Assembly: GCF_000236685.1 (NCBI RefSeq)
Contig: NC_016633.1
Span: 248,001 to 312,000, forward strand
Origin: Sphaerochaeta pleomorpha str. Grapes
GTDB taxonomy: Bacteria; Spirochaetota; Spirochaetia; Sphaerochaetales; Sphaerochaetaceae
DNA length: 64,000 nt
Direction of reading: 5' to 3'
In this document: positions 1-64,000 of the stretch, piece after piece
Position numbering within the stretch: the first letter of the stretch is position 1
How the letters are laid out: each line of letters starts with the position of its first letter
The notes under the pieces: generated by a model
The model's input: the letters and a program-made list of their open reading frames with translations, nothing else
The model's database searches: none
What the model was told of the DNA's origin: nothing
Made by a program: the position numbers and the translations under genes

Positions 1-138
1 GCATACATCGAGAGCCCTATATCTTTCTGGATAAAGGGTAAAAACAACGGCAATGTTGCAAGGTACCCATCATTGAGAAAATGGAATAAAGAGAGTAACA
101 AACCATTGTTCATAGTAGGTAATTACCCGATGGTATAG
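1..138 (+). CDS. C-terminal end of an unidentified protein (partial, runs off the left edge)
   Basis: Frame 1 is open from the first base for 45 codons and ends at TAG (136-138), while the other two forward frames stop within 40 nt. The encoded tail ends in LFIVGNYPMV and has ordinary protein composition. A 7-bp inverted repeat begins three bases after the stop, as expected at a gene end. I do not recognise the family; the start lies outside the window. Confidence 0.4.
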   Translation, partial: AYIESPISFWIKGKNNGNVARYPSLRKWNKESNKPLFIVGNYPMV

Positions 139-140
139 AG

Positions 141-164
141 ACCGGTTGAGGGAAGGCAACCGGT
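141..164 (+). terminator. Inverted repeat directly after the left-edge ORF
   Basis: ACCGGTT (141-147) pairs with AACCGGT (158-164) across a 10-nt loop. There is no T-run behind it, so it may be a weak or Rho-assisted terminator. Its position right after a stop codon is the main support. Confidence 0.4.
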
Positions 165-443
165 TCACGCTTCATAGCATGCCCGAAACAAGTATCTGAG
201 GGTGCTTGTTCTGTGTCGCACGGTTTTATGATAGAAATTGAAAGAGAATTTCTTTTTTTGGGCAGACTAGGCATAAAATTAATCCTACTTTTAGCTTCAT
301 AGTAGCATTTACCTAAGAGGAAGCGAACGGGAAAATTTTCCTATTATTGCAATGGTATTGATTGAAGCCTAAGAAAATGCCAAAAAATAAAGACATACAG
401 GTATGTATGCCAATTACTAATTCCTTGCTATGGAATATCCCTG
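165..443. other. Non-coding gap, nothing recognised
   Basis: No ORF with family resemblance, RNA gene or strong hairpin was seen here. It separates the left-edge gene from the convergent HD-domain gene. Confidence 0.4.
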
Positions 444-1127
444 TCAGGCCTTGCGTCCCCTATTATGGGAAAGGTATTCATGGATCGCTGCAATCTTGTC
501 ACTGATGGACACCACAAAGCTCTCCTTGTACCGGGGGATAGGCCTCGTCTTGGGGAACATATGCTTCACGATGATGTCAGCCTCCAGATCACTTACCTCG
601 AAGTATTTTTGGGCATTTTCCAAGGCAATATAAGGGTGTTCTTTGCCGTGCAGGGATTTACTGATGTCGTTTGCTTTCCGTTCTCTCCAGTCATATAAAA
701 AGAAATCATGCAGAAGACCACCTCTGGCAGCAGCTTTATAATCCAAGCCGAGAACCCTTGCAATAGAGTAGGAGATATAGGCGACGCGAACTACATGGTC
801 GTAGATATGGTTGGAATGATGGAAATACCCCTTGAGTTTGTTAAATTCCGTATGGGAGAGAATATCGCCGGTGAGATTGAAAAACTCTCTGCGGTGCGGC
901 CGCGCAATAGAAGAAAAAGGGCCAAGCAGAAATATGCCAATATGAAGGCAAGATAGCGAAGCCAGCAAGAACAAGAAAAGGGTTGTTTCAGAATAAAGTG
1001 GATAATTCTTCACAAAGACCTGTGAGATCATAGAGAAGGCAAACAAGAGGGAAGGTATAGTAACCAGCAACCGTAGCAGCCAAAGATTACCGAAATAAGA
1101 ATTTTTGCTACTATTTGTTGTTGTCAG
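444..1127 (-). CDS. Membrane-anchored HD-domain protein (putative metal-dependent phosphohydrolase)
   Basis: The N-terminal part carries two hydrophobic segments (LLRLLVTIPSLLFAFSMIS and a second about 20 residues later). They are followed by an HD domain with YFHHSNHIYDHV, GGLLHDFFLYDWR (the HD pair), the EHP segment and KHMFPK. This pattern fits the HD/HDIG hydrolase superfamily, whose members cleave phosphoester or nucleotide substrates; the substrate here cannot be inferred. The frame is open to a TTG at 1187, but an AAGGGGAG ribosome site (1136-1143) sits 8 nt before a CTG codon at 1127 (an ATT at 1130 is the alternative), and a plausible promoter overlaps the first 20 codons of the longer reading. 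I therefore place the start near 1127, giving about 227 residues. A paralogue without the membrane part lies at 11806-12297. Confidence 0.7.
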   Translation of the reverse strand: MTTTNSSKNSYFGNLWLLRLLVTIPSLLFAFSMISQVFVKNYPLYSETTLFLFLLASLSCLHIGIFLLGPFSSIARPHRREFFNLTGDILSHTEFNKLKGYFHHSNHIYDHVVRVAYISYSIARVLGLDYKAAARGGLLHDFFLYDWRERKANDISKSLHGKEHPYIALENAQKYFEVSDLEADIIVKHMFPKTRPIPRYKESFVVSISDKIAAIHEYLSHNRGRKA

Positions 1128-1158
1128 AATCTTGTCTCCCCTTGAAATAATTAGGTCA

Positions 1159-1187
1159 ACAGTAGCCTCTAGGGAAAAGTGGGTCAA
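1159..1187 (-). promoter_or_regulatory. Candidate sigma-70 promoter of the HD-domain gene
   Basis: On the minus strand TTGACC (1187-1182) is followed by a 17-nt spacer and TACTGT (1164-1159). Transcription would begin near 1152, just ahead of the AAGGGGAG ribosome site at 1143-1136. This supports a start downstream of the TTG at 1187. Confidence 0.4.
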
Positions 1188-1457
1188 GTGGTTGACCCTG
1201 TTTTATAAAAAAATCTTATGGTTTTAAAACTAGCTAATTTTATATACCAATAGTATTAGACAGATGTCCAATGAGCTACATGCAGTGCTTCTTGGAGTAC
1301 TCAGATAGCCTTCGATCATAAAAAACAAGGTTTGTCATTTATGTTTCGATACATGCCGTTTGGATTGCCTTTCAAAACCCTCCCTACATTCCAGTCAGCT
1401 GATAGCAGTACCTATGTTTTCTGCCGCAGTCTGGTAGGGAGGTCATAAAGCAGGCCC
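1188..1457. other. Intergenic region without recognised content
   Basis: Short open stretches occur on both strands but none resembles a protein family. It lies between the 3' end of the sugar operon and the HD gene promoter. Confidence 0.35.
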
Positions 1458-1495
1458 CCCTTGAAGCCAATGGAGGTAATCATTGGCTTCAAGGG
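1458..1495 (-). terminator. Strong hairpin ending the sugar-utilisation operon
   Basis: A perfect 15-bp stem (1458-1472 with 1481-1495) encloses an 8-nt loop, 21 nt downstream of the glycoside hydrolase stop codon. The T-run after it on the minus strand is poor, so it may protect the mRNA 3' end as much as terminate transcription. Confidence 0.65.
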
Positions 1496-1515
1496 AGACC
1501 TTTCAAATCTGTCTT

Positions 1516-3870
1516 TTATAACCGCTTGACCAAAATCGGGGTTTTAAACTTCCAATCCTTTTCCAACGTGCGAACTGTTCCTGTGACAAAAATCTCCTGT
1601 CTCCAGACAATTTCCTCACAAGATTTCCCGATCATGATTTCAAATGTTCCCGGTTCTACAATTCTCTGTATGCCATCGACAACAAAGGAAAGCATATCGG
1701 AAGGCAAAACAAAGGTAACCTCGCTCTTTTCTCCCGGTTGCAAGGAAATCCTGGCAAATCCTTTCAGTTCCTTTACTGGGCGGACGATTGAAGCAACGGC
1801 ATCGTGTATATATAGTTGCACGATTTCGTCTCCTGCAACCATACCGGTATTTGCAATGGTTGCAGAAATCCTCACTTCCCCCTGCGTGGTAATCTCCTGT
1901 CTGTCAACCATGCAATTCTCATAAGAGAACTGTGTATAGCTCAACCCGAACCCGAACGGAAAGAGGGCACCGTATTCCCGTTGCCGGGGAAACCCGCCAG
2001 CTTTTGGGGTATGGTTGTAGGCATACGGTAGACTACCTGCACAACGGGGAAATGAAAGGGGAGTCTTTCCGCTAGGATTTGCTTTTGCGAACAGTACGTT
2101 GGCAATAGCTTCTCCTCCACCTTCACCGCAAAGCCATGTTGCCAGAATTGATGAGGCCTTCTCGTTTGCAAACTGCAAATCGTACGGACGTCCGCTGACC
2201 AGCACCACGACAACCGGTTTCCCTGTTTCCAGGATTGCCTCAAGCAATTGTTGCTGAACCCCGGGAAGCGTAAGGGAAGAAACATCACTGCCTTCCCCGA
2301 CCGTTCCTGTCTGGAAGAGTCCGACCATATCGCCAACTACCAATACTACGGTATCGGCCTGCAAGGCAACCTCAACCGCTTTTTCGATACGACTGGTATT
2401 TGTGCTGAGTTCAGCTTTGGGTTTTGAATCATCCTCAATGACATCGCCAGGGAAAAATACTGCCCGTTCAATTTTGTTTTCATAGAGCATGCAACCGGGT
2501 TCGTAGAGAATAGTTGCTTCAGGGGCAGCTTCTTCAATTGCCGATTTAATGGTCTTCGCATTTTTAGGAATGGTATTTTCCGACCCCTTGGAACCCTGCA
2601 GGTGAATGGGGGCTGAATACCCATTGTACATGGCTTTCGGATGATTGGCCAAAGGTCCTATAACTGCAATCTTTCCTTTTGGATGGAGAGGAAGCAAACC
2701 GTCATTCTTGAGAAGCACCAACGATTTTGTTGCGGCTTCGACTGCAAGGCTATGGCTTTCCTTGCTATTGAGAAGAATACCTTCGCTATCGATATAGGGG
2801 TTTTCGAAGAGACCAAGACGGAATTTTTCATGTAAAACCCTTAGTACGGCAGCATCGAGATCCTCGATTGCAAGATAGCCCTTATTGACCGCCTGGACCA
2901 AACCTTGCTTGAAGGTCGTGCCACTTGGAAGTTCCAGATCCATGCCTGCCTGGACAGCCATGGCAGCAGCCTGGGCAAGGTCGGCAGCTACCTTATGGTC
3001 ATTGAGAAGCTGGGCAGGGGCCTCATAGTCAGCAACCACGATTCCTTTGAAGCCCCATTGTTTTCTCAATATATCAGATAACAAGTGATGGGAGGAAGAA
3101 CACGGTTGTCCGTCGATATCATGATAAGCGGGCATAACCGAGCCAGCGTTTGCCCCTTTCACTACCATTTCAAAAGGTAAGGCAAACGTATTCAAAAGTT
3201 CCCTTTCTCCCATATGGACAGGGGCATGGTTACGCCCCCCTTCACTAAAAGAATGGCCTAGAAAGTGTTTCAACGTAGCAATAGGGCTGCAATCTGTCCC
3301 TTGCAGACCATTGACATAGGCGATGCCCATATTGCCTACAAGGTAAGGGTCTTCCCCAAAAGTCTCTTCAGTTCGTCCCCAGCGTGCATCCCTGGCAACA
3401 TCGAGAACCGGGGCAAGTCCTTGGTGGACACCCAAAGAAGAGAGCTCTTTTCCTATGGCTCTCCCGATTCTCTCCATCAAATCGATATCCCAGGTCGATG
3501 CGGTGTTGAGACTCGCGGGAAAAATAGTTGAACCAACTACCATCGCTCCGGTCAAGCATTCCTCATGCAACATTGCAGGGATGCCGAGACGGGTATTTTG
3601 AACCAGGTATCGTTGTATTTCATTGATACCTTTTGCGATGGAACGAGGATTTTTGGCCTGTGTTCCATAGGGACGGGTAATCTGACCTATTCCTATGCCT
3701 AGCACCGATTCTTTCAGTTGTTGGGGTCTTGTATCGGAAAAGGAAGTTTCCTTGACGGAAAATGTTCCATCTTCATTTATTTCCAACCAGGCAGAACTAA
3801 GTTGCGCTGCCTTTTCTTCCAATGTCATCTTTCTGACGAGTTCTGAGGCCCGTTCCTGTATAGTTTGCAT
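1516..3870 (-). CDS. Glycoside hydrolase family 3 (beta-glucosidase / beta-xylosidase type)
   Basis: About 784 residues, the full three-part GH3 layout. An N-terminal barrel carries GLAPVLDVARDARWGR, EETFGEDPYLVG and KHFLGHS. The likely nucleophile is the Asp of GIVVADYEAP (near residue 281). The alpha/beta sandwich with DTVVLVVGD and GEGSDVSSL follows, and a fibronectin-III-like C-terminal domain (GDEIVQLYIHD) ends the protein. GH3 enzymes release sugars from the non-reducing ends of beta-linked oligosaccharides; the exact sugar is not decidable here. The ATG at 3870 is preceded by GGGGAG at 8 nt, which favours it over the ATG 18 nt upstream. No signal peptide is visible, so it probably cleaves imported oligosaccharides in the cytoplasm. 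It is the last gene of the ABC transporter operon. Confidence 0.93.
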   Translation of the reverse strand: MQTIQERASELVRKMTLEEKAAQLSSAWLEINEDGTFSVKETSFSDTRPQQLKESVLGIGIGQITRPYGTQAKNPRSIAKGINEIQRYLVQNTRLGIPAMLHEECLTGAMVVGSTIFPASLNTASTWDIDLMERIGRAIGKELSSLGVHQGLAPVLDVARDARWGRTEETFGEDPYLVGNMGIAYVNGLQGTDCSPIATLKHFLGHSFSEGGRNHAPVHMGERELLNTFALPFEMVVKGANAGSVMPAYHDIDGQPCSSSHHLLSDILRKQWGFKGIVVADYEAPAQLLNDHKVAADLAQAAAMAVQAGMDLELPSGTTFKQGLVQAVNKGYLAIEDLDAAVLRVLHEKFRLGLFENPYIDSEGILLNSKESHSLAVEAATKSLVLLKNDGLLPLHPKGKIAVIGPLANHPKAMYNGYSAPIHLQGSKGSENTIPKNAKTIKSAIEEAAPEATILYEPGCMLYENKIERAVFFPGDVIEDDSKPKAELSTNTSRIEKAVEVALQADTVVLVVGDMVGLFQTGTVGEGSDVSSLTLPGVQQQLLEAILETGKPVVVVLVSGRPYDLQFANEKASSILATWLCGEGGGEAIANVLFAKANPSGKTPLSFPRCAGSLPYAYNHTPKAGGFPRQREYGALFPFGFGLSYTQFSYENCMVDRQEITTQGEVRISATIANTGMVAGDEIVQLYIHDAVASIVRPVKELKGFARISLQPGEKSEVTFVLPSDMLSFVVDGIQRIVEPGTFEIMIGKSCEEIVWRQEIFVTGTVRTLEKDWKFKTPILVKRL

Positions 3871-4083
3871 AGAGCCAACTCCCCTCATGAATATCTAAGC
3901 GAACGATTATGTACCTGGTTTATTACATTTCCATTCAAGGATATTTGCACCGGGTACTACCAAGGCTGCAAACAAGCATGCCCCATCGAGATGGTAGCTT
4001 TTCCTCGCTATCTTCTCTTTGTTATGGATTCTTTTATTCAGTATTCTTGTTACTTCTTTCTTTTGCGAATGCCTACCTGCAAC

Positions 4084-4932
4084 CTATTCTTTGATGGCCC
4101 CAAGGGAAACTCCTGCAATAATGTATTTTGAAAGAAGGAAATAGACTACGAATAAGGGCAAAACCGTAAGGGTAAGCCCGAGATAGACCGAACCGTACTC
4201 TGTTTTATAGATGTCTCCCCTCAATAAGCTAACCATGATTGGCATCGTGTACTTGTCACTGTCCGTAAGCAAGATCAAGGGCAAAAACAGGTTGTTCCAG
4301 CTCAACACAAAAGTAAAAATCGCCTGGGTAGCCATTGCAGGTTTCATGATAGGTAAGATAATGGTATTGAACGTGGAGAGTTCTCCAGATCCATCGATTC
4401 TTGCCGAGTTGACAATATCAAGAGACAGGTTTGCCATCAGGTATTGTCTCATGAAAAAGACCATGGAAGGCGAGGCAATTGCCGGCAGAATGAGTGGCAA
4501 AAAGTTATTTGTCAATCCAATATGATACATGAACTGATAGAAACCAATACTTGAAACCTGGGCTGGGATCATAAGCACTGCCAGAATAAACGTAAAGAAC
4601 GGTTGTCTCCATTTCCAGTTATAGGCAACCAAAGCATAGGCAGTCAAAGAAGAAAAGTATACCGCACAAAATGTTGCCCCGATAGAAATTGTCATCGAAT
4701 TGATGAAACCTTTGGCAGCATTGAAGCTTTTTCCGGAAAGAATTAGGAAATTGCTTACTAAGAACTTTGAAGGAACCAAGCCAATGGAATTCTGCTGTAT
4801 CTCAAAAGTACCCCTTGTGGCATTCATGAACATAACCCAGAAAGGGAAAACACTTAGCAGGGATAAAAAGATACATACAACATAGATTATTGATTTGGTC
4901 AGGTTTCGTGAACCTTTCATACTCTTATTCAT
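4084..4932 (-). CDS. Sugar ABC transporter permease (MalG/CUT1 type)
   Basis: 282 residues with six predicted membrane helices. The permease EAA-loop region falls around RIDGSGELSTFNTIILPIMKPA, a form of the EAA...G......P motif that contacts the ATPase. The C-terminal helix bundle ends in the family-typical IIAGVSLGAIKE. CUT1 permeases of this size import di- and oligosaccharides. The ATG overlaps the stop of the preceding permease gene by one base (TAATG), so translation is coupled. No ATPase gene is present in the operon; a shared MsmK/UgpC-like ATPase encoded elsewhere is the usual solution in this class. Confidence 0.93.
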   Translation of the reverse strand: MNKSMKGSRNLTKSIIYVVCIFLSLLSVFPFWVMFMNATRGTFEIQQNSIGLVPSKFLVSNFLILSGKSFNAAKGFINSMTISIGATFCAVYFSSLTAYALVAYNWKWRQPFFTFILAVLMIPAQVSSIGFYQFMYHIGLTNNFLPLILPAIASPSMVFFMRQYLMANLSLDIVNSARIDGSGELSTFNTIILPIMKPAMATQAIFTFVLSWNNLFLPLILLTDSDKYTMPIMVSLLRGDIYKTEYGSVYLGLTLTVLPLFVVYFLLSKYIIAGVSLGAIKE

Positions 4933-5900
4933 TATTGTATCCCCCTCTCAATGGCTTCCAGTGTTCTGGCATAAGCTTTTTTCTGCTTTCTCATTTTTGC
5001 TGCATCTTTATCCCTGAGAAGGAAGAAAATGATGGAGGAAAGTACCACGATGATAAGGAACATGAGAAGGCTTGCCGCTGCTGCCCTGTTATACAGGTAA
5101 CTTCCGCTGAACGCTTGATTGTAAATGAATACGCTTGTGGTAAGGGTTGCATTATCCGGTCCACCCAGCAAGAACAGCTTGGGGATATCGAACATCTGCA
5201 GACCACCGATCATGCTTGTTATCAACGTGTAGATCACAATTGTTTTCAGCCTTGGCAACGTAATACGGAAAAAAATCTGTGTTGCTGAAGCCCCATCGAT
5301 TTCGGCTGCTTCAAACAAAGTGGGGTTGATCCCGAGCACCCCGGCTATCAAAACTATCATAGTATTGCCGTACCACATCCAAAACTGGATGAAAGCAACG
5401 ACACCACGTGCTGTCCATTTTTGCAAATGGAAGTTTTTCGGTATCTCATTGATACCGAGTTTCATCAAAAAATCGTTGACCGGTCCCTTTGGGTAGCCAA
5501 AGAAACTGTAGAACAAGATGGCAATTGTAGCAGCGGTAATGATATTCGGCATATAGATCAAAACCTTGAAGAGCCCTTGTCCTTTCACCTTAATGCTGCG
5601 GTTGGTGAACCAGGCAGTGAGAAGCAACGCCAGGGAAATCTGGGGAATGAAATTCATGGTCCAGATAATCAAGGTGTTTGAGAGAGACTTAATGAACGTC
5701 GGATTTTTCAATAATGTCTGGAAGTTTTGAAAAGGGTTGTCCAGGATATGCACTGAGGCCTGTGTAAGTCCCCGTAGGTCGGTAAAGCCTATAACTGTAG
5801 TATAAACCAATGGATATAAAGAAAATATCAAAAATGTCAGTACGAACGGTATGGAAAAGATATATCCATATTTTGCGTAGTTAATGCTTTTGTGCCTCAT
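4932..5900 (-). CDS. Sugar ABC transporter permease (MalF/CUT1 type)
   Basis: 322 residues, with a first helix at about residues 13-35 and five further helices. The EAA loop reads EAAEIDGASATQIFFRITLPRLK, a near-canonical match. A GGAGGTGAA ribosome site precedes the ATG at 5900. It is the partner of the MalG-type subunit encoded downstream and sits between that gene and the binding-protein gene, the standard CUT1 order (binding protein, MalF, MalG). The C-terminus is basic and charged (KMRKQKKAYARTLEAIERG), as expected for a cytoplasmic tail. Confidence 0.94.
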   Translation of the reverse strand: MRHKSINYAKYGYIFSIPFVLTFLIFSLYPLVYTTVIGFTDLRGLTQASVHILDNPFQNFQTLLKNPTFIKSLSNTLIIWTMNFIPQISLALLLTAWFTNRSIKVKGQGLFKVLIYMPNIITAATIAILFYSFFGYPKGPVNDFLMKLGINEIPKNFHLQKWTARGVVAFIQFWMWYGNTMIVLIAGVLGINPTLFEAAEIDGASATQIFFRITLPRLKTIVIYTLITSMIGGLQMFDIPKLFLLGGPDNATLTTSVFIYNQAFSGSYLYNRAAAASLLMFLIIVVLSSIIFFLLRDKDAAKMRKQKKAYARTLEAIERGIQ

Positions 5901-6065
5901 GGGCGTTCACCTCCAAAAATATGCGAAAAGATAGCCTTGTTGTTGTATCCTTTTGTCTGTCCACCCTTTCCTGTTTCAATCCGGGAGGCATTTTCAGAAA
6001 CTTTTTTTCCATATGACATGAACGTCATTTGCTCGTTAAGAGAAGTTATGACAGCATGGAATATC

Positions 6066-6091
6066 GGAACCGGGGGATTGGCCCCGGTTCC
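6066..6091 (-). promoter_or_regulatory. Intercistronic hairpin between binding-protein and permease genes
   Basis: GGAACCGGGG (6066-6075) pairs perfectly with CCCCGGTTCC (6082-6091) around a 6-nt loop, 12 nt after the binding-protein stop codon. There is no T-run, so partial termination or 3'-end stabilisation of the binding-protein message is more likely than complete termination. Similar stems give excess binding protein over permease in other sugar operons. Confidence 0.6.
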
Positions 6092-6102
6092 TGGTAAAAA
6101 CC

Positions 6103-7452
6103 TTACTTTGAAGCAATGTCGAGGTTATCCAAGACCTGCTGTTTGAATTCAGCGATTGCCTGGGACCTTGTCTTGTTTCCCGCAGTGTACTCGCGAACCT
6201 GGTCTCTCCAATACATATTGATGGTTTCATCATACTGGTTCTTATTCTTACCGGTAGCAAATGCCCCAGCAGGAACAAATACATCAAACATATTCTGGCC
6301 ACCAAGGAAGGGCAGTTTCCCGTCGGACATTTTCATGACTGTCCCTGAAGCAACGGTATCTTTTGTGCCACCAGGTCCATTGAGTGTACCGTTTGCCCAG
6401 AAATACTGCAGACCGGTCTTGGAGCTATCAAGGGTAATCCATTCAATAATGTCACCCACTGCATCCTTGATCTTGCTGTCTTTGTTGGCAAGGACCCACG
6501 TACCACCCCAGAAGAACCCTACAGGAGGTTCACATACAGCCCAGTCGCCATAGGTGCCTTCTCCAGGAGCTGACCCACCTGAGTTACCTGCCATGACATA
6601 GTTGATAAGCCATGCTGGTCCGAAGAAACCGAATATCTTTTGTGGGTTGGCATCTTTCATGTCGCCGAACCAAGCATCAGTCCAGTCTCTGGTATCATTA
6701 TGATATCCGTTTTTCATGAGCATCATGGACTGGTCAAGGAAGGCTTCTCTGGCAGGGTCGATATACAACTTGCCGTCAACAATCCAACCTTTTTCGGAAC
6801 TGCCTTCGATTGCATGCCAGATGTCGCCATCACCGGAAACAATGCCAAAGCCCTTTGCTTTCAAGTCAGCGGCAGCTTTGTAGAATTTGTCCCAGCCTGG
6901 ACCTACTTTTGTTTTGATCACTGCAGGGTCATCGGTTCCCCAGACTTGCTTTGCAATGGAACGGCGATAAATGAACGCTCCACCGGTAGCCTGATAACCC
7001 AACCCGACCAATTGACCTTTACCGTTAGTCCCGATGTCTACCGTATACTGGGCGATATCGGCTTTTTTCAAGAGATTGTCAACGTCTATGCCCAGGTCCT
7101 TGTAAGGGGCTGCATACTGGGCAGCATCGCCTTGGGTATATTTAAGAACGAATGCACTCTCAGCACAGTAGATATCAGGTGCATTGGAACCACCACTCAT
7201 TAAAGCCTGGTCCAATGCAGGTTGATAAGCCCCATCGGTAGTGGCGATAATCGTCGATTTGATTTCATAATCAAAATCAGGATGAAGAGCCTTATAATTT
7301 TCCAGCATCTTAGGTACTTCATCAGTGAAGCTCCATACATTGATTACCTTTGGCCCTGATGCTACTTGTTCGTTGGTACCAGCAGCGAACAGAGACATAC
7401 TCATACTGCCAATCAACATAATACACATCAAGAAGCTCAAACTACGTTTCAT
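6103..7452 (-). CDS. Extracellular solute-binding protein of the sugar ABC transporter (family 1)
   Basis: 449 residues. A signal peptide (MKRSLSFLMCIMLIGSMSMS, then LFAAG) has an AxA-like cleavage site and no lipobox cysteine, so the mature protein should be periplasmic rather than lipid-anchored. The mature part begins KVINVWSFTDEVPKML, typical of CUT1 binding proteins. It contains many aromatic residues (WGTDDP, GWDKFY, GFFWGGTW) suited to stacking on sugar rings. An AAGGAGG ribosome site precedes the ATG. It heads the transporter operon, 182 nt after the response-regulator gene and behind three palindromes that may be regulatory. Confidence 0.93.
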   Translation of the reverse strand: MKRSLSFLMCIMLIGSMSMSLFAAGTNEQVASGPKVINVWSFTDEVPKMLENYKALHPDFDYEIKSTIIATTDGAYQPALDQALMSGGSNAPDIYCAESAFVLKYTQGDAAQYAAPYKDLGIDVDNLLKKADIAQYTVDIGTNGKGQLVGLGYQATGGAFIYRRSIAKQVWGTDDPAVIKTKVGPGWDKFYKAAADLKAKGFGIVSGDGDIWHAIEGSSEKGWIVDGKLYIDPAREAFLDQSMMLMKNGYHNDTRDWTDAWFGDMKDANPQKIFGFFGPAWLINYVMAGNSGGSAPGEGTYGDWAVCEPPVGFFWGGTWVLANKDSKIKDAVGDIIEWITLDSSKTGLQYFWANGTLNGPGGTKDTVASGTVMKMSDGKLPFLGGQNMFDVFVPAGAFATGKNKNQYDETINMYWRDQVREYTAGNKTRSQAIAEFKQQVLDNLDIASK

Positions 7453-7511
7453 ATCGATTCCTCCTTATTGCATGTGCCCAGAGGGCAAATGAATGCTTTA
7501 CGAATGACTCC

Positions 7512-7628
7512 CTTCCTTAGGCATAGGAAGCCCCTTCTTTCCTCACTTCTTGTCTAAATGCTACAATTGATGTTTGTCGGACGCCATTAGGCAAATGCCT
7601 AGACTTCACCTAGGACATTTGTCCTAGG
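7512..7628 (-). promoter_or_regulatory. Three palindromes upstream of the binding-protein gene
   Basis: CTTCCT/AGGAAG (7512-7530), TAGGCAAATGCCTA (7588-7601) and CCTAGGACATTTGTCCTAGG (7609-7628) lie in tandem in the 182-nt gap. The last begins 7 nt after the response-regulator stop and may be its terminator. The inner ones share AGGCA/TGCCT-type arms and could be binding sites of the adjacent regulator. Which role applies cannot be settled from sequence. Confidence 0.45.
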
Positions 7629-7634
7629 TTTGGT

Positions 7635-8294
7635 TTACCTGTCTTTGCTTTGCATCCATTTGATAGCATACTTGCGGAGGGAGCCTGCATCTTTGATCGA
7701 TAATTTATGACGGATATTATCACGGTAGACATTGATTGTTTTGCTCGAGAGGTTCAGGCCCTCGGCAATCTCGGAAACCCCAAAACCCTGCCCGATCATA
7801 CGGAACACTTCGAGCTCCCTGACACTGAGTTGTATAATGGGGTCGGTTTCCGGTTTTTTCGTATCCTGTGAAACCAGGGAGTCCAGCAATCGCTCATGCA
7901 TTGTCTGCGAAAGGTAAATTTTCCCATTGAGTATTGTTTCAATTGCTTGCATGAGTGTTTCCGCGGCTTCCTGCTTCATGACATAGCCCCGGGCCCCAGA
8001 CTTCAACGCATTTGAGGCATATATGATTTCATCATACATGGAGACTACCAGCTGATACATCTCAGGATGCAAGCTATGTATTGTCTTGACCAACTCCAAT
8101 CCATTTTCATGGTGCAGCGAGATGTCGACGAGCAGGATTTTCGGAGGATGGGCCTCTACGATTTCGAGCGCCTCGGCAATGGTATTGGCTTCACCGGTGA
8201 CCGTATAGCGCTTGCAGGTTTCGATTACACTTACCAGCCCCTGGCGAAAAAGGGGGTGGTCATCGACTATCATAAATTCAATTTGTTGTCCCAT
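7635..8294 (-). CDS. Two-component response regulator, NarL/FixJ family
   Basis: 219 residues from the ATG at 8294. That ATG has GGGAGG 7 nt upstream, whereas a longer reading would use a TTG inside the preceding gene. The receiver domain shows the acidic pair (VDDHP), the phospho-acceptor Asp in ILLVDISLHHENG and the Lys in VMKQEAAE. The C-terminal LuxR-type helix-turn-helix reads LSVRELEVFRMIGQG ... ISEIAEGLNLSSKTINVYRDNIRHKL in pattern. The gene overlaps the end of the kinase gene by 17 bases, so the two are a co-translated pair. Given the downstream sugar operon it most likely controls that operon. Confidence 0.93.
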   Translation of the reverse strand: MGQQIEFMIVDDHPLFRQGLVSVIETCKRYTVTGEANTIAEALEIVEAHPPKILLVDISLHHENGLELVKTIHSLHPEMYQLVVSMYDEIIYASNALKSGARGYVMKQEAAETLMQAIETILNGKIYLSQTMHERLLDSLVSQDTKKPETDPIIQLSVRELEVFRMIGQGFGVSEIAEGLNLSSKTINVYRDNIRHKLSIKDAGSLRKYAIKWMQSKDR

Positions 8295-10632
8295 TGCCTT
8301 GCCTCCCAAGATAAATGCAAACTGAAGTTCCCTTTTTCGAGGACTTAATAGCTAACTCTGCCTTTGCCATGTTTGCACGGCTACGCATGATCCGCAACCC
8401 AAGTCCCCCTTCACGGATATGCTCTGGCAAGCCAACCCCATCATCTACAACCGAAGCGACTTTGAAGGGTTTTCCGTTCCTGTCGGTTTTGTTTTCGAGG
8501 GTGATTTCGATATGTTTGGAATGGGAGTGCTTTATAGAGTTATTCAAAGCTTCTTGCAGGATATGGAAGATATGCAACGCTGCGTTTGCATCTTCGATTT
8601 CAAACTCGGGGTCGGCCTTAATCTGTACATCTACATGGCTAATTCTCAAAGTATCCCCAACCAGGGCATCGATACGTTGCAAAAAAGTATGGGGTTCCAT
8701 TTCAAAAGGAAGCATACCCCTGGAGATTGTTTTTATCTTGGTGATAGACTCAGAAAGCAATAGGCTTATTTTGTCCAAGGTTTCCACTGTTTCATACTGG
8801 TGGTCGGTAGCTGTTTTCTTTACCGATGAAACCATGAGGGAAACACCGAGAAGATGCTGGCAAAGATCATCATGCAAATCCTGGCCGATACGTTCGATGG
8901 TTTTATTGGAAATTTCAAGTACTTCTTTTTCCAGTTCGTTTCTGCGCTTTATCTCGGTAGAGAGTTCCCTGTTGGTACGGATAAGGTCTTTCGTTCTCAC
9001 ATCAACCTGTTGGGCCAGTGTTTTCTCGTGAGACTTGATTTGTTCCAGAAGCAAAGTCCCCTTCAAATTACTGGAAATCTGTTCTTGCAGGATATCGTAC
9101 AATGCAGGAATCTCTATGCCGATAGGGACGATCAAGTATCCAAGAGGTTCCATGTTATATACCAGGGGCATCAATATCCATTGTCCCTGGTGCAAGGTAT
9201 GGCTGACTGAAGAGGGGAGCAGGTTCGTTCGTTTGAATTCCTGAGGCAGGGAGGAATCTGATTTGCCTTCTTGTTCAATGTCCATCAGAAGCTGCGCTTT
9301 CTTTTTATCCTTGTCGAAAACTACCAGGTACCCCCGGTCGATGCCAAACATTTTCAAACCTTTCTTGAGGTTTGAAAACATATCAGAGAGTTCGAAAGCC
9401 CCTGCAAGGATGGCACTGACACGGCGTAAGGTTTCGAAGGAAGATTCTGCAGAAACCCGTTTTGTAGCCTGATACCTTCCGATTTTTTCGGCAGTGAAAG
9501 CCTTCGCGGCCCCCATGAGGTTGGCAAGCGATCGTTTGTCCGGCACTACAGAGAGCCTGCATTGGTGTTCAATAAACGAAAGATACTCGTACCAGCGGGT
9601 TATGGAGCCGATTTCTGCCCAGGTCGTATCCATGGCATGGTTGAGCGTGTAAATCAGGCCATCATAATCACTGTTTTGTATCAATTCGATAAGTTTTTGT
9701 ATTTCCTGTCTCTCTGTGAGGCTGGCGTACAGGGGCAGTTCCTGTAGGTCTGGGGTATAACGGAACCGGGGTTTACAACCACAGGACTCACGGATTATGG
9801 AGGTGCACTCCAAGGTTATATGCTCTTCGCTTCCCCCTTTCATCAAGCGATCGAGAATTGCAACGGATGTTGCACCCAGCGCATGCATAGGTTGCACAAC
9901 GGTTGTAAGGGGAGGCAAGGTATACAGAGAAGATTCTATACCGTCGAATCCGATAAGCGCTACATCCTCAGGGACACGGATTCCTTTTTTTGTCAGTTCC
10001 TCCAGGGCCCCCTGGGCCATGCGGTCGTTGAGACATACCAGGGCATCGAAGCCAAGGCCTGTCTTGCAGAGCCTGTCAACAGCCTCTGCGCCCGAATCCT
10101 GGGTGAAAGTGCCACTGACGATCAAACGCTTGTCGATGGAAATATTCCGTTTTTTTAGCGTGGAGAGACAGGTATCCATCCTGCTGATTGCCTCGTCATG
10201 GCTCACCGGTCCGCCAATCAAGGCAAAATGGGTGTGTCCATGTTCGTCGATAAGGTGTTCGATTGCATTTGCGAGAGCCTTGGACCCATTGACATTGACA
10301 TCACTCATACCTGGTATTCTCATGCCTATGGATACTCTTGGAAGGTCAGCCCAGGAAGCAAAGAAGGCTTTGAGATCGACAGAGGTAAGGAACGTCTCCA
10401 GTGAGGAGGCTATGATGATCAACCCATCGATATTACGTTTATTGGCAAGGTAATAGGCAAGGTTTGACGAAGCTTCGGATGCAATCGGGGAACCGAGGCG
10501 CGACCCTAAAAACGAGATGGAACCAAAGCCTTTTTCCTGTGCGCTCTGTTCTATGGCATGCCAGACTGTCGATTGGTAGGCGTCATCCAATGAAGCTGTA
10601 AATACGCCGATGCACTGTTTTTTTTTGGCCAT
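8278..10632 (-). CDS. Hybrid sensor: cytoplasmic LacI-type sugar-sensing domain fused to a NarX-type histidine kinase
   Basis: 784 residues from the ATG at 10632, which has AAGGAG 11 nt upstream (an earlier ATG at 10677 has its GGAGG with no spacing). Residues 5 to about 285 are a LacI/periplasmic-binding-like ligand domain (CIGVFTASLDDAYQ, LNDRMAQGALEEL, VALIGFDGIE), but no DNA-binding helix-turn-helix precedes it. Next come an RESCGC segment, a helical/GAF-like region and a coiled coil. The HisKA_3 dimerisation helix has its phospho-acceptor His in GQDLHDDLCQH (near residue 587), and the HATPase has VVDDGVGLP and GLGLRIMRSRA. There is no signal peptide or membrane segment, so it should sense a sugar inside the cell and phosphorylate the overlapping response regulator. 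Confidence 0.9.
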   Translation of the reverse strand: MAKKKQCIGVFTASLDDAYQSTVWHAIEQSAQEKGFGSISFLGSRLGSPIASEASSNLAYYLANKRNIDGLIIIASSLETFLTSVDLKAFFASWADLPRVSIGMRIPGMSDVNVNGSKALANAIEHLIDEHGHTHFALIGGPVSHDEAISRMDTCLSTLKKRNISIDKRLIVSGTFTQDSGAEAVDRLCKTGLGFDALVCLNDRMAQGALEELTKKGIRVPEDVALIGFDGIESSLYTLPPLTTVVQPMHALGATSVAILDRLMKGGSEEHITLECTSIIRESCGCKPRFRYTPDLQELPLYASLTERQEIQKLIELIQNSDYDGLIYTLNHAMDTTWAEIGSITRWYEYLSFIEHQCRLSVVPDKRSLANLMGAAKAFTAEKIGRYQATKRVSAESSFETLRRVSAILAGAFELSDMFSNLKKGLKMFGIDRGYLVVFDKDKKKAQLLMDIEQEGKSDSSLPQEFKRTNLLPSSVSHTLHQGQWILMPLVYNMEPLGYLIVPIGIEIPALYDILQEQISSNLKGTLLLEQIKSHEKTLAQQVDVRTKDLIRTNRELSTEIKRRNELEKEVLEISNKTIERIGQDLHDDLCQHLLGVSLMVSSVKKTATDHQYETVETLDKISLLLSESITKIKTISRGMLPFEMEPHTFLQRIDALVGDTLRISHVDVQIKADPEFEIEDANAALHIFHILQEALNNSIKHSHSKHIEITLENKTDRNGKPFKVASVVDDGVGLPEHIREGGLGLRIMRSRANMAKAELAIKSSKKGTSVCIYLGRQGNGTTN

Positions 10633-10815
10633 GAGAAGAGCAACTCCTTGAAAAGTCTTACCTGTATCATATCCCATCCTCCATAGATTGCAAGGAATGA
10701 AAAAACACTTTGAGTAAGAGATGTACAGGGTATGAAGGATACTGGGAATGTCAGGACAAGATACAAATTATGAATTGTACATGGTATTAAAAACTGATTA
10801 TATTTCAAATAAAGA

Positions 10816-10855
10816 TTTTGCCCTCGTCTTTCTTTGAAGGAAGGCTAGGGCAAAA
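10816..10855 (-). terminator. Hairpin downstream of the outer-membrane-like gene
   Basis: TTTTGCCCT (10816-10824) pairs with AGGGCAAAA (10847-10855), with a smaller TTTC/GAAA stem inside. It lies 80 nt past the stop of the minus-strand gene 10934-11572 and upstream of the kinase gene, so it could end the one transcript and insulate the other. Confidence 0.5.
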
Positions 10856-10933
10856 TTGACTGTTCACTAAAGAATGTCGAAAAAGTTTTCCATTGGCATA
10901 CCTGCTAGGTAGCGTTGTCCAGGGAACTCAGGG

Positions 10934-11572
10934 TTATAAGGAAAGAGCCACTCTGAGTTTACCAAGAACGGTATAGCCTGAAACAGCTACGTCAGAATCA
11001 ATAGAGAAGTCTCCGCTGGTTACTTCTGCCTGACTACTTAGGGGAGTTGCGACGCTTACGCCTCCAAAGAGTGCGAGGGAATCGGATACATGGAACAAGA
11101 AATCAGCATTGGCGATGAAGCTGAATGTGCTATATCTAACAACAACAGCCAGTGAGTTATCGCTGTCAGCTCCTCTGGTAATCGACTCATACAAGACTCC
11201 CGCCCCCAGTTGCATGGAAAGTAGTTTGGAAAAATCTGCACTATATTGACAGGAAAGAGAGCCTCTCCAAGTCAAGGGATAATCAGAAACATCTTCTTGC
11301 GTAGAGCCATGTGTGGCATTGACCAATTTGCCGGCACCAATTTGATATCCCAGTCCAATGGGTGACTTATCGCTTGGGAAGAGAGTACCTGAGACAGCTA
11401 CGCCCATAAGGGTAGCCGTACTATCTTGGTCAAAATCTATTCCCACTACAGTATAGGTCGTTGTTTCTTCACTATGTGTAGCGAAGCCTTCAACCCCAAA
11501 CCAACTTTTGGAGGCAAAAATAGAGAATGTGCAAAAACAGAGAACAAGTGCGAGTAAAAGTGTTTTTTTCAT
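10934..11572 (-). CDS. Exported protein, probable small outer-membrane beta-barrel
   Basis: 212 residues. A signal peptide (MKKTLLLALVLCFCTFSIFA) is cleaved after FASK-like residues. The remainder alternates polar and hydrophobic residues in strands (TYTVVGIDF, LMGVAVSGTL, GLGYQIGAGK, RGSLSCQYSA, QLGAGVLYES, YSTFSFIANADFLF, LRVALSL). The C-terminal strand ends in a hydrophobic residue, the pattern expected of an outer-membrane barrel. I do not recognise a named family and no function can be assigned. The gene stands alone between two gaps. Confidence 0.75.
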   Translation of the reverse strand: MKKTLLLALVLCFCTFSIFASKSWFGVEGFATHSEETTTYTVVGIDFDQDSTATLMGVAVSGTLFPSDKSPIGLGYQIGAGKLVNATHGSTQEDVSDYPLTWRGSLSCQYSADFSKLLSMQLGAGVLYESITRGADSDNSLAVVVRYSTFSFIANADFLFHVSDSLALFGGVSVATPLSSQAEVTSGDFSIDSDVAVSGYTVLGKLRVALSL

Positions 11573-11805
11573 AATTTTCCTGATTTGAAAAGAAATGGGT
11601 TGTGTAGGAAGACAATTGCAAATATTAAGTAACTAAAAATAGTATACATCATATAAGTAAAATATGTATCTGTTTCCAAAAAATAATGGATATATTTTAT
11701 TTTATAGTAAGTAAATAGAGAATAGGTGCATGTTTTGCAGAAAATAGAGGCCCTTGCAAGTCCTTCCAGGGCATAATTTTGGTAAATTCTTATATTAGTT
11801 CAAAT

Positions 11806-12297
11806 TCAGCGTGAAATGGTGTGCGTTTTGGGATGGGAAAGATATTCATAGCTTGCGGCTATCTTGTCACTGAAACAAACGACAAAGCTTTCACTGTGCC
11901 TGGGAAGTGCGTGCGTTTTTGGAAACATGTGCTTTACGATGATATCTGCCTCAAGGTCGTTTACTGAAAAGTTTTTTCTGGCATTTGCCAATGCGATGAG
12001 AGGATGTTCCTTTCCCTGTATATTCCTTTGTAGGTTGCTTGCCTTTCCTCCTCTCCAGTCATACAGGAAGAAATCATGCACTAAGCCACCTCTTGCAGTC
12101 GCCCTGTAGTCGAGTCCGAGGATTTTGGCAATGGAATAGGAAATATAGGCAACACAGACGACATGGTCATAGGTATGATTGCTATGGTGGAAATAGTTTT
12201 TGAGTTTGAGAAACTCTTTATTGAAAAGGATGTCATTGACAAGCGATACTGGTCCAAAAGCCCAACTATTGCTAGCTGGAGAAGATACTGTTACCAA
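11806..12297 (-). CDS. HD-domain protein, soluble paralogue of the gene at 444-1127
   Basis: At most 163 residues. YFHHSNHTYDHVVCVAYISY, LVHDFFLYDWR and EHPLIALANA match the paralogue at 444-1127 almost residue for residue, and the HD pair and following His/Asp positions are kept. The two membrane helices of the paralogue are absent: similarity begins only about 20 residues into this ORF. The frame starts with a TTG at 12297 that overlaps the last codons of the nitroreductase gene; no good ribosome site or internal ATG is evident, so the start is uncertain. It may be a translationally coupled soluble form or a 5'-truncated copy. Confidence 0.65.
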   Translation of the reverse strand: MVTVSSPASNSWAFGPVSLVNDILFNKEFLKLKNYFHHSNHTYDHVVCVAYISYSIAKILGLDYRATARGGLVHDFFLYDWRGGKASNLQRNIQGKEHPLIALANARKNFSVNDLEADIIVKHMFPKTHALPRHSESFVVCFSDKIAASYEYLSHPKTHTISR

Positions 12298-12815
12298 GTC
12301 TCGTAATGAACGATTTCCTGCAGGGTTTTCCGGTTCCTCGGCATTGGGTTTTCATCAGGGTACCCTACGGTAAGGATTCCCACGACATAGGTGTACGAGG
12401 GAAGGTCCAATACAGAGCGTATTTCCTTTTGGGTAAACCAGGCAACCCAGCACGTACCCAACCCTCTGGCTGTTGCCTCCAACACGATATGTTCTGCGGC
12501 AATAGAAGTATCCCTGATACCTCGTTTGAGATCTATATCGGGCGAATCTTCGTCAAGATAGCATTCCTGGTCTGCATCGATTTCTGCAATACAGACAATG
12601 AAAAGCGGGGCATTGAGCATCCATTTCTGGTCATGGGAGACTTTTGCAACTTTTTCTCGCATTTCCTTGTTCGTAATTACCAGAAAATGCCAGGGTTGGG
12701 AATTGCTTCCCGAGGGGGCAAGCTGTGCACTTTCCAGCAAATGGGCTAGGGTTTTCTCATCGATTTCCTGGCCTGTGTATTTTCGGATACTCCTTCTGTC
12801 TTGGATTACTTTCAT
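12291..12815 (-). CDS. Nitroreductase-family flavoprotein
   Basis: 174 residues, typical of the short NfsA/FRP-like group. It begins VIQDRRSIRKYTGQEI, the usual FMN-phosphate-binding RRSIR motif. SAQLAPSGSNSQPWHFLVI (FMN isoalloxazine region) and GLGTCWVAWF follow. Members reduce nitroaromatics, quinones or flavins with NAD(P)H; a physiological substrate cannot be named. A GGGGAAG ribosome site precedes the ATG. It overlaps the HD gene downstream, suggesting one transcript. Confidence 0.9.
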   Translation of the reverse strand: MKVIQDRRSIRKYTGQEIDEKTLAHLLESAQLAPSGSNSQPWHFLVITNKEMREKVAKVSHDQKWMLNAPLFIVCIAEIDADQECYLDEDSPDIDLKRGIRDTSIAAEHIVLEATARGLGTCWVAWFTQKEIRSVLDLPSYTYVVGILTVGYPDENPMPRNRKTLQEIVHYETW

Positions 12816-13159
12816 TGTCGCTTCCCCTTCTTTATCTCTGTGCGTATGTACAGGATACTAAGGTAGGTAGCGATTGGCAAGGCTTTGTTTTGGAAATGGT
12901 CTATTGCAAGGCATATCAGATTCCAATGGCGTAAAAACATTGCTGCTTTGGCTTAACATCTTTTCCAATTGCAAAAAAACAGGTTTTTCTTTTCGCAAAC
13001 TAATCTGGCCGTATTGTGTTATTGCCGGTTTATCCAAGGCCTTATCCTTTTTTCCCGTATCCGGCCGGACGATTGCGAGACCGAAGTGGAGCTGTTCAGG
13101 CAGTATGCAAAAAGCTACTGATATACTTTTTTTGATTCATGCAAAAGGCCTGGCAGACA
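12816..13159. other. Gap with a possible decayed coding stretch
   Basis: No intact gene was found. One forward frame is open for roughly 50 codons and ends at TGA 13119-13121 with a protein-like tail (RPDDCETEVELFRQYAKSY). It lacks a credible start and may be a gene remnant; I cannot name the family. Confidence 0.25.
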
Positions 13160-13199
13160 AAAAAATAGCCAAATGGAAGGGTAGACTGCCATTTGGCTA
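13160..13199 (-). terminator. Rho-independent terminator of the hydrolase gene
   Basis: An 11-bp stem (13166-13176 with 13189-13199) is followed on the minus strand by seven consecutive T residues. It lies about 60 nt past the stop of the hydrolase gene at 13262, a canonical intrinsic terminator. Confidence 0.85.
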
Positions 13200-13261
13200 A
13201 AAGTATCTGGCAAACCATCGGTGCCAGAAGGAATAGGCTTACAAGGCTGCAAGGTTTTTAC

Positions 13262-14278
13262 CTAGTATTTCGCGATAGCTTTTTCCGATAGGAATTCATC
13301 TGTTATCTCTGAGATGCGTTCGATATTAGTAAGATAAATAAAATGGGAACCATCCAGGATTTCATATTGTGCCTGCTTTCCGATACGAGATAGGTGTTGC
13401 TCCTGATATTCTTGGGGCGACATCGGCAGTTGTTTGTTTGGTGTCTCATAGGTCTTTTTTGAGATGATCTTGAAGTAGGGGATGGATGGGGGGAATGGAA
13501 GGTCTTTTGTTTGCCCGACGAATTCTGCAGATTCGCTTATTTGCTGCAAAAACGTATCGTTGATGGTAAAACCGGCGAACGTGACCATGTCTTTGATTTC
13601 TTTCTCGGTATACCCGTAGGAGAGCAGTTTCTTTGTATTGGTAGTCAAGACAGCAAGAATCGAAGTGGTACCTACTGCCTGCTGGAAACTGGCAATTGGA
13701 AGGACTGCCTTTACGATGGCCGGCATCTTTGCATAAAAGGCGGTGGATGTTCCGTCGAGACTGATTATTGCTTTCACTTCCTGCGGATATTTTGCGGCAT
13801 AGTATTCACTGTAGACACTGGAAATCGAATGGGGCATGAGCACATAGGGGGCCTTGAACCCTGCTTCACTGAGGGACTTGCGAATCTCTTGAACATACTG
13901 GGCAGTGGTTCTCGGTATTGCCGTTGTGCTACTGAAGCCTACACCGAAGTATTCGACGATGACTACGGTATACTTTTCGCTGAGCTTTCGCATCAAGGGT
14001 GCAAAATCGGCAGAGGGTAGGCCGACTCCCATGCCAGGGAGCAATACGATGGTCTGGTCCCCGCTGCCCATTGAAGTCAGATGCATATATCCGTCATATA
14101 CGGGAACAAGTTGCCCATAGGGCTTGATTTGATCCTTTTTGCTTGTAAAGAACGTTGCATGGAGAAGTGTCCCGATGAGCAGGAAAATGACTGTAATGAG
14201 CACAAGTATACCGAATATCTGCATGATTCTCTTCCCCTTCTTGCGTTTTGGTTGTTTTGCCGTGTGTCCGGTTTCCAT
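13262..14278 (-). CDS. Membrane-anchored alpha/beta hydrolase
   Basis: 338 residues. A basic N-terminus (KQPKRKKGKR) and one membrane helix (about residues 20-42) are followed by an alpha/beta-hydrolase fold: IVLLPGMGVGLPSADFAPL (oxyanion region), VVIVEYFGVGFSS, a serine elbow reading MPHSISS, IISLDGTS, and a C-terminal GSHFIYL with the likely catalytic His. The elbow departs from GxSxG (Pro and Ser replace the glycines), but the Ser is kept. The fold should face the periplasm or outer surface. An AGGGGAAA ribosome site precedes the ATG. It starts 17 nt after the regulator gene, so the two form an operon. Confidence 0.85.
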   Translation of the reverse strand: METGHTAKQPKRKKGKRIMQIFGILVLITVIFLLIGTLLHATFFTSKKDQIKPYGQLVPVYDGYMHLTSMGSGDQTIVLLPGMGVGLPSADFAPLMRKLSEKYTVVIVEYFGVGFSSTTAIPRTTAQYVQEIRKSLSEAGFKAPYVLMPHSISSVYSEYYAAKYPQEVKAIISLDGTSTAFYAKMPAIVKAVLPIASFQQAVGTTSILAVLTTNTKKLLSYGYTEKEIKDMVTFAGFTINDTFLQQISESAEFVGQTKDLPFPPSIPYFKIISKKTYETPNKQLPMSPQEYQEQHLSRIGKQAQYEILDGSHFIYLTNIERISEITDEFLSEKAIAKY

Positions 14279-14294
14279 GATTTGTTTCCCCTTG

Positions 14295-14813
14295 TTATTT
14301 TTCGGTTTCCTCTACAGGAGAGGAGATGAGGGAAATATCCCTGGCCTTCCTTCCTGGCCCTGCTTTGAAACTATAGTTGACCAGAAGCTTTTGCATTTCC
14401 GAAAGGAACTGGTCAAACTCATTGTCGTTTAGCATCAGTACGGTGTTATTCAAGAAAATCCTGTCCTTGCCTGGGTTTGGCTGCCCACCGGAGAAATAGG
14501 TATGGAATCTGCCATATTTTTCCAACAGGAAGGCGAGGGCGTTCTGCGAGGCATTTTCAAGGGTGTTGAGTTTCTGTATCTTCGCAAGGTTCAGCGAAAG
14601 GGTCCTCTCGATGCTTCCCCTGATTTTCCTTTCGGAAACAATGGTTACGATGTTGTAATCGATAAGCAGGTTGATATGACGATACAATGTTGTCCGGGGA
14701 ACATCAGAGATTACCTGGGAAAGTTGCGTCGTGGTGATGGTTTTCTGCATGGCAATTTCCTGCACAATCCTCATACGGACAGGATGTAGCATGACTTCGT
14801 TGATGTTCTTCAT
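14295..14813 (-). CDS. ArsR/HTH_20-type transcriptional regulator
   Basis: 172 residues. The N-terminal 90 residues form a winged helix: MLHPVRMRIVQEIAMQ, then TTTQLSQVISDVPRTTLYRH as the recognition helix region and a wing around SERKIRGSIERTLSL. The C-terminal half is helical (FLSEMQKLLVNYSF) and probably serves dimerisation or ligand sensing. No metal-binding Cys motif is visible. It precedes the membrane-anchored hydrolase in the same operon and diverges from the mutasome operon with a 159-nt shared intergenic region, so it may also affect the latter. Confidence 0.85.
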   Translation of the reverse strand: MKNINEVMLHPVRMRIVQEIAMQKTITTTQLSQVISDVPRTTLYRHINLLIDYNIVTIVSERKIRGSIERTLSLNLAKIQKLNTLENASQNALAFLLEKYGRFHTYFSGGQPNPGKDRIFLNNTVLMLNDNEFDQFLSEMQKLLVNYSFKAGPGRKARDISLISSPVEETEK

Positions 14814-14937
14814 TGATTTTGGCTCCTATTGATTCCAAAAATGATATTAATACCAAAATTGGAAATGGTCAAGCATAGGTATTGTTTTTTTATAGTGATC
14901 CTGCATTGGAGAAGGGGAGCAATAGAGCCCCTTTCCC

Positions 14938-14966
14938 TTGACTACTTAACATGCATATAGTAAAAC
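14938..14966 (+). promoter_or_regulatory. Candidate promoter giving a leaderless mutasome transcript
   Basis: TTGACT (14938-14943), a 17-nt spacer and TAAAAC (14961-14966) lie directly ahead of the ATG at 14973. The expected initiation point falls at or within a few bases of that ATG, and no Shine-Dalgarno sequence is visible. The operon would therefore begin with a leaderless gene. No SOS box of a type I recognise overlaps it. Confidence 0.45.
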
Positions 14967-14972
14967 ATAGAC

Positions 14973-15764
14973 ATGGCAACCATATTGATCGGAACATCAG
15001 GATATAGCTACACAGAATGGGTCGGTCCCGTTTATCCAACAGGGACCAAGGCCAGTGAATACCTAGGCCTGTATGCCTCTCTGTTCGAGACAGTTGAATT
15101 GAATTTCAGCTATTACCGCATGCCAGAGGCCGCACAGTTGCAGAGTATGCACGAGCAGGCCCCCTCCTTGGTTTTTTCCATCAAGGCCCATGAAACGCTT
15201 ACCCATAGCATAGATCCCGCTTCATGGAAAAGTGAGGCGACGTTGTTCCGTTCTGCCTTGGAGCCGCTTCTTTCTTCAGATTCCCTCAAAGCCGTGCTGC
15301 TCCAATTTCCCTATTCCTTTCATTACGAACCTGATCAGCGAAGGTATCTCGATGCGCTCATCCGGTTTTTGCAGGGGCTTCCCCTGGCGGTTGAATTCCG
15401 TAACGCCCAGTGGTACAACAACCGTACCCTCGATGCCTTGCGAGCCTTGCAGGTAGCGTTTGTTTCCCTCGACCTTCCCCAGGTCAAGGGAAATCCTCCT
15501 ATTATGGATGTTGCTACCGCCCCTCTGGCCTATCTGCGGCTACACGGGAGAAACGGGGAGACCTGGTGGGGTTCCGATGCAGCTTCGCGGTACGACTATC
15601 TCTATAGCGAACGGGAACTGGCTTCCCTTGCCCAGCGGATAAGGGCTCTTGCGACAGGTACTTCTACCGTAGTGGTCTATTTCAATAATCATCGCAAAGG
15701 CCAGGCTGTTATAAACGCCCAGAGGCTGAGAATCCTTTTGGGTTCGGGGGAAAAACCCGTATGA
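14973..15764 (+). CDS. DUF72 (YecE-like) protein
   Basis: 263 residues, the usual length of the family. It begins ILIGTSGYSYTEWVGPVYP, the hallmark of DUF72, continues with FETVELNFSYYRMP and FSIKAHETLTH, and near the end has YLRLHGRNG followed by YVYFNNH-type residues (VVVYFNNHRKGQAVINA). DUF72 proteins are TIM-barrel-like and functionally uncharacterised, though they often occur near DNA-repair or Fe-S genes. The stop overlaps the start of the ImuB-like gene (ATGA), so it is the first cistron of a translationally coupled mutasome operon. This linkage suggests, but does not prove, a repair-related role. Confidence 0.9.
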   Translation: MATILIGTSGYSYTEWVGPVYPTGTKASEYLGLYASLFETVELNFSYYRMPEAAQLQSMHEQAPSLVFSIKAHETLTHSIDPASWKSEATLFRSALEPLLSSDSLKAVLLQFPYSFHYEPDQRRYLDALIRFLQGLPLAVEFRNAQWYNNRTLDALRALQVAFVSLDLPQVKGNPPIMDVATAPLAYLRLHGRNGETWWGSDAASRYDYLYSERELASLAQRIRALATGTSTVVVYFNNHRKGQAVINAQRLRILLGSGEKPV

Positions 15765-16936
15765 GTAGTACCCATGCGACCATAATCCATATCAATGTCA
15801 CTGATTTTGCCGCCGCAGTGGCAATTGCAAAGCAGCCATCCCTTAGTGATACAGCCTTTGCCATTGCTAGGGAGGGGTCTGCCAGGCGTGTCATCATTAC
15901 CCCTTCCCCAAGGGCATTCAAAGAAGGTATCCGCAGTGGGATGCCTGTTGCCATTGCCCAGCGGATGTTGCCTTCTTTGCAATTGATCCCTCCCGATGCT
16001 GCTTCCAACGCAAAGGCAGATGCAGCGATCAATGAGATTGCCCTCAGGTATTCCCCCACCATCCAATGTGACAGCGGGGGTCATTTATATCTGGATGTGG
16101 AGGGGACCACCCGGTTATTCGGGCCCTCTGTCGACTGTGCGGTACGCATCCGCAATGAGGTGCATGAAAGGTTGTGCCTTGAACCTGCGGTTGCCGTGGC
16201 GGCCAACAAGCTGGTGGCAAAGATTGGGACGAGGGCAATTCGTCCCAGTGGTATTTTGCAGATCAGGGACGGGGATGAGGCTGATTTCCTTTTTAGGCAG
16301 GATATTTCCCTGCTTCCCGGGGTGGGGCCTTCTATCAGGAAATTGCTGCTTGTGGCAGGAATCCGGGAAATAGGGCAGATAGCTTCCCTTGATGATATGC
16401 AGGCCATTGCTTTCTTGGGCAAACGTGGTCTCGCTTTGCGTGATGCCTCACGGGGGGTGGATTTCTCCCCCCTCGATTCCAAGGCTTTGGGGCAGCGCAA
16501 GATTTTTCGCAGGGTCGATTTCACGGAGCCTGTCTGTGAGCTTGACGCCTTCCGTGCAGCGGTTATCACGGCCTGTGAAGATGCTGGGCTGGAAATGCGT
16601 ATCCAGCGATGGGGCTGTTCGGCAGTGCAAATCTCCCTGGCCTGGAGTGACGGATTTTCCACTGAGGCAATGCAAAGGACGAAAGGACAATGGGTGCTTG
16701 ACCAAGAACTTATCCCTGCCAGCTGGAAGGCCGCCAATCAGGCTATGAACCGTAGGGTACGTATCGTAGCGTTTACCCTTTCGCTTAGGGACCTTTCACC
16801 GGCTTTGAGGGAACCCGATTTGTTTGAACCGGAAGGCCCGACAAAAGAAGAGAGGCTGCAGTCTGCTGTCGATGAGACCCGCTCCCGGTTTGGCCCTGCC
16901 ATACTCACCCATGCGGCGGCGGTGTTCCATGTCTAG
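15761..16936 (+). CDS. imuB: ImuB-like Y-family DNA polymerase homologue lacking catalytic residues
   Basis: 391 residues with the Y-family palm, fingers, thumb (LLPGVGPSIRKLLLVAGI, a helix-hairpin-helix) and little-finger regions. The first acidic motif HIDMDAF of DinB reads HINVTDF here (Asp to Asn12), and the second, S-L-D-E-A-F-L-D-V, reads S-G-G-H-L-Y-L-D-V (Asp and Glu replaced by Gly107 and His108). All three metal-binding carboxylates are therefore missing, as in ImuB of the ImuA-ImuB-DnaE2 system, where it is a scaffold rather than a polymerase. EPDLF (351-355) is a candidate beta-clamp motif. It is shorter than typical ImuB, with no long C-terminal RecA-NT tail. It overlaps DUF72 upstream and the DnaE2 gene downstream. 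Confidence 0.85.
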   Translation: MSSTHATIIHINVTDFAAAVAIAKQPSLSDTAFAIAREGSARRVIITPSPRAFKEGIRSGMPVAIAQRMLPSLQLIPPDAASNAKADAAINEIALRYSPTIQCDSGGHLYLDVEGTTRLFGPSVDCAVRIRNEVHERLCLEPAVAVAANKLVAKIGTRAIRPSGILQIRDGDEADFLFRQDISLLPGVGPSIRKLLLVAGIREIGQIASLDDMQAIAFLGKRGLALRDASRGVDFSPLDSKALGQRKIFRRVDFTEPVCELDAFRAAVITACEDAGLEMRIQRWGCSAVQISLAWSDGFSTEAMQRTKGQWVLDQELIPASWKAANQAMNRRVRIVAFTLSLRDLSPALREPDLFEPEGPTKEERLQSAVDETRSRFGPAILTHAAAVFHV

Positions 16937-19880
16937 CCGACTTGGTATCCGTTCCTCCTATTCCCTGCTCTGGGGAACGGCCCCGATACAAAAATTGTTT
17001 GAGACGTTACAGAGCCAAGGTTGCAAATCTGTAGCCATAACAGACCGGGATAACCTCTATGGCTTCCCTGCGTGCAGGGAAGCGGCAAAAGAGGCTGGTA
17101 TCAGGTTGATCTGTGGCTGTGAACTCCTCTGTAGCCAGGGTTCGGTGTTTGCCTTTGTCCAGGATAGCGTTGGTTTTTCCCGTCTGTGTGAGCTTTTGAC
17201 CGAGCGTAACAAGGATAGGTCGTTCGATTACCTTCCTTCTTTGGCCAAGGATTCAGCGGGCCTTGTCCTTGCTTCCTTTTCTTCTGACATCCTTACGTTC
17301 CTCAAAGGTACTGTTGTGAATCTCTATGCCGCGATTTCTCCCCGTTGCTTATCTTCCATTCCCACTGCCCGATCACTGCACCTCCCCTTGATTGCCCTCG
17401 ATGATGCTACCTTCCTACAAGAAGAGGACAGGCTGATACATTCGGTATTGCGTGCCATTGCCACAGGTAAGACTGTCGGGACGCTTGCTGCAGAGGACCA
17501 GGAGGGAAAGGGTGGGGTGCTGTTGGATGAAAAAGCCTATAGAAAGGCCTTTTCGTCATGGCCTGAAGCGGTATCTGGTACTGAAAAAGTTGCCTCTTTG
17601 TGCACTGTGGACCCTTTTTCAGGGGAACTGATTTTTCCAGACTATCCGACTCCAGGTTCCACGGCCCAGGCTGAGTTGAGAAAAAGGGTGTTGAGGGGAG
17701 CGGAACAGCGCTACGGTGAACTATCCGATGGAATCCTGGACCGCATCGAGTACGAGCTGGATATTATCAATCGGAAGGGCTTTGCCTCGTATTTTTTGGT
17801 AATGCATGACATTGTGGCGATGAGTAGCAGAACCTGTGGGCGTGGTTCGGCGGCAGCTTCCATTGTTTCCTACTCGCTTTATATCACCAATGTGGATCCC
17901 ATTGCCTACAAGCTCTATTTTGAGCGTTTTTTATCCATGGCCCGGATCGATCCCCCGGATATCGATGTTGATTTCGCCTGGGATGAACGCGATGGGGTTT
18001 TCCAACAGGTATTCAAGCGCTTTGGCTTTGATCATTGTGCAAGGGTTGCCAACCATAATAGTTTCAGGCTCCGTTCGGCAGTGAGGGAAACCGCCCGTTC
18101 CTATGGGATTCCCGACTCACAGATTACCCAGATGGAACACCGGTTGTTCCTTACCGGGCTGAAGGATGTCTCCGATCCGCTGTGGCATACCATCTGTTCG
18201 ATTTCCAGACAGATGGTAGGGCTCCCCAAGGAATTGTCCATGCACTGCGGGGGGTTGGTCATAACGCCAAAAAAGGTATCCTGCTATGCCCCCATAGGGC
18301 TTTCCAGTGTGGGGTATCCCTTGCTCTCCTGGGAAAAGGAAGGTGCCGAGGCAGCGGGTTTCGTTAAGATCGATTTATTGGGCAATCGATCACTTGCCGT
18401 TATCCGCGATGCCTTGGCCAATCTGCAAGAAGAGGGGATTACCATCGATGAAACTACGTGGCATCCTACAATGGATAGGGCAACCGTTGCAGCTCTGGCG
18501 CGAGGCGATTCTTTAGGGGTGTTCTATATCGAATCCCCGGCGATGAGGCAATTGCAGAAGAAAACCGGTAAGGGTGACTTCGACCATATTGTCATCCATT
18601 CCTCGATTATCAGACCGGCAGCAAACAAATATATCAATGAATATGTCGAGCGTTTAAAAGGTAAGCCCTGGAAGGCGCTGCATCCCCGACTTGCCTACAT
18701 CCTGGATGAGACGTATGGGATTCTCTGTTACCAGGAGGATGTCTCCAAGACTGCCGTGGCGTTGGCAAGTTTCAATGAAACCGATGCCGATGCCCTACGT
18801 AAGGTCATTGCAAAAAAGGCAGGGGGAGCCAAGCTGGCACGCTATGAACGCCAATTCTTCGAGGGGTGCAAAGCCAATGGTATCGAGGAACAGACGGTAA
18901 AGGAAGTCTGGGCCATGATGCTTTCCTTCGATGGCTATTCGTTTTGCAAACCCCATTCTGCTTCCTATGCAATGGTCTCCTTCCAGTCTGCCTATCTTCG
19001 GGTGCATCATCCTTCTGCCTTTATGGCTGCGGTCTTGTCCAACCAGGGAGGATATTACCGTCCCCATGCCTATATCAGCGAAGCTAGAAGGATGGGCCTT
19101 TCCCTTGTTGGACCCGATATCAACCAAAGCAGGGTTGCCTATTTTGCGAGGGAAAAAACACTCATAATCGGGCTTATGGCCATCGCTAACCTAAGCAGGA
19201 CTGCAATGCAGGCCATCATTGATGAGCGGGATAGAGGCGGCAGGTTCTCTTCTCTCGAAGAAGTCTCCCCTAGGTTGTCCCTTAGCCGTGATGATTTCGT
19301 TGCCCTTGCAGCAGCAGGTGCCTTCGATTCCCTCGCCCCCTCTTTGCCTCGAAGCGAACAGCTGAAACAGTTGCTGATAACCAGTCGTAAAAGCGAGCCT
19401 TTCGGACAAGGCGACCTGTTTGCAAAAAAAAGAATGCCCATAGTCTCCAAGACGAAACAGATGCAGGGTAGGATTACACGGACAGAGGACGAGCTGCATC
19501 GGGAGTATGAGGCTTTGGGATTCCTCACTTCCTATCACCCTCTGGTGCTCTGGTCGAAGTTTTTGGCACCGGTCAAGCGCATATTGGCCTGTGACCTGAG
19601 CCAGCATGTGAACTACCATGTCAATCTGATAGGTTGGCAGGTTACCCAAAAGGAAGTCATGACCAAAGATGGGAAAAGTATGGGGTTTGTCTCTTTCGAG
19701 GATGAGACTGCCCTGTATGAAGCAGTCCTTTTTCCCGATATGTTTACCCGCTATTATCCGTTGCTCTGTACCCAATGGCCTTTAGAGGTGTTTGGTCTGG
19801 TACAGGAAGACCATGGGGCATTGTGTGTGCAGGTCATCTCGCTCAAACAGGTCGGGCGTAGCAAGGAAGTGAAAACATAA
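16929..19880 (+). CDS. dnaE2: Error-prone DNA polymerase III alpha subunit, DnaE2/ImuC-like
   Basis: 983 residues from the ATG at 16929, which lies inside the last codons of imuB; a longer reading from 16824 would be buried in imuB. The PHP domain is degenerate: the usual HxH motif is replaced by RLGIRSSYSLL. The polymerase core is intact: GRGSAAASIVSYSLYITNVDP, the PDIDVDF metal motif (near 343-349), KIDLLGNRSL, and YQEDVSKTAVALASF. The fingers region FCKPHSASYAMVSFQSAYLR is also kept. A C-terminal OB fold (LIGWQVTQKEVMTKDGK) follows; the length is that of DnaE2 rather than replicative DnaE. With ImuB it would carry out translesion synthesis and damage-induced mutagenesis. Residues for PHP proofreading are missing, consistent with error-prone synthesis. 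Confidence 0.9.
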   Translation: MSSRLGIRSSYSLLWGTAPIQKLFETLQSQGCKSVAITDRDNLYGFPACREAAKEAGIRLICGCELLCSQGSVFAFVQDSVGFSRLCELLTERNKDRSFDYLPSLAKDSAGLVLASFSSDILTFLKGTVVNLYAAISPRCLSSIPTARSLHLPLIALDDATFLQEEDRLIHSVLRAIATGKTVGTLAAEDQEGKGGVLLDEKAYRKAFSSWPEAVSGTEKVASLCTVDPFSGELIFPDYPTPGSTAQAELRKRVLRGAEQRYGELSDGILDRIEYELDIINRKGFASYFLVMHDIVAMSSRTCGRGSAAASIVSYSLYITNVDPIAYKLYFERFLSMARIDPPDIDVDFAWDERDGVFQQVFKRFGFDHCARVANHNSFRLRSAVRETARSYGIPDSQITQMEHRLFLTGLKDVSDPLWHTICSISRQMVGLPKELSMHCGGLVITPKKVSCYAPIGLSSVGYPLLSWEKEGAEAAGFVKIDLLGNRSLAVIRDALANLQEEGITIDETTWHPTMDRATVAALARGDSLGVFYIESPAMRQLQKKTGKGDFDHIVIHSSIIRPAANKYINEYVERLKGKPWKALHPRLAYILDETYGILCYQEDVSKTAVALASFNETDADALRKVIAKKAGGAKLARYERQFFEGCKANGIEEQTVKEVWAMMLSFDGYSFCKPHSASYAMVSFQSAYLRVHHPSAFMAAVLSNQGGYYRPHAYISEARRMGLSLVGPDINQSRVAYFAREKTLIIGLMAIANLSRTAMQAIIDERDRGGRFSSLEEVSPRLSLSRDDFVALAAAGAFDSLAPSLPRSEQLKQLLITSRKSEPFGQGDLFAKKRMPIVSKTKQMQGRITRTEDELHREYEALGFLTSYHPLVLWSKFLAPVKRILACDLSQHVNYHVNLIGWQVTQKEVMTKDGKSMGFVSFEDETALYEAVLFPDMFTRYYPLLCTQWPLEVFGLVQEDHGALCVQVISLKQVGRSKEVKT

Positions 19881-19908
19881 GGGGCTTTTGTTGCTTAAAG
19901 CTACTGTT

Positions 19909-20002
19909 TTGCCAGTATGTAAATAATTACTGGCAAGAAGGAAAAAAGCAAACACCGGCAGGAGTGGCTCAAATCAAGTCCTGCAGTGGCGGGTGGGTGT
20001 TT
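19909..20002 (+). terminator. Two successive inverted repeats after the mutasome operon
   Basis: TTGCCAGTA (19909-19917) pairs with TACTGGCAA (19928-19936). A second, larger structure pairs AAACACC (19950-19956) with GGTGTTT (19996-20002) and has GCAGGA/TCCTGC inside. The second ends in a short T-run, as expected for termination of dnaE2 transcription. The rest of the gap to 20128 holds nothing I recognise. Confidence 0.5.
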
Positions 20003-20128
20003 TCAAAACGGGTGTGTAGGTAAGCAGCAACTTGCAAAAGCCTTTCTGGCGAGAGGCTCTAACTGTCCTGGATTTTCAATCGTTTTTCCAAAAGATCTGT
20101 GATATCCTATTCCGCCTTGTCTGGAGAC

Positions 20129-20737
20129 TCATTGCCTCCATGATGGTGCCTTTTGCAGGTAATCGAGCATTGTTTTCTCTATCGTCTGTTTTTCTATCTC
20201 AGTGATAGAAATAAACGGTTTGGGTTCAATACTATATGGCCCGATTTTTTTCTCATACCACATAACATCATGCCACTTTCCGCATTTATAGCCTGTTTTG
20301 TGATACACTCCTACCTTTTCGAAGCCAAAGGAAGTGTGGAGATGTTCGCTGCCTTCATTGGGAATCGTAACACCACCATACACGTTCTTGATATTCTGTA
20401 ATTTCACGAGCTCGATTAGGGTGCCATACAGCTCTTTGCCAATGCCCTGGTGCAAATATAAGGGATGCACATATACCGATAATTCAGCATTCCATTGATA
20501 GGCCATTCGTTCCCTATACCTATGGGCATAGGCATAGCCAGTAATCTTATTGTCTGAGAGGTATACAAGGTAGGGGTAGTCAGTAGAAATTTCCTTGATA
20601 CGATGCTTGAAAGCAGAAAGGGAAGGAATTTCGTATTCGAAGGTTATGGCAGTCTCTTTGATATAGGGTGCATAAATGGCAAGGATTTCCTGCGCATCGG
20701 AATCTCTTACCAGTCTGATAGTATTGTTATCTGACAT
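20129..20737 (-). CDS. GNAT acetyltransferase, phosphinothricin-acetyltransferase-like (Pat)
   Basis: 202 residues from the ATG at 20737, which has GGAGG 5 nt upstream; the longer reading adds 11 residues without a ribosome site. It follows the Pat subgroup closely: IYAPYIKETAITFEYEIPS at the N-terminus, GYAYAHRYRERMAY, the acetyl-CoA loop VHPLYLHQGIGKELYG, and SFGFEKVGVYHKTGYKCGKWHDV near the end. Family members acetylate amino groups of phosphinothricin, methionine sulfoximine or related amino acids; which applies here is unknown. The gene is monocistronic. Confidence 0.9.
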   Translation of the reverse strand: MSDNNTIRLVRDSDAQEILAIYAPYIKETAITFEYEIPSLSAFKHRIKEISTDYPYLVYLSDNKITGYAYAHRYRERMAYQWNAELSVYVHPLYLHQGIGKELYGTLIELVKLQNIKNVYGGVTIPNEGSEHLHTSFGFEKVGVYHKTGYKCGKWHDVMWYEKKIGPYSIEPKPFISITEIEKQTIEKTMLDYLQKAPSWRQ

Positions 20738-20924
20738 GTTTACCTCCAGGATTTGCACATAGTATAGCAAAGCAAATCCTTTTCAGGGGAGCAATATGTA
20801 CATTTCAAGGAGAGAAGGATACCTATGGAATGTCCAGTCAGGTTTTGTGAAAGGATTATGGGGAGCCGAAGAGCACTTGCCTGCTCACCCTTGGTTCCCC
20901 CCTGCCATTTCTGCAATTAGCTGT

Positions 20925-21938
20925 TTAGAGTATCAAGACCTGTTTGCCCATCATTGTTTCGCTTTCCTGCAGAATGTGCATTGCCTGTATGTTCTCAGGG
21001 GTAAGCCCAAGCAGCGTCTTCTGTCGATTTGTTACGATATCCCCAGATTTCACGAGGTCTGCTATTGTTGCAAGCAGTTTTCCTTGTTCTGCCATATCGC
21101 CAGTTTCATACATTGATCTGGTAAACATAAATTCCCAGCAAATCGCAACGCTCTTCTGTTTGAATAAGGTAATATCAAGAGGGGCGTTTGGATCACTGAT
21201 CAATACAATACGGCCTTGCGGACTGATACATTCTGCCATTGCTTTCCAGTGGTTTTCGATTTGTGTCGTACAAAAGATGGCATCAACGGAATCATGCCCT
21301 GATTTCTGTAATTCCGTATATAGATCATTTTTATGATTCAACGAGACCTCAGCCCCCAGTTTCTTGCACCATACTACTGTCTCAGGCCTTGAAGCCGTTG
21401 CAACTACATGCAGTCCAGCCCAATGGGCCAATTGGATTGCCATGGATCCGACTCCCCCGGAACCTCCCACTATGAGAATGGATTTTCCCTTGTTCCCATG
21501 TGCCTTGGGAATGAAACCAAGTCGTTCGAACAAGCCTTCCCACGCTGTGATTGAAGTCAAAGGCATCGCCGCAATATCTCCATGGGATAACTTGTCAGGA
21601 GCCAATGCTGCAAGCCTACAGTCAACAAGATGATATTCGCTATTGCATCCAGGTCTCTGTAAAGCCCCTGCATAATACACTCTATCGCCTGCATTGAACT
21701 TGGTAACATTGCTTCCTGTTTTTTCCACCATCCCACAAACATCCCAGCCCAAAACTGTATCTTTCTCTAATCTTTTTCGGACTTTTGTGTCGACAGGATT
21801 CATTCCGATTGCTTTTACCCGTACGAGAAGGTCATGAGGGCCTGGTTCTGGTACCAGTAGCATTTTCTCATAAAATGCCCCTTCGTCCTTGGCTTCACTT
21901 CCTGCTTTGGCCAATATGGCTTTCATGTTTTTTTCCAT
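20925..21938 (-). CDS. Zinc-independent MDR-family oxidoreductase (quinone reductase-like, ZADH)
   Basis: 337 residues from the ATG at 21938 with GGAGG 6 nt upstream; the longer reading has no such site. The GroES-like N-terminal domain has VRVKAIGMNPVDTKVR and GWDVCGMVEKTGSNV. The nucleotide-binding domain has ILIVGGSGGVGSMAIQLA, a clear NADPH motif. The catalytic zinc ligands of alcohol dehydrogenase are absent, as in quinone oxidoreductases and zinc-binding-type enoyl reductases such as YogA/ZADH1. It probably reduces quinones or enones with NADPH. It stands alone, transcribed toward the acetyltransferase gene. Confidence 0.9.
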   Translation of the reverse strand: MEKNMKAILAKAGSEAKDEGAFYEKMLLVPEPGPHDLLVRVKAIGMNPVDTKVRKRLEKDTVLGWDVCGMVEKTGSNVTKFNAGDRVYYAGALQRPGCNSEYHLVDCRLAALAPDKLSHGDIAAMPLTSITAWEGLFERLGFIPKAHGNKGKSILIVGGSGGVGSMAIQLAHWAGLHVVATASRPETVVWCKKLGAEVSLNHKNDLYTELQKSGHDSVDAIFCTTQIENHWKAMAECISPQGRIVLISDPNAPLDITLFKQKSVAICWEFMFTRSMYETGDMAEQGKLLATIADLVKSGDIVTNRQKTLLGLTPENIQAMHILQESETMMGKQVLIL

Positions 21939-22478
21939 ACTCGTCCTCCATTGTAGGTATTTGAAAACAGAACAAAAGATACTCCACACGTAGGATACCC
22001 TTGAATTATGCCCATTGAAAGAGTAGGGCTAGACTTGTCATTTTAAAGATACGCTGTTTTGTAAAATAGTATTGCTTTATGGTATAGATACAAGTAACTC
22101 TTGGAAAGGAAATAATTTCTGATGAAGTTTTTCGATTAAAGAGTTTGATTACAGTAAAGCAACAGCTTGGCTGAATTTTAACAGTTGTTTTCGAAAGCTT
22201 TGGCAAAAGAAACCTTTGCAAAGTCTTTGATTGTTGCAACGTACTGTATGCCAATACAGTAAGAACTGCAAATTGTCAAATACATGGTGCTTTTACTAGG
22301 ATTAATGTTCTCCTGTTTTACCGTCACAGTCGTATGATTTACCTAGGCTAGACAAATGCTTGCTGTTAGTATAGGTTTGCCTATTTGCAAAAAACCCAGT
22401 AGTTTTGAAGATAGTTTGGCAAAGAATATTAAAAGTAGGGTAATACTTTGTATTTTTCTTGGTTTACATTACAAAAGG
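21939..22478. other. AT-rich gap without recognised genes
   Basis: Short ORFs on both strands lack ribosome sites and family resemblance. I found no RNA gene or strong hairpin. The gap ends at the promoter of a small lysine-rich protein gene. Confidence 0.4.
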
Positions 22479-22507
22479 TTGTATCAAAATTTAGATGCGG
22501 TTATGAT
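22479..22507 (+). promoter_or_regulatory. Promoter of the small lysine-rich protein gene
   Basis: TTGTAT (22479-22484), a 17-nt spacer and TATGAT (22502-22507) form a good sigma-70-like pair. Transcription would start near 22514, leaving a leader of about 30 nt that holds the AGAGG ribosome site. Confidence 0.55.
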
Positions 22508-22543
22508 ATTTACCATAAAATGCATTTATAAGAGGTATATAGT

Positions 22544-22645
22544 ATGGCCAAGTCACAGGACGCAAAGAAAGAGGAGAAGAAGAAGCCCCTCAAAACCCCA
22601 AAAGAAAAGAAACTTGAAAAACAAGAGAAAAAAAAGGCAAGGTAA
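22544..22645 (+). CDS. 33-residue lysine/glutamate-rich protein
   Basis: ATG at 22544, TAA at 22643-22645. The product begins MAKSQDAKKEEKKKPLKTP and ends EKKKAR. It is almost entirely Lys, Glu, Gln, Ala and a few Pro/Leu, with a strongly positive net charge. An AGAGG ribosome site lies 8 nt upstream and a well-formed promoter precedes it, so this is more than a chance ORF. Such peptides may bind nucleic acid or ribosomes or be unstructured, but no family is recognised and no function is claimed. It stands alone between an AT-rich gap and the convergent flavocytochrome gene. Confidence 0.65.
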   Translation: MAKSQDAKKEEKKKPLKTPKEKKLEKQEKKKAR

Positions 22646-22830
22646 GCCTTTTACTTGTAAGATTAAGTATTCTGTCCCTACAATTATACAGTAAGCGTAA
22701 AGCTCTACTGATGGTATATTTGTAGTGGATGCATCCATATGGCAACTCAATTGGAGTGGTTGGGGGTATTGATTATATGCAATACAAGTAAACCACCACC
22801 TGCACAGAAAGGAATTTTTGGTTGAGTTGC

Positions 22831-24096
22831 CTAGTATGAAAATGCCTCATAATGGCATTGGCGTGCACTTACTTCCAGTTTTTCCAACTCCCTTAATACT
22901 ATATTCCTCACATTTGGTGAAGAACATATATAGTAGGTTGCAAGGTCCGGTTCTTTGACATAGGTCTTGAAAAATTCAGCAGTATAGAGAATTTTATCCT
23001 CTTGAAAGATGAGACAATGCAGTTCTAGATTACTGTCTTGCAATGCAAAAAGTTCTTTCTCAAGAAGCAGCTCCTCGCGTGTCATTACAGAAAGAAAGCA
23101 AATAACTTTTTGTGAAAGAGGATTTGCTTTCATCTGCCGAATCAGGCTGATAATAGGTACAATCCCTATTCCCGATCCGATAAGAACCACTTGTCGGGCA
23201 GCATAGTTAGGAATGAAATTTCCGAATCCGCCATTTATTTTTGCCTGGTATCCTTTTGTAAAGGTTGCGATTTTCCTGGTAAAATCACCAGAGCCCTTGA
23301 CTCCTAGCATAATACTTTCATCCGAAGGGCAAGAGAGATAGGAAAAGGGATGTTCTTCCTTGCCGATGCCTTTCTGGCACCATTGGATATAACCAAATTG
23401 ACCTGCTTTGTAAGTGTTTTTCCTGTGTTTTGGTTTCGTAAAGGTCAGGATGCTGATATCACCTACCTGCCGATTATCAGTTAAGGTAACAAGCGGGAGA
23501 AAGTATTTGCGAAATTTGGAAAACAGAACAACCAGTAAAACAACGATGGGGAAAATGCGTGCATAGCCACTAGAAAACGCATTTGCCGTATCCAACAATC
23601 CTGCATCCAGTATATGGAGGTATAAAAAGATTCCCATCACGGGAAACAGATAGGCGTGGATGGACTTCAAAAGGTCATAGGATAGTTGCTTTCCTTTCAG
23701 TACTTTCTTGCGAAAGGCCCTTGTCATGGGGGTGTCGATCCAGAGGGCTGAGAGACTGAGCAGCAGAAACGTCAGAAACAATAGCGACCAGGAAATAAGG
23801 TTAATATATTTGCCAACTAAAATCTTAAAAATGGCATGGTAGAAAACAGCAGTGAGAACGAATATCCCGCTGAAAGCATGCAGCTTGATATTCTTGTCAT
23901 AGGGAAAGATGGACTGAAAAAGTGGAAGTTTTACCGTGATCAAGAGATGATTGAAGATGGTATAGAACGCCATAATTGCTATACCGTAGTTGACTCCCTC
24001 TGCTATGCCAAAGAAAGGCAACTCAAAAAGGAATGATACAAAATGTAAAACAGGTATAATGAGATAGATGATAGCCAATAAGAGGTAGTGCATCAT
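22831..24096 (-). CDS. Ferric-reductase-like transmembrane flavocytochrome
   Basis: 421 residues from the ATG at 24096, which overlaps the stop of the preceding gene (ATGA). The N-terminal half has about six membrane helices with two His pairs in the ferric-reductase arrangement: KLHAFSGIFVLTAVFYHAIF and SIHAYLFPVMGIFLYLHIL, enough to hold two b hemes. The C-terminal half is a ferredoxin-NADP reductase module with an FAD motif (HPFSYLSCP), a nucleotide motif (GSGIGIVPIISLI) and YYICSSPNVRNIV at the end. It should move electrons from cytoplasmic NAD(P)H across the membrane to iron, oxygen or an exported partner. It is the last gene of a three-gene operon. Confidence 0.9.
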   Translation of the reverse strand: MMHYLLLAIIYLIIPVLHFVSFLFELPFFGIAEGVNYGIAIMAFYTIFNHLLITVKLPLFQSIFPYDKNIKLHAFSGIFVLTAVFYHAIFKILVGKYINLISWSLLFLTFLLLSLSALWIDTPMTRAFRKKVLKGKQLSYDLLKSIHAYLFPVMGIFLYLHILDAGLLDTANAFSSGYARIFPIVVLLVVLFSKFRKYFLPLVTLTDNRQVGDISILTFTKPKHRKNTYKAGQFGYIQWCQKGIGKEEHPFSYLSCPSDESIMLGVKGSGDFTRKIATFTKGYQAKINGGFGNFIPNYAARQVVLIGSGIGIVPIISLIRQMKANPLSQKVICFLSVMTREELLLEKELFALQDSNLELHCLIFQEDKILYTAEFFKTYVKEPDLATYYICSSPNVRNIVLRELEKLEVSARQCHYEAFSY

Positions 24097-24590
24097 TTTC
24101 CCTCTACTGCTGAAAATAATTCCGTTACCCATTGCGTATGCATGTCCAATGATAGAGTGTTGCCTTTGGAAAAGCCTTTCCCTTCGTCATACCAGGAAGC
24201 GGCTGAAATTTCATCCACCCCATGTACAGAGTCTGATGCAAGGATACGTTCATACATGGCTTGGTTTCCCAAAGAATAGAGATTTACCACCATTACTTTC
24301 TTTTTATCTGTTATCTGGGAAAGATAGGTTGTAATTCGCTGATCGGTTCCCTGCGAAAGGCCTGTGTTCAGGATTACAACGACGTCTTCATTTCCCTTCA
24401 GGCCTTTGAATCCATTTGCGTAGGCAAGCTTCAGGGGTGATTTCTGCGTTTTAATTTGTTTCTTTACAAAGCTAAGAGCTTCCATGGTAACGCTTGTACG
24501 GTCAAGGTAGACCATGGTAAAGGTCTTTGCATACAGCGAGCAGGCAAATCCAAAGAGAAGGATGAGCATAAGGATAGTGTGTTTTTTCAT
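24093..24590 (-). CDS. Exported small protein with flavodoxin-like features
   Basis: 165 residues. A signal peptide (MKKHTILMLILLFGFACSLY followed by AK) is followed by a domain with alternating hydrophobic strands: TFTMVYLDRTSVTMEAL (a flavodoxin-like first strand and phosphate loop), DVVVILNTGLSQGTDQRI, KKVMVVNLYSLGNQAMYERI, and DEISAASWYDEGKGF. The layout is that of an alpha/beta flavodoxin-like fold, but the FMN loop is not clear enough to claim cofactor binding. Alternative: a substrate-binding-like domain without cofactor. It is co-transcribed with the flavocytochrome, its likely electron donor. Exported flavodoxin-like proteins are uncommon. Confidence 0.6.
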   Translation of the reverse strand: MKKHTILMLILLFGFACSLYAKTFTMVYLDRTSVTMEALSFVKKQIKTQKSPLKLAYANGFKGLKGNEDVVVILNTGLSQGTDQRITTYLSQITDKKKVMVVNLYSLGNQAMYERILASDSVHGVDEISAASWYDEGKGFSKGNTLSLDMHTQWVTELFSAVEGK

Positions 24591-24624
24591 GATATATTCC
24601 TGTTATTCAGACTATTTGACCACA

Positions 24625-25146
24625 TTAGAAAAGCTGGATGACTACAGAGGCAGCCATAAGGCTTGCCCCGACTCCACCCAGGATGGAATGGGCCGATGCC
24701 CCAAAGGCAGCATTGTCGTCTTCTGCTTCGAATATCTGCGTTGCCAACATACACAGGCCTCCCACAATACCCAGCACAATATGGATGTTGTCCTTCTGGA
24801 AAAGATTTCCTTTGGAAGTGGAGAACCTGTTGCTATAGTTTAGCAAGCCAATTCCGATTGAAAGCGAAGAAGCCACAATGGCGGCAGTGCCAAGGGTTTT
24901 ATGCAAATCATCATCAACCAACCCTGGATTGAATACAGCCGCTCCGATTCCGAGTCCTACAGCGCTATATCCGACCCAATCATGGGCAGTTGCAAGTACT
25001 TGGTATACTTCAGGACTTTCCAGATAATCACGCGCAGTTACAAAAATCGATGTCTTTTCCGGCTGCACTGCAGTCGCATCCTGTGCAGCGACCAAGGGGG
25101 TTGTAATGCAGAGCACAATAAGTAGGAGGCAAATACCTTTTTGCAT
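24625..25146 (-). CDS. Four-helix membrane protein with one His per helix (possible b-type cytochrome)
   Basis: 173 residues from the ATG at 25146 (AAGGAA upstream). A signal peptide or first helix (GICLLLIVLCITTPLVAAQ) is followed by four hydrophobic segments, each starting with a His: AHDWVGYSAVGLGIGAAVF, LHKTLGTAAIVASSLSIGIG, IHIVLGIVGGLCMLATQIF and AHSILGGVGASLMAASVVIQLF. Four evenly placed His in a four-helix bundle resembles cytochrome b561-type heme proteins, but no family is certain. As first gene of an operon with an exported flavodoxin-like protein and a ferric-reductase flavocytochrome, a redox role is the simplest reading. Confidence 0.65.
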   Translation of the reverse strand: MQKGICLLLIVLCITTPLVAAQDATAVQPEKTSIFVTARDYLESPEVYQVLATAHDWVGYSAVGLGIGAAVFNPGLVDDDLHKTLGTAAIVASSLSIGIGLLNYSNRFSTSKGNLFQKDNIHIVLGIVGGLCMLATQIFEAEDDNAAFGASAHSILGGVGASLMAASVVIQLF

Positions 25147-25220
25147 GCTGTGTGTTCCTTTTTGACTAAGCATCACATGCAATTATCTTTTAATCAAGAA
25201 TACGTGGCAAATCTTATATA

Positions 25221-25254
25221 GAACCATCATCAAGAAAGTAGAAAGTGATGGTTC
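25221..25254. repeat. Inverted repeat in the divergent gap upstream of the lipoprotein gene
   Basis: GAACCATCA (25221-25229) pairs with TGATGGTTC (25246-25254). It lies between the divergent redox operon and lipoprotein gene (gap 25147-25512), so it could be an operator or mRNA structure. The rest of the gap is AT-rich without a recognised gene. Confidence 0.4.
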
Positions 25255-25414
25255 GGCCGGTTCTATTGGATTCCAATGCCTTGTTTCTTTGGGGTTTGCT
25301 GTCTCTTGAAAAAGGAATTCCTTGGATGAGAATCATTTTTAAGACTCTTGAATTCTTTGGAAGTTTTAATAAATAATTAAAAAATTTCAAAAAAAATCAA
25401 AATATGAAAATTAA

Positions 25415-25443
25415 TGGACAATGGAAAAAAACTATGCTATCGT
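25415..25443 (+). promoter_or_regulatory. Candidate promoter of the lipoprotein gene
   Basis: TGGACA (25415-25420), a 17-nt spacer and TATCGT (25438-25443) lie 70 nt upstream of the ATG at 25513, behind a very A/T-rich stretch that may act as an UP element. Confidence 0.35.
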
Positions 25444-25512
25444 AATGAAAGTAAACAGCCATCTGGCTCTGTTCGCTATTGATGGCAGCTTAAAACCAAA
25501 TAGGAGCACTTA

Positions 25513-26757
25513 ATGAAAAAAGCAGGCTTGTTTTGTATTACTATGATTGTCATGTTTTCTTTCGTCGGCTGTACGACCCTCAGTACAGCACCACAGCAAA
25601 TTACATTTGCTGAAAAAACTGATGCCGCATATCTGTCTGAATACTTTGGAATTGCGGAATTTACCCAAGACGTCGATGCAAAGGCTTTCGATGCTGCAAT
25701 GTTGAAAGTAGTAGGGGAGGATGTCGTAGATGAAAATGATTTCAATGTGATAAAAGTAATGATCGATGCAACCGCTCTTACGAAATTGGCAGCGACTTAT
25801 ACCGATGCAAAAGCTTCGGCACGCTTGGTTAAGGCTGGAATCGAGGGTGTGAGTGGGGATGATGCAAAATATCTTGCATGTGCCCTCGATGCCAATTTAC
25901 TCCTTCCTGCTGCGGCAAAAGAGCTTATCGAAACAGGTGCCCTCGACAGCGACATGGCTACCTACTTGTTAATGAATATCGCACAGGCCAATGGTTCTGC
26001 CAGAAATTATATTGGTAACACAAGCGATGCAAATATCTTACAGAAAATTTCTGAAGTCTTTGATGGATTCAGTCTTTACTCCGATGGTAATCTCGATGCA
26101 ATCGGTGCCCGTGCAGTACAGGATAAAGCCTCTACCGGATATAATCTGAAAATTGACAGCGAAGATGCAAAGTTTCTCCCTTCTTTGACCATCCAATATG
26201 GACATAGTGATGAAGTCCATCTGAAGCAGCTTGTTGTGCTTTTGGCAAGTGAAGGCATTGACGCAAAAATGCAGATTGAACCTAAAGTATCCATCTACGA
26301 GTATCTTCTCGACTGGGGTCCCATTCCTGAACCAAGCCCCTTCTACATGGTGGAAAAATTCAGCGATGATTTGTATCTGGTGCATGCAGTTGAATATGAT
26401 ACAAAATTTGAATTTGCTACCGGTGAAGATTTGAAAAAATTTGACACTATTATCAATACGTATGCAAAGAAGAATGAGGAGAACCAGAAAGAGGGTAGCA
26501 AGGTAAAACTCATACAGGGTGCCTGGTGGCAGCCACTGTACAGTGCAAGCTTCAATCCCGATGAATCTTCCTATAAAGAAATCGTAGACTGCGTCCTTGC
26601 AGAGGCTGGCTATTCCATTCATCCCTTCTCTGTCAAGGAAAACAGTAATGCGCTCAGTACCAAGCTGGAAAACCTCAGTGGGATCCCTGTACAGCAGAAA
26701 CCTCTTTATGTGAATAATGCTTTCTACAGGTATATCACAGGCGAAGATTTCCAATAA
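25513..26757 (+). CDS. Lipoprotein of unknown function
   Basis: 414 residues. The signal peptide ends in the lipobox FVGC, so the mature protein starts at Cys20 and is membrane-anchored. The first half is helical and Ala/Asp-rich with repeated phrases (DAKAFDAAMLKVVGEDV, DAKASARLVKAGIEGVSGDDAKYLACALDANLLL). The second half looks beta-rich and aromatic (SIYEYLLDWGPIPEPSPFYMVEKFSDDLYLV, KLIQGAWWQPLYSASFNPD). I recognise no family. A GGAGCACTTA ribosome site precedes the ATG and a strong hairpin follows the stop, so it is monocistronic. Confidence 0.8.
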   Translation: MKKAGLFCITMIVMFSFVGCTTLSTAPQQITFAEKTDAAYLSEYFGIAEFTQDVDAKAFDAAMLKVVGEDVVDENDFNVIKVMIDATALTKLAATYTDAKASARLVKAGIEGVSGDDAKYLACALDANLLLPAAAKELIETGALDSDMATYLLMNIAQANGSARNYIGNTSDANILQKISEVFDGFSLYSDGNLDAIGARAVQDKASTGYNLKIDSEDAKFLPSLTIQYGHSDEVHLKQLVVLLASEGIDAKMQIEPKVSIYEYLLDWGPIPEPSPFYMVEKFSDDLYLVHAVEYDTKFEFATGEDLKKFDTIINTYAKKNEENQKEGSKVKLIQGAWWQPLYSASFNPDESSYKEIVDCVLAEAGYSIHPFSVKENSNALSTKLENLSGIPVQQKPLYVNNAFYRYITGEDFQ

Positions 26758-26767
26758 ACGACTTTGT

Positions 26768-26806
26768 ATGACCATCGCGCACAATATTGGTTGGCACGAT
26801 GGTCAT
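26768..26806 (+). terminator. Hairpin after the lipoprotein gene
   Basis: ATGACCATCG (26768-26777) pairs perfectly with CGATGGTCAT (26797-26806), starting 11 nt after the stop codon. The following T-run is short. Confidence 0.65.
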
Positions 26807-26867
26807 GTTGGAAGTAGAATAGCAACTGTGAGACCAAGAAAAATGCAAGGAAAGAGGATGGTAGGCA

Positions 26868-27617
26868 ATGATTCCCTATGTAAGGCAAAGTAAAATATAC
26901 GACTACATCAAGATTCGTACTATTGTATATCTTGATGAGTTGGTGGAATTTACAAAAGTCTCAATGCCCACCGTCCGGCGTGATCTGAAAGTACTCCAGG
27001 ATGAAGGGAAAATAATCCTTCTCAATGGTGGGGGTGTCAAGGTCAGCGAGGTTGTCGATCACTCGGTCGTTGGCCGCCTAGAGGTAAATGCTGAGGAAAA
27101 ATTTATAATTTGTGCCAAGGCAGCCCAATATGTAGAACCTAATGATTTTATCTATCTGGGGCCGGGTACAACCGAGAACTATCTCATTAGTTTCCTTGCC
27201 GGCAAGAATGTCACCGTTGTGACCAATGGAATCTTTCATGTGAATAAATTAATTGAACATTCTATCAAGACAATCCTTATAGGTGGTCAGATGGATAACA
27301 ATCTGGGCATTACCTATGGGGCGGAAGTATATGATAAAATCAATAAAATGAATTTCACCTCTTGCTTCATCGGGGCAAGCGGAGTATCGGAAAAATGCGT
27401 TTCTTCATTTGATAACTACACTGCAGTGATAAATGAAAAAGTAATGGAACGATCGGCAAAAAAGATTCTCATGGTTGATTCTACTAAGATAAACAATGTC
27501 TCCCATTATGTATTTGGAGAAATCAAGGACTTTGATCACATCATCACCACAGATAAAGCTGTTATCCATTTCACGAATATTGAAAATTTTGTCATTGCTG
27601 ACAAATTTGATATCTGA
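26868..27617 (+). CDS. DeoR-family transcriptional regulator
   Basis: 249 residues. The N-terminal helix-turn-helix (IRTIVYLDELVEFTKVSMPTVRRDLKVL) is followed by the DeoR wing LLNGGGVKVSE. The effector domain has YLGPGTTENYLISFL, VTVVTNGIFHVNKL, ILIGGQMDNN, FIGASGVS and KKILMVDSTKIN, all typical of the DeoR sensor fold that binds phosphorylated sugars. The methylthioribose-1-phosphate or deoxyribose-phosphate type products of the adjacent enzymes are plausible effectors. It is 38 nt from the MTA phosphorylase gene and reads in the same direction, so it probably controls the salvage/import cluster including itself. Confidence 0.92.
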   Translation: MIPYVRQSKIYDYIKIRTIVYLDELVEFTKVSMPTVRRDLKVLQDEGKIILLNGGGVKVSEVVDHSVVGRLEVNAEEKFIICAKAAQYVEPNDFIYLGPGTTENYLISFLAGKNVTVVTNGIFHVNKLIEHSIKTILIGGQMDNNLGITYGAEVYDKINKMNFTSCFIGASGVSEKCVSSFDNYTAVINEKVMERSAKKILMVDSTKINNVSHYVFGEIKDFDHIITTDKAVIHFTNIENFVIADKFDI

Positions 27618-27655
27618 CAGCCTGGGATGGCAGTAACTAAGAGAAAAGGTACACT

Positions 27656-28429
27656 ATGAACAAAGCAATCATTGGGGGAACAGGTGCAAGCTCTTTGCCC
27701 AACAGCTCGGGCCCCCATATCATCGATACTGTATATGGGTCTGTAGAGACGTATACGATTACAATCGGAAACGAAGAAATTCTTTTTTTACCACGCCATG
27801 GGTCTGGGCATACAACACCACCGCATGCAATTAATTTCCGTGCCAATTGTATGGCACTTAAGCAAATGGGGGTTACCTATGTCTATGCGCTTGCAACCAG
27901 CGGTTCCCTGGATAACGAGGTAAAGGAAGGCTCCATCGTGATAATCGAGGATTTCCTCGATTTTACCACCAATAGGGTCAAGACCTTCTTTGACGGTTCT
28001 GATAAGAAGATTGCCCATACAGATATGAGCGACCCTTACTGTAATCAATTGCGAAAGCTTTTCAAACAGAAAGCGGCACAAAAACAGATCCCTGTTGCAG
28101 ATAACGGAGTGTATGTTTGCACCGACGGCCCCCGGTTTGAAGGAAAAAGCGAGATAAGGATGTACAAAAACCTTGGAGGGACAATCGTCGGTATGACAGG
28201 CATCCCAGAAGTGTTTTTGGCAAAGGAATTGAACATCTGTTATTCTGCGATCGGCCTCATCTCTAATATGGCCTGTGGTATTACCCAGGAAAACCTTGCA
28301 GGTATCGACCATAAAACTGTTGTCCAAAAGGCAACAAAAGATGCCTTGGATATTATCTGTGATATTTTTGCCGATAATCAACTCGATCAGAACCATTGTC
28401 AATGTACCGAGGCTGTGCTGCATGTATAA
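27656..28429 (+). CDS. mtnP: 5'-methylthioadenosine / purine nucleoside phosphorylase
   Basis: 257 residues. It opens with AIIGGTGASSLP, the phosphate loop of the MTAP/PNP-2 family. It continues with FLPRHGSGHTTPPHAINFRAN, a near-signature stretch, YALATSGSL, TDGPRFEGKSEIRMYKNLGG (substrate pocket with the family Glu), GMTGIPEVFLAKELN and CYSAIGLISNMACGI. MTAP splits methylthioadenosine and phosphate into adenine and methylthioribose-1-phosphate; relatives accept other 6-aminopurine nucleosides. Placement directly before mtnA makes the methylthioadenosine reaction likely, though 5'-deoxyadenosine is also possible. Confidence 0.92.
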   Translation: MNKAIIGGTGASSLPNSSGPHIIDTVYGSVETYTITIGNEEILFLPRHGSGHTTPPHAINFRANCMALKQMGVTYVYALATSGSLDNEVKEGSIVIIEDFLDFTTNRVKTFFDGSDKKIAHTDMSDPYCNQLRKLFKQKAAQKQIPVADNGVYVCTDGPRFEGKSEIRMYKNLGGTIVGMTGIPEVFLAKELNICYSAIGLISNMACGITQENLAGIDHKTVVQKATKDALDIICDIFADNQLDQNHCQCTEAVLHV

Positions 28430-28496
28430 CCAGGTTCCCCCTACCATAACGCTTGAATATAGTAAGGCATAGCAAATACAAACCATAGGAAAAACA

Positions 28497-29558
28497 ATGA
28501 ATACGATGTTACCGGTTACCTTGCATAGCGATGCAACAAAACTCTTGTTGCTGGACCAGACCGAACTCCCGACAATAGAAAAATTTTTGGAAATAGATAC
28601 GAGGGAAGACCTATATGAAGCGATAAAAAAACTCCGTGTACGGGGAGCCCCTGCCATTGGGGTAGCTGCTGCCTATGGCGTATACGTATGTATGAGAAAA
28701 GAAACGTATGCTTCTCTTGATGAGATGCAGAAAGATTTCTCATCTTTGAAAAGCTATCTGGCCAGTTCTCGTCCCACTGCGGTAAATTTATTCTGGGCTT
28801 TGAACCGCATGGAAGTGCGATTTATTACTGAATGCACTCTAAAAACCAGTACACAGGATTCGGTATTGACAGGCTTGTTGGCTGAGAGCAAAGCAATCTT
28901 CGATGAGGACCAGAAGATGTCCATAGCAATAGGAAAACATGGTCTTACACTTTTTTCAAAACATATGGGGATTATGACACACTGTAACGCAGGAGGTTTG
29001 GCGACCACTGGGTACGGAACGGCCTTGGCACCCATCTATCTTGGCTTTGAACAAGGGTATGACTTCAAGGTATATGCTAATGAAACCCGACCCTTGCTCC
29101 AAGGTTCACGGTTGACTGCCTATGAACTGAACAAAGTCGGAATCGATGTCACGGTGCTGTGCGACAACATGGCTTCTTTGGTCATGAAGCAAGGGAAAAT
29201 CGATGCCATTATCGTGGGAGCGGACAGAATTGCTGCAAATGGCGATACAGCGAATAAAATCGGGACCTCGGGCGTAGCCATATTGGCTAAGGAATATGGT
29301 ATTCCTTTCTATGTGGCTGCTCCTACCTCGACCTTCGATTTGGAGACAGCCATTGGGGATGATATAGAAATCGAAATCCGTGACGGTGAAGAAGTAATCA
29401 ATGGATTCGGCAAAAGAACCGGTCCTGAGGGAGTCAAGGTGTATAATCCGGCATTCGATGTGACAGCGAGTAAATATATTACCGCTATCATCACCGAACG
29501 GGGGATCATTACCCATCCTGACAGGGAATCGGTGACGAGCCATCTTAAAAACAAATAA
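28497..29558 (+). CDS. mtnA: S-methyl-5-thioribose-1-phosphate isomerase
   Basis: 353 residues, full length for MtnA. RVRGAPAIGVAAAYGVYV, MTHCNAGGLATTGYGTALAPI (with the catalytic Cys) and VYANETRPLLQGSRLTAYEL are present. So are VGADRIAANGDTANKIGT (with the catalytic Asp) and YVAAPTSTFDLE; these distinguish it from eIF2B subunits, to which it is related. It converts the aldose methylthioribose-1-phosphate to methylthioribulose-1-phosphate, or the 5'-deoxyribose equivalent in the 5'-deoxyadenosine route. The next enzyme of the methionine salvage pathway (MtnB) or the aldolase of the DHAP shunt is not in the window. The ribosome site is a weak AGGA. Confidence 0.95.
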   Translation: MNTMLPVTLHSDATKLLLLDQTELPTIEKFLEIDTREDLYEAIKKLRVRGAPAIGVAAAYGVYVCMRKETYASLDEMQKDFSSLKSYLASSRPTAVNLFWALNRMEVRFITECTLKTSTQDSVLTGLLAESKAIFDEDQKMSIAIGKHGLTLFSKHMGIMTHCNAGGLATTGYGTALAPIYLGFEQGYDFKVYANETRPLLQGSRLTAYELNKVGIDVTVLCDNMASLVMKQGKIDAIIVGADRIAANGDTANKIGTSGVAILAKEYGIPFYVAAPTSTFDLETAIGDDIEIEIRDGEEVINGFGKRTGPEGVKVYNPAFDVTASKYITAIITERGIITHPDRESVTSHLKNK

Positions 29559-29708
29559 TTTTCCAGAGCTGAAGGGTGAAGGTTTAATAATCTGGAATAT
29601 ATGGTTGTGTAAAAATATCATTGTAGGGTGTCTGTAAGGATTCGGTTGAAGAAACAAATACAGCTACCGTAAAATGATGAAAAAATAACATTGTAAGGGG
29701 AGACAGAC

Positions 29709-30833
29709 ATGAAAAGATTTCTAGTAGTACTGACACTTGTATTGATTTCAAGTGTGGCATTCGCAGCTGGTAATGCAGAAAAACAGGGTTCTCAGCAAGT
29801 GGGACTGAACATTGCAATTATCACCACTCCGTCTGGGGTTGATGATGGGTCTTTCAATGAAGATAACTATGATGGAATACTTGCCTTTATTGCAAACCAT
29901 CCTGAAGCAAAAGTAACTGCCATCAGAGAGCCCAGTGGCGATGTAGCCATGGCTTTGAAAGCTGTATCTGATGTTGTGGCTGAATATGATGTGCTGGTCT
30001 GCACAGGATTCCAGTTCTCCGGAATTGGCGAACTGGCCAAGGAAAACCCCGAGACAAAGTTCATTCTTGTCGATACCTATCCTACCGATAAGGCTGGAAA
30101 CAGCATTGAATTGCCCAATGTCTATGCTATGCAGTTTGCAGAGCAGGAGTCAGGGTTCTTTGCCGGCGTGGCAGCTGCCTTGGAAACCAAGACCAATAAG
30201 GTTGCTGTAGTCAATGGGGTTGCTTATCCGTCAAATGTAAACTATCAATACGGCTTTGAATGCGGCGTCATCTATTCCAATGCAAAATTTGGAACAAAGG
30301 CTGAATTGGTTGAGCTTGCTTCACAGGCTGGAACCGATGTAACCGGAGCTAATGTCGGTGGAAACTATGTAGGATCCTTTGCCGATGAAGCTTCAGGCAA
30401 GATTCTTGGCGAGCAATTGCTTGCTCAGGGTTGTGATATTATTTTCGTTGCTGCAGGTGCAAGTGGCAATGGTGTCTTTACTGCTGCAAAAGAAAGCAAC
30501 GGTAAACTAAAGTGTATCGGTTGTGATGTCGACCAGTGGAACGATGGTGTCTATGGTGATAAGAATATCATACTGTCCAGTGTTCTCAAGGTCATGTCTT
30601 TAAACGTCGAGAGAGCTTTGAATAAAATACAAGATGGTACTTTCAAGGGAGCAAACGTACTTTTGAGAGCCGATTCCGATTCAACCGGCATTGTAAAGAC
30701 TGCCGGTCGTCAGCAAATGCAGGCTTCTACCATTGAAAAACTGGATACTGCTTATTCTTTGGTAAAGAACGGGACTCTTGTTCCAGCTTCAAATTTCGGG
30801 GGATTCTCTCCTGAACAATTCATTGTCAAATAA
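29709..30833 (+). CDS. BMP/PnrA-like nucleoside-binding protein of an ABC importer
   Basis: 374 residues with a signal peptide (MKRFLVVLTLVLISSVAFAA), cleaved by signal peptidase I because no lipobox Cys is present, unlike the lipoprotein PnrA/Tp0319. The mature part has the BMP pattern: IAIITTPSGVDDGSFNEDNYDG, VCTGFQFSGIGELA, FAEQESGFFAGVAAAL, DIIFVAAGASGNGVFTAA, GCDVDQWNDGVYGDKNIILSSVLKVM. BMP proteins bind purine nucleosides. The conserved Asp of VDDGSFN and the Asp of DVDQW fit the ligand pocket known in PnrA. Ahead of an ATPase and two permeases, it forms the import system of the cluster, probably for the MTA-type nucleosides metabolised by the preceding two enzymes. Confidence 0.93.
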   Translation: MKRFLVVLTLVLISSVAFAAGNAEKQGSQQVGLNIAIITTPSGVDDGSFNEDNYDGILAFIANHPEAKVTAIREPSGDVAMALKAVSDVVAEYDVLVCTGFQFSGIGELAKENPETKFILVDTYPTDKAGNSIELPNVYAMQFAEQESGFFAGVAAALETKTNKVAVVNGVAYPSNVNYQYGFECGVIYSNAKFGTKAELVELASQAGTDVTGANVGGNYVGSFADEASGKILGEQLLAQGCDIIFVAAGASGNGVFTAAKESNGKLKCIGCDVDQWNDGVYGDKNIILSSVLKVMSLNVERALNKIQDGTFKGANVLLRADSDSTGIVKTAGRQQMQASTIEKLDTAYSLVKNGTLVPASNFGGFSPEQFIVK

Positions 30834-30852
30834 GTAAGTGGTTCTTGCTATT

Positions 30853-30874
30853 GGGGGACAGTAATACGTCCCCC
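30853..30874 (+). promoter_or_regulatory. GC hairpin between binding-protein and ATPase genes
   Basis: GGGGGAC (30853-30859) pairs with GTCCCCC (30868-30874) across 8 nt and is followed by ACGATTTTGTG. Placed 20 nt after the binding-protein stop, it probably reduces read-through and so lowers ATPase expression relative to the binding protein. Confidence 0.55.
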
Positions 30875-30974
30875 ACGATTTTGTGCATACTGATTTTTGA
30901 ACTGTTTAGCATATCTTTTTGTAGAGAAAAAAAAGCAAGTCAGATAAGATACGTTTTTTGTGGGGGGCCCGTAC

Positions 30975-32513
30975 GTGGATACTTTGGTAGAATTCAAGCA
31001 TATAACCAAGCGTTTCCCTGGTATCATTGCAAATAATGACATTTCCCTGAAAATCGAGAAAGGTGAAATATTTGCAATTCTCGGAGAAAATGGTGCTGGG
31101 AAATCAACACTTATGAGCATGCTGTTCGGCATGTATTTACCGGATGCCGGTGAAATCCATGTACGTGGAAAACTTGAAAGGATCAGCTCACCACTGGTTG
31201 CGAATAATCTCAATATAGGCATGGTGCATCAGCATTTCAAGCTTGTTGAGAACCAGACGATTACTGAGAATATTATCATGGGAATTGAACCGGTCAAACG
31301 AAAACTGGGGCTTTTTCCTTATGTGGATTTGGAAACGGCCAATAGGAAAGTCAAAGAGATTTCCGAGGCCTACCATCTGGAGGTAAACCCTACCGATGTA
31401 ATTCAGGACCTTCCTGTTTCCACTAGGCAACGAGTCGAAATTCTCAAAATGCTCTACCGAAATGCCGAGATCCTTATTTTTGACGAACCAACAGCTGTAT
31501 TGACTCCCCAGGAAATTGAATCGTTGCTCCATATCATTCAAAATTTGCGGGATAACGGTAAGACAATCATTTTGATTACCCATAAGCTGGATGAAATAAA
31601 AAAGATTTCGGATCGCTGTGCTGTCTTGTGCAAGGGCCAATTGGTCGGGGTTCTCCCTGTGGCGACTACTTCAACGAATGAGATGTCCGCACTCATGGTA
31701 GGCCATGAAATATCCGATACGATTGTAAAGACTGAATATAGAGCGGGTGAGGAAGTCTTGAAAGTAGAAAACCTGCAGGTAATATCGAATCAGAATGTCA
31801 CTTTGGTTGATAATGTAAGTTTTTCCGTACATCGCGGGGAAATACTTGCCATAGCCGGGGTAGCCGGTAATGGACAAGTAGAGATTGCTGACGCGATTGC
31901 TGGCCTGACTCCCCTTGCCCAAGGCAGTATTATGCTTGGCGGTCACGATATTTCGCATGAGAACGTGCGCAAACGAATCGAAGGTGGCATTGCCTATATT
32001 CCTGAAGACCGCCACTCAGTAGGGCTTATCTTGGACTTGAGTCTCAGGGAGAATCTCTGTTTGAAACAGTATTATCAGCAACCGTATTGCAAACAGAATG
32101 GAATCCTCGATTTTCCCAATATGGAAAAGTTAGGCAGCCAGCTGATCTCAGATTTCGATATACGATGCAGCAGTGGCGATGACACTATTGTAAGGAGCAT
32201 GAGCGGGGGAAACCAGCAGAAGGCGATTATTGCCCGGGAAATCCAGCTGAATGCAAAGCTGCTGATCTTTGTGCAACCTACCCGGGGGCTCGATGTCGGG
32301 GCTATTGAAGCCATTCACCAAAGGATCAATGCTCTTCGTTCGGAGGGTAAGGCGATTCTTTTGATCTCGTTGGAATTGGATGAGGTCATGAAGCTGGCCG
32401 ACACTATTCTGGTTATGTATAATGGTCGTATCCAAACAATAAGGAAGGCCTCTGAACTCACGAAACTGCAAGTTGGTGAATATATGATGGGGGTTCATGT
32501 TGAAAAAAAATAA
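30975..32513 (+). CDS. Nucleoside ABC transporter ATPase with two nucleotide-binding domains
   Basis: 512 residues from a GTG at 30975 preceded by a run of six G; a GTG 15 nt further up is possible but sits on the G-run. The first domain has Walker A GENGAGKST, a degenerate signature region (PVSTRQRVEIL) and Walker B ILIFDEPTAVL. The second domain has a modified Walker A (GVAGNGQVEIADA, no GKS/T), MSGGNQQKAIIAREI and PTRGLDVGAIEA. This asymmetry is the norm for RbsA/YufO-type sugar and nucleoside importers, where one site is catalytically dominant. It works with the two permeases encoded downstream; the stop lies 14 nt inside the next gene. Confidence 0.94.
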   Translation: MDTLVEFKHITKRFPGIIANNDISLKIEKGEIFAILGENGAGKSTLMSMLFGMYLPDAGEIHVRGKLERISSPLVANNLNIGMVHQHFKLVENQTITENIIMGIEPVKRKLGLFPYVDLETANRKVKEISEAYHLEVNPTDVIQDLPVSTRQRVEILKMLYRNAEILIFDEPTAVLTPQEIESLLHIIQNLRDNGKTIILITHKLDEIKKISDRCAVLCKGQLVGVLPVATTSTNEMSALMVGHEISDTIVKTEYRAGEEVLKVENLQVISNQNVTLVDNVSFSVHRGEILAIAGVAGNGQVEIADAIAGLTPLAQGSIMLGGHDISHENVRKRIEGGIAYIPEDRHSVGLILDLSLRENLCLKQYYQQPYCKQNGILDFPNMEKLGSQLISDFDIRCSSGDDTIVRSMSGGNQQKAIIAREIQLNAKLLIFVQPTRGLDVGAIEAIHQRINALRSEGKAILLISLELDEVMKLADTILVMYNGRIQTIRKASELTKLQVGEYMMGVHVEKK

Positions 32514-33627
32514 TATAGGAAAGAGATTTCTTGTAGTATGTTGCGGGCCTGGGAAACACCAAGTCCTACGAACCTCGCTCTTTTGCATATTGATGAGCCT
32601 GTTTGCAGGGGGAATCTTGCTGCTGTTTTTGGGTGAAAACCCTCTTGTTGCCTACAAAAGCATCCTGCAAGGTGCTGGAATCCTTCCAAAGCTCCGCTAC
32701 GCAGGCAAAAAAAGCCAATTTACCGATTTTATGAGTTTACTCAATTATACTACGCCAATGATTTTTGCCGCCTTGTCGGTGGCTGTTGCCCTTACTTGCG
32801 GAATATTTAATATCTGCGTATCGGGAATTATGATTTTCTCGGGTTTCATTGCAACAATTCTCATTGGTTATACTTCACTCGACCCTGTGCTTGCCAAGGT
32901 TCTTGTGGTTCTCATCGGTGTGCTCTGTGGCAGTCTTATGGGTGTCTTGATCGGATACTTGAAATATCGCTTCAATATGAATGAAGTAGTCGTTGCCATT
33001 ATGCTCAACTACATCATCAATTATGTGGTGAGCTTCTTTATCCAGACAAAGTTCATCGATCCGATAACCAGACAGTCGGTAAGCATTAACCCCAATGCAA
33101 GGCTGACGCTGTTCGACTTTCCTGCCTTCGGACTTAAAATAGAGATTGCCCTTATGATCCCCGTTGCATTGGCTGCCGTGTTCGCCATCAGGTTCTTGAT
33201 GACAAGAACGCGTTTTGGTTTCGAGATGAAAGCGGTAGGACTAAATAGTACAGCTTCTAGGTATGCAGGGATGGAAGTACCCAAGATCATTGTCTCGACC
33301 ATGATACTCAGCGGTGCACTTGCAGGGCTTGCCGGGGTTACGTTTTATCTGGGAAGTAATGCTTCCATACAGCCAAGGGTGCTACCAGCTTTGGGTTTTG
33401 ATGCAATTGCGGTTGCGTTGCTTGGCAATCTCTCTGCTATAGGGAGTATGTTTGCATCCTTGTTGGTGGTAATTTTTGACTGTGGTACTACCTATATGTC
33501 TTCTCGGCTAGGGGTGCTGCGTGAGATTGCTGCCCTGATTACCAGTATCCTTTTGTTATTCAGTGCAATTGGAATTTTCTTCCGGTCGCTGGCAAACCGG
33601 TATGCCCATGAAATAGAGGAGAATTGA
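32497..33627 (+). CDS. Nucleoside ABC transporter permease (YufP-like)
   Basis: 376 residues. A cytoplasmic start (MLKKNNIGKRF) is followed by about eight or nine hydrophobic helices of the BPD_transp_2 family. Typical stretches are LNYTTPMIFAALSVAVALTCGIFNI, VAIMLNYIINYVVSFF, GLNSTASRYAGMEVPKI (the cytoplasmic loop contacting the ATPase) and GFDAIAVALLGNLSAIGS. It starts within the ATPase gene (ATG at 32497, overlap 17 nt). It pairs with the permease encoded next. Confidence 0.93.
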   Translation: MLKKNNIGKRFLVVCCGPGKHQVLRTSLFCILMSLFAGGILLLFLGENPLVAYKSILQGAGILPKLRYAGKKSQFTDFMSLLNYTTPMIFAALSVAVALTCGIFNICVSGIMIFSGFIATILIGYTSLDPVLAKVLVVLIGVLCGSLMGVLIGYLKYRFNMNEVVVAIMLNYIINYVVSFFIQTKFIDPITRQSVSINPNARLTLFDFPAFGLKIEIALMIPVALAAVFAIRFLMTRTRFGFEMKAVGLNSTASRYAGMEVPKIIVSTMILSGALAGLAGVTFYLGSNASIQPRVLPALGFDAIAVALLGNLSAIGSMFASLLVVIFDCGTTYMSSRLGVLREIAALITSILLLFSAIGIFFRSLANRYAHEIEEN

Positions 33628-33632
33628 AGACT

Positions 33633-34592
33633 ATGAATAGCATAATTATTGATGGGTTGTCGTTCTCTCTTCCTCTTTTTATCATTGCCCTCGGTGGAAT
33701 CTATTGTGAGGGTAGTGGAGTTATCAACCTAGCTCTGGAAGGATTGCTGGGTTTCGGGGCCTTTTTTGGTGGACTAAGTTTTGCCTTGCTGAGTGCAACA
33801 TTTTTAGGAAATTCTCCATCGCTAATCTATCTGTCGTTGTTCTTTGCAATGTTTGGGGGAGCTTTGTTTGCCGGTCTGCATGGCTTGATGTGTATCAAGT
33901 TCAAGGCAAACCAGGTGATCAGCGGGGTAGTAATCAATATGTTGTCCGTTTCCCTCACTGCGTTTTTCGCCAATCAGATCAATGCTTCGGTATTTGGCCA
34001 TGCTTCCAACAAATTCCAGCTGGAGATTTTCCCACGCGTAACGATTCCCTTCATATCGAAGATTCCTGTTCTCGGTGCTTTTTCTACCAATATGTATACG
34101 TTCGAATTCATTATTGTCATCGTTGCTTTATTTATGTGGTATCTACTGTATAAAACCCCTGCGGGTATGCGTCTGAGAGCCTGTGGGGATAATCCCCATG
34201 CGGTAGCAGCTTCTGGGGGGAATGTAAACAAAATCCGATTCTGGGCCATTATTGCTAGCGGGGCTATGGCTGGGCTTGGGGGGATGTGTTTTGCCTATTC
34301 GATTTCAACAAACTTCTCGCCTAGTATTTATATGGGATTTGGTTATCTTGCTATCGCTGCTTACATTTTCGGGAACTGGAAAATCGGCCCGACTTTTTTG
34401 GCTTGCATTCTGTTCGGGTTTGCCAGAAGTGCCGGGTATGTAATTGTCCAGAAGTTGCAGCTCCCGAGTTCTTATAGTGACTTGGTCCTGACTTTGCCGT
34501 ACATCCTGACTTTGGTATTGCTCATATTCTTCTCCAGTGCCAATAAGCCTCCATTGTCCCTTGGTGAGATTTACGACCAGTCGAAACGATAG
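33633..34592 (+). CDS. Nucleoside ABC transporter permease (YufQ-like)
   Basis: 319 residues, all-helical BPD_transp_2 permease. GIYCEGSGVINLALEGLLGFGAFF opens the family core, and LRACGDNPHAVAASGGNVNKIRFWAIIASGAMAGLGG is the conserved ATPase-contact loop plus helix. GFGYLAIAAYIFGNWKIGPT completes it. I prefer the ATG at 33633 to a TTG at 33624 because GAGGAG (33616-33621) is too close to the TTG. It is the last gene of the salvage/import cluster. Confidence 0.92.
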   Translation: MNSIIIDGLSFSLPLFIIALGGIYCEGSGVINLALEGLLGFGAFFGGLSFALLSATFLGNSPSLIYLSLFFAMFGGALFAGLHGLMCIKFKANQVISGVVINMLSVSLTAFFANQINASVFGHASNKFQLEIFPRVTIPFISKIPVLGAFSTNMYTFEFIIVIVALFMWYLLYKTPAGMRLRACGDNPHAVAASGGNVNKIRFWAIIASGAMAGLGGMCFAYSISTNFSPSIYMGFGYLAIAAYIFGNWKIGPTFLACILFGFARSAGYVIVQKLQLPSSYSDLVLTLPYILTLVLLIFFSSANKPPLSLGEIYDQSKR

Positions 34593-34690
34593 AAAGAAGG
34601 AAATACGAACCGTCTGTGTTGTCTGAACTACTAGCGTGATTTCTTGCAACAATGAGAGACTGTAGTTGCAAAGACAGTATATGTACATGC

Positions 34691-34723
34691 TGAGATGCAT
34701 ACTTGCCGATGATTTGCATCTCA
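34691..34723 (+). terminator. Hairpin about 100 nt after the importer operon
   Basis: TGAGATGCA (34691-34699) pairs with TGCATCTCA (34715-34723) over 15 nt. The T-run is absent. The distance from the stop codon makes the assignment to the permease operon tentative. Confidence 0.45.
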
Positions 34724-34758
34724 ACAATATATTGATTACTCAATGAATACTCGCTTTA

Positions 34759-35041
34759 AGCTAGCAAAATAACAGGTAACGATGTACCTTTTGATAGGGA
34801 ATTTACTCAACTGCACAAAAAGGATTACAGAACGAGATATATCTGCAAGACATTGGATCATGCCAGAAAAGTGAGAAGGGTTTATCCTGAAGCATGGCGA
34901 TGGATTGGATTTTGGGATGAGAGAAAAAGGCTAGAACTCAAGAATAAATCTGATTTAAAAAAAACCTTTTACCAGACATCAGTAAATTATGGGTTTGTGC
35001 ATTTTGCATTCACTCAGTCTTGCCTTGAATACATCTTTTAG
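34759..35041 (+). pseudogene. Coding remnant of unknown origin
   Basis: One forward frame is open for about 94 codons up to TAG at 35039 but lacks a start codon with a ribosome site. It encodes a basic, aromatic-rich sequence (HKKDYRTRYICKTLDHARKV, RRVYPEAWRWIGFWDERKR) that looks like real protein rather than noise. I cannot name the family. It fills most of the 504-nt gap between the importer and the protease gene. Confidence 0.3.
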
Positions 35042-35096
35042 GATGGCAGTACCTGTCGGTCGTGACTATATATGTTTTATAAGAGGGAGAGATACT

Positions 35097-35834
35097 ATGA
35101 AATATCTGCGTGAAAACAAGCCAATCTGGCATGCATTGGTCTGGGTTGCGATCTATGTGGTCCTGGTCAACGTAGGCGACTTTGTTGCATCGCAACTTCC
35201 GGTCGCGGTCTGGGCGACCTGTTTTCTGCTTGGCTGTCTTTCTATTACGCTGATAATCTACCTGAAGCAGACTAATCAGGCTGAATTCTATGGAGTAAAG
35301 CGCCCGCAAGCCGGAACCCTACCGCTTGCTCTCTACCTCGTGCCGCTGTTCGCAATCGCCTTCCTCCAGTATGCAAAGGGGCTCGATTCAAAGCTCGACA
35401 CAAGTATCATTGTCATCGATTTCTTGCTTGTAACATGTGTTGGGTTCATCGAGGAACTTCTGTTCCGGGGCTTCCTGTTCAAGGCCATACTGAAGAAGGG
35501 CAACCTGAATAAAGCGATTTTCATTTCCGGCATCACTTTCGGTATCGGACACATTGTTAACCTGGCTCGTGGTTACTCATTTTCGGATCAGCTAATCCAG
35601 ATAGTCGTTGCAATAGCGATCGGGATTGTGCTTGCCTATTGTGTCGCCCTCACCGGTAGCATCATTATGGGAGTGGTCTTTCACGCGCTGTTCAACCTCA
35701 GCGGAACGCTTACTAATCATGAAACCGTCTTGGACACGTACATTGTTTTCGCTATGCTTGTCGTGTTGATCCCGTATGTCCTTTTCATGCGGAATCGGCT
35801 AGCTCGAGTACAGGCGCAGGTGGCAACCGCTTAG
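35097..35834 (+). CDS. CPBP-family intramembrane metalloprotease (CAAX protease/bacteriocin-immunity type)
   Basis: 245 residues from the ATG at 35097, with GAGGGAG 7 nt upstream (the longer frame from 34989 has no ribosome site). Eight hydrophobic segments are predicted. The CPBP motifs are present: EELLFRGFLFKAI (motif 1, metal and catalytic Glu-Glu and Arg), FGIGHIVNL (motif 2 His) and VVFHALFNLSG (motif 3 His and Asn). Members include Rce1-like prenyl-protein proteases and bacteriocin self-immunity proteins; substrate unknown. A second CPBP gene lies at 41722. Confidence 0.92.
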   Translation: MKYLRENKPIWHALVWVAIYVVLVNVGDFVASQLPVAVWATCFLLGCLSITLIIYLKQTNQAEFYGVKRPQAGTLPLALYLVPLFAIAFLQYAKGLDSKLDTSIIVIDFLLVTCVGFIEELLFRGFLFKAILKKGNLNKAIFISGITFGIGHIVNLARGYSFSDQLIQIVVAIAIGIVLAYCVALTGSIIMGVVFHALFNLSGTLTNHETVLDTYIVFAMLVVLIPYVLFMRNRLARVQAQVATA

Positions 35835-36337
35835 AGGAAGCCCGATGTAGGGATAGGTGGTGTATAAAAACGTATGTATTTTTTCAAAACAAAGATACGT
35901 AAAGAAAAAATTACATAGGTGAGCATTGAACGTAATACCAATATCATTATATCCATCGATCCCAGAATACTGGTTTTAAACAAGCAGGTCGCTTCAACAG
36001 GATAATCCATAGTAAGTTTCAACTAGCAAAACAACGAGTTTATCTATGGATAATAGCTGGCATTTTGTCGGCAAATATACCCTTGGTTGTAATGGCATTG
36101 CTCTTTGGAGTCAGTCATTGCACAATTACTTACTCAACTACTGCATAAGAATGGGTTTTTATATTGGTTGGCCAAGGATACAGTCTGGCAAGAATCGGGC
36201 GCCTGCTGTTTGCTGGTTTACAGATAAACCATGGTAACATGTGCGGGAACAGAGCCTGGAAGAAATTGATGTACTCAAAATGCTACTTGCCTGTATCTTC
36301 TGCGGATATATCTATTTGTACAGGATTGTCTAGTATT
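35835..36337. other. Gap, nothing recognised
   Basis: About 500 nt, AT-rich in the first half. Short ORFs on both strands lack ribosome sites and similarity. No RNA gene or strong hairpin was seen. Confidence 0.4.
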
Positions 36338-37865
36338 TCACTCAATATCGAGATCCGATACTATCTTCGGGTATTCCCTTTCTGTCTCTGACATATCGTG
36401 CAGGGGGTCCCAAACCTGGGCAAAGAAGGGGTCCACCTTAGCCCTTGCTGCATAATTCCAGCTCTTTCTCTCACAATGGGGACACCAGTGGCCTCCCTCC
36501 AGAACCAAACGGGGGCTAGCCTCGAACTCATGATTGAATGCACAGGAGAAACGGAGTTTTGTAGTCCAATCTCCCTTTGTCATAGAAACTGACAGGCATT
36601 TTCCACCGCGGAATTCGGCCGCCTGGCATAAGTCCTGTATATCGAGTTCGTTCTCGTTTTTTGTCTCATCGAATCCATGGTCAAGGGAAACCACCACCTC
36701 ATAGGATTGGAAATGCTCTATCTTACCAAGGTCCTTTGGGATGTTCTCCCACTGCTTCCTGCTTCCCCAATAGGCATCGATGTGCTCTTCCATAGATTGT
36801 TCCAGAAACCGTACCGTCCCGTGTTCTCCCCTTGCAAGCTTCAAAAACCTCCGTTTGATAAGGTTTCCCATCAATCTTTGGCCTCCGGGTAAGGAGCAGA
36901 TAAACCGTATAAGATCCGCTGTTTTCCCCAGATCCTTTAAGATTTCACGGTAGAAATACTGTATGGAATCGTGCCGGAAATGGAGAAACTGTTCCAATGT
37001 GTCTGAGTCAAGGTAAAACTGACCATGGAAATTCCGCGTAGCAAACCATTTCGGATTGACAATATAGGACAGATCCTTGAAACCGAGTTCCCGGTAGATT
37101 TGTGCATACAGGCTATAGGTATCTATCCTGCAGGATTCTCCACCTCCTATTATTGTATATATGGCCCCAGAATTTCAAAGGAAGGCTTTCTTCTTGCTCT
37201 GCTTTGCAGAGATTTTTAAGCAAAATCCCGGAATCACGGTCGGAAATGTACTCGAGCACATTGTCCAGACAGTTGTGAAAAATGATTGCATCCTGAATTC
37301 GGCCCATTGCCTTCCCTAAAATCCCTGTCTGGCGAAGGCTTACCCAGTATTTCAGGCCAGATTCGACAAGAGCACGTTCTGCGGCAACCTTTGAAACAGC
37401 ATAGTAGTCAAATATGCTCGGTTTCACTGGATCGCCTATCCGGCCCCAGTGAATCGGTGGCATACGGTCGCCCATCTCGGCAATGGTTCCAATCGAAACG
37501 ACTTTCACCGTGTCCTCCCGTCTCTGAGCCTTGATAGAGCGAAGGATATTTTTCATGGAACCATAGTTTATTTTCATGGAAAGATCAGGATGATAATCTG
37601 CAGCCGGTGATACCAGCGCCGCAGTATGCAAGACAATATCAACGCCTTCCATGCATTCGTAGACATCATCATAATGAGTCAAGTCTCCCCAATGGATGGT
37701 AAGGGCAGGGTGGCTCTCAAATGGCTTCAGTTTCTTCCTGTCGGTGGGGGTGTCCAAAACGAGAAGCACAATATCCTGCCTGTTACCATCTTTAAGCAAC
37801 TCCTGCAAGCAGCAAAAGCCCATGTTCCCTGTTGCCCCGGTGAGAAAAATCCTTTGTTTCTGCAT
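36338..37865 (-). pseudogene. NAD-dependent epimerase/dehydratase with extra C-terminal domain, interrupted by a +1 frameshift
   Basis: The 5' part (from the ATG at 37865) encodes an extended SDR: IFLTGATGNMGFCCLQELL, VDIVLHTAALVSP, VVSIGTIAEMG and YYAVSKVAAERAL with the YxxxK pair. It stops at about 37113 after FWGHIYNNRRWR. In the next frame the expected continuation is present without a gap: IIGGGESCRIDTYSLYAQIY, then KWFATRNFHGQFYLDSDTLEQF, running to a CPHCERKSWNYAARAK tail and stop at 36338. One extra base in the AATAATAGG stretch (about 37149-37156) accounts for the shift. Without it the product would be about 508 residues. It may be a recent pseudogene, a sequencing error, or a programmed shift. 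It is encoded 2 nt after the intact epimerase gene, so the pair formed an operon. Confidence 0.85.
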
Positions 37866-37867
37866 GG

Positions 37868-38881
37868 CTACTCAGCCTTCATAGCAACAGTCTCAACCTG
37901 TTTGTCTATGATATCCAGGCACAGGAGTATGGATTCCCCGATGGCCTTTTCTATATCGTCGCTTTCCACGCCAAGGATCTCACAACCCAACGATTTGTCA
38001 ATATATTGTTTGGAACATTGCAAAGCAGTGAACTTGTCCAGGTTGAGCCCCCCTTCGATATTGCGTTTTTTCTGTTCCCTCATGATTTTACGTATCCCGA
38101 TTCCAAACAGCCAATTGGGAATCGTAAGGATTTTCTTGTCCGGGCACCCTAGGTACCGGTGGATTATCGTAAGCAATTCCTTCCATTGCATATTATAGTA
38201 CCCGATTGGGTAGCAGTGGCCGCCTTCGTTTCTTTCCAAGGCCCCTGCAACTGCCTGCCCTACCTGATGGACTGTCACCATTGTCGTTCCGCCTTTGGGA
38301 AACAGCGTTACTTTTTTCATTCCCCTGATCATCTCTACCAAAAATACCCATACAGGTTTGCGTCCAGGCTGGACCCCAAATATATAGGGAAGCTCAAGGA
38401 CTGCCACAGCGAAATTATTATCTGCAAACGAGAGGGCTACCTCTTCCTGGTCTCTTCTCGAGCGTATGTAAGGATGCCATTTTGTCAGCTCCATATCAGG
38501 CCATAGCTTGTTGAAATAGGCAAAGTAGGAACCAAGGATCACCGTATGTTTCACCCCTGATTCCCTTGCCAGGGTGAGCAGTCGTTTCACTGGGTCAATG
38601 TTATACTTCTTATACGAGTCGTAGATTGGGGGAGGACCCTCAAAACGTTCATCGATGCCGGCAGCAAAGACAAACCCCTTGCAGCCGGACAAACGGGTTT
38701 TTATTTCCTCATCGCTCATTTTAAGATAATTACCGTATTCAATCTCAAGGTTGGGGGGTAACACGGCACCGGTAGGTAAGGGCGGTAATGCCAGAGTGGT
38801 GACCGTATGACCTCTGGCAAGCAATTCCCTTGCGGCTTCACTCCCGATCAACCCGGTTCCCCCGATCATGAATATGTGCAT
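37868..38881 (-). CDS. NAD(P)-dependent epimerase/dehydratase-like protein
   Basis: 337 residues of the atypical/extended SDR type. The Rossmann start MHIFMIGGTGLIGSEAARELLARG is clear, followed by FVFAAGIDER, HTVILGSYFAYFNKLWP, an RSRRDQEEVAL segment at the catalytic position (no standard YxxxK) and VAVLELPYIFG. GGTTMVTVHQVGQAVAGALE and a sugar-nucleotide-like C-terminal domain follow. The missing Tyr of the catalytic motif suggests an atypical activity or binding role, as in NmrA-like or ComplexI-NDUFA9-like SDRs. It is the first gene of a two-gene operon with the frameshifted epimerase. Confidence 0.85.
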   Translation of the reverse strand: MHIFMIGGTGLIGSEAARELLARGHTVTTLALPPLPTGAVLPPNLEIEYGNYLKMSDEEIKTRLSGCKGFVFAAGIDERFEGPPPIYDSYKKYNIDPVKRLLTLARESGVKHTVILGSYFAYFNKLWPDMELTKWHPYIRSRRDQEEVALSFADNNFAVAVLELPYIFGVQPGRKPVWVFLVEMIRGMKKVTLFPKGGTTMVTVHQVGQAVAGALERNEGGHCYPIGYYNMQWKELLTIIHRYLGCPDKKILTIPNWLFGIGIRKIMREQKKRNIEGGLNLDKFTALQCSKQYIDKSLGCEILGVESDDIEKAIGESILLCLDIIDKQVETVAMKAE

Positions 38882-39777
38882 TTGCCTTTTCCCCCTCTCA
38901 AAAAAAATTATTTTTTACCAAGCGCGGCAATCCAAAGTGCAAGCATGCTTTGCAATATATCGCTATGGGAATCATCGGATAGTTTGCTTCGGTTGTATAG
39001 ATTAAAGCTGCACTGACAAGTCTAAAGAAGCAAGTATCGTAGGGACTTGGGAATGTAAAAATACAATAACGTGCTACAACGAAGCGTGATGCAAGGAATA
39101 CGGTTTGTATTCTCTACTGAACTCTATTCCTGCCTGCCAGGCAACTGTTGAAAAATCACTATCCATATTTTAAATACATATAAGATTTTTATATAGAAAA
39201 AATAACCGACCAGATATTGGGAAGCATAAAGGAAGAAGGATTTCAGCCGGAAAAGAAAAGGACTCGATTTCTCGCGCTACCTCAAGGCCTGCTCGAAATT
39301 GATAACCGAGCATCTCCAACAATATTTTCCTAAGCTTTGGAAGCAAATCATCACAATCTTGGTCCTGCGCTTTCTTTAAGGGAAAACCTGTAAGCGAATC
39401 GACCTGCATTAAGAATGCAGCTTCCTTTCTGATCAAGTACTGAAGGCTAAGCACTTAGTACAGCAACGATTGTAGTTGTTGTGGTGTCAAAGTCCCCCGC
39501 AGTCCCTACAATCGAATGAGATGGCCAAATTACACAATGATGTGTACGACCTCAGCAGCTACCTGTACGTTTTGCCTGCAACGGATTATTCCATCCTTGT
39601 TCCCAGGGCGAAAATGCAGGTCATTAGAAACGGAAAATATCTGTAGGAAAAGCTTTTGTTTTTCAGAGAAAAGCTAATTCGAGTTTAAGATACTCACTGT
39701 CAAAAGTACGTAAGAAAAAAAATGATTAGATATCTGTTGTGCTCTACTCCATTTCCCTTTAGCATAAAATCAATCGA
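38882..39777. other. 900-nt gap with two possible gene remnants
   Basis: Two protein-like stretches can be seen. On the minus strand 39170-39454 encodes 94 residues with a helical, charged core (QVDSLTGFPLKKAQDQDCDD) but no clear ribosome site. On the plus strand 39521-39646 encodes 41 residues starting MAKLHNDVYDLSSYLYVLPA and ending MQVIRNGKYL, which could be a C-terminal gene remnant. Neither is recognised. The rest shows no structure. Confidence 0.3.
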
Positions 39778-41073
39778 ATGCAAAAGGAAAAGGAACCTCG
39801 TATGGAACGCACAGAAAAATACCTATATACGATCATGCTGTTCTTTATCCTGGCTTTGGCCATAGTTGGGCTGGCTATTGATGGACCGCTGCCTGTCTTT
39901 GATGGTTTTTTGCAAATCCAAAGCAAAGGATCAAGACTCATCAATGACTTTACAACCTATGGGGTAGGCTCTGCCATGTTCAATGCTGCCCTTGTCGGGC
40001 TCATCGGATTGTCAGTTGTCTTCTTTGCCACGGTCAGTCTGTCAGGTCCGACAATTTCAGCCATTTTCACCATGATAGGATTCGGTTTTTTTGGAAAGAC
40101 TCCTCTCAATTGTGTTCCGGTTATCCTTGGGGTCTGGTTAGCTGCCAAAATTGCACACAAGACGCTAGGGTCTTACAGCCTTATTGCCTTGTTTGGAACT
40201 GCCCTTGGTCCTGTGGTGACGTTCGTTATGTTTGAGATACACCTTCCGTTCTTCATTTCCATTCCTTTGGCTCTGGTCTCAGGCCTCTTTGTCGGCTTCA
40301 TTCTGCCTGCAGTAGCCGGTTCTATGTTGCAGCTTCATCAGGGGTATAACCTGTACAACACTGGGTTCAGTTGCGGCTTCATAGGTCTATTTGCCTCAAG
40401 CATGCTTATTGCGACAAAGCGTATGGAGCCAATTACAATTGTCTGGAATTTGGCACAGGAACCGGCTCTTATACTCTTCATCCCGGTCCTGTCAGTGTTC
40501 CTCCTTTTCTTTGCCTTCCTCATCGATGGGTTTGGCAATATCCGCTCCACGTTAAAAGGGTTTGCAAATTTACAGAAACTCTCGGGACGACTGCCTACAG
40601 ACTTTTTTGATGCAGGGTCCGCTGGGGGGTCATTGGTTAATATGGGTTTGCTTGGCCTGTCTTGTTCCTTGTATGTTTGGTTTGTCAAAGCCCCGTTCAA
40701 TGGCCCTGTTATAGGGGGCATCCTGACGGTGATGGGTTTTGGAGGGTTTGGTAAGAACCTCAAGAATACCTGGCCGATTGTTGCAGGCGTTGTCTTGGCC
40801 TCCTTGGTGTTTGGCAAAGAGCTTTCAGCCCCTGGGCCAATACTTGCAGCCCTTTTTTGTACGACACTTGCCCCAATTGCCGGACAATTTGGTATACTCG
40901 CGGGAATAATTGCAGGATTCATTCATCTATTCATGGTAGAAACCACTGCCCAATGGCATGGTGGACTTGATCTGTACAACAATGGATTTGCAGGCGGGCT
41001 CACCGCAACCCTTCTCATAGCCATTCTGGAATGGTATAAGAACAATCGCCCTAAGGAGGATTTTGAGCAATGA
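39778..41073 (+). CDS. DUF1576 multi-helix membrane protein
   Basis: 431 residues, about ten or more helices. The two halves are homologous: TTYGVGSAMFNAALVGLIGL, TMIGFGFFGKTPLNCVPVIL and LHQGYNLYNTGFSCGF in the first half match SAGGSLVNMGLLGLSCSLYV, TVMGFGGFGKNLKNTWPIVA and WHGGLDLYNNGFAGG in the second. Such an internal duplication is typical of transporters. The family (DUF1576) is uncharacterised as far as I know. The ATG at 39778 is weak; an internal ATG 24 nt on (MERTEKYLYT) is a possible start. The stop overlaps the next gene (ATGA), so the two are co-translated. Confidence 0.88.
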   Translation: MQKEKEPRMERTEKYLYTIMLFFILALAIVGLAIDGPLPVFDGFLQIQSKGSRLINDFTTYGVGSAMFNAALVGLIGLSVVFFATVSLSGPTISAIFTMIGFGFFGKTPLNCVPVILGVWLAAKIAHKTLGSYSLIALFGTALGPVVTFVMFEIHLPFFISIPLALVSGLFVGFILPAVAGSMLQLHQGYNLYNTGFSCGFIGLFASSMLIATKRMEPITIVWNLAQEPALILFIPVLSVFLLFFAFLIDGFGNIRSTLKGFANLQKLSGRLPTDFFDAGSAGGSLVNMGLLGLSCSLYVWFVKAPFNGPVIGGILTVMGFGGFGKNLKNTWPIVAGVVLASLVFGKELSAPGPILAALFCTTLAPIAGQFGILAGIIAGFIHLFMVETTAQWHGGLDLYNNGFAGGLTATLLIAILEWYKNNRPKEDFEQ

Positions 41074-41462
41074 AACGAAAAGAATTTTTAGGCCGTTTGA
41101 TTGGTGAACTCACAAACTTCATGCTGGAGGGAAATCCACTCCGGTTGGTAATATCACTCCATCAGGAAAACGATGGTGCCCATATAAGTTTCTTTGATGA
41201 CAGGCCTCGCACTGAATTTGAATTGGAACAGATCAGACAAGCGCTCAACCCCAAGGCCCAAAGGCCCGAACTGGCACAATATTATGGCTTGATGGCAGGC
41301 CATGATATGACTTGGGGAGCCCGGCTGAAACTTATTGGATGGCAGATAAAACACGCGAGTGTGAACAATTCTGACAGTGGTCTGCAAATTGACCTCTGGT
41401 TGGGCAGTGATGCCTTTAATCCGGAAAACTTCACCTTGGAATCAAAAGGAAAAACAAAATAA
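41070..41462 (+). CDS. Small soluble protein coupled to the DUF1576 membrane protein
   Basis: 130 residues, no signal peptide or membrane helix. It opens with a helix (KRKEFLGRLIGELTNFMLEG) and continues with alternating strands (LRLVISLHQENDGAHISFFDD, RLKLIGWQIKHASV, LQIDLWLGSD). I recognise no family. Its ATG overlaps the stop of the DUF1576 gene, and GAGGATTTTGAGC provides a ribosome site, so both products are likely made in a fixed ratio and may form one system, perhaps with this as a cytoplasmic accessory or sensor. Confidence 0.75.
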   Translation: MKRKEFLGRLIGELTNFMLEGNPLRLVISLHQENDGAHISFFDDRPRTEFELEQIRQALNPKAQRPELAQYYGLMAGHDMTWGARLKLIGWQIKHASVNNSDSGLQIDLWLGSDAFNPENFTLESKGKTK

Positions 41463-41721
41463 GAACATCGTGAAAAGGTTTTCGGTAGCATGATTCCAAC
41501 CCTGGGCAGGTAGTTAGCTAACAAGTGTTTTCAATTATGTATAAAACTAGTTCATAAAAACAAATATGTGATGTAAAATGTATTTTCAAGCTATCTGTTT
41601 AGGATGTTTTACCTACGCTATTGCTATTTTGTTTGAACTGAAAGGACTTTTGCTGGGGAATCGGAACAGCAGAAGAGCAGTCAGATGAATAAAGCATTGA
41701 GAGGGAAGGAGTACAAACTAC

Positions 41722-42459
41722 ATGATTGAAGAAAATACTCTGGAAATTGAACAACATTCCGTTTTGAAATCATTAGTGCTGCATCTTCTTCCCGGAATGT
41801 TAATCGGTATGTTCTATTTTGCATTCTATGCACGTTTTGCCAAGCATGGATATCCGTCAATTATGGCATTGGCGGTTGCGGTACCAGTGGTACTGGTACC
41901 CGTCGAATTGGGTTACTTGCTGGTACAAGGGTATAAGAAGAACAAAAAACTGTCATTGAAACAGGTTATATCCTATTTGCAGCCTATAAAAACATGGGAG
42001 TATTTTGTTTGGATTCCCATTTTATTTGGAATTATTGGAATTATCTTTACCCAGATGAAACCTGTTGACCAATTTATGCAGAGCCACGTTTTTTCTTGGA
42101 TGCCTACTATGCAAAGCGGGCTAGAGGGAGGCTATGCAAAACCCATCCTTATCAGAACCTATCTAATGGTAATTGTGTTTGTTGTATGCATAGGTCCCAT
42201 CGTAGAAGAATTGTATTTCAGAGGGTATTTATTACCAAGAATGAAGTATGCCGGTAAATTCGCACCTTTGCTGCATAGCTTTCTTTTTGCACTGTATCAT
42301 GTATTTACCCCCTGGATGATACTAACCCGCACCATTGGCCTCTTACCCTTGATCTACACAGTAAAAAAGAAAAATCTCTATGTCGGTATCGGTTTGCATA
42401 TACTGATGAATTCAGTCGATATGCTTACAGGAGTGCTTTTTATCACAAAAATGGTCTAA
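41722..42459 (+). CDS. CPBP-family intramembrane metalloprotease
   Basis: 245 residues with eight hydrophobic helices. Motifs: IVEELYFRGYLLPRM (catalytic EExxxR), FLFALYHVFTP (motif 2 His) and IGLHILMNSVD (motif 3 His and Asn). AAGGAG lies 10 nt before the ATG at 41722. Sequence differs from the CPBP protein at 35097, so they are not a recent duplicate. Candidate roles are processing of membrane proteins or immunity to a peptide toxin; nothing nearby points to a specific substrate. Confidence 0.92.
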   Translation: MIEENTLEIEQHSVLKSLVLHLLPGMLIGMFYFAFYARFAKHGYPSIMALAVAVPVVLVPVELGYLLVQGYKKNKKLSLKQVISYLQPIKTWEYFVWIPILFGIIGIIFTQMKPVDQFMQSHVFSWMPTMQSGLEGGYAKPILIRTYLMVIVFVVCIGPIVEELYFRGYLLPRMKYAGKFAPLLHSFLFALYHVFTPWMILTRTIGLLPLIYTVKKKNLYVGIGLHILMNSVDMLTGVLFITKMV

Positions 42460-42593
42460 AAGCTTGTGCATTCTCTTGAAACAGAAGACCTAAATTATGT
42501 GTAAGCTGTTACGATTATGTAAAATAGACACCATAAAGCAATGATATACAAAACATTTTTGAAGTGTTCTATCATTGTCAAAGGTTAAAACAT

Positions 42594-43102
42594 TTAGTCC
42601 TTCTTTTTACTAGAGGCTATAGATCGAAGCATTTCGATCTTGTCCGGTTTTCCGAGAACCAACATGCAGCTTCCGGGTGAAAGTTGTTCTGTAGGTCCAG
42701 GGTTAAAGCGCAATTTCCCTTTTGGGCTTCGGATCGCGATGATGATCAGCCCTGTTCGTTGGGGAATGCCAGCATCTTTGATCATAAATCCAGATAGTTC
42801 GGAGTCAACTTCAACGGTGACTTCCCCAAGCTCCAGCAATTCGTCATCGAAACGGGTGACGATATCCAAGAACGACATTACCTGGGGTTTGAGCATAAGG
42901 TAGGCCATTCTGATGCCACCAATTTCATTGGGAGAGATGGTTTTGTCCGCACCGGCACGCTTCAGCTTATCCGCTGAGCCTTTTTCGATAGACCTGGCAA
43001 CTATGGAGAGAGCATGGGGTTCGAACCCCGTGCGTTTAGGATTGTATAGACATTCTGGGCGTCGTTCTCAAGGCAACTATCTATGATGGTTAATGTGGTC
43101 AT
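42594..43102 (-). pseudogene. C-terminal remnant of a TrkA/RCK-type K+ channel regulator protein
   Basis: The 3' part encodes RCK-N end and RCK-C: VARSIEKGSADKLKRAGADK, TISPNEIGGIRMAYLMLKP and a TrkA-C domain (GFMIKDAGIPQRTGLIIIAI). A further 5' piece in another frame, from 43102, reads IDSCLENDAQNVYTILNARG, the region that should precede it. One base is missing near 43016-43028 between the two frames. The N-terminal half (GxGxxG Rossmann start and any channel segment) is not found upstream, so the gene is truncated and frameshifted. Confidence 0.75.
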
Positions 43103-43201
43103 TATGTAGCCTTGTTCCAATTAACTTATTGTAAATTACCTGCAATAATAAGCAGGAGAAGATTTTAATCTCTTGATAAATGTATAAAGGGGCGGTGAAT
43201 C

Positions 43202-44140
43202 ATGAGTGATTTTGCGTTGGAAGTAACCAATCTGGTAAAAGAGTATGGTGAAAAACGAGCGGTCAAGGATCTTTCTTTCCAGGTGAAAAAAGGGGAGATA
43301 TTTGGCCTTCTGGGGCCTAACGGCGCCGGAAAAACCACCACCTTGGAATGTATTGAAGGCCTACGGAAGCAAACCTCAGGGGACATTTCTGTGGCGGGTA
43401 TCAACCCGCAATCCCATAGTGGGGAGTTCTACAATACAATTGGAGTCCAATTGCAAAGTTCCGGTATACCGGAGATGATGACCTGTAGAGAAGCAATAGC
43501 CTTTTTTGGCCGCTATCATGGGGTGATACCTACCGATAAGCTTCTTATCCGGCTAGGTCTCAAAGAAAAGCTCAATGCCCCCTATCATACACTTTCTGCC
43601 GGACAACAGCGTAGGCTTTCTTTGGCAATTGCTGTTGTGCATGAACCTCAGATTCTTTTTCTTGATGAACCCACTGCAGGGCTGGATGTGCAATCAAGAA
43701 TTGCATTGCATGCAATGATTCAAGAATACAAAGGCCAAGGAAGAACGGTGATCCTGGCAACGCATGATATGGCTGAAGCTGAGACCCTTTGTGATACCAT
43801 CGGCATTATCGTCCAGGGTTCCCTTGCTATGGTAGGAACCCCTAAAGAAGTTACTGCAGCCGGAGACAAACGAACAACAATTACCCTCTCCTCAGCAAAA
43901 GGAACGCTTATCGCTCTGGCTAAGAGCGAAGATGGTAGCAAAGTAATCCAACATGCAATACTTACAGGAATAAAGGATGGGTATTGCTATTACACTACAG
44001 ACAACCCTGGCCCGGCTGTTCTGTCAATGCTCACCCTTTTACAAGAAGCTGAAGACGAATTGATTGATCTGAGGGTAGAAAGGCCTACCTTGGAAGAACG
44101 ATTTATCGAGATTACAAGCTCAAAGGAGGCTAGCGTATGA
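43202..44140 (+). CDS. ABC-2 transporter ATPase
   Basis: 312 residues. Walker A GPNGAGKTT, Q-loop region, signature LSAGQQRRLSLAIAVVHEPQ, Walker B ILFLDEPTAGLD and switch ATHDMAEAE are all present. The C-terminal 80 residues form the accessory domain usual in drug- and lipid-export ATPases (CcmA/DrrA type). It overlaps the permease gene by 4 bases (ATGA) and starts 11 nt after a GGGGCGGTG ribosome site. Function is probably export of a drug, lipid or peptide. Confidence 0.94.
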   Translation: MSDFALEVTNLVKEYGEKRAVKDLSFQVKKGEIFGLLGPNGAGKTTTLECIEGLRKQTSGDISVAGINPQSHSGEFYNTIGVQLQSSGIPEMMTCREAIAFFGRYHGVIPTDKLLIRLGLKEKLNAPYHTLSAGQQRRLSLAIAVVHEPQILFLDEPTAGLDVQSRIALHAMIQEYKGQGRTVILATHDMAEAETLCDTIGIIVQGSLAMVGTPKEVTAAGDKRTTITLSSAKGTLIALAKSEDGSKVIQHAILTGIKDGYCYYTTDNPGPAVLSMLTLLQEAEDELIDLRVERPTLEERFIEITSSKEASV

Positions 44141-44934
44141 GTGCCTATAGCTACCATCTTATGTATGATATCAGAACAGGTTTGCGTGATAAGAGCCTCA
44201 TGCTTATGAATTATCTGTTTCCTTTGGGCTTTTTGTTGCTTGCCGGGCTTTTTATGACGCAGGTAAATCCTTTTTTCAAGGATATCATGATTCCTGGGAT
44301 GATTCTTTTCGGCATTATGTCATCGACGCTCCTCAATCTTTCAAGCATACAGATTCAGGCTCGCGAAACCGGTATTTTTCGTAGTTATCGAGTGAACGGT
44401 GTAAAACTGTGGTCCTTGGTTTCAATTCCTATACTTAGCAGCAGTATCCATTCGGTGCTAGTTTCAGCAATTGTCACTGTACTTAGCTTGTTTTTGTTTG
44501 ATGCCGCTGCACCGGTGAACTGGTGGTGGTTTTTTGTGGTTCTGGTTACCTGTGCTGTTTGTCTGTCTACCATCGGCATGCTAATTGGAATCGTTTCTCC
44601 CTCTGCGCGTGCAGGAATTCTCCTTGCACAGATGGTGTTTATACCCTCGGTGATTTTGGGGGGACTTATGGTCCCTGCAGCTATGATTCCTGCAAATCTT
44701 CAGTTTATTGTCTCCCTGCTTCCGGCTTCCCATGGAATCCAGGCTTTCAACAATCTCAGTATGGGATCGGGGAATGGGAAATTTGAACCACTTGTCATTT
44801 TGTTGGTAAGCAGTGTAGTAAACCTGGTTCTCTGTCTGGCTCTCTTTCAATGGGAGGCAGGCAACCATGCCGGAAAAAAGAAATTTTTCGGATTGCTTGC
44901 CTTATTGCCTTTTTTAGCGAGTTATGTTGTGTAG
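44137..44934 (+). CDS. ABC-2 transporter permease
   Basis: 265 residues with six helices in the ABC-2 layout: one near the N-terminus (LMNYLFPLGFLLLAGLFM), a large loop with IQIQARETGIFRSYRVNGVK, then SIHSVLVSAIVTVLSLFLF and two pairs of helices up to the C-terminus. GILLAQMVFIPSVILGGLMVP is the conserved ABC-2 stretch. It is translationally coupled to the ATPase gene and together they make a homodimeric exporter; the cargo is unknown. Confidence 0.93.
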   Translation: MSAYSYHLMYDIRTGLRDKSLMLMNYLFPLGFLLLAGLFMTQVNPFFKDIMIPGMILFGIMSSTLLNLSSIQIQARETGIFRSYRVNGVKLWSLVSIPILSSSIHSVLVSAIVTVLSLFLFDAAAPVNWWWFFVVLVTCAVCLSTIGMLIGIVSPSARAGILLAQMVFIPSVILGGLMVPAAMIPANLQFIVSLLPASHGIQAFNNLSMGSGNGKFEPLVILLVSSVVNLVLCLALFQWEAGNHAGKKKFFGLLALLPFLASYVV

Positions 44935-44987
44935 TCAAGGCTAGCTGATAGTCGATGCATGCTGGTTTCTCGCTTTTTTGTCTTAAA

Positions 44988-45020
44988 ACGAGTCCTTTTA
45001 GGACTATCGTTACTCTTTTT
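44988..45020. terminator. Bidirectional terminator between exporter and VF530-like genes
   Basis: ACGAGTCCT (44988-44996) pairs with AGGACTATCGT (45000-45010; one bulged A), followed by a T-rich run on the plus strand and preceded by A-rich sequence for the minus strand. It overlaps the stop of the convergent gene at 45010, so it can serve both. Confidence 0.65.
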
Positions 45021-45270
45021 GTTCGTCTTTTTTCTGTTCTTCAAGTAAATCAAGATAGATTTCTTCTACTTTTGATCGAGCCCAGGGGGTTTGCCGTAAG
45101 AATTTCAGACTTGATTTTATCCCTGGGTCAATATAGAAACAACGGATTTCAACCATATAATATAATTCTCTCCACCCATAATAATCCACAAGATATCGTA
45201 GAATTTGCTCAAGGGTTACTCCGTGAAGGGGGTTGTTCGGTTGTTCTTGCAAATCATTTTTGTTACGCAT
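45010..45270 (-). CDS. VF530-family (DUF2132) DNA-binding protein
   Basis: 86 residues, full-length. It contains the family core [38 protein letters not shown] and [20 protein letters not shown]. The family (VF530 of Vibrio fischeri) is known as a small DNA-binding fold; its cellular role is unclear. The C-terminal [12 protein letters not shown] is a charged tail. It has its own promoter region of 131 nt between it and the helicase gene. Confidence 0.93.
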
Positions 45271-45401
45271 GGATTGTGTTCCTTTGCCAGGGTTTTTCTA
45301 GCTGTTAAGGGATGTATTGTATAGTTTCCTGTATTGTAAACTACGTACGTGGATAGTCTCTTGTCCAGGACAGGTCGAGGTCAAAAGACACGTAACGCTT
45401 C

Positions 45402-46544
45402 TTAGGCGTTTACCAAATCAGTGCCCTTCCAAGGTATCCTTGTAACTTTTTTCTTCATTTTCTTTTCTATTACCTTAAAATGGGTTTCTTCAGAAGGATT
45501 GATGAGCGTAATGGCTTCACCAGAATTCCCAGCACGGCCCGTTCTTCCTATCCTATGGATAAAATTTATCGGAGAACGAGGCAATTCATAGTTTATTACA
45601 AAGGGAAGAGACTCAATGTCAATTCCTCGGGCCAGAAGATCGGTAGTAACCAATACCCTTAGGTTTCCCTGCTTGAAGGCCCTTAGGAGGTCTGTCCTTG
45701 CTCCCTGACTCTTTCTGCTATGTATTGACTCGGCATCGATGCCATTTTTTTGTAATTTTTCTGCAACCCTGTCAGCCCTTGCAACTGAAGAGGTAAAGAT
45801 CAGTACTTGTTTCATATTCTGGCTCTTGATCAAATGCCGTAACAGCGGGCCTTTTTTCTCTTCTGCAATGCAATACACACTCTGCTGTATGAGATCAAAG
45901 GATGCATCTTCTTCTTCGATTTTTATCACTACAGGATCATGCAAGAGCACTTTTTCCAGTGACTGGATCTGTTCATTCAAGGTTGCCGAGAAAAGCAGAT
46001 TCTGGCGTTGCTTAGGGATCTGGGCAAAAATTTGATCCATTTCTTGCTCAAAACCTACGGTCAGCATTTTATCTGCCTCGTCAATAACTACAATTTCCAA
46101 GGAAGACAAATGAACAGCATGCAAAGAGATCAGCTCCAACAATCTGCCTGGGGTAGCAACGAGAATGCTTAGATTTCTCATTACCATCATCTGAGAGTTG
46201 ATAGAGGTTCCGCCAAAGACTGCAAGGGTTTTTAAATCTAATGCCGTTTGATGAATATATTGGGAAAACACGGAATTGACTTGAGCAGCAAGCTCTCTGG
46301 TGGGAACCATTACCAGTACCTGGATCTGCCTGTTTTTCAGAACTTCTTTTTTTTGTAAGTGCATAAGAATTGGCAATACGTAGCTAAGGGTTTTCCCCGA
46401 TCCTGTTTTTGCAATGCCAAGAATATCATTATTACTCAAGATTGCTGGAATTACTTCTGTTTGAATAGGATAGGGTGTTGTTATGTTATCATGCTCTAAA
46501 GCAGTTACAAGAGATTCTGAGATTCCCAAAGAGATAAATGACAT
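45402..46544 (-). CDS. DEAD-box ATP-dependent RNA helicase (RhlE-like)
   Basis: 380 residues, core helicase without a C-terminal extension. Motifs run in order: Q motif (TPYPIQTEVIPAIL), I (GIAKTGSGKT), Ia (VPTRELAAQV), Ib (VATPGRL), II (VIDEADKM), III (FSATL), IV (VLIFTSSVARAD), V (TTDLLARGIDIE), VI (HRIGRTGRAGNSG). It unwinds short RNA duplexes in ribosome assembly or RNA decay. The lack of a basic tail means a minimal enzyme. It stands alone. Confidence 0.96.
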   Translation of the reverse strand: MSFISLGISESLVTALEHDNITTPYPIQTEVIPAILSNNDILGIAKTGSGKTLSYVLPILMHLQKKEVLKNRQIQVLVMVPTRELAAQVNSVFSQYIHQTALDLKTLAVFGGTSINSQMMVMRNLSILVATPGRLLELISLHAVHLSSLEIVVIDEADKMLTVGFEQEMDQIFAQIPKQRQNLLFSATLNEQIQSLEKVLLHDPVVIKIEEEDASFDLIQQSVYCIAEEKKGPLLRHLIKSQNMKQVLIFTSSVARADRVAEKLQKNGIDAESIHSRKSQGARTDLLRAFKQGNLRVLVTTDLLARGIDIESLPFVINYELPRSPINFIHRIGRTGRAGNSGEAITLINPSEETHFKVIEKKMKKKVTRIPWKGTDLVNA

Positions 46545-46874
46545 ATGTGCTTGATCCTTTTTACACTGCTTATTTGGCTTTTTAGTTTATAGATGGTCTG
46601 TGCAAGGGGAATCATACGCTATTGTTTCTTGAGAGTATAGAGGCACTTTGATTCTTGAAAAAGAATATAGTTGCTTATTGCTGAATTCTTCATATCTTAT
46701 TGGCAACACAATTTAAACCAATTATTTTCCTTCTGGGAGAAGATTCATGTACCTCCATTGCACTTCAGAGTCGAGTGTAGCTGTCTGGAATCTTCTCTGT
46801 TTTGGTTCTTTTATCCATATCTGAATATTTTTAACCTGAAGTCCCGAATATTTATATCTAGGCCACCCATAATG

Positions 46875-47043
46875 AGGACTTCGTTATCGTCGGAGGAAAA
46901 CCTGGAGGGAAAGCTGTTCGTGCAGTTCCTGGCACTCATCTACCATTCCTACATAAAGAAGGCCATGGAAGACAACGACCTGTTCGAGACCTTCAACGAT
47001 GCAGGGACTGCTGCTGGACGAGCTCGATATCATCGGACAATGA
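46875..47043 (+). mobile_element. Remnant of an IS1634/IS4-type transposase gene (C-terminal end)
   Basis: RTSLSSEENLEGKLFVQFLA, then LIYHSYIKKAMEDNDLFETF, matches the C-terminal end of IS1634/IS4-type DDE transposases. It continues after a frameshift near 46998 as MQGLLLDELDIIGQ with a stop at 47041-47043. Codon use is GC-rich (CTG, CTC, GAC, AAC, ATC), unlike its AT-rich neighbours, which also points to transfer. Everything upstream of 46860 is gone, as is any inverted repeat. It sits just outside the tRNA-fragment end of the island. Confidence 0.7.
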
Positions 47044-47045
47044 AT

Positions 47046-47123
47046 AAGGCAACCAATTCTTTATGAACTAGTTGCCTTGATGGGTGCGATTGGGTTTGAA
47101 CCAACTACTTCTACCGTTGAAGG
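47046..47123 (-). repeat. Partial tRNA-Val copy with its terminator hairpin (candidate attachment-site repeat)
   Basis: 47081-47123 matches the 3' part of the tRNA-Val gene (51228-51271) at 41 of 44 positions, in the same orientation. It runs from the anticodon loop through the T arm to the discriminator base. Downstream of it on the minus strand, AAGGCAAC (47046-47053) pairs with GTTGCCTT (47071-47078), echoing the terminator of the intact tRNA gene. The 5' half of the tRNA is absent, so it cannot be a functional tRNA gene. Confidence 0.75.
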
Positions 47124-47458
47124 AAAATTTCTCTGACCGATTTGTACTATTTTTTTAAATTTTAATACTTAAAGTAACAGAACAAGGAGGATTTTGATTG
47201 AAATACTCTTGTTCCTGTATAAAAGATACCATCTTGTTAATGTCCATGATTAGCTAATTTTAGCACAGTCAAATTTTTGAATGAAAATAGCACGTTTTAT
47301 ATGGTTAAGACAAAACATGATTTCCCTGGTCTGGAGATATACTATTTATGTAAGTAGTACCCTTGTGAAAATGGCTATTTTTTTGATTGACAGCTATATC
47401 TAAACCGATGTACAAATTAGCGAGTTCCAATCTAAGATAATAAGTTTAAAGGTTTATT

Positions 47459-49132
47459 ATGAAGAAGATCATTTTATTATGTATTACAATTATTTGTATG
47501 AGTTTTTTATATTCAACAACTATTGATGATTTGGCTGTTAGTGATGAATGGCACAATTTGTTACTTGATGATGCTTACGGAAAAGGTTTTGTTACCGATT
47601 ATAGTAAATTTTATGCTTGTGGTGAGAGGAATTTCAAAAAGGAAATTGAGTTTTTAATTGAAAATCAAAATGAAGAATTATTTTATTTATATCCTGCAAG
47701 ATATGAATGTATTTCAAGAAATTTAAATATTGATATTCCTTATTTAGATAGTAATTACGATTTAAAAAAATATTTAGAAAAAAATTCTTATGATACTTTA
47801 TCCATCTCTTTTTCAGAACCAATTAATGATGAATTAGATAGTACTTTTGGGCATGCTTTTATAATTTTAAATAATATCGAGGATACTATCGGAAACGGTG
47901 CTAGCATAAATCTATTTGCTTATATTGATGACTTAGGGTCCTTTGAAATGATTAAAAAGGGTTTAATAGGTGATCTAGTGGGATATTTTGATTTTGCTCA
48001 AGCTGGTATTGTTATGGAAAAATATTCTATAAAATTACAAAGAGAACTTATTGTATATGATACTCTTTTTACTAAAGAGCAAATAAATAAAATATTATTA
48101 ATGCTTTGGGAAATGAAAAATGCTCCTATTGATTATCAATTTATAACCAGGAATTGCGTTAATGGAGCTATTTCATTGCTTGATTATGCTGTTGGAAACA
48201 TAAGCCTTAGAGATCAGGCTAATGGTGTCCTTATGCCGTACTCACTCATTAAGTTATTAAAAATAAACAATCTTATTAGAGATATAAGAACTTATAGTCC
48301 AACTAGTAATCAAATTGGACTTGAACTAGATCCCTCCAAGTTGGATGAATACGAAATAAGAAAGACATATTGGACAGAAGATGGATGGGAAAACCATGAA
48401 GTAGAGAGAACTTTACCGGTTTATCTTCCTACCCAAGACCAATATGAGAGACCTCACTTTATAAATAATAATCTTTCCTATTTGGGGATTGAAACTGATT
48501 ATAATATGATTACTCATCATTTGGATTCAATCAAACTGGATTATAGGTTTTTGAATGCCGATACATGGGAAAGGGTCTTCAGTTCTCCGAGAAATGTAAA
48601 AATGATTATAGGGAAGGTAAAATTCGAATATACCAGTCCGTCTGATTTTGGATTGAATGAATTGATTATTTGGAACCAAGCCTCTTACAATAAATTGAAA
48701 TTTTATAACAATAGGCTATCAAGCGAATTCAAACTTGCAATAGACAAAGATTTCAATGATTATACATTAAAGCCTTACATCACTGTTTCCAAAGGCTTGA
48801 GCTTTGGTATTAGCGCATTCAAGAATATCCCCTATGACCCTTTGCTTGTATATATAATGGCTGAGGGGGATGTTGTTTTTGATTATTTAAGAGGGAACTT
48901 CGGTTTACATTCAGGCATTTTGTATAAGAACACTAAATGTATGATTAACCTGGATTCTTTCTATTCGGTTGGAAATTTTCCATATGATCAAGGTAAGCAA
49001 AAATCAAATCGTCTCGATCTAATCAGCTATTATAGATTGAATGAAAGATGTATCTTAGGTGCCAAGTATGATTTTCTGGATACTACTCTAACAGGCGTAA
49101 TACGATACAGTTATTCACCTTGGGGTTTTTGA
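47459..49132 (+). CDS. DUF4105 (Lnb N-terminal-like) exported protein
   Basis: 557 residues with a signal peptide (KKIILLCITIICMSFLYSTT). The DUF4105 core is clear: SFSEPINDELDSTFGHAFII (with the family FGH), KGLIGDLVGYFDFAQAG, and ITRNCVNGAISLLDYA, matching the Asn-Cys nucleophile region of the NlpC/P60-like Lnb fold. The C-terminal 200 residues look like a beta-barrel (FEYTSPSDFGLNELIIWNQA, YKNTKCMINLDSFYS, GVIRYSYSPWGF, ending in Phe). The gene is far more AT-rich than the rest of the window (AAA, TTA, ATT codons), indicating horizontal origin. Outer-membrane location with a periplasmic or surface catalytic domain is the likely reading. Confidence 0.85.
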   Translation: MKKIILLCITIICMSFLYSTTIDDLAVSDEWHNLLLDDAYGKGFVTDYSKFYACGERNFKKEIEFLIENQNEELFYLYPARYECISRNLNIDIPYLDSNYDLKKYLEKNSYDTLSISFSEPINDELDSTFGHAFIILNNIEDTIGNGASINLFAYIDDLGSFEMIKKGLIGDLVGYFDFAQAGIVMEKYSIKLQRELIVYDTLFTKEQINKILLMLWEMKNAPIDYQFITRNCVNGAISLLDYAVGNISLRDQANGVLMPYSLIKLLKINNLIRDIRTYSPTSNQIGLELDPSKLDEYEIRKTYWTEDGWENHEVERTLPVYLPTQDQYERPHFINNNLSYLGIETDYNMITHHLDSIKLDYRFLNADTWERVFSSPRNVKMIIGKVKFEYTSPSDFGLNELIIWNQASYNKLKFYNNRLSSEFKLAIDKDFNDYTLKPYITVSKGLSFGISAFKNIPYDPLLVYIMAEGDVVFDYLRGNFGLHSGILYKNTKCMINLDSFYSVGNFPYDQGKQKSNRLDLISYYRLNERCILGAKYDFLDTTLTGVIRYSYSPWGF

Positions 49133-49158
49133 GTATGTAAAGGCAGAATCAGAGGATT

Positions 49159-50745
49159 TTAAAAGTCTGAGTTAACTACTATATCGGTTGACCGAATTGG
49201 ATGTACTACGTTGCGCCCTGCTTTTTTTGCCATGTATAATCCTGAATCTGCATGATTGAGAGTTATCTCCCATGAGACATTTTGTTCTGGAGAGAAGGTA
49301 CTCACTCCGAAACTTCCTGTAATATTCAGTTTGTTTCCATTGTAAGTGAAATCTGTCTTCTCGATAGCGAGGCGCAGTTTCTCGGCATAGAAAGTCGCCT
49401 GTTCTAAAGAAGTATCATATAAAAGGAGGATAAATTCCTCACCCCCGTATCGGGCACAGATATCGGTGGGCCTTAACTGTTGAGGAATCAGGAGTCCTAA
49501 TTGCTGCAGTACTTTATCTCCCGCACTATGTCCATATTCATCATTAATCATCTTGAATTTGTCAAGGTCGATCATGATGAGCGAAAATTGTCCGAAGCCT
49601 TTTTCTTCCAATCTTTGGGCTTCCATAGTCGCCATTTTCATGAACTCACGATGATTCAGGAGATTAGTGAGACCATCTGATGCAGCGAGATATTCGAGTT
49701 CCTTCAAATATTTCTTCATCTCAGTGAGTTCGTGCAGGAGATAAAGATTGCCTCGTAACCTGTTCTTCCTATCTATAACAGGTGTGATGTAGATGGAGTA
49801 GGTTCTTATCTCTTCAGAATTAGGCATCGTTAAATCGATCTCGTATGAGTCAGATGAGTTGCAGAACAGAGGAGAAAGATGAGGATACAGATCTTTGAGA
49901 GGAGTCCTGAAAAGATCTGGGTTATCATTATCGAATAACTCTGTGGCCGGAATATTGTATTCTATCAGGCATCCTTTCGGATTGAGGACGATCATTATAT
50001 CACGGATGGCTTCAATAACCAGCTTATGAGCTATTGGAAGAATATTGAAGAGCTGAAGATTATACATCCCCCAGAATAAAAGAATGCAGGAAAGAGCGAA
50101 TGCTATTGGATTTATATCGAGATTATAGGGAATGACCTGTCTTAAAATTAGAATGTAGCTGAGAAAGGGAGGAGTGGCAGCGAGTGTAAGCAGCAGATAT
50201 TGCTTTCGATGGTTGCCATTTGACTTGACGAGGTTGGATATCATGCGAATGGAACCGACACAGAACAGGACGATTATGATTCCGTTGATAACCCAGAAAC
50301 CGGGACCTCTGTCAACATTGAGAAGGAAGATGGATTGATCAGTATTCAATCCTATGTGGACATATACCCAATGATGAAGATCATTTGTCCACACTAGGAT
50401 ATTTAATATGATCGGGATGATGTAGAGAATACGAAGTTTTTTCAGTAACTTCTCGTTGTATACAGGATTGTCTGGATGATAGGCCCATGCGATTAAGACC
50501 CAGAACATCGGGATAAAGAGGATCCCTAAGTATTCAAAATTCAAAGCGAGCTTAATCTGTGTAAGGCTATCAGAAGAGATTTCAAAGAAATAGCTTGAAG
50601 CATAAATCAGGTTTGCAAGGAGAAATCCTGATAAAAACCTGAGTGAAAGAGAATTAACTTTTCGATTATATACATAGCCGAAAAGAAACATGGAAACAAA
50701 AACTGAGAAAAATATTAAGCTCTTAAAAAGAATCATTATATCCAT
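49159..50745 (-). CDS. Membrane diguanylate cyclase (7TM histidine-kinase-type N-terminus, PAS, GGDEF)
   Basis: 528 residues. Seven hydrophobic helices at the N-terminus match the 7TM sensor module seen in some kinases and cyclases (residues about 5-225). A PAS-like region follows (IRDIMIVLNPKGCLIEYNIP), then the GGDEF domain with DGLTNLLNHREF, IDLDKFKMINDEYGHSAGD and RYGGEEFILLL. The active-site GGEEF is intact, and RPTD lies five residues before it, so the inhibitory I-site for c-di-GMP is kept. It converts two GTP to c-di-GMP under control of an unknown membrane signal. It is convergent with the DUF4105 gene in the tRNA-bounded island. Confidence 0.93.
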   Translation of the reverse strand: MDIMILFKSLIFFSVFVSMFLFGYVYNRKVNSLSLRFLSGFLLANLIYASSYFFEISSDSLTQIKLALNFEYLGILFIPMFWVLIAWAYHPDNPVYNEKLLKKLRILYIIPIILNILVWTNDLHHWVYVHIGLNTDQSIFLLNVDRGPGFWVINGIIIVLFCVGSIRMISNLVKSNGNHRKQYLLLTLAATPPFLSYILILRQVIPYNLDINPIAFALSCILLFWGMYNLQLFNILPIAHKLVIEAIRDIMIVLNPKGCLIEYNIPATELFDNDNPDLFRTPLKDLYPHLSPLFCNSSDSYEIDLTMPNSEEIRTYSIYITPVIDRKNRLRGNLYLLHELTEMKKYLKELEYLAASDGLTNLLNHREFMKMATMEAQRLEEKGFGQFSLIMIDLDKFKMINDEYGHSAGDKVLQQLGLLIPQQLRPTDICARYGGEEFILLLYDTSLEQATFYAEKLRLAIEKTDFTYNGNKLNITGSFGVSTFSPEQNVSWEITLNHADSGLYMAKKAGRNVVHPIRSTDIVVNSDF

Positions 50746-51182
50746 TATAAAGACTTTAACTTTGTTAAGTCAGTAAGGTCAATAGTAATATTTTTTAAAG
50801 ACTGCAGATGGGTATAATATTTCTAGTTTCTGTGAACAGTAATAATGAATAGCCATCTGTAAAGTGTTCCAGAGTGTAGTGTCAATTTAAGAAGAGATAC
50901 TGTCTTTACCAATTGGAATAATTTAAGTAACAACTTGAATGAAACGTATTGAATAACCACAGATATCAGAAATCTGATTCAGCCATACAGGAATTTCTAT
51001 AGTATTCTATCGGTCTTCAGACCGGCAGGGCACCAGACAGCAATGGAATGGAGTTCTTCAAAGTCGATGCATACATTTCTGGAAAGTTGAACCGGTCACC
51101 TCGTTGCACAACCGGTTGCTCAGCAATCCGACGCTGAGGCAGATTTGTAGAGCCCTCTCTTTCATAATTGAATAATTGGTAT
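50746..51182. other. Gap in the island with a GC-richer stretch
   Basis: From about 50990 to 51165 the sequence is richer in GC than its surroundings and has open frames (EFFKVDAYISGKLN and, shifted, NRLLSNPTLRQICRAL) that look protein-like but decayed. A transposase or phage remnant is possible; I cannot assign it. The remainder has no visible content. Confidence 0.3.
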
Positions 51183-51223
51183 AAAAAAAACAGCAACTAG
51201 CTTCTTGTTAAGTAGTTAGTTGC
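51183..51223 (-). terminator. Rho-independent terminator of the tRNA-Val gene
   Basis: GCAACTA (51193-51199) pairs with TAGTTGC (51217-51223), followed on the minus strand by eight T residues (51183-51190). It starts 4 nt after the tRNA 3' end. Confidence 0.85.
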
Positions 51224-51227
51224 CTAT

Positions 51228-51299
51228 TGGGCGCGATTGGGTTTGAACCAACGACTTCTACCGTGTGAAGGTAGCACTCTCCCGCTGAGTTACGCGCCC
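51228..51299 (-). tRNA. tRNA-Val (anticodon CAC)
   Basis: 72 nt. Acceptor stem GGGCGCG/CGCGCCC with discriminator A; D arm ACTC/GAGT; anticodon stem CTACC/GGTAG with loop TTCACAC, hence anticodon CAC reading GTG codons; variable AAGTC; T arm GTTGG-TTCAAAC-CCAAT. CCA is not encoded. A full promoter precedes it and a terminator follows. Its 3' part is repeated at 47081-47123. Confidence 0.96.
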
Positions 51300-51312
51300 G
51301 CTACAGGATGTT

Positions 51313-51341
51313 ATAATAAGGAATATGTCGCTTCTTGTCCA
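51313..51341 (-). promoter_or_regulatory. Promoter of the tRNA-Val gene
   Basis: On the minus strand TGGACA (51341-51336), a 17-nt spacer and TATTAT (51318-51313) are close to the sigma-70 consensus, starting transcription near 51306, a few bases before the tRNA 5' end. Confidence 0.7.
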
Positions 51342-51622
51342 GTACTAATTTTTTTTCTCGATGGTATGGTTACCCATAGAGTGATCAAAACAGTATAATT
51401 TAATACTGAATCGAAGAAGGTAGGGGGTAATTGTTTCTGAAAATTGCATGAGAGCTATTTCTTGATTCTTTTCACTCAGCCTTGGCTTTGGCACCTTCAG
51501 AAGATCTTCTGCTCGTATATTTTTTGGATTTTTTTTGAAAATGTATTCTTGACAGAAATCGAGAATTTTACCTACACACGACACATGTGGTGCTTTGCAC
51601 GTAAAACTGATTACAGTGTAAA

Positions 51623-52144
51623 ATGCAACCTGTGTCTTTTTTTATGCCGTCGACAAAATTACAGAGAATGGTTTTTGCGTTTCTGACCGTGGCGATTACA
51701 GTTCATGTATTCGTGTTCTACAATCTCGCCATTGAAATGGGAGGCATGTCCAACCAAGTATTCATCGCCTCTAAAAAGATAATCTTGATTGAGTTTATAT
51801 TCGCATTTTTGCTTGAAATACTCATTGCAGGGCCCCTCTCAGAAAAACTGGCCTTCCGTGTCGTAAATTCCAGGGAGAACAAACCCTTTGTGGTTACTAC
51901 CGCCATTATTTGTGCAACAGTCGCCTTGATGTGCCCTATGATGAGCTTTATCGCAACGATACTTTACAACGGATTCTCCAGTGAGTTTATAAGCCAGTGG
52001 ATGCAAAAAATAGTGTTTAATTTCCCCTTGGCCTTTTTCTCGGAATTGTTTTTCATACAGCCTTTGGTAAGGTTCCTGTCTTCGAAGATTTTCAAAACAC
52101 AGTTGAAACGCCAGGCAATCGAACAAGCAGCAGCTACCGCCTGA
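51623..52144 (+). CDS. DUF2798 membrane protein
   Basis: 173 residues with four hydrophobic helices. MVFAFLTVAITVHVFVFYN, LIEFIFAFLLEILIAGPLSE and CPMMSFIATILYNG fit the DUF2798 pattern, here in its longer two-unit form. The start is uncertain: ATG at 51623 or at 51644, neither with a clear ribosome site. Function unknown; it stands alone. Confidence 0.8.
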   Translation: MQPVSFFMPSTKLQRMVFAFLTVAITVHVFVFYNLAIEMGGMSNQVFIASKKIILIEFIFAFLLEILIAGPLSEKLAFRVVNSRENKPFVVTTAIICATVALMCPMMSFIATILYNGFSSEFISQWMQKIVFNFPLAFFSELFFIQPLVRFLSSKIFKTQLKRQAIEQAAATA

Positions 52145-52312
52145 CAAAACAGTTCCCTCCTTTTGCACCTGACCAAAAGCAAAACTGTTTCCAATACATT
52201 AATTATTGATTAGTAATTTGTAGCAAAAACAATTTTGTATTTTGCTATGGTATACTACAGATGCATACTTTGGAAAATTCACATTATTTCAAGTATGCCA
52301 GGAGGATAGAAT

Positions 52313-54097
52313 ATGAAAAAGAACGGTTTTAAAGTGTTTATTGTTGCCCTGATGTTGCTTTCGCTTTGCTTTGGTACGCTTGGTGCCCAGGCAGCGTATG
52401 AAAAGACCCAGCCACAGACTATTACCGTACTCGGCACCACCGACATACATGGTAATGTCTGGGGGTTCAGCTATGAGAACGACAAGGAAACAACCAACAC
52501 TGGCATGGCAAGGATTGCCACCTATGTCGAACAAGTGAGAGCAGAACAACCCAATGTAATCCTTGTTGACAATGGAGACACCATTCAAGGCAACATCATG
52601 ACCGATGACCTGTATAACAAGAGGGAAGGGGCCCATCCTGTTATGACTGCTATGAATATGCTTGGTTATGACAGCATGACACTAGGTAATCACGAATTCA
52701 ACTTCGGCGAAAACCTCATCACCCGATTGCAGGCCTTGGCAAATTTCCCCATCCTTTCTGCAAACATGAGCAGGCATGACGGGACTATGGCAGCTCTGCC
52801 GTATACCATCGTTGAGAGAGCAGGGGTAAAAGTTGGTATCATTGGCCTTACCAACCCCAATGCACCTCGATGGGATGGTGAGAAAGTCGATTCTTTCATC
52901 TACAGCCCCGTCGGACCTGCCTGTAAAAAAGTAGTCGACATCATTAAAAATAAAGTCGACCTTATCGTAGTGGTAGCCCATGTCGGCATGTATCCCGAAT
53001 ATGACGAAGAATTCGGAAGCGATGGCGCAAATAAAATCCTCGAACTCTGCCCAGAGATCGACGCTTTGCTCGTAGGCCATGCCCACTCTACGGTAAGTGA
53101 GATTATCGGCAATACCCTCGTCGGTGGAGCCAGGAACCTCGGAAGGGAAGTCGTACGTTTTGACATAACACTCAATACAGACAGACAGGTAACTTCCCAT
53201 GCAGTGAGTGTCATTGATATGGCCGGCTTTGAGCCAAGCCAGGCATTGAGAAGTGAACCCTTCATTGCCAAGACACACCAAGAAACCCGGGATTTCATCA
53301 GTGGTGGAGTTACATCAGCAGATGGAACAACCAGTGGAGGCATCTTTGGAAAAGCCTCAGTTGACTTCCAGCCAAAGAACGAAATCATGGGAATGCCAGA
53401 AGGCAAACTCCGTGATACTGCAGTCATGGATCTGATAAATGCAGTACAGCTTGCCAATAGCGGAGCCGATGTCTCAGCTGCAGCTCTCTTTTCAGACTCC
53501 AGTGATATCCCAGCAGGGGATATCAACTACGGAACCATTTTCGGTATCTATAAATATGATAACACCCTGTACCGCGTACCGGTAACCGGGGCAGAACTCA
53601 AAGCCTACATGGAATGGTCGGCTTCCTGCTATAACCAGGCAATGCCTGGCGACCTTACCGTTAGCTTCAACCCAGAGAAACCTGGATACCTCTATGACAT
53701 GTTTAGTGGAGTCGATTATGAAATTGACCTATCAAAGCCAGTCGGGCAACGTATCGTCAATCTCATGTACAAAGGAAAACCCCTGTCTGACTCTCAGAAA
53801 CTCACGCTTGCAGTAAACAACTACCGCTACTCCTCAGCCCTCAAGGCCCAGAAGCTGGTAGCAGCCACCAAAGAATGGGAATCACCGAATTCAATCAGGG
53901 ATATGCTTGTGCAGTACATCCAGGAAAATGGGACCATCTACCCGAAAGTTGACAATAACTGGAAGATCATCGGTGTAGACTTCACCTCTCCCTATCGCGA
54001 ACAGGTAGTGAAACTGGTAAACGAAGGGAAACTCGAAGTACCCTATGCCAAGTCCTTGAACGTCAACCAACTCAAAAAGGATGGCATCCTGAAATAA
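52313..54097 (+). CDS. Exported 5'-nucleotidase / 2',3'-cyclic phosphodiesterase family protein
   Basis: 594 residues. A signal peptide (MKKNGFKVFIVALMLLSLCF to AQA) is followed by the calcineurin-like domain: TTDIHGNVWGFSY, VILVDNGDTIQGN, MTLGNHEFNFGE, VVAHVGMYPEYDEEFG and LLVGHAHSTV supply the two-metal ligands. The C-terminal substrate domain (5_nucleotid_C) has GDINYGTIFGIYKYDNTLYRVPVTGAELK. Members remove phosphate from extracellular nucleotides so that nucleosides can be imported, which could supply the BMP importer encoded elsewhere in the window. AGGAGG precedes the ATG, and TATACT at 52251-52256 is a likely -10. Confidence 0.95.
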   Translation: MKKNGFKVFIVALMLLSLCFGTLGAQAAYEKTQPQTITVLGTTDIHGNVWGFSYENDKETTNTGMARIATYVEQVRAEQPNVILVDNGDTIQGNIMTDDLYNKREGAHPVMTAMNMLGYDSMTLGNHEFNFGENLITRLQALANFPILSANMSRHDGTMAALPYTIVERAGVKVGIIGLTNPNAPRWDGEKVDSFIYSPVGPACKKVVDIIKNKVDLIVVVAHVGMYPEYDEEFGSDGANKILELCPEIDALLVGHAHSTVSEIIGNTLVGGARNLGREVVRFDITLNTDRQVTSHAVSVIDMAGFEPSQALRSEPFIAKTHQETRDFISGGVTSADGTTSGGIFGKASVDFQPKNEIMGMPEGKLRDTAVMDLINAVQLANSGADVSAAALFSDSSDIPAGDINYGTIFGIYKYDNTLYRVPVTGAELKAYMEWSASCYNQAMPGDLTVSFNPEKPGYLYDMFSGVDYEIDLSKPVGQRIVNLMYKGKPLSDSQKLTLAVNNYRYSSALKAQKLVAATKEWESPNSIRDMLVQYIQENGTIYPKVDNNWKIIGVDFTSPYREQVVKLVNEGKLEVPYAKSLNVNQLKKDGILK

Positions 54098-54127
54098 TTG
54101 TAATACTGTTCTGTTTTTCAAAAAGAA

Positions 54128-54157
54128 ATCTCCAGAAGTGGCGACACTTCTGGAGAT
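54128..54157. terminator. Bidirectional terminator between nucleotidase and RHH genes
   Basis: A 13-bp stem (54128-54140 with 54145-54157) and 4-nt loop between two convergent genes. CTTTGT follows it on the plus strand and TTTCTTTTTG on the minus strand. Confidence 0.85.
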
Positions 54158-54166
54158 CTTTGTATA

Positions 54167-54358
54167 TCAGTCAGTTTCAGCTGGCTCTTCTTCAATGAAG
54201 GCCCCTTTCTTCCGTTTTCTCACACTCTCAGTCAAAAGAAATTCAATCTGCCCGTTGATCGAGCGAAAATCATCCTCAGCCCAACTAGCCAATTCCTGCC
54301 ATAGAGAAGGTGAGAGACGGAGAAGAATCTGCTTTTTTCCCTTTTCCTTGTTTTCCAT
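54167..54358 (-). CDS. Arc-type ribbon-helix-helix DNA-binding protein
   Basis: 63 residues from the ATG at 54358 (AAGGAAGG 6 nt upstream). KQILLRLSPSLWQELASWAE followed by DDFRSINGQIEFLLTESVRK is a standard RHH: a DNA-contacting strand (QILLRL), helix, turn and helix with NGQIEFLL. Such proteins are dimeric repressors of short operons. It starts 24 nt after the SPFH gene stop, so the two are co-transcribed. The TGATATCA pairs upstream of that operon are its likely binding sites. Confidence 0.85.
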   Translation of the reverse strand: MENKEKGKKQILLRLSPSLWQELASWAEDDFRSINGQIEFLLTESVRKRKKGAFIEEEPAETD

Positions 54359-54382
54359 CAAACACCTTCCTTTCTCGTAAAC

Positions 54383-55411
54383 CTAATAAATAGAACCACT
54401 GTTGACAATAGGCTGTGCATCCTTATTTCCACAAAGAACGACTAACAAGTTGCTGACCATGGCCGCCTTGCGTTCATCGTCAAGCTCCACAATCTTATTT
54501 TCGCTTAACTGCTTAAGTGCCATTTCTACCATACCCACAGCCCCTTCGACAATCATCTGGCGGGCGGCAATAATGGCTGAAGCCTGTTGGCGCTGCAACA
54601 TGGCTGCCGCAATCTCAGGAGCATAGGAAAGGTGAGTGATCCGGGCTTCCAGAATCTCTATACCGGCAACGTCTACCTTGCCCTGTAGCTCAACTTTCAA
54701 GTCCTGGGCAACCTCTTGGCTGCTGCCTCTTAATGATTTCTCACCGTCTTCATCACTTGCATCATAGGGAAACAGCCGAACGACATTACGCAAAGCCGAA
54801 TCGCACTGGATAGAAAGATATTCGATATAGTTATCGACACTGAAGACAGCCTTGGCACAATCTACAACTTTCCAGATTACTACGATCCCGATGATAATCG
54901 GGTTGCCCTGGGCATCATTCACCTTTTGTTTCTCATTGTTGAGCGTCATTGCCTTCAGGGAAATCTTTTTACTGACCAGTTGGATGGAACCATTGGTAGA
55001 TGCTTTTACCAAATCAGGTTGCTGCTTGGCTTTCGGGTTCCCTGTGGTAGGGTCAGTATTGGCAGCTGGATTTACAGCATTTACAAACGGGTTTACAAAG
55101 TAAAAGCCTTCTTTTTTAAGAGTTCCATAATACTTGCCAAACAAGGTAAGAACCAGGGCCTCGTTAGGCTTGATCACCTTCAACCCGGCATAGAGAATGG
55201 GGCCCACAATGAAACCATAGAGGGAAAAGAGAATAATGAGCAAAACCCTTGGAACTACTGCCATCGGTACTGCCACGGCATACACAAAACCCAGTAGGGA
55301 AAGGATAATCAAAAAAGAATTGACCAGCAAAAACCCCATACCATTGGTTGGCCGTTCCAGAATCTTTTCTTTCCCATAATCAGGGGAAATCGAGCCAGAT
55401 GATTCAAGCAT
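54383..55411 (-). CDS. SPFH/Band 7 domain membrane protein
   Basis: 342 residues from the ATG at 55411 with GGAGG 6 nt upstream. Two membrane helices (LLVNSFLIILSLLGFVYAVA and VLLIILFSLYGFIVGPILYA) precede the SPFH domain: NEALVLTLFGKYYGTLKKEG, GFYFVNPFVN, KISLKAMTLNNEKQ, GNPIIIGIVVIWKV, YIEYLSIQCDSALRNVVRLF. The C-terminal helical region carries EILEARITHLSYAPEIAAAM, then LQRQQASAIIAARQMIVEGA. SPFH proteins oligomerise into membrane scaffolds. It forms an operon with the RHH regulator and has an N-terminal paralogue fragment upstream. Confidence 0.93.
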   Translation of the reverse strand: MLESSGSISPDYGKEKILERPTNGMGFLLVNSFLIILSLLGFVYAVAVPMAVVPRVLLIILFSLYGFIVGPILYAGLKVIKPNEALVLTLFGKYYGTLKKEGFYFVNPFVNAVNPAANTDPTTGNPKAKQQPDLVKASTNGSIQLVSKKISLKAMTLNNEKQKVNDAQGNPIIIGIVVIWKVVDCAKAVFSVDNYIEYLSIQCDSALRNVVRLFPYDASDEDGEKSLRGSSQEVAQDLKVELQGKVDVAGIEILEARITHLSYAPEIAAAMLQRQQASAIIAARQMIVEGAVGMVEMALKQLSENKIVELDDERKAAMVSNLLVVLCGNKDAQPIVNSGSIY

Positions 55412-55438
55412 CTCATGCCTCCAGACATTGTAAATATG

Positions 55439-55457
55439 TGATATCAATATGATATCA
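55439..55457 (-). promoter_or_regulatory. Paired TGATATCA palindromes upstream of the SPFH-RHH operon
   Basis: TGATATCA at 55439-55446 and again at 55450-55457, 11 bp apart, i.e. one helical turn. Two half-sites on one face of DNA suit an RHH tetramer. The same pair in the same spacing is repeated at 55831-55849. Confidence 0.6.
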
Positions 55458-55607
55458 TTAGGATATTCTTACTTTCTTTCATTTTTGTCAATCCCAAAGC
55501 CACAATGCTTTGGAAAACCCATAAAGTGGCACCTACCAAACACTTTGTCATCTATCTGTTTCATTGCAATTTTCATTCACGTGATGCCTCAAAAGCGGAT
55601 TACCTCT

Positions 55608-55802
55608 TTACAACAGATATTCCATCCTGAGGGACACTGCTAGGGCGATTCCCATCGGTATAGCAAGACTATAGATGAAACCGGCAATAGAGAGGAGGAG
55701 CAAAAAAGAGTTGACCAAAAAGAAGAGCTTGTCGTTTCCCTTTTCCCCCATAGCTTTTTTCTTTCCCTTCTCAGGGGAATGCCTGCTAGCTACTTCGTCC
55801 AT
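55608..55802 (-). pseudogene. Truncated N-terminal duplicate of the SPFH gene
   Basis: 64 codons from an ATG at 55802 with GGGAGG upstream. KLFFLVNSFLLLLSIAGFIY and SLAIPMGIALAVSL align with the first helix region of the intact SPFH protein (GFLLVNSFLIILSLLGFVYA). Similarity then ends and the frame stops. The upstream operator pair and the following ATATTC-type sequence are also shared, so promoter and 5' end were duplicated together. A short expressed membrane peptide cannot be excluded. Confidence 0.75.
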
Positions 55803-55830
55803 TATGGACCTCCCGAATGTATGTTGTGTA

Positions 55831-55849
55831 TGATATCATAATGATATCA
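55831..55849 (-). promoter_or_regulatory. Second pair of TGATATCA palindromes
   Basis: TGATATCA at 55831-55838 and 55842-55849, again 11 bp apart, 29 nt upstream of the truncated SPFH start. Identical spacing and context to 55439-55457 supports a real operator. Confidence 0.6.
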
Positions 55850-55965
55850 TTAAGATATTCTCGTATTGTTCATGATTTGTCAATCCTCCTACATTTCCCA
55901 ATCTTACAATCCTGCAAATTGATCATTCCGCTTTACAGGTACCATAAGCTGCAGTATAAAAGAGC

Positions 55966-56508
55966 ATGAGTAGAAAGATAGTATTGGTAATCATCCTTGT
56001 ATTTGCCGTTTCGCTAACCCTTACTGCAGAATCCTTTGCAGAAGTGAAGACAAAGACAGCCGATGGTAATTCCTTCACATTCCCTGAAGACGCACTCCAA
56101 ACGGGGCCGGCACTCTTTGCCATGGCCATAAGCAAAACCCGCCAAAACGGGGAAGAACAACAGCAGATCCTTCTTCAATGGCAAACGTATTTCAATGAAA
56201 ACCCCTCATTTTTAGCAGGGTTGCCAGTCTATCACTTCCCCGTAATCGGTTCGGTTCCTTTCTTCGTCAAAGGGGCTATCAGGGGAGGGATTGCAAAAAC
56301 CTATGCACCTTTTATTGGGAGCGACCGCCTTGCAGTTGTCTTCATTTCTGATGCAGAGACTTTTTTTGCACAAGCGGGTATTCCCATCGATGAAGAACCA
56401 ACATTAGCCTTCGTTGTAAAAAATGGCACGATAAAAGGGTTTCTCAAAGGGGGGGTAACTGAGGAAAACCTGTTCAGACTCAAAGAGCTAGTCTCAGGGA
56501 ACAAGTAA
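55966..56508 (+). CDS. Exported protein, possible thioredoxin-like fold
   Basis: 180 residues with a signal peptide (SRKIVLVIILVFAVSLTLTA). The mature part has TADGNSFTFPED, GPALFAMAISKTRQNGEEQQ (helix), YHFPVIGSVPFFVKGAIRGG, RLAVVFISDAETFFAQAGIP and TLAFVVKNGTIKGFLKGGVT, a layout like thioredoxin/ATP10-type proteins. The CxxC active site is absent (no Cys in the mature protein), so no redox function can be claimed. It stands alone. Confidence 0.65.
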   Translation: MSRKIVLVIILVFAVSLTLTAESFAEVKTKTADGNSFTFPEDALQTGPALFAMAISKTRQNGEEQQQILLQWQTYFNENPSFLAGLPVYHFPVIGSVPFFVKGAIRGGIAKTYAPFIGSDRLAVVFISDAETFFAQAGIPIDEEPTLAFVVKNGTIKGFLKGGVTEENLFRLKELVSGNK

Positions 56509-56748
56509 TATTATCCTTAGCAAAGTATCACTTCTGATAGTGATTATATCTTTATGTATATTATATTTATTACAATTTCGAATATCGTTGAAAATACTGT
56601 TTTGTATTTTCCCTTATTTTTCTTTTTTAGTGTATTCTAACAAACAAGACAGGAAAATGAAGAAAAAACCATAGGGGACATGAAAGATTTCCCTTGGTAA
56701 TTTTTACAACTTTCCGTTGGTTACCCCAGTGGTGTGAGGTGTTAGAAA

Positions 56749-58872
56749 ATGCGTTCGAGGCGTATAAGAAGCAAAGTACTTTCGAGATTTATAAGCATAG
56801 TTTTTCCAATAAGTGCCATATCCTGTATGCTCCTTTTAGTGCTCTCATTTCTTTTTTCCCATGCCTTTGCAATAAAGGCAGAAAAACTACTTACCGATTC
56901 CTACACTTCAAATCTTGATATGATTGGATTGCAGTATAAACAGATATGGCTCAATTCTGTTTCGCTTTCCTCCCAACTATTGAAAGATCCCCACGTCCAA
57001 GATTATCTGTACAACAGGAAAGACTTGGAACAAACCATTTCAGAGGTCAAAACGGTTCTTGAGGCTGTCATTGAACGAAACACTTATTTTCATTCAATTT
57101 ACCTCTACAATGCTGAAAACGGATATTTGTCTACCTATGCAGGATATGAGGGAAAAACAGTCAGTAGCGATGCCAATCTGCAAGATTACCTAAGCAGTGG
57201 CTCAGAAAGAACAACGTCCCTTGATAAGAGGAAAACTACCTTTGTTCTTCCAGAACCTGATTCAGAAATTACAAAATCAGAAGAGTGCAATATTTTGTCC
57301 TTTGTCAATCTTTCTGACAAAACTGAATTGAAGAATGCCTTGGTCGTTAACATTTCCGAGTCAGCCATGCGAAAATTGGTTTCCCCCAAGGATAAGGACG
57401 GTTCACAGAATTTCTATCTGATAGACAGTGACCTTTTCTATCTCTCCAATCCAAAGGCAGAGAAATATGCAGAATCGAGCATCAATGACCCCCTATTTGC
57501 CGAAATAAATCAGCAGAAGGCATTTCAAGGCTCTCTCATTCTGAAAGAAAAAGATGGTAAGAAATACCTTGCCATCTGGAAAGATCTCAAGGAAATGCGC
57601 TGGCGCATGGTCTATATGATTCCTTACCAGAAAGTGACTGAATCAATCCAGGCCTTGCAGAGAAATCTGATAGTCTTTTCAGTTCTGTTCCTGTTTCTAT
57701 TCCTGCTGGTTCTCATCTATCGGTCGAATCGAATGGAGAAAAGACAAATCCTTGAGCGAAAACTAATGGCATTTCTTAAAGGAGAAGCAAAACAGAAAAG
57801 CCTGCCTTTCCAGCCAATCCAGGACGTATCTCTGGTAGTATTGCGCCTTGGAAATAAAAACGAAGACCTGGATTACGGAGATGAACAATATATTGAGGCC
57901 AGGGGATGCAAATGGCTCTATAATTATCTATGGGAGCCCAACCAACGTGACTATTTAATCCATCTGGAAAAAAGCACCTATTGTTTTGTCACCTATCAGA
58001 AACCAATCGAGCTGAACGCAAAAATCATAGATGCCAATGCGCTGCTGATCAAAAAATTCGGCTTCGACATTACCTCGGTTATGCTCACCAACCAGGTTAC
58101 CCTGGATGAATTGCCGATTAACCTGCAGAAACTGAGAAAGAAACTGAAAGTGCTCAACCTTCGCATGAGAGGAAGCATGCTTCTTGATTGCGAAATGACC
58201 CAGTATGAAATGATTGGAAATTTACCTGATACCACGCTCTTGAAACAAGCGTTGCAAAATTGCGATTACCCGCAGTATGAAAAAGCCTATGAGACAATAC
58301 TCGAAACCCTATATTTACAGGATTCCTACGAACATTTCAAAGCAATGGTATTTACGATGGCTCTGCTTGTACAGAAATATCTTTCAACACAACTGGACCT
58401 TCTCTATTTTGGCGGGTCTGTTGCCTGGTTCAATGAAGTGCTTGCCTGTGAAGAATATTCCCAGTTAAATGAGCTGTTCCTTATCGTAGGGAGAATCGTA
58501 CAGGATAAAACCAGATTTGCGCCGAAAGATTTTCAAAAAGAAACAGTAAAGAACATACAAGGTTTCATCAATGAAACCCTGCATGACAAAAATCTTACTA
58601 CTGCAATGGTTGCCGAATGGTTCAACCTTCCGGTCAATTATGTCAGGGCGCAATACAAACAGCATACAGGAACGACTATATATAAGACCATATCCTCAGC
58701 CAGACTCGATACTGTGATCAGATTATTGGAAGAAACGGAACTCGGACTGAACACGATTCGAAAAAAAGCGGGATTTGTCAATTTTTCGTACTTTTATGCT
58801 TATTTCAAGAATGAAAAGGGAATGTCCCCCCAGCAGTACAGGAGTCTCTATAAAAAAGCTAAAAACCAGTAG
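56749..58872 (+). CDS. Membrane-bound AraC-family regulator with extracellular sensor domain (YesN/Cache-like)
   Basis: 707 residues. A first helix (SIVFPISAISCMLLLVLSFL), a periplasmic sensor region of about 260 residues with a Cache-like feel (SIYLYNAENGYLSTYAGYEG, YLAIWKDLKEMRWRMVYMIP), and a second helix (LIVFSVLFLFLFLLVLIYRS) lead into a cytoplasmic part. The C-terminal 100 residues are an AraC helix-turn-helix pair: MVAEWFNLPVNYVRAQYKQH and IRKKAGFVNFSYFYAYFKNE. This one-component architecture senses external ligands, often sugars, and regulates nearby transport genes. No transporter gene is adjacent, so its target is elsewhere or is the divergent cluster downstream. Confidence 0.9.
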   Translation: MRSRRIRSKVLSRFISIVFPISAISCMLLLVLSFLFSHAFAIKAEKLLTDSYTSNLDMIGLQYKQIWLNSVSLSSQLLKDPHVQDYLYNRKDLEQTISEVKTVLEAVIERNTYFHSIYLYNAENGYLSTYAGYEGKTVSSDANLQDYLSSGSERTTSLDKRKTTFVLPEPDSEITKSEECNILSFVNLSDKTELKNALVVNISESAMRKLVSPKDKDGSQNFYLIDSDLFYLSNPKAEKYAESSINDPLFAEINQQKAFQGSLILKEKDGKKYLAIWKDLKEMRWRMVYMIPYQKVTESIQALQRNLIVFSVLFLFLFLLVLIYRSNRMEKRQILERKLMAFLKGEAKQKSLPFQPIQDVSLVVLRLGNKNEDLDYGDEQYIEARGCKWLYNYLWEPNQRDYLIHLEKSTYCFVTYQKPIELNAKIIDANALLIKKFGFDITSVMLTNQVTLDELPINLQKLRKKLKVLNLRMRGSMLLDCEMTQYEMIGNLPDTTLLKQALQNCDYPQYEKAYETILETLYLQDSYEHFKAMVFTMALLVQKYLSTQLDLLYFGGSVAWFNEVLACEEYSQLNELFLIVGRIVQDKTRFAPKDFQKETVKNIQGFINETLHDKNLTTAMVAEWFNLPVNYVRAQYKQHTGTTIYKTISSARLDTVIRLLEETELGLNTIRKKAGFVNFSYFYAYFKNEKGMSPQQYRSLYKKAKNQ

Positions 58873-59068
58873 TCAGCCTTGTTGCAATTTCCTCTCTTGA
58901 TTGAAATGTAACTTCCCCTCGGTTTGATGCAAGAATAGAGCTTTGCCTTGAGAAGCGAACAACGCACAGAAATGAGATGGTTCGCATTATTGGATAGTTG
59001 CCTATCCCTTACAATACCAGATGAAAAGCAAATCTTTTCTGTTTAGTGGAAAAGAACTACTGAAAACC

Positions 59069-59890
59069 TCAGGACGAGCTTTTACGAAATTGCAGGGGAG
59101 TTTGATTTTCCTGTTTGCGAAACATCTTTATAAAATGATTACTGTCGTAGAAGCCTGTCTTTTCACTGATCAGGTTTATGGGGTCAGCAGTATTGCAAAG
59201 TAATTGCTTGGCTTGGTTGATCCTGATAGTAGTCAGATATTGCTTGATGGATACTCCTGAGAATTTGCTGAAACACCTGGCCATGTAATATTTGCTGATA
59301 CAGAATTTCTCTGCCAAAAAATCAAGGGAAATATCTTTTGCATACTGTGAAGTGAGGTAGAACTGTATCTCCAGCATCTTGGTTTCCAAAGGAGTCCTTT
59401 GCACGGAAAAGAACGTATTGTCTTCCCTGTAGAGGGTTATGAGCAGGGCACAAAGCAAGACACCGCATCGTTCTTTGTAATAATCATCCTTTTCTTTCAA
59501 CTCTTTTTCAAAAAGAGTGAATAACTGGATGATGGTAGGATACATCTTTTTAGTAATCCGGAAGGTGGGGATATCGACTGTAGAATAGCAAGTGAAAATA
59601 CGGGCAAGACCTGGGTCTTTTACCGATTCTAGCAAAAAATCGAGGGGAAAACGCAGAATATAGCGCTTGCACTCGTTACTGGCATGTAGCAGAATATGCG
59701 AAGCGAATGAACTGATGATCACCAGCTGTGAAGCTTGCAGGGAAACATCCCTTTCATTGATGTTCATAGTGAGGCTTCCCTCATAGACAAAGATGATTTC
59801 TCCGACATTATGGTAATGTTTTTGGATTGCGTCGAGGTTAATCCCGCTTTTCCTTTGCATGGTAATGGTGGAGTCGATATCTGTATTCAT
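59069..59890 (-). CDS. AraC-family transcriptional regulator (cupin sensor)
   Basis: 273 residues. The N-terminal cupin (KHYHNVGEIIFVYEGSLTMN, QLVIISSFASHILLHAS) is typical of AraC_binding domains. The C-terminal helix-turn-helix pair has ISLDFLAEKFCISKYYMARC and GFYDSNHFIKMFRKQENQTP. It is transcribed divergently from the flavin oxidoreductase/SDR genes across 125 nt, the usual position for their activator. Ligand unknown. Confidence 0.93.
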   Translation of the reverse strand: MNTDIDSTITMQRKSGINLDAIQKHYHNVGEIIFVYEGSLTMNINERDVSLQASQLVIISSFASHILLHASNECKRYILRFPLDFLLESVKDPGLARIFTCYSTVDIPTFRITKKMYPTIIQLFTLFEKELKEKDDYYKERCGVLLCALLITLYREDNTFFSVQRTPLETKMLEIQFYLTSQYAKDISLDFLAEKFCISKYYMARCFSKFSGVSIKQYLTTIRINQAKQLLCNTADPINLISEKTGFYDSNHFIKMFRKQENQTPLQFRKSSS

Positions 59891-60015
59891 ACTATTATTC
59901 TCAGTTAAATTTATACAAAAAGCAAGATATTACTATTTCATAGCAATTATTGCCCTATTTTTGGAAACACCCAGAAGGTATGCTTAGCATAACTACAGAT
60001 CTAAAGAGGTTGAGG

Positions 60016-61371
60016 ATGAATAGGTTCAGTTTCAAAAATAGTGATGCATTACGAGAACAAATACAGGAACTCCATTTGGATATCGAATATACAGAAGACC
60101 TTTCCCCCCTGCACAGGACTGTGAAAATAGGGAATAAACTGTGCCAGAACTCCTTTGCCATTCTACCGATGGAAGGTTGTGATTCGAACAGTGACGGGTC
60201 TCCTTCCTCTTTGGTGTATAGGCGATATCGCCGTTTTGCCCAAGGTGGTGCCGGTCTGATCTGGGCCGAGGCCAATGCAGTTGTAACAGAAGGCAAGGCA
60301 AATCCAAACCAGATGCAGCTGACACAGGAGAACCTGGCCAGCTTCAAGGACCTGGTAACAGAAACCAGAAAAGCAGGCAGGGATGCAAACGGGTATGAAC
60401 CTGTCATCATCCTGCAGTTGACTCATTCAGGCAGATATTGCAGACCCACCGGTCATAAACCCAGTCCTATGGTACCGCAACGTGACCCTATCTTGGATGG
60501 GAGAACAGGGGTGGTCAGCGATGACCAGATAGTAAGTGATGCCTATCTCGACAGCTTAATTCCTTATTATGTACACTCTGCGCTGCTTGCCAAGGAAGCA
60601 GGTTTCGATGGGGTTGATATAAAAGCCTGTCATCGCTATCTCATTTCCGAATTGCTGGCAAGCCATACCAGGGCCGGAAAGTATGGTGGAAGCTTTGAAA
60701 ACCGTACCCGATTCCTGCTTACTGTCATAGAAGAAGTGAGAAAAGCCCTGGGTAAAGACTTTATCGTAGCCTCCCGGTTCAACGTATTCGATGCGCATCC
60801 CTATCCCTATGGGTTTGGTTGTGATCATGAGGACATGTGGAAATTTGATAGCAGCGAGAGTGAAAGACTCGTGACAGCGATGATTGAAAAAGGCGTTGAC
60901 TTGCTCTCCAATTCAGCTGGTAACCCCTACTATCTGTACCCGCAGGTAACCCGTCCCTTCGATATCTCTTCCTTGGGAATACCGGAACCGGAAGAGCATC
61001 AGTTGGTATCGATTGAACGATTGTTCCATTTCAGTGAGACCGTGCAGAAAATCGCAGGGGATATTCCGGTAGTCGGTAACGGTTATTCCTGGCTTCGCCA
61101 GTTCATTCCTAACATCGGGGCAGCCAATTTGAGAAAGGGGAGTGTGAAGTTCATTGGGCTTGGTCGTTGTGCCTTTGCCTATCCAGATGCTCCACGCGAT
61201 GTGTTGTTAACAGGAAAGATGGATAGCGACAAGGTATGCATTTCCTGTAGCAAATGTACCCAGATAATGAGGGACCATGGGACTACCGGGTGTGTGATTC
61301 GCGATAGTGAAATCTATGCACCGCTGGCAAAACAGTTTACCCAGGAAAGAATTGCAAGGGAAGGCAAATAA
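60016..61371 (+). CDS. Old-yellow-enzyme-type flavin oxidoreductase with a [4Fe-4S] motif but no C-terminal FAD domain
   Basis: 451 residues from the ATG at 60016 (AGAGG upstream). The TIM barrel is of the NADH:flavin oxidoreductase type: LCQNSFAILPMEGCDSN (FMN binding), VIILQLTHSGRY, FDGVDIKACHRYLISELLA and GDIPVVGNGYSWLRQFI. Near the end, CISCSKCTQIMRDHGTTGC gives CxxCxxC...C, as in 2,4-dienoyl-CoA and 2-enoate reductases, which bind a 4Fe-4S cluster there. Those enzymes then continue with about 250 residues of FAD/NAD domain, which is lacking. It may take electrons from a separate partner. The next gene is an SDR, 1 nt downstream. Confidence 0.9.
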   Translation: MNRFSFKNSDALREQIQELHLDIEYTEDLSPLHRTVKIGNKLCQNSFAILPMEGCDSNSDGSPSSLVYRRYRRFAQGGAGLIWAEANAVVTEGKANPNQMQLTQENLASFKDLVTETRKAGRDANGYEPVIILQLTHSGRYCRPTGHKPSPMVPQRDPILDGRTGVVSDDQIVSDAYLDSLIPYYVHSALLAKEAGFDGVDIKACHRYLISELLASHTRAGKYGGSFENRTRFLLTVIEEVRKALGKDFIVASRFNVFDAHPYPYGFGCDHEDMWKFDSSESERLVTAMIEKGVDLLSNSAGNPYYLYPQVTRPFDISSLGIPEPEEHQLVSIERLFHFSETVQKIAGDIPVVGNGYSWLRQFIPNIGAANLRKGSVKFIGLGRCAFAYPDAPRDVLLTGKMDSDKVCISCSKCTQIMRDHGTTGCVIRDSEIYAPLAKQFTQERIAREGK

Positions 61372-61372
61372 T

Positions 61373-62155
61373 ATGAATAAGAAAGGATGTGCAATTGTCA
61401 GTGGAAGCAGCCGGGGAATTGGATTGGCCATCGCCCGGCAGTTGGGCCTTGATGGCTATTCGATCGTATTGACCGGTAGGGGAGAGCGAGAATCGTATGA
61501 TTTCTCGTTTTTCAAGGAGAACAACATTGCCCATATCTATGTCCAGGGTGATATTGCAACTGCTGAAACACAAAAAGAACTGGTAAGAGAAGCTATAGCA
61601 GCATTTGGTAGAATTTCGATTTTGGTAAACAACGCAGGAGTTGCCCCGCTAAAAAGGACCGACCTGCTGGATATGGAAGAAGCTAGTTTTGACCGGTTGA
61701 TCGAAATAAATACCAAGGCACCCTTGTTTCTCACACAAAGGGTAGCAAATACAATGTTACAGTATAAAAGGGAACATGCTATCGGTAACAATGAGAAAGT
61801 GGGAACCATTGTGAATGTCACTTCCTGCTCTTCTACCGTTGCTTCAGTAAACAGGGGAGAATATTGTATTTCCAAGGCTGCAGAGTCGATGATCACCACC
61901 TTGTTTGCAGCCCGATTGGCAGAAGAGAATATCCTTGTCCATGAAGTGCGACCGGGGGTAATCCTTACCGATATGACCAAGGGGGTCAAGGAAAAATATG
62001 ATCGTTTGATAGAACAAGGATTGTTTCCTATGCAACGGTGGGGGACAGCAGAGGATGTTGCAAACGCAGTCAGCCTGCTCTGTGATGATAAAATGACCTA
62101 TTCTACTGGCAATTTCATTGATGTAGACGGTGGATTCCATATTCCGAGGTTGTAA
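61373..62155 (+). CDS. Short-chain dehydrogenase/reductase
   Basis: 260 residues from the ATG at 61373 with AAGGGAAGG upstream. AIVSGSSRGIGLAIARQLG is the NAD(P) loop, ILVNNAGVAPL the NAG motif, and IVNVTSCSSTVAS with GEYCISKAAESM the Ser and YxxxK catalytic residues. The end (VRPGVILTDMTKG, TGNFIDVDGGF) is that of classical SDRs. It probably oxidises or reduces the same hydroxy/keto compound handled by the flavin enzyme upstream, with which it is co-transcribed. The physiological substrate is unknown. Confidence 0.94.
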   Translation: MNKKGCAIVSGSSRGIGLAIARQLGLDGYSIVLTGRGERESYDFSFFKENNIAHIYVQGDIATAETQKELVREAIAAFGRISILVNNAGVAPLKRTDLLDMEEASFDRLIEINTKAPLFLTQRVANTMLQYKREHAIGNNEKVGTIVNVTSCSSTVASVNRGEYCISKAAESMITTLFAARLAEENILVHEVRPGVILTDMTKGVKEKYDRLIEQGLFPMQRWGTAEDVANAVSLLCDDKMTYSTGNFIDVDGGFHIPRL

Positions 62156-62193
62156 AGGGATAAAGGTTTTCCTACATCCTGTTTGAGTATCGG

Positions 62194-62221
62194 TACAGCA
62201 TGCAGTTTTTTGCATGCTGTA
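62194..62221 (+). terminator. Hairpin after the SDR gene
   Basis: An 11-bp stem (62194-62204 with 62211-62221) encloses a T-rich loop, 40 nt after the SDR stop. It ends the oxidoreductase operon. Confidence 0.7.
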
Positions 62222-62369
62222 TTGGGTTCCTCGATATTGGCCTGGCAACAGTACCTGTATACCTTTGAAAATTAAACCAGGTAACCGGTACAAGCTTTCT
62301 AGCAACGTGCTGAGCATTGAAAACCTAATGAGACTGTTCCAGAATCCTTTTTTGTACCCGATAACCATA

Positions 62370-62398
62370 TTGACTGATAAAAGACCAATCAGTACTCT
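62370..62398 (+). promoter_or_regulatory. Candidate promoter of the TrmB-like regulator
   Basis: TTGACT (62370-62375), a 17-nt spacer and TACTCT (62393-62398) lie 40 nt upstream of the ATG at 62438. Confidence 0.45.
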
Positions 62399-62406
62399 AA
62401 GACTAG

Positions 62407-62423
62407 TAGTACAATATGTACAA
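62407..62423 (+). promoter_or_regulatory. Palindromic candidate operator for the TrmB-like regulator
   Basis: TAGTACAATATGTACAA is a near-perfect dyad placed just after the promoter and before the ribosome site, where a bound regulator would repress its own gene. Confidence 0.4.
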
Positions 62424-62437
62424 CGCTTGGAGAGCTT

Positions 62438-63247
62438 ATGGATACTAATTTGGAGAATCTTTCCGGTCTTGGCTTTACCCCTTTGGAAGCAAATATGTAT
62501 ATAACGTTGCTCAAGGAAGGGGAAATGTCTGGCTATAAGCTGGCCAAGGCAATAGGGATTTCGCGTTCTTCGGTCTATGCAGCCTTGGAAGGTATGTATA
62601 AAAAAGGCCTTGTCAGTAAAGTCAAGGATGAGGTTTCTTCCTATATTGCCATGAATCCTTCGGTTTTATGCAAACAACTGAAACATACCTTTATCGCGAA
62701 TGCAGACGAAGCCGAACAACAACTGATGGGCCTATATGAGGACAAACGGGAAGAACGCTTTACCAATCTCCATGGATTCGATTCCATAGTAACATCAGTG
62801 AGGGAAATGCTCCTTTCTTCTTATAAGGAAGTCTACCTCAATACTGATTTTGATTTGAACCTGTTTCGTTCTGAATTCATGATATTGCAAGGCAGAAAGG
62901 TCAGGATAATCGTATTCTCCTTTGCTTCCTTAGACACCAAGGATTTGGACATAGAACTCTATTCCCATGATGATACTGCCTGTGAAGGTGAAAAACCTTC
63001 AAGGATCATGCTGGTAGTCGACTGTGACAAGGCTCTGGTCGCCGACACGTATAAAAAACGGGGAACCTGGCTTGGGACTGTGACCAATAACGCTTTGTTT
63101 GTCTCGATTGTTGCCGAGCATATTCACCATGATATCTACCTGTATAAACTCAAACGGCAAAAGGGTAGTGAGGTTGTCGATGAGACAATGAAAATAGATA
63201 CAATCCTTGAGAGAAGATATCATGCAACAGAACCAAACGAACAGTAA
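62438..63247 (+). CDS. TrmB-family transcriptional regulator
   Basis: 269 residues. The N-terminal winged helix reads LGFTPLEANMYITLLKEGEM, then SGYKLAKAIGISRSSVYAAL and EGMYKKGLVSKVKDEVSSYI, the TrmB pattern. The C-terminal part is the phospholipase-D-like effector domain of the family (VTSVREMLLSSYKEVYLNTD, KVRIIVFSFASLDTKDLD, IMLVVDCDKALVADTYKKRG). Ribosome site GGAG. It overlaps the MATE transporter gene by 26 nt and probably regulates it. Confidence 0.93.
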   Translation: MDTNLENLSGLGFTPLEANMYITLLKEGEMSGYKLAKAIGISRSSVYAALEGMYKKGLVSKVKDEVSSYIAMNPSVLCKQLKHTFIANADEAEQQLMGLYEDKREERFTNLHGFDSIVTSVREMLLSSYKEVYLNTDFDLNLFRSEFMILQGRKVRIIVFSFASLDTKDLDIELYSHDDTACEGEKPSRIMLVVDCDKALVADTYKKRGTWLGTVTNNALFVSIVAEHIHHDIYLYKLKRQKGSEVVDETMKIDTILERRYHATEPNEQ

Positions 63248-64000
63248 AAACCAAGTACTTGTACTTGCTCTTCCGGTAACCTTACAAAGCCTTTTCCAGT
63301 CTTCCCTTGGTATTATCGATCAGTTAATGGTAGGACAGCTGGGGACTGAAAGCATAGCAGCTGTAGGGATGGGGAGCAAATTTGCGAATCTCTATACAGT
63401 TTCCCTTGCAGCTATCGGTACTGCTGCATCCATTATGATGGCGCAGTACTACGGTCAGAAAAATACGAAAGGGGTAAGCAAAGCCTTCTTCATCAATACA
63501 CTATATGCCTTCATCCTCATGATCCTTTTTGCAGTGCCGGCACTTTTCTTTCCTCATAGTATACTATCACTCTATACCAACGAGTCTGCGGTGATTCCCT
63601 TGGCCTCTGACTACCTGTTTCTCATCGGACTTGGTTTTCCCCCGCTACTTATCACTATGATGCTTGCAAACCACATGCGTAATGTGGGATACCCAAACCT
63701 ACCCATGGTTAGCGGTAGTATTTCCGTGGTTGCAAACACCCTTTTGAATTTTCTTTTAATCTTTGGTTCTCTCGGGTTTCCCCGCCTTGGCTTGAAAGGG
63801 GCTGCTGTGGCAACGACTTTCACCAGATATTTGGAATGTGTGCTCCTTCTTCTGCTTTTTCTGAAAATCCAGAAGAAAACGCCCTTCAAAATTACGTGGG
63901 AACCTGGGATCTTTCGCGATTTTGCGTTACCAGCCTTCCTTATTGGATTACCTGTGCTGGTAAATGAGTTTCTCTGGGGATTCGGAGAGACAGTATATGC
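63222..64000 (+). CDS. MATE-family efflux transporter (partial, runs off the right edge)
   Basis: The ATG at 63222 opens a frame that runs to the window edge (259 codons seen). It begins QVLVLALPVTLQSLFQSSLG, then IIDQLMVGQLGTESIAAVGM, both MATE hallmarks, and continues with AAIGTAASIMMAQYYGQKN and LPLASDYLFLIG-like helices. About 450 residues would be expected in full. These Na+- or H+-driven pumps export drugs or metabolites. It shares a transcript with the TrmB-type regulator. Confidence 0.93.
   Translation, partial: MQQNQTNSKNQVLVLALPVTLQSLFQSSLGIIDQLMVGQLGTESIAAVGMGSKFANLYTVSLAAIGTAASIMMAQYYGQKNTKGVSKAFFINTLYAFILMILFAVPALFFPHSILSLYTNESAVIPLASDYLFLIGLGFPPLLITMMLANHMRNVGYPNLPMVSGSISVVANTLLNFLLIFGSLGFPRLGLKGAAVATTFTRYLECVLLLLLFLKIQKKTPFKITWEPGIFRDFALPAFLIGLPVLVNEFLWGFGETVY

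Follow-up and report, generated by a model that had tools for sequence, protein, structure and literature searches.

The genes at positions 14973-19880 of the window (the whole 64,000-nucleotide stretch of Sphaerochaeta pleomorpha DNA that was analysed, from a genome held on a single contig of 3.59 Mb) in our assessment probably form a translesion-synthesis operon of the DnaE2B-iPolY-RecA type, to which a protein of the DUF72 family belongs as a fixed extra member. The fixed place of DUF72 in several error-prone operons provides a testable DNA-damage-tolerance hypothesis for this widespread but functionally unassigned family, and current mutasome models may accordingly lack a part.

The operon comprises three co-directional, overlapping genes on the + strand, in the order DUF72, iPolY (a catalytically inactive Y-family polymerase) and DnaE2. 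The first (14973..15764) encodes a DUF72 TIM-barrel protein of 263 amino acids, which scores 210 bits against PF01904, where the curated cut-off is 25.3, and its end is joined by an ATGA overlap at 15761-15764 to the gene for the 391-residue iPolY (15761..16936; PF00817 (IMS), 94 bits). The third gene (16929..19880) encodes DnaE2, an error-prone C-family polymerase of 983 amino acids (DNA_pol3_alpha, 197 bits), and its likeliest start is the ATG at 16929, so that its first eight bases are shared with the Y-family gene; the TTG at 16824, which had been called mechanically, is an unlikely start. The three overlapping genes described in the sequence-only reading are thus upheld by the gene calls and by both junctions.

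Linkage of DUF72 to error-prone polymerases

Among 139 genomes of the order iPolY occurs in 33, and the DUF72 gene lies directly upstream of it in 32 of these, an IS21-like insertion separating the two in the 33rd, and outside these DUF72 of the mutasome type was found in only two order genomes, as an orphan (G082) and as a fragment at a contig end (G096). In the Spirochaetota sample DUF72 accompanies every one of the 26 iPolY loci read, as against none of four active PolY loci, and in Desulfobacterota it is present at 28 of 29 iPolY loci, usually in the order lexA-DUF72-iPolY-DnaE2, a few of the contigs from these and other named genomes stopping before DnaE2. Among the named genomes the trio also occurs on contigs of Spirochaetota and on one Myxococcota contig, a Desulfosarcina plasmid carries lexA-DUF72-iPolY-DnaE, and a search with the DUF72 profile recovered DUF72-iPolY-DnaE2 from predicted viral contigs, where an S24 repressor gene in divergent orientation accompanies it in two cases; the iPolY profile gave no matches among the viral contigs, though the DUF72 profile matched there. 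Since the link holds so far outside this genome, recurring across the order, Spirochaetota and Desulfobacterota as well as on the Myxococcota contig, the plasmid and the viral contigs, the proposed linkage stands and an accident of one genome is rejected.

Three individual cases may be recorded alongside this distribution. At one Desulfobacterota locus (L163) lexA directly precedes iPolY with no DUF72 between them, likely a natural loss. A Sphaerochaeta-like DUF72-iPolY-DnaE2 contig filed as Burkholderiaceae (L129) is probably misbinned. Two Treponema-like genomes (G350 and G434; loci L263-L266) each possess two iPolY copies with adjoining DUF72; those copies that were read have a divergent S24 repressor as neighbour, and in each of the two genomes the cassette is covered by one viral-contig match.

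The association has definable limits. Nitrospira has the same iPolY-DnaE2 pair and no DUF72, so that not every such mutasome needs this protein. DUF72 is found in 9 of the 14 control genomes searched, E. coli and B. subtilis included, and adjoined translesion genes at none of nine plasmid or phage control loci, one of which has DnaE2 about 4 kb away; several Spirochaetota DUF72 loci are likewise not beside translesion genes. The translesion link is therefore a property of a DUF72 subfamily. In agreement with this, a single clade (support 93/81, just below the strict mark) unites the linked DUF72 proteins with the G082 orphan and excludes the paralog from the same genome and the plasmid controls. 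The paralog in question (L260:3216-5775) lies two genes from a putative DnaQ-type exonuclease.

Other error-prone systems have DUF72 neighbours as well. The gene directly follows umuC in three loci, as umuD-umuC-DUF72 in L276 and G464 and as umuC-DUF72 in G477, and its enrichment near PolB2 has already been published (PMC11791011), the PolB2 mutasome being unlike the present one in its use of a B-family polymerase with iRadA and PPB2. No paper tying DUF72 to DnaE2-iPolY or umuDC operons was found in the literature searched, which is not proof of novelty; as a standing mutasome partner DUF72 appears to be unreported.

The AlphaFold2 model of the DUF72 protein (pLDDT 94) has as its closest solved structure TM1631 (1vpq; Z 33.4, rmsd 1.8, 252 residues aligned), for which an endonuclease IV-like mode of DNA binding has been predicted and N44, K72, Q114, R145 and R191 have been proposed as phosphate-binding or active-site residues (PMC3828134). 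The counterparts N44, K71, Q111, R143 and R189 are present in the window protein, and the putative active site is thus kept. TM1631 and EF0366 (1VPQ, 1VPY/1ZTV) share with it the family, the fold and these residues, but have C or N where the mutasome clade has H240, and neither has a known mutasome link. UV-damage endonuclease and endonuclease IV were also recovered by the fold search (Z 13.8 and 13.5); sugar isomerases and epimerases score equally, and the fold is for this reason no proof of a role on DNA.

An explanation that we consider possible, if doubtful, is that DUF72 works on its own in the damage response, for instance as an endonuclease acting on lesions or as an end cleaner, and shares only its regulation with the mutasome without becoming part of it. 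The presence of UV-damage endonuclease and endonuclease IV in the fold group would accord with such a function, as would the members of the family that stand alone in other contexts, and the links to different polymerase systems fit a common stress response equally well. However, the overlapping genes and the near-perfect co-inheritance with iPolY suggest a tighter dependence, and DUF72 of this type is almost absent where iPolY is absent. It is improbable that DUF72 is a hitchhiker, the cargo of a mobile cassette moving as a block. The plasmid and viral occurrences and the duplicated cassettes of the two Treponema-like genomes are what such transport would produce, but each of 27 comparisons shows DUF72 to be more conserved than both iPolY and the N-terminal half of DnaE2 (mean identity 0.68 for DUF72, 0.57 for iPolY and 0.60 for DnaE2), and in Desulfobacterota the link persists despite drifted spacing. 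To judge from gene layout and alignments, DUF72 is co-transcribable and co-inherited with the polymerase genes and is strongly conserved.

The type of mutasome

The polymerase genes were originally taken to represent a reduced ImuA-ImuB-DnaE2 mutasome with an ImuB-like subunit and no neighbouring ImuA. What survives of this is a mutasome with a dead Y-family scaffold, a live DnaE2 and no ImuA found in the genome; what does not is the ImuB identity, which is rejected on domain content and trees. The genome, whose inventory includes one RecA, one LexA and the second, distant DUF72, yielded no ImuA either near the operon or elsewhere, NF033429 retrieving only RecA, far under the cut-off, and PF00154 only RecA and a weak match taken as RadA; nor did any ImuA exceed the NF033429 cut-off in the 139 order genomes. 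This profile reached its cut-off in no control genome, Caulobacter included, and a very divergent ImuA could consequently be missed. By its sequence features the operon is of the mutasome kind already described as DnaE2B-iPolY-RecA without ImuA (PMC12926913) and is not a damaged ImuA-ImuB-DnaE2 cassette, and since this kind normally has no ImuA, its absence is expected.

The DnaE2 partner, as proposed, is catalytically intact, with all three catalytic aspartates kept (D344, D346 and D482, numbered from 16929), and the genome encodes a separate DnaE1 of normal length (G000:C1:2267145). In the DnaE tree the window protein groups with its Desulfobacterota and Nitrospira counterparts and with two Bacteroidota DnaE2 proteins from PolY-DnaE2 operons; this places it in the DnaE2B clade, for which those two are the only Bacteroidota references, and the DnaE2B-type group separates with support 1.0 from seven ImuB-linked DnaE2 proteins (DnaE2A). 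DnaE2 residues 827-831 (window 19407-19421) form a clamp-type motif, QGDLF, at the position of QISLF in the genome's own DnaE1, and most ImuB-linked DnaE2 rows are without the motif.

The tail of iPolY carries a clamp-binding-type motif, EPDLF (16811..16825; QxxLF in many relatives), followed by a RecA-NT-like motif (16844..16933) in which a helix, predicted at residues 362-377, ends in FG, and then by the end of the protein. Compared by hhalign, it matches the DUF4113 tails of UmuC with a probability of 96% and RecA N-termini, in register, with 50%, twenty column shuffles giving at most 2.2%. The RecA-NT motif is a trait of the DnaE2B-iPolY-RecA type. Because iPolY ends directly after it, there is no ImuB-C domain, and the protein, at 391 amino acids, is shorter than the plasmid ImuB proteins (475-532). 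In the Y-family tree iPolY forms a clade of its own outside the ImuB clade, although the two adjoin at 0.89.

It is in this context very unlikely that the operon represents a genuine ImuB mutasome from which ImuA has disappeared. Such a loss would leave a dead Y-family scaffold adjoining DnaE2, as observed, and would suit the neighbouring positions of iPolY and ImuB in the tree, but the reading is already contradicted by domain content: ImuB-C is missing, the RecA-NT tail stands at the very end, the clade is separate and the partner is DnaE2B-type, with no ImuA over the cut-off across the order. The resemblance to the ImuA-ImuB-DnaE2 systems of Mycobacterium, Caulobacter and Pseudomonas is thus confined to the dead scaffold, the clamp motif and the live DnaE2, the operon differing from them additionally by its DUF72 gene. 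The iPolY tail is homologous to that of UmuC in Pol V (UmuD'2C-RecA), and a few umuC operons end in DUF72, but UmuC is catalytically active and the Pol V system has no DnaE2. The closest likeness is to the DnaE2B-iPolY-RecA or gbDinB2-like group (PMC12926913; PMC6511836), which has a dead Y-family protein with a RecA-NT tail, a DnaE2B-type neighbour, often lexA close by, and neither ImuA nor ImuB-C, although the text of these papers names no DUF72 member; the likeness to G. bemidjiensis DinB2 (gbDinB2, ACH37529.1) is one of the features described for the group.

The replacement of all three metal-binding carboxylates is confirmed by a profile-based alignment with Pol IV chains of known structure, in which D8, D103 and E104 of Pol IV align with N12, G107 and H108, and it extends beyond what had been claimed, being conserved in relatives. 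The N..GH pattern is almost fixed among iPolY relatives of the order; Spirochaetota and Desulfobacterota rows have N/G/H with few single-letter exceptions (for example N/G/N), and the Nitrospira relatives are also dead, by different letters. D/D/E is kept at the same columns in active Pol IV and UmuC rows, and likewise in the second Y-family protein of this genome (L262). The iPolY model shows a predicted Pol IV fold, and the protein is, on these alignments, a Y-family member that keeps this fold and lacks the residues for normal polymerase chemistry. That it still polymerises by means of substitute metal ligands is highly improbable: neither D112 nor D125 varies within the group, but D112 cannot be such a ligand because active Pol IV rows have it besides D/D/E, and the three catalytic columns of the group carry no carboxylate.

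Proposed mechanism and regulation

In the mechanism that we propose for the DnaE2B-iPolY-RecA operon, iPolY would connect RecA with the sliding clamp at the site of a lesion and would position DnaE2, which would perform the error-prone synthesis, RecA standing in for ImuA. This polymerase part is likely, given the motifs and the published models. DUF72, as a protein of the endonuclease IV and UV-damage-endonuclease fold group, may act as a mutasome accessory that binds or processes DNA where it is damaged or where an end is blocked, a role that we infer from linkage, conservation and fold group. A more tentative generalisation, which we put forward as no better than possible, is that DUF72 could be a TIM barrel that binds lesions or processes ends as a general accessory subunit of mutasomes in bacteria and archaea, serving three unrelated error-prone polymerase systems, DnaE2-iPolY, UmuC and PolB2.

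The operon is probably repressed through a palindrome in its promoter, and the operons elsewhere that are led by lexA or flanked by S24 genes make a LexA/S24-type protein the natural candidate for the repressor. A palindrome-like candidate operator, TACTTAAC-N4-ATATAGTA, at 14943..14962 on the + strand, is conserved before DUF72 in aligned upstream regions within the order, and even with one mismatch allowed it has no second occurrence in the 3.59 Mb of the genome. It is not an operator common to lexA or recA, as the near upstream regions of both contain no such site. The Desulfobacterota lexA promoters have no common palindrome but contain repeated TTTACATT-like words. Upstream of lexA in L151-L175, L178 and L191, many Desulfobacterota lexA-DUF72 promoters share TTTACATTGACATTTACATT-like words, which possibly represent a direct-repeat operator rather than a palindrome.
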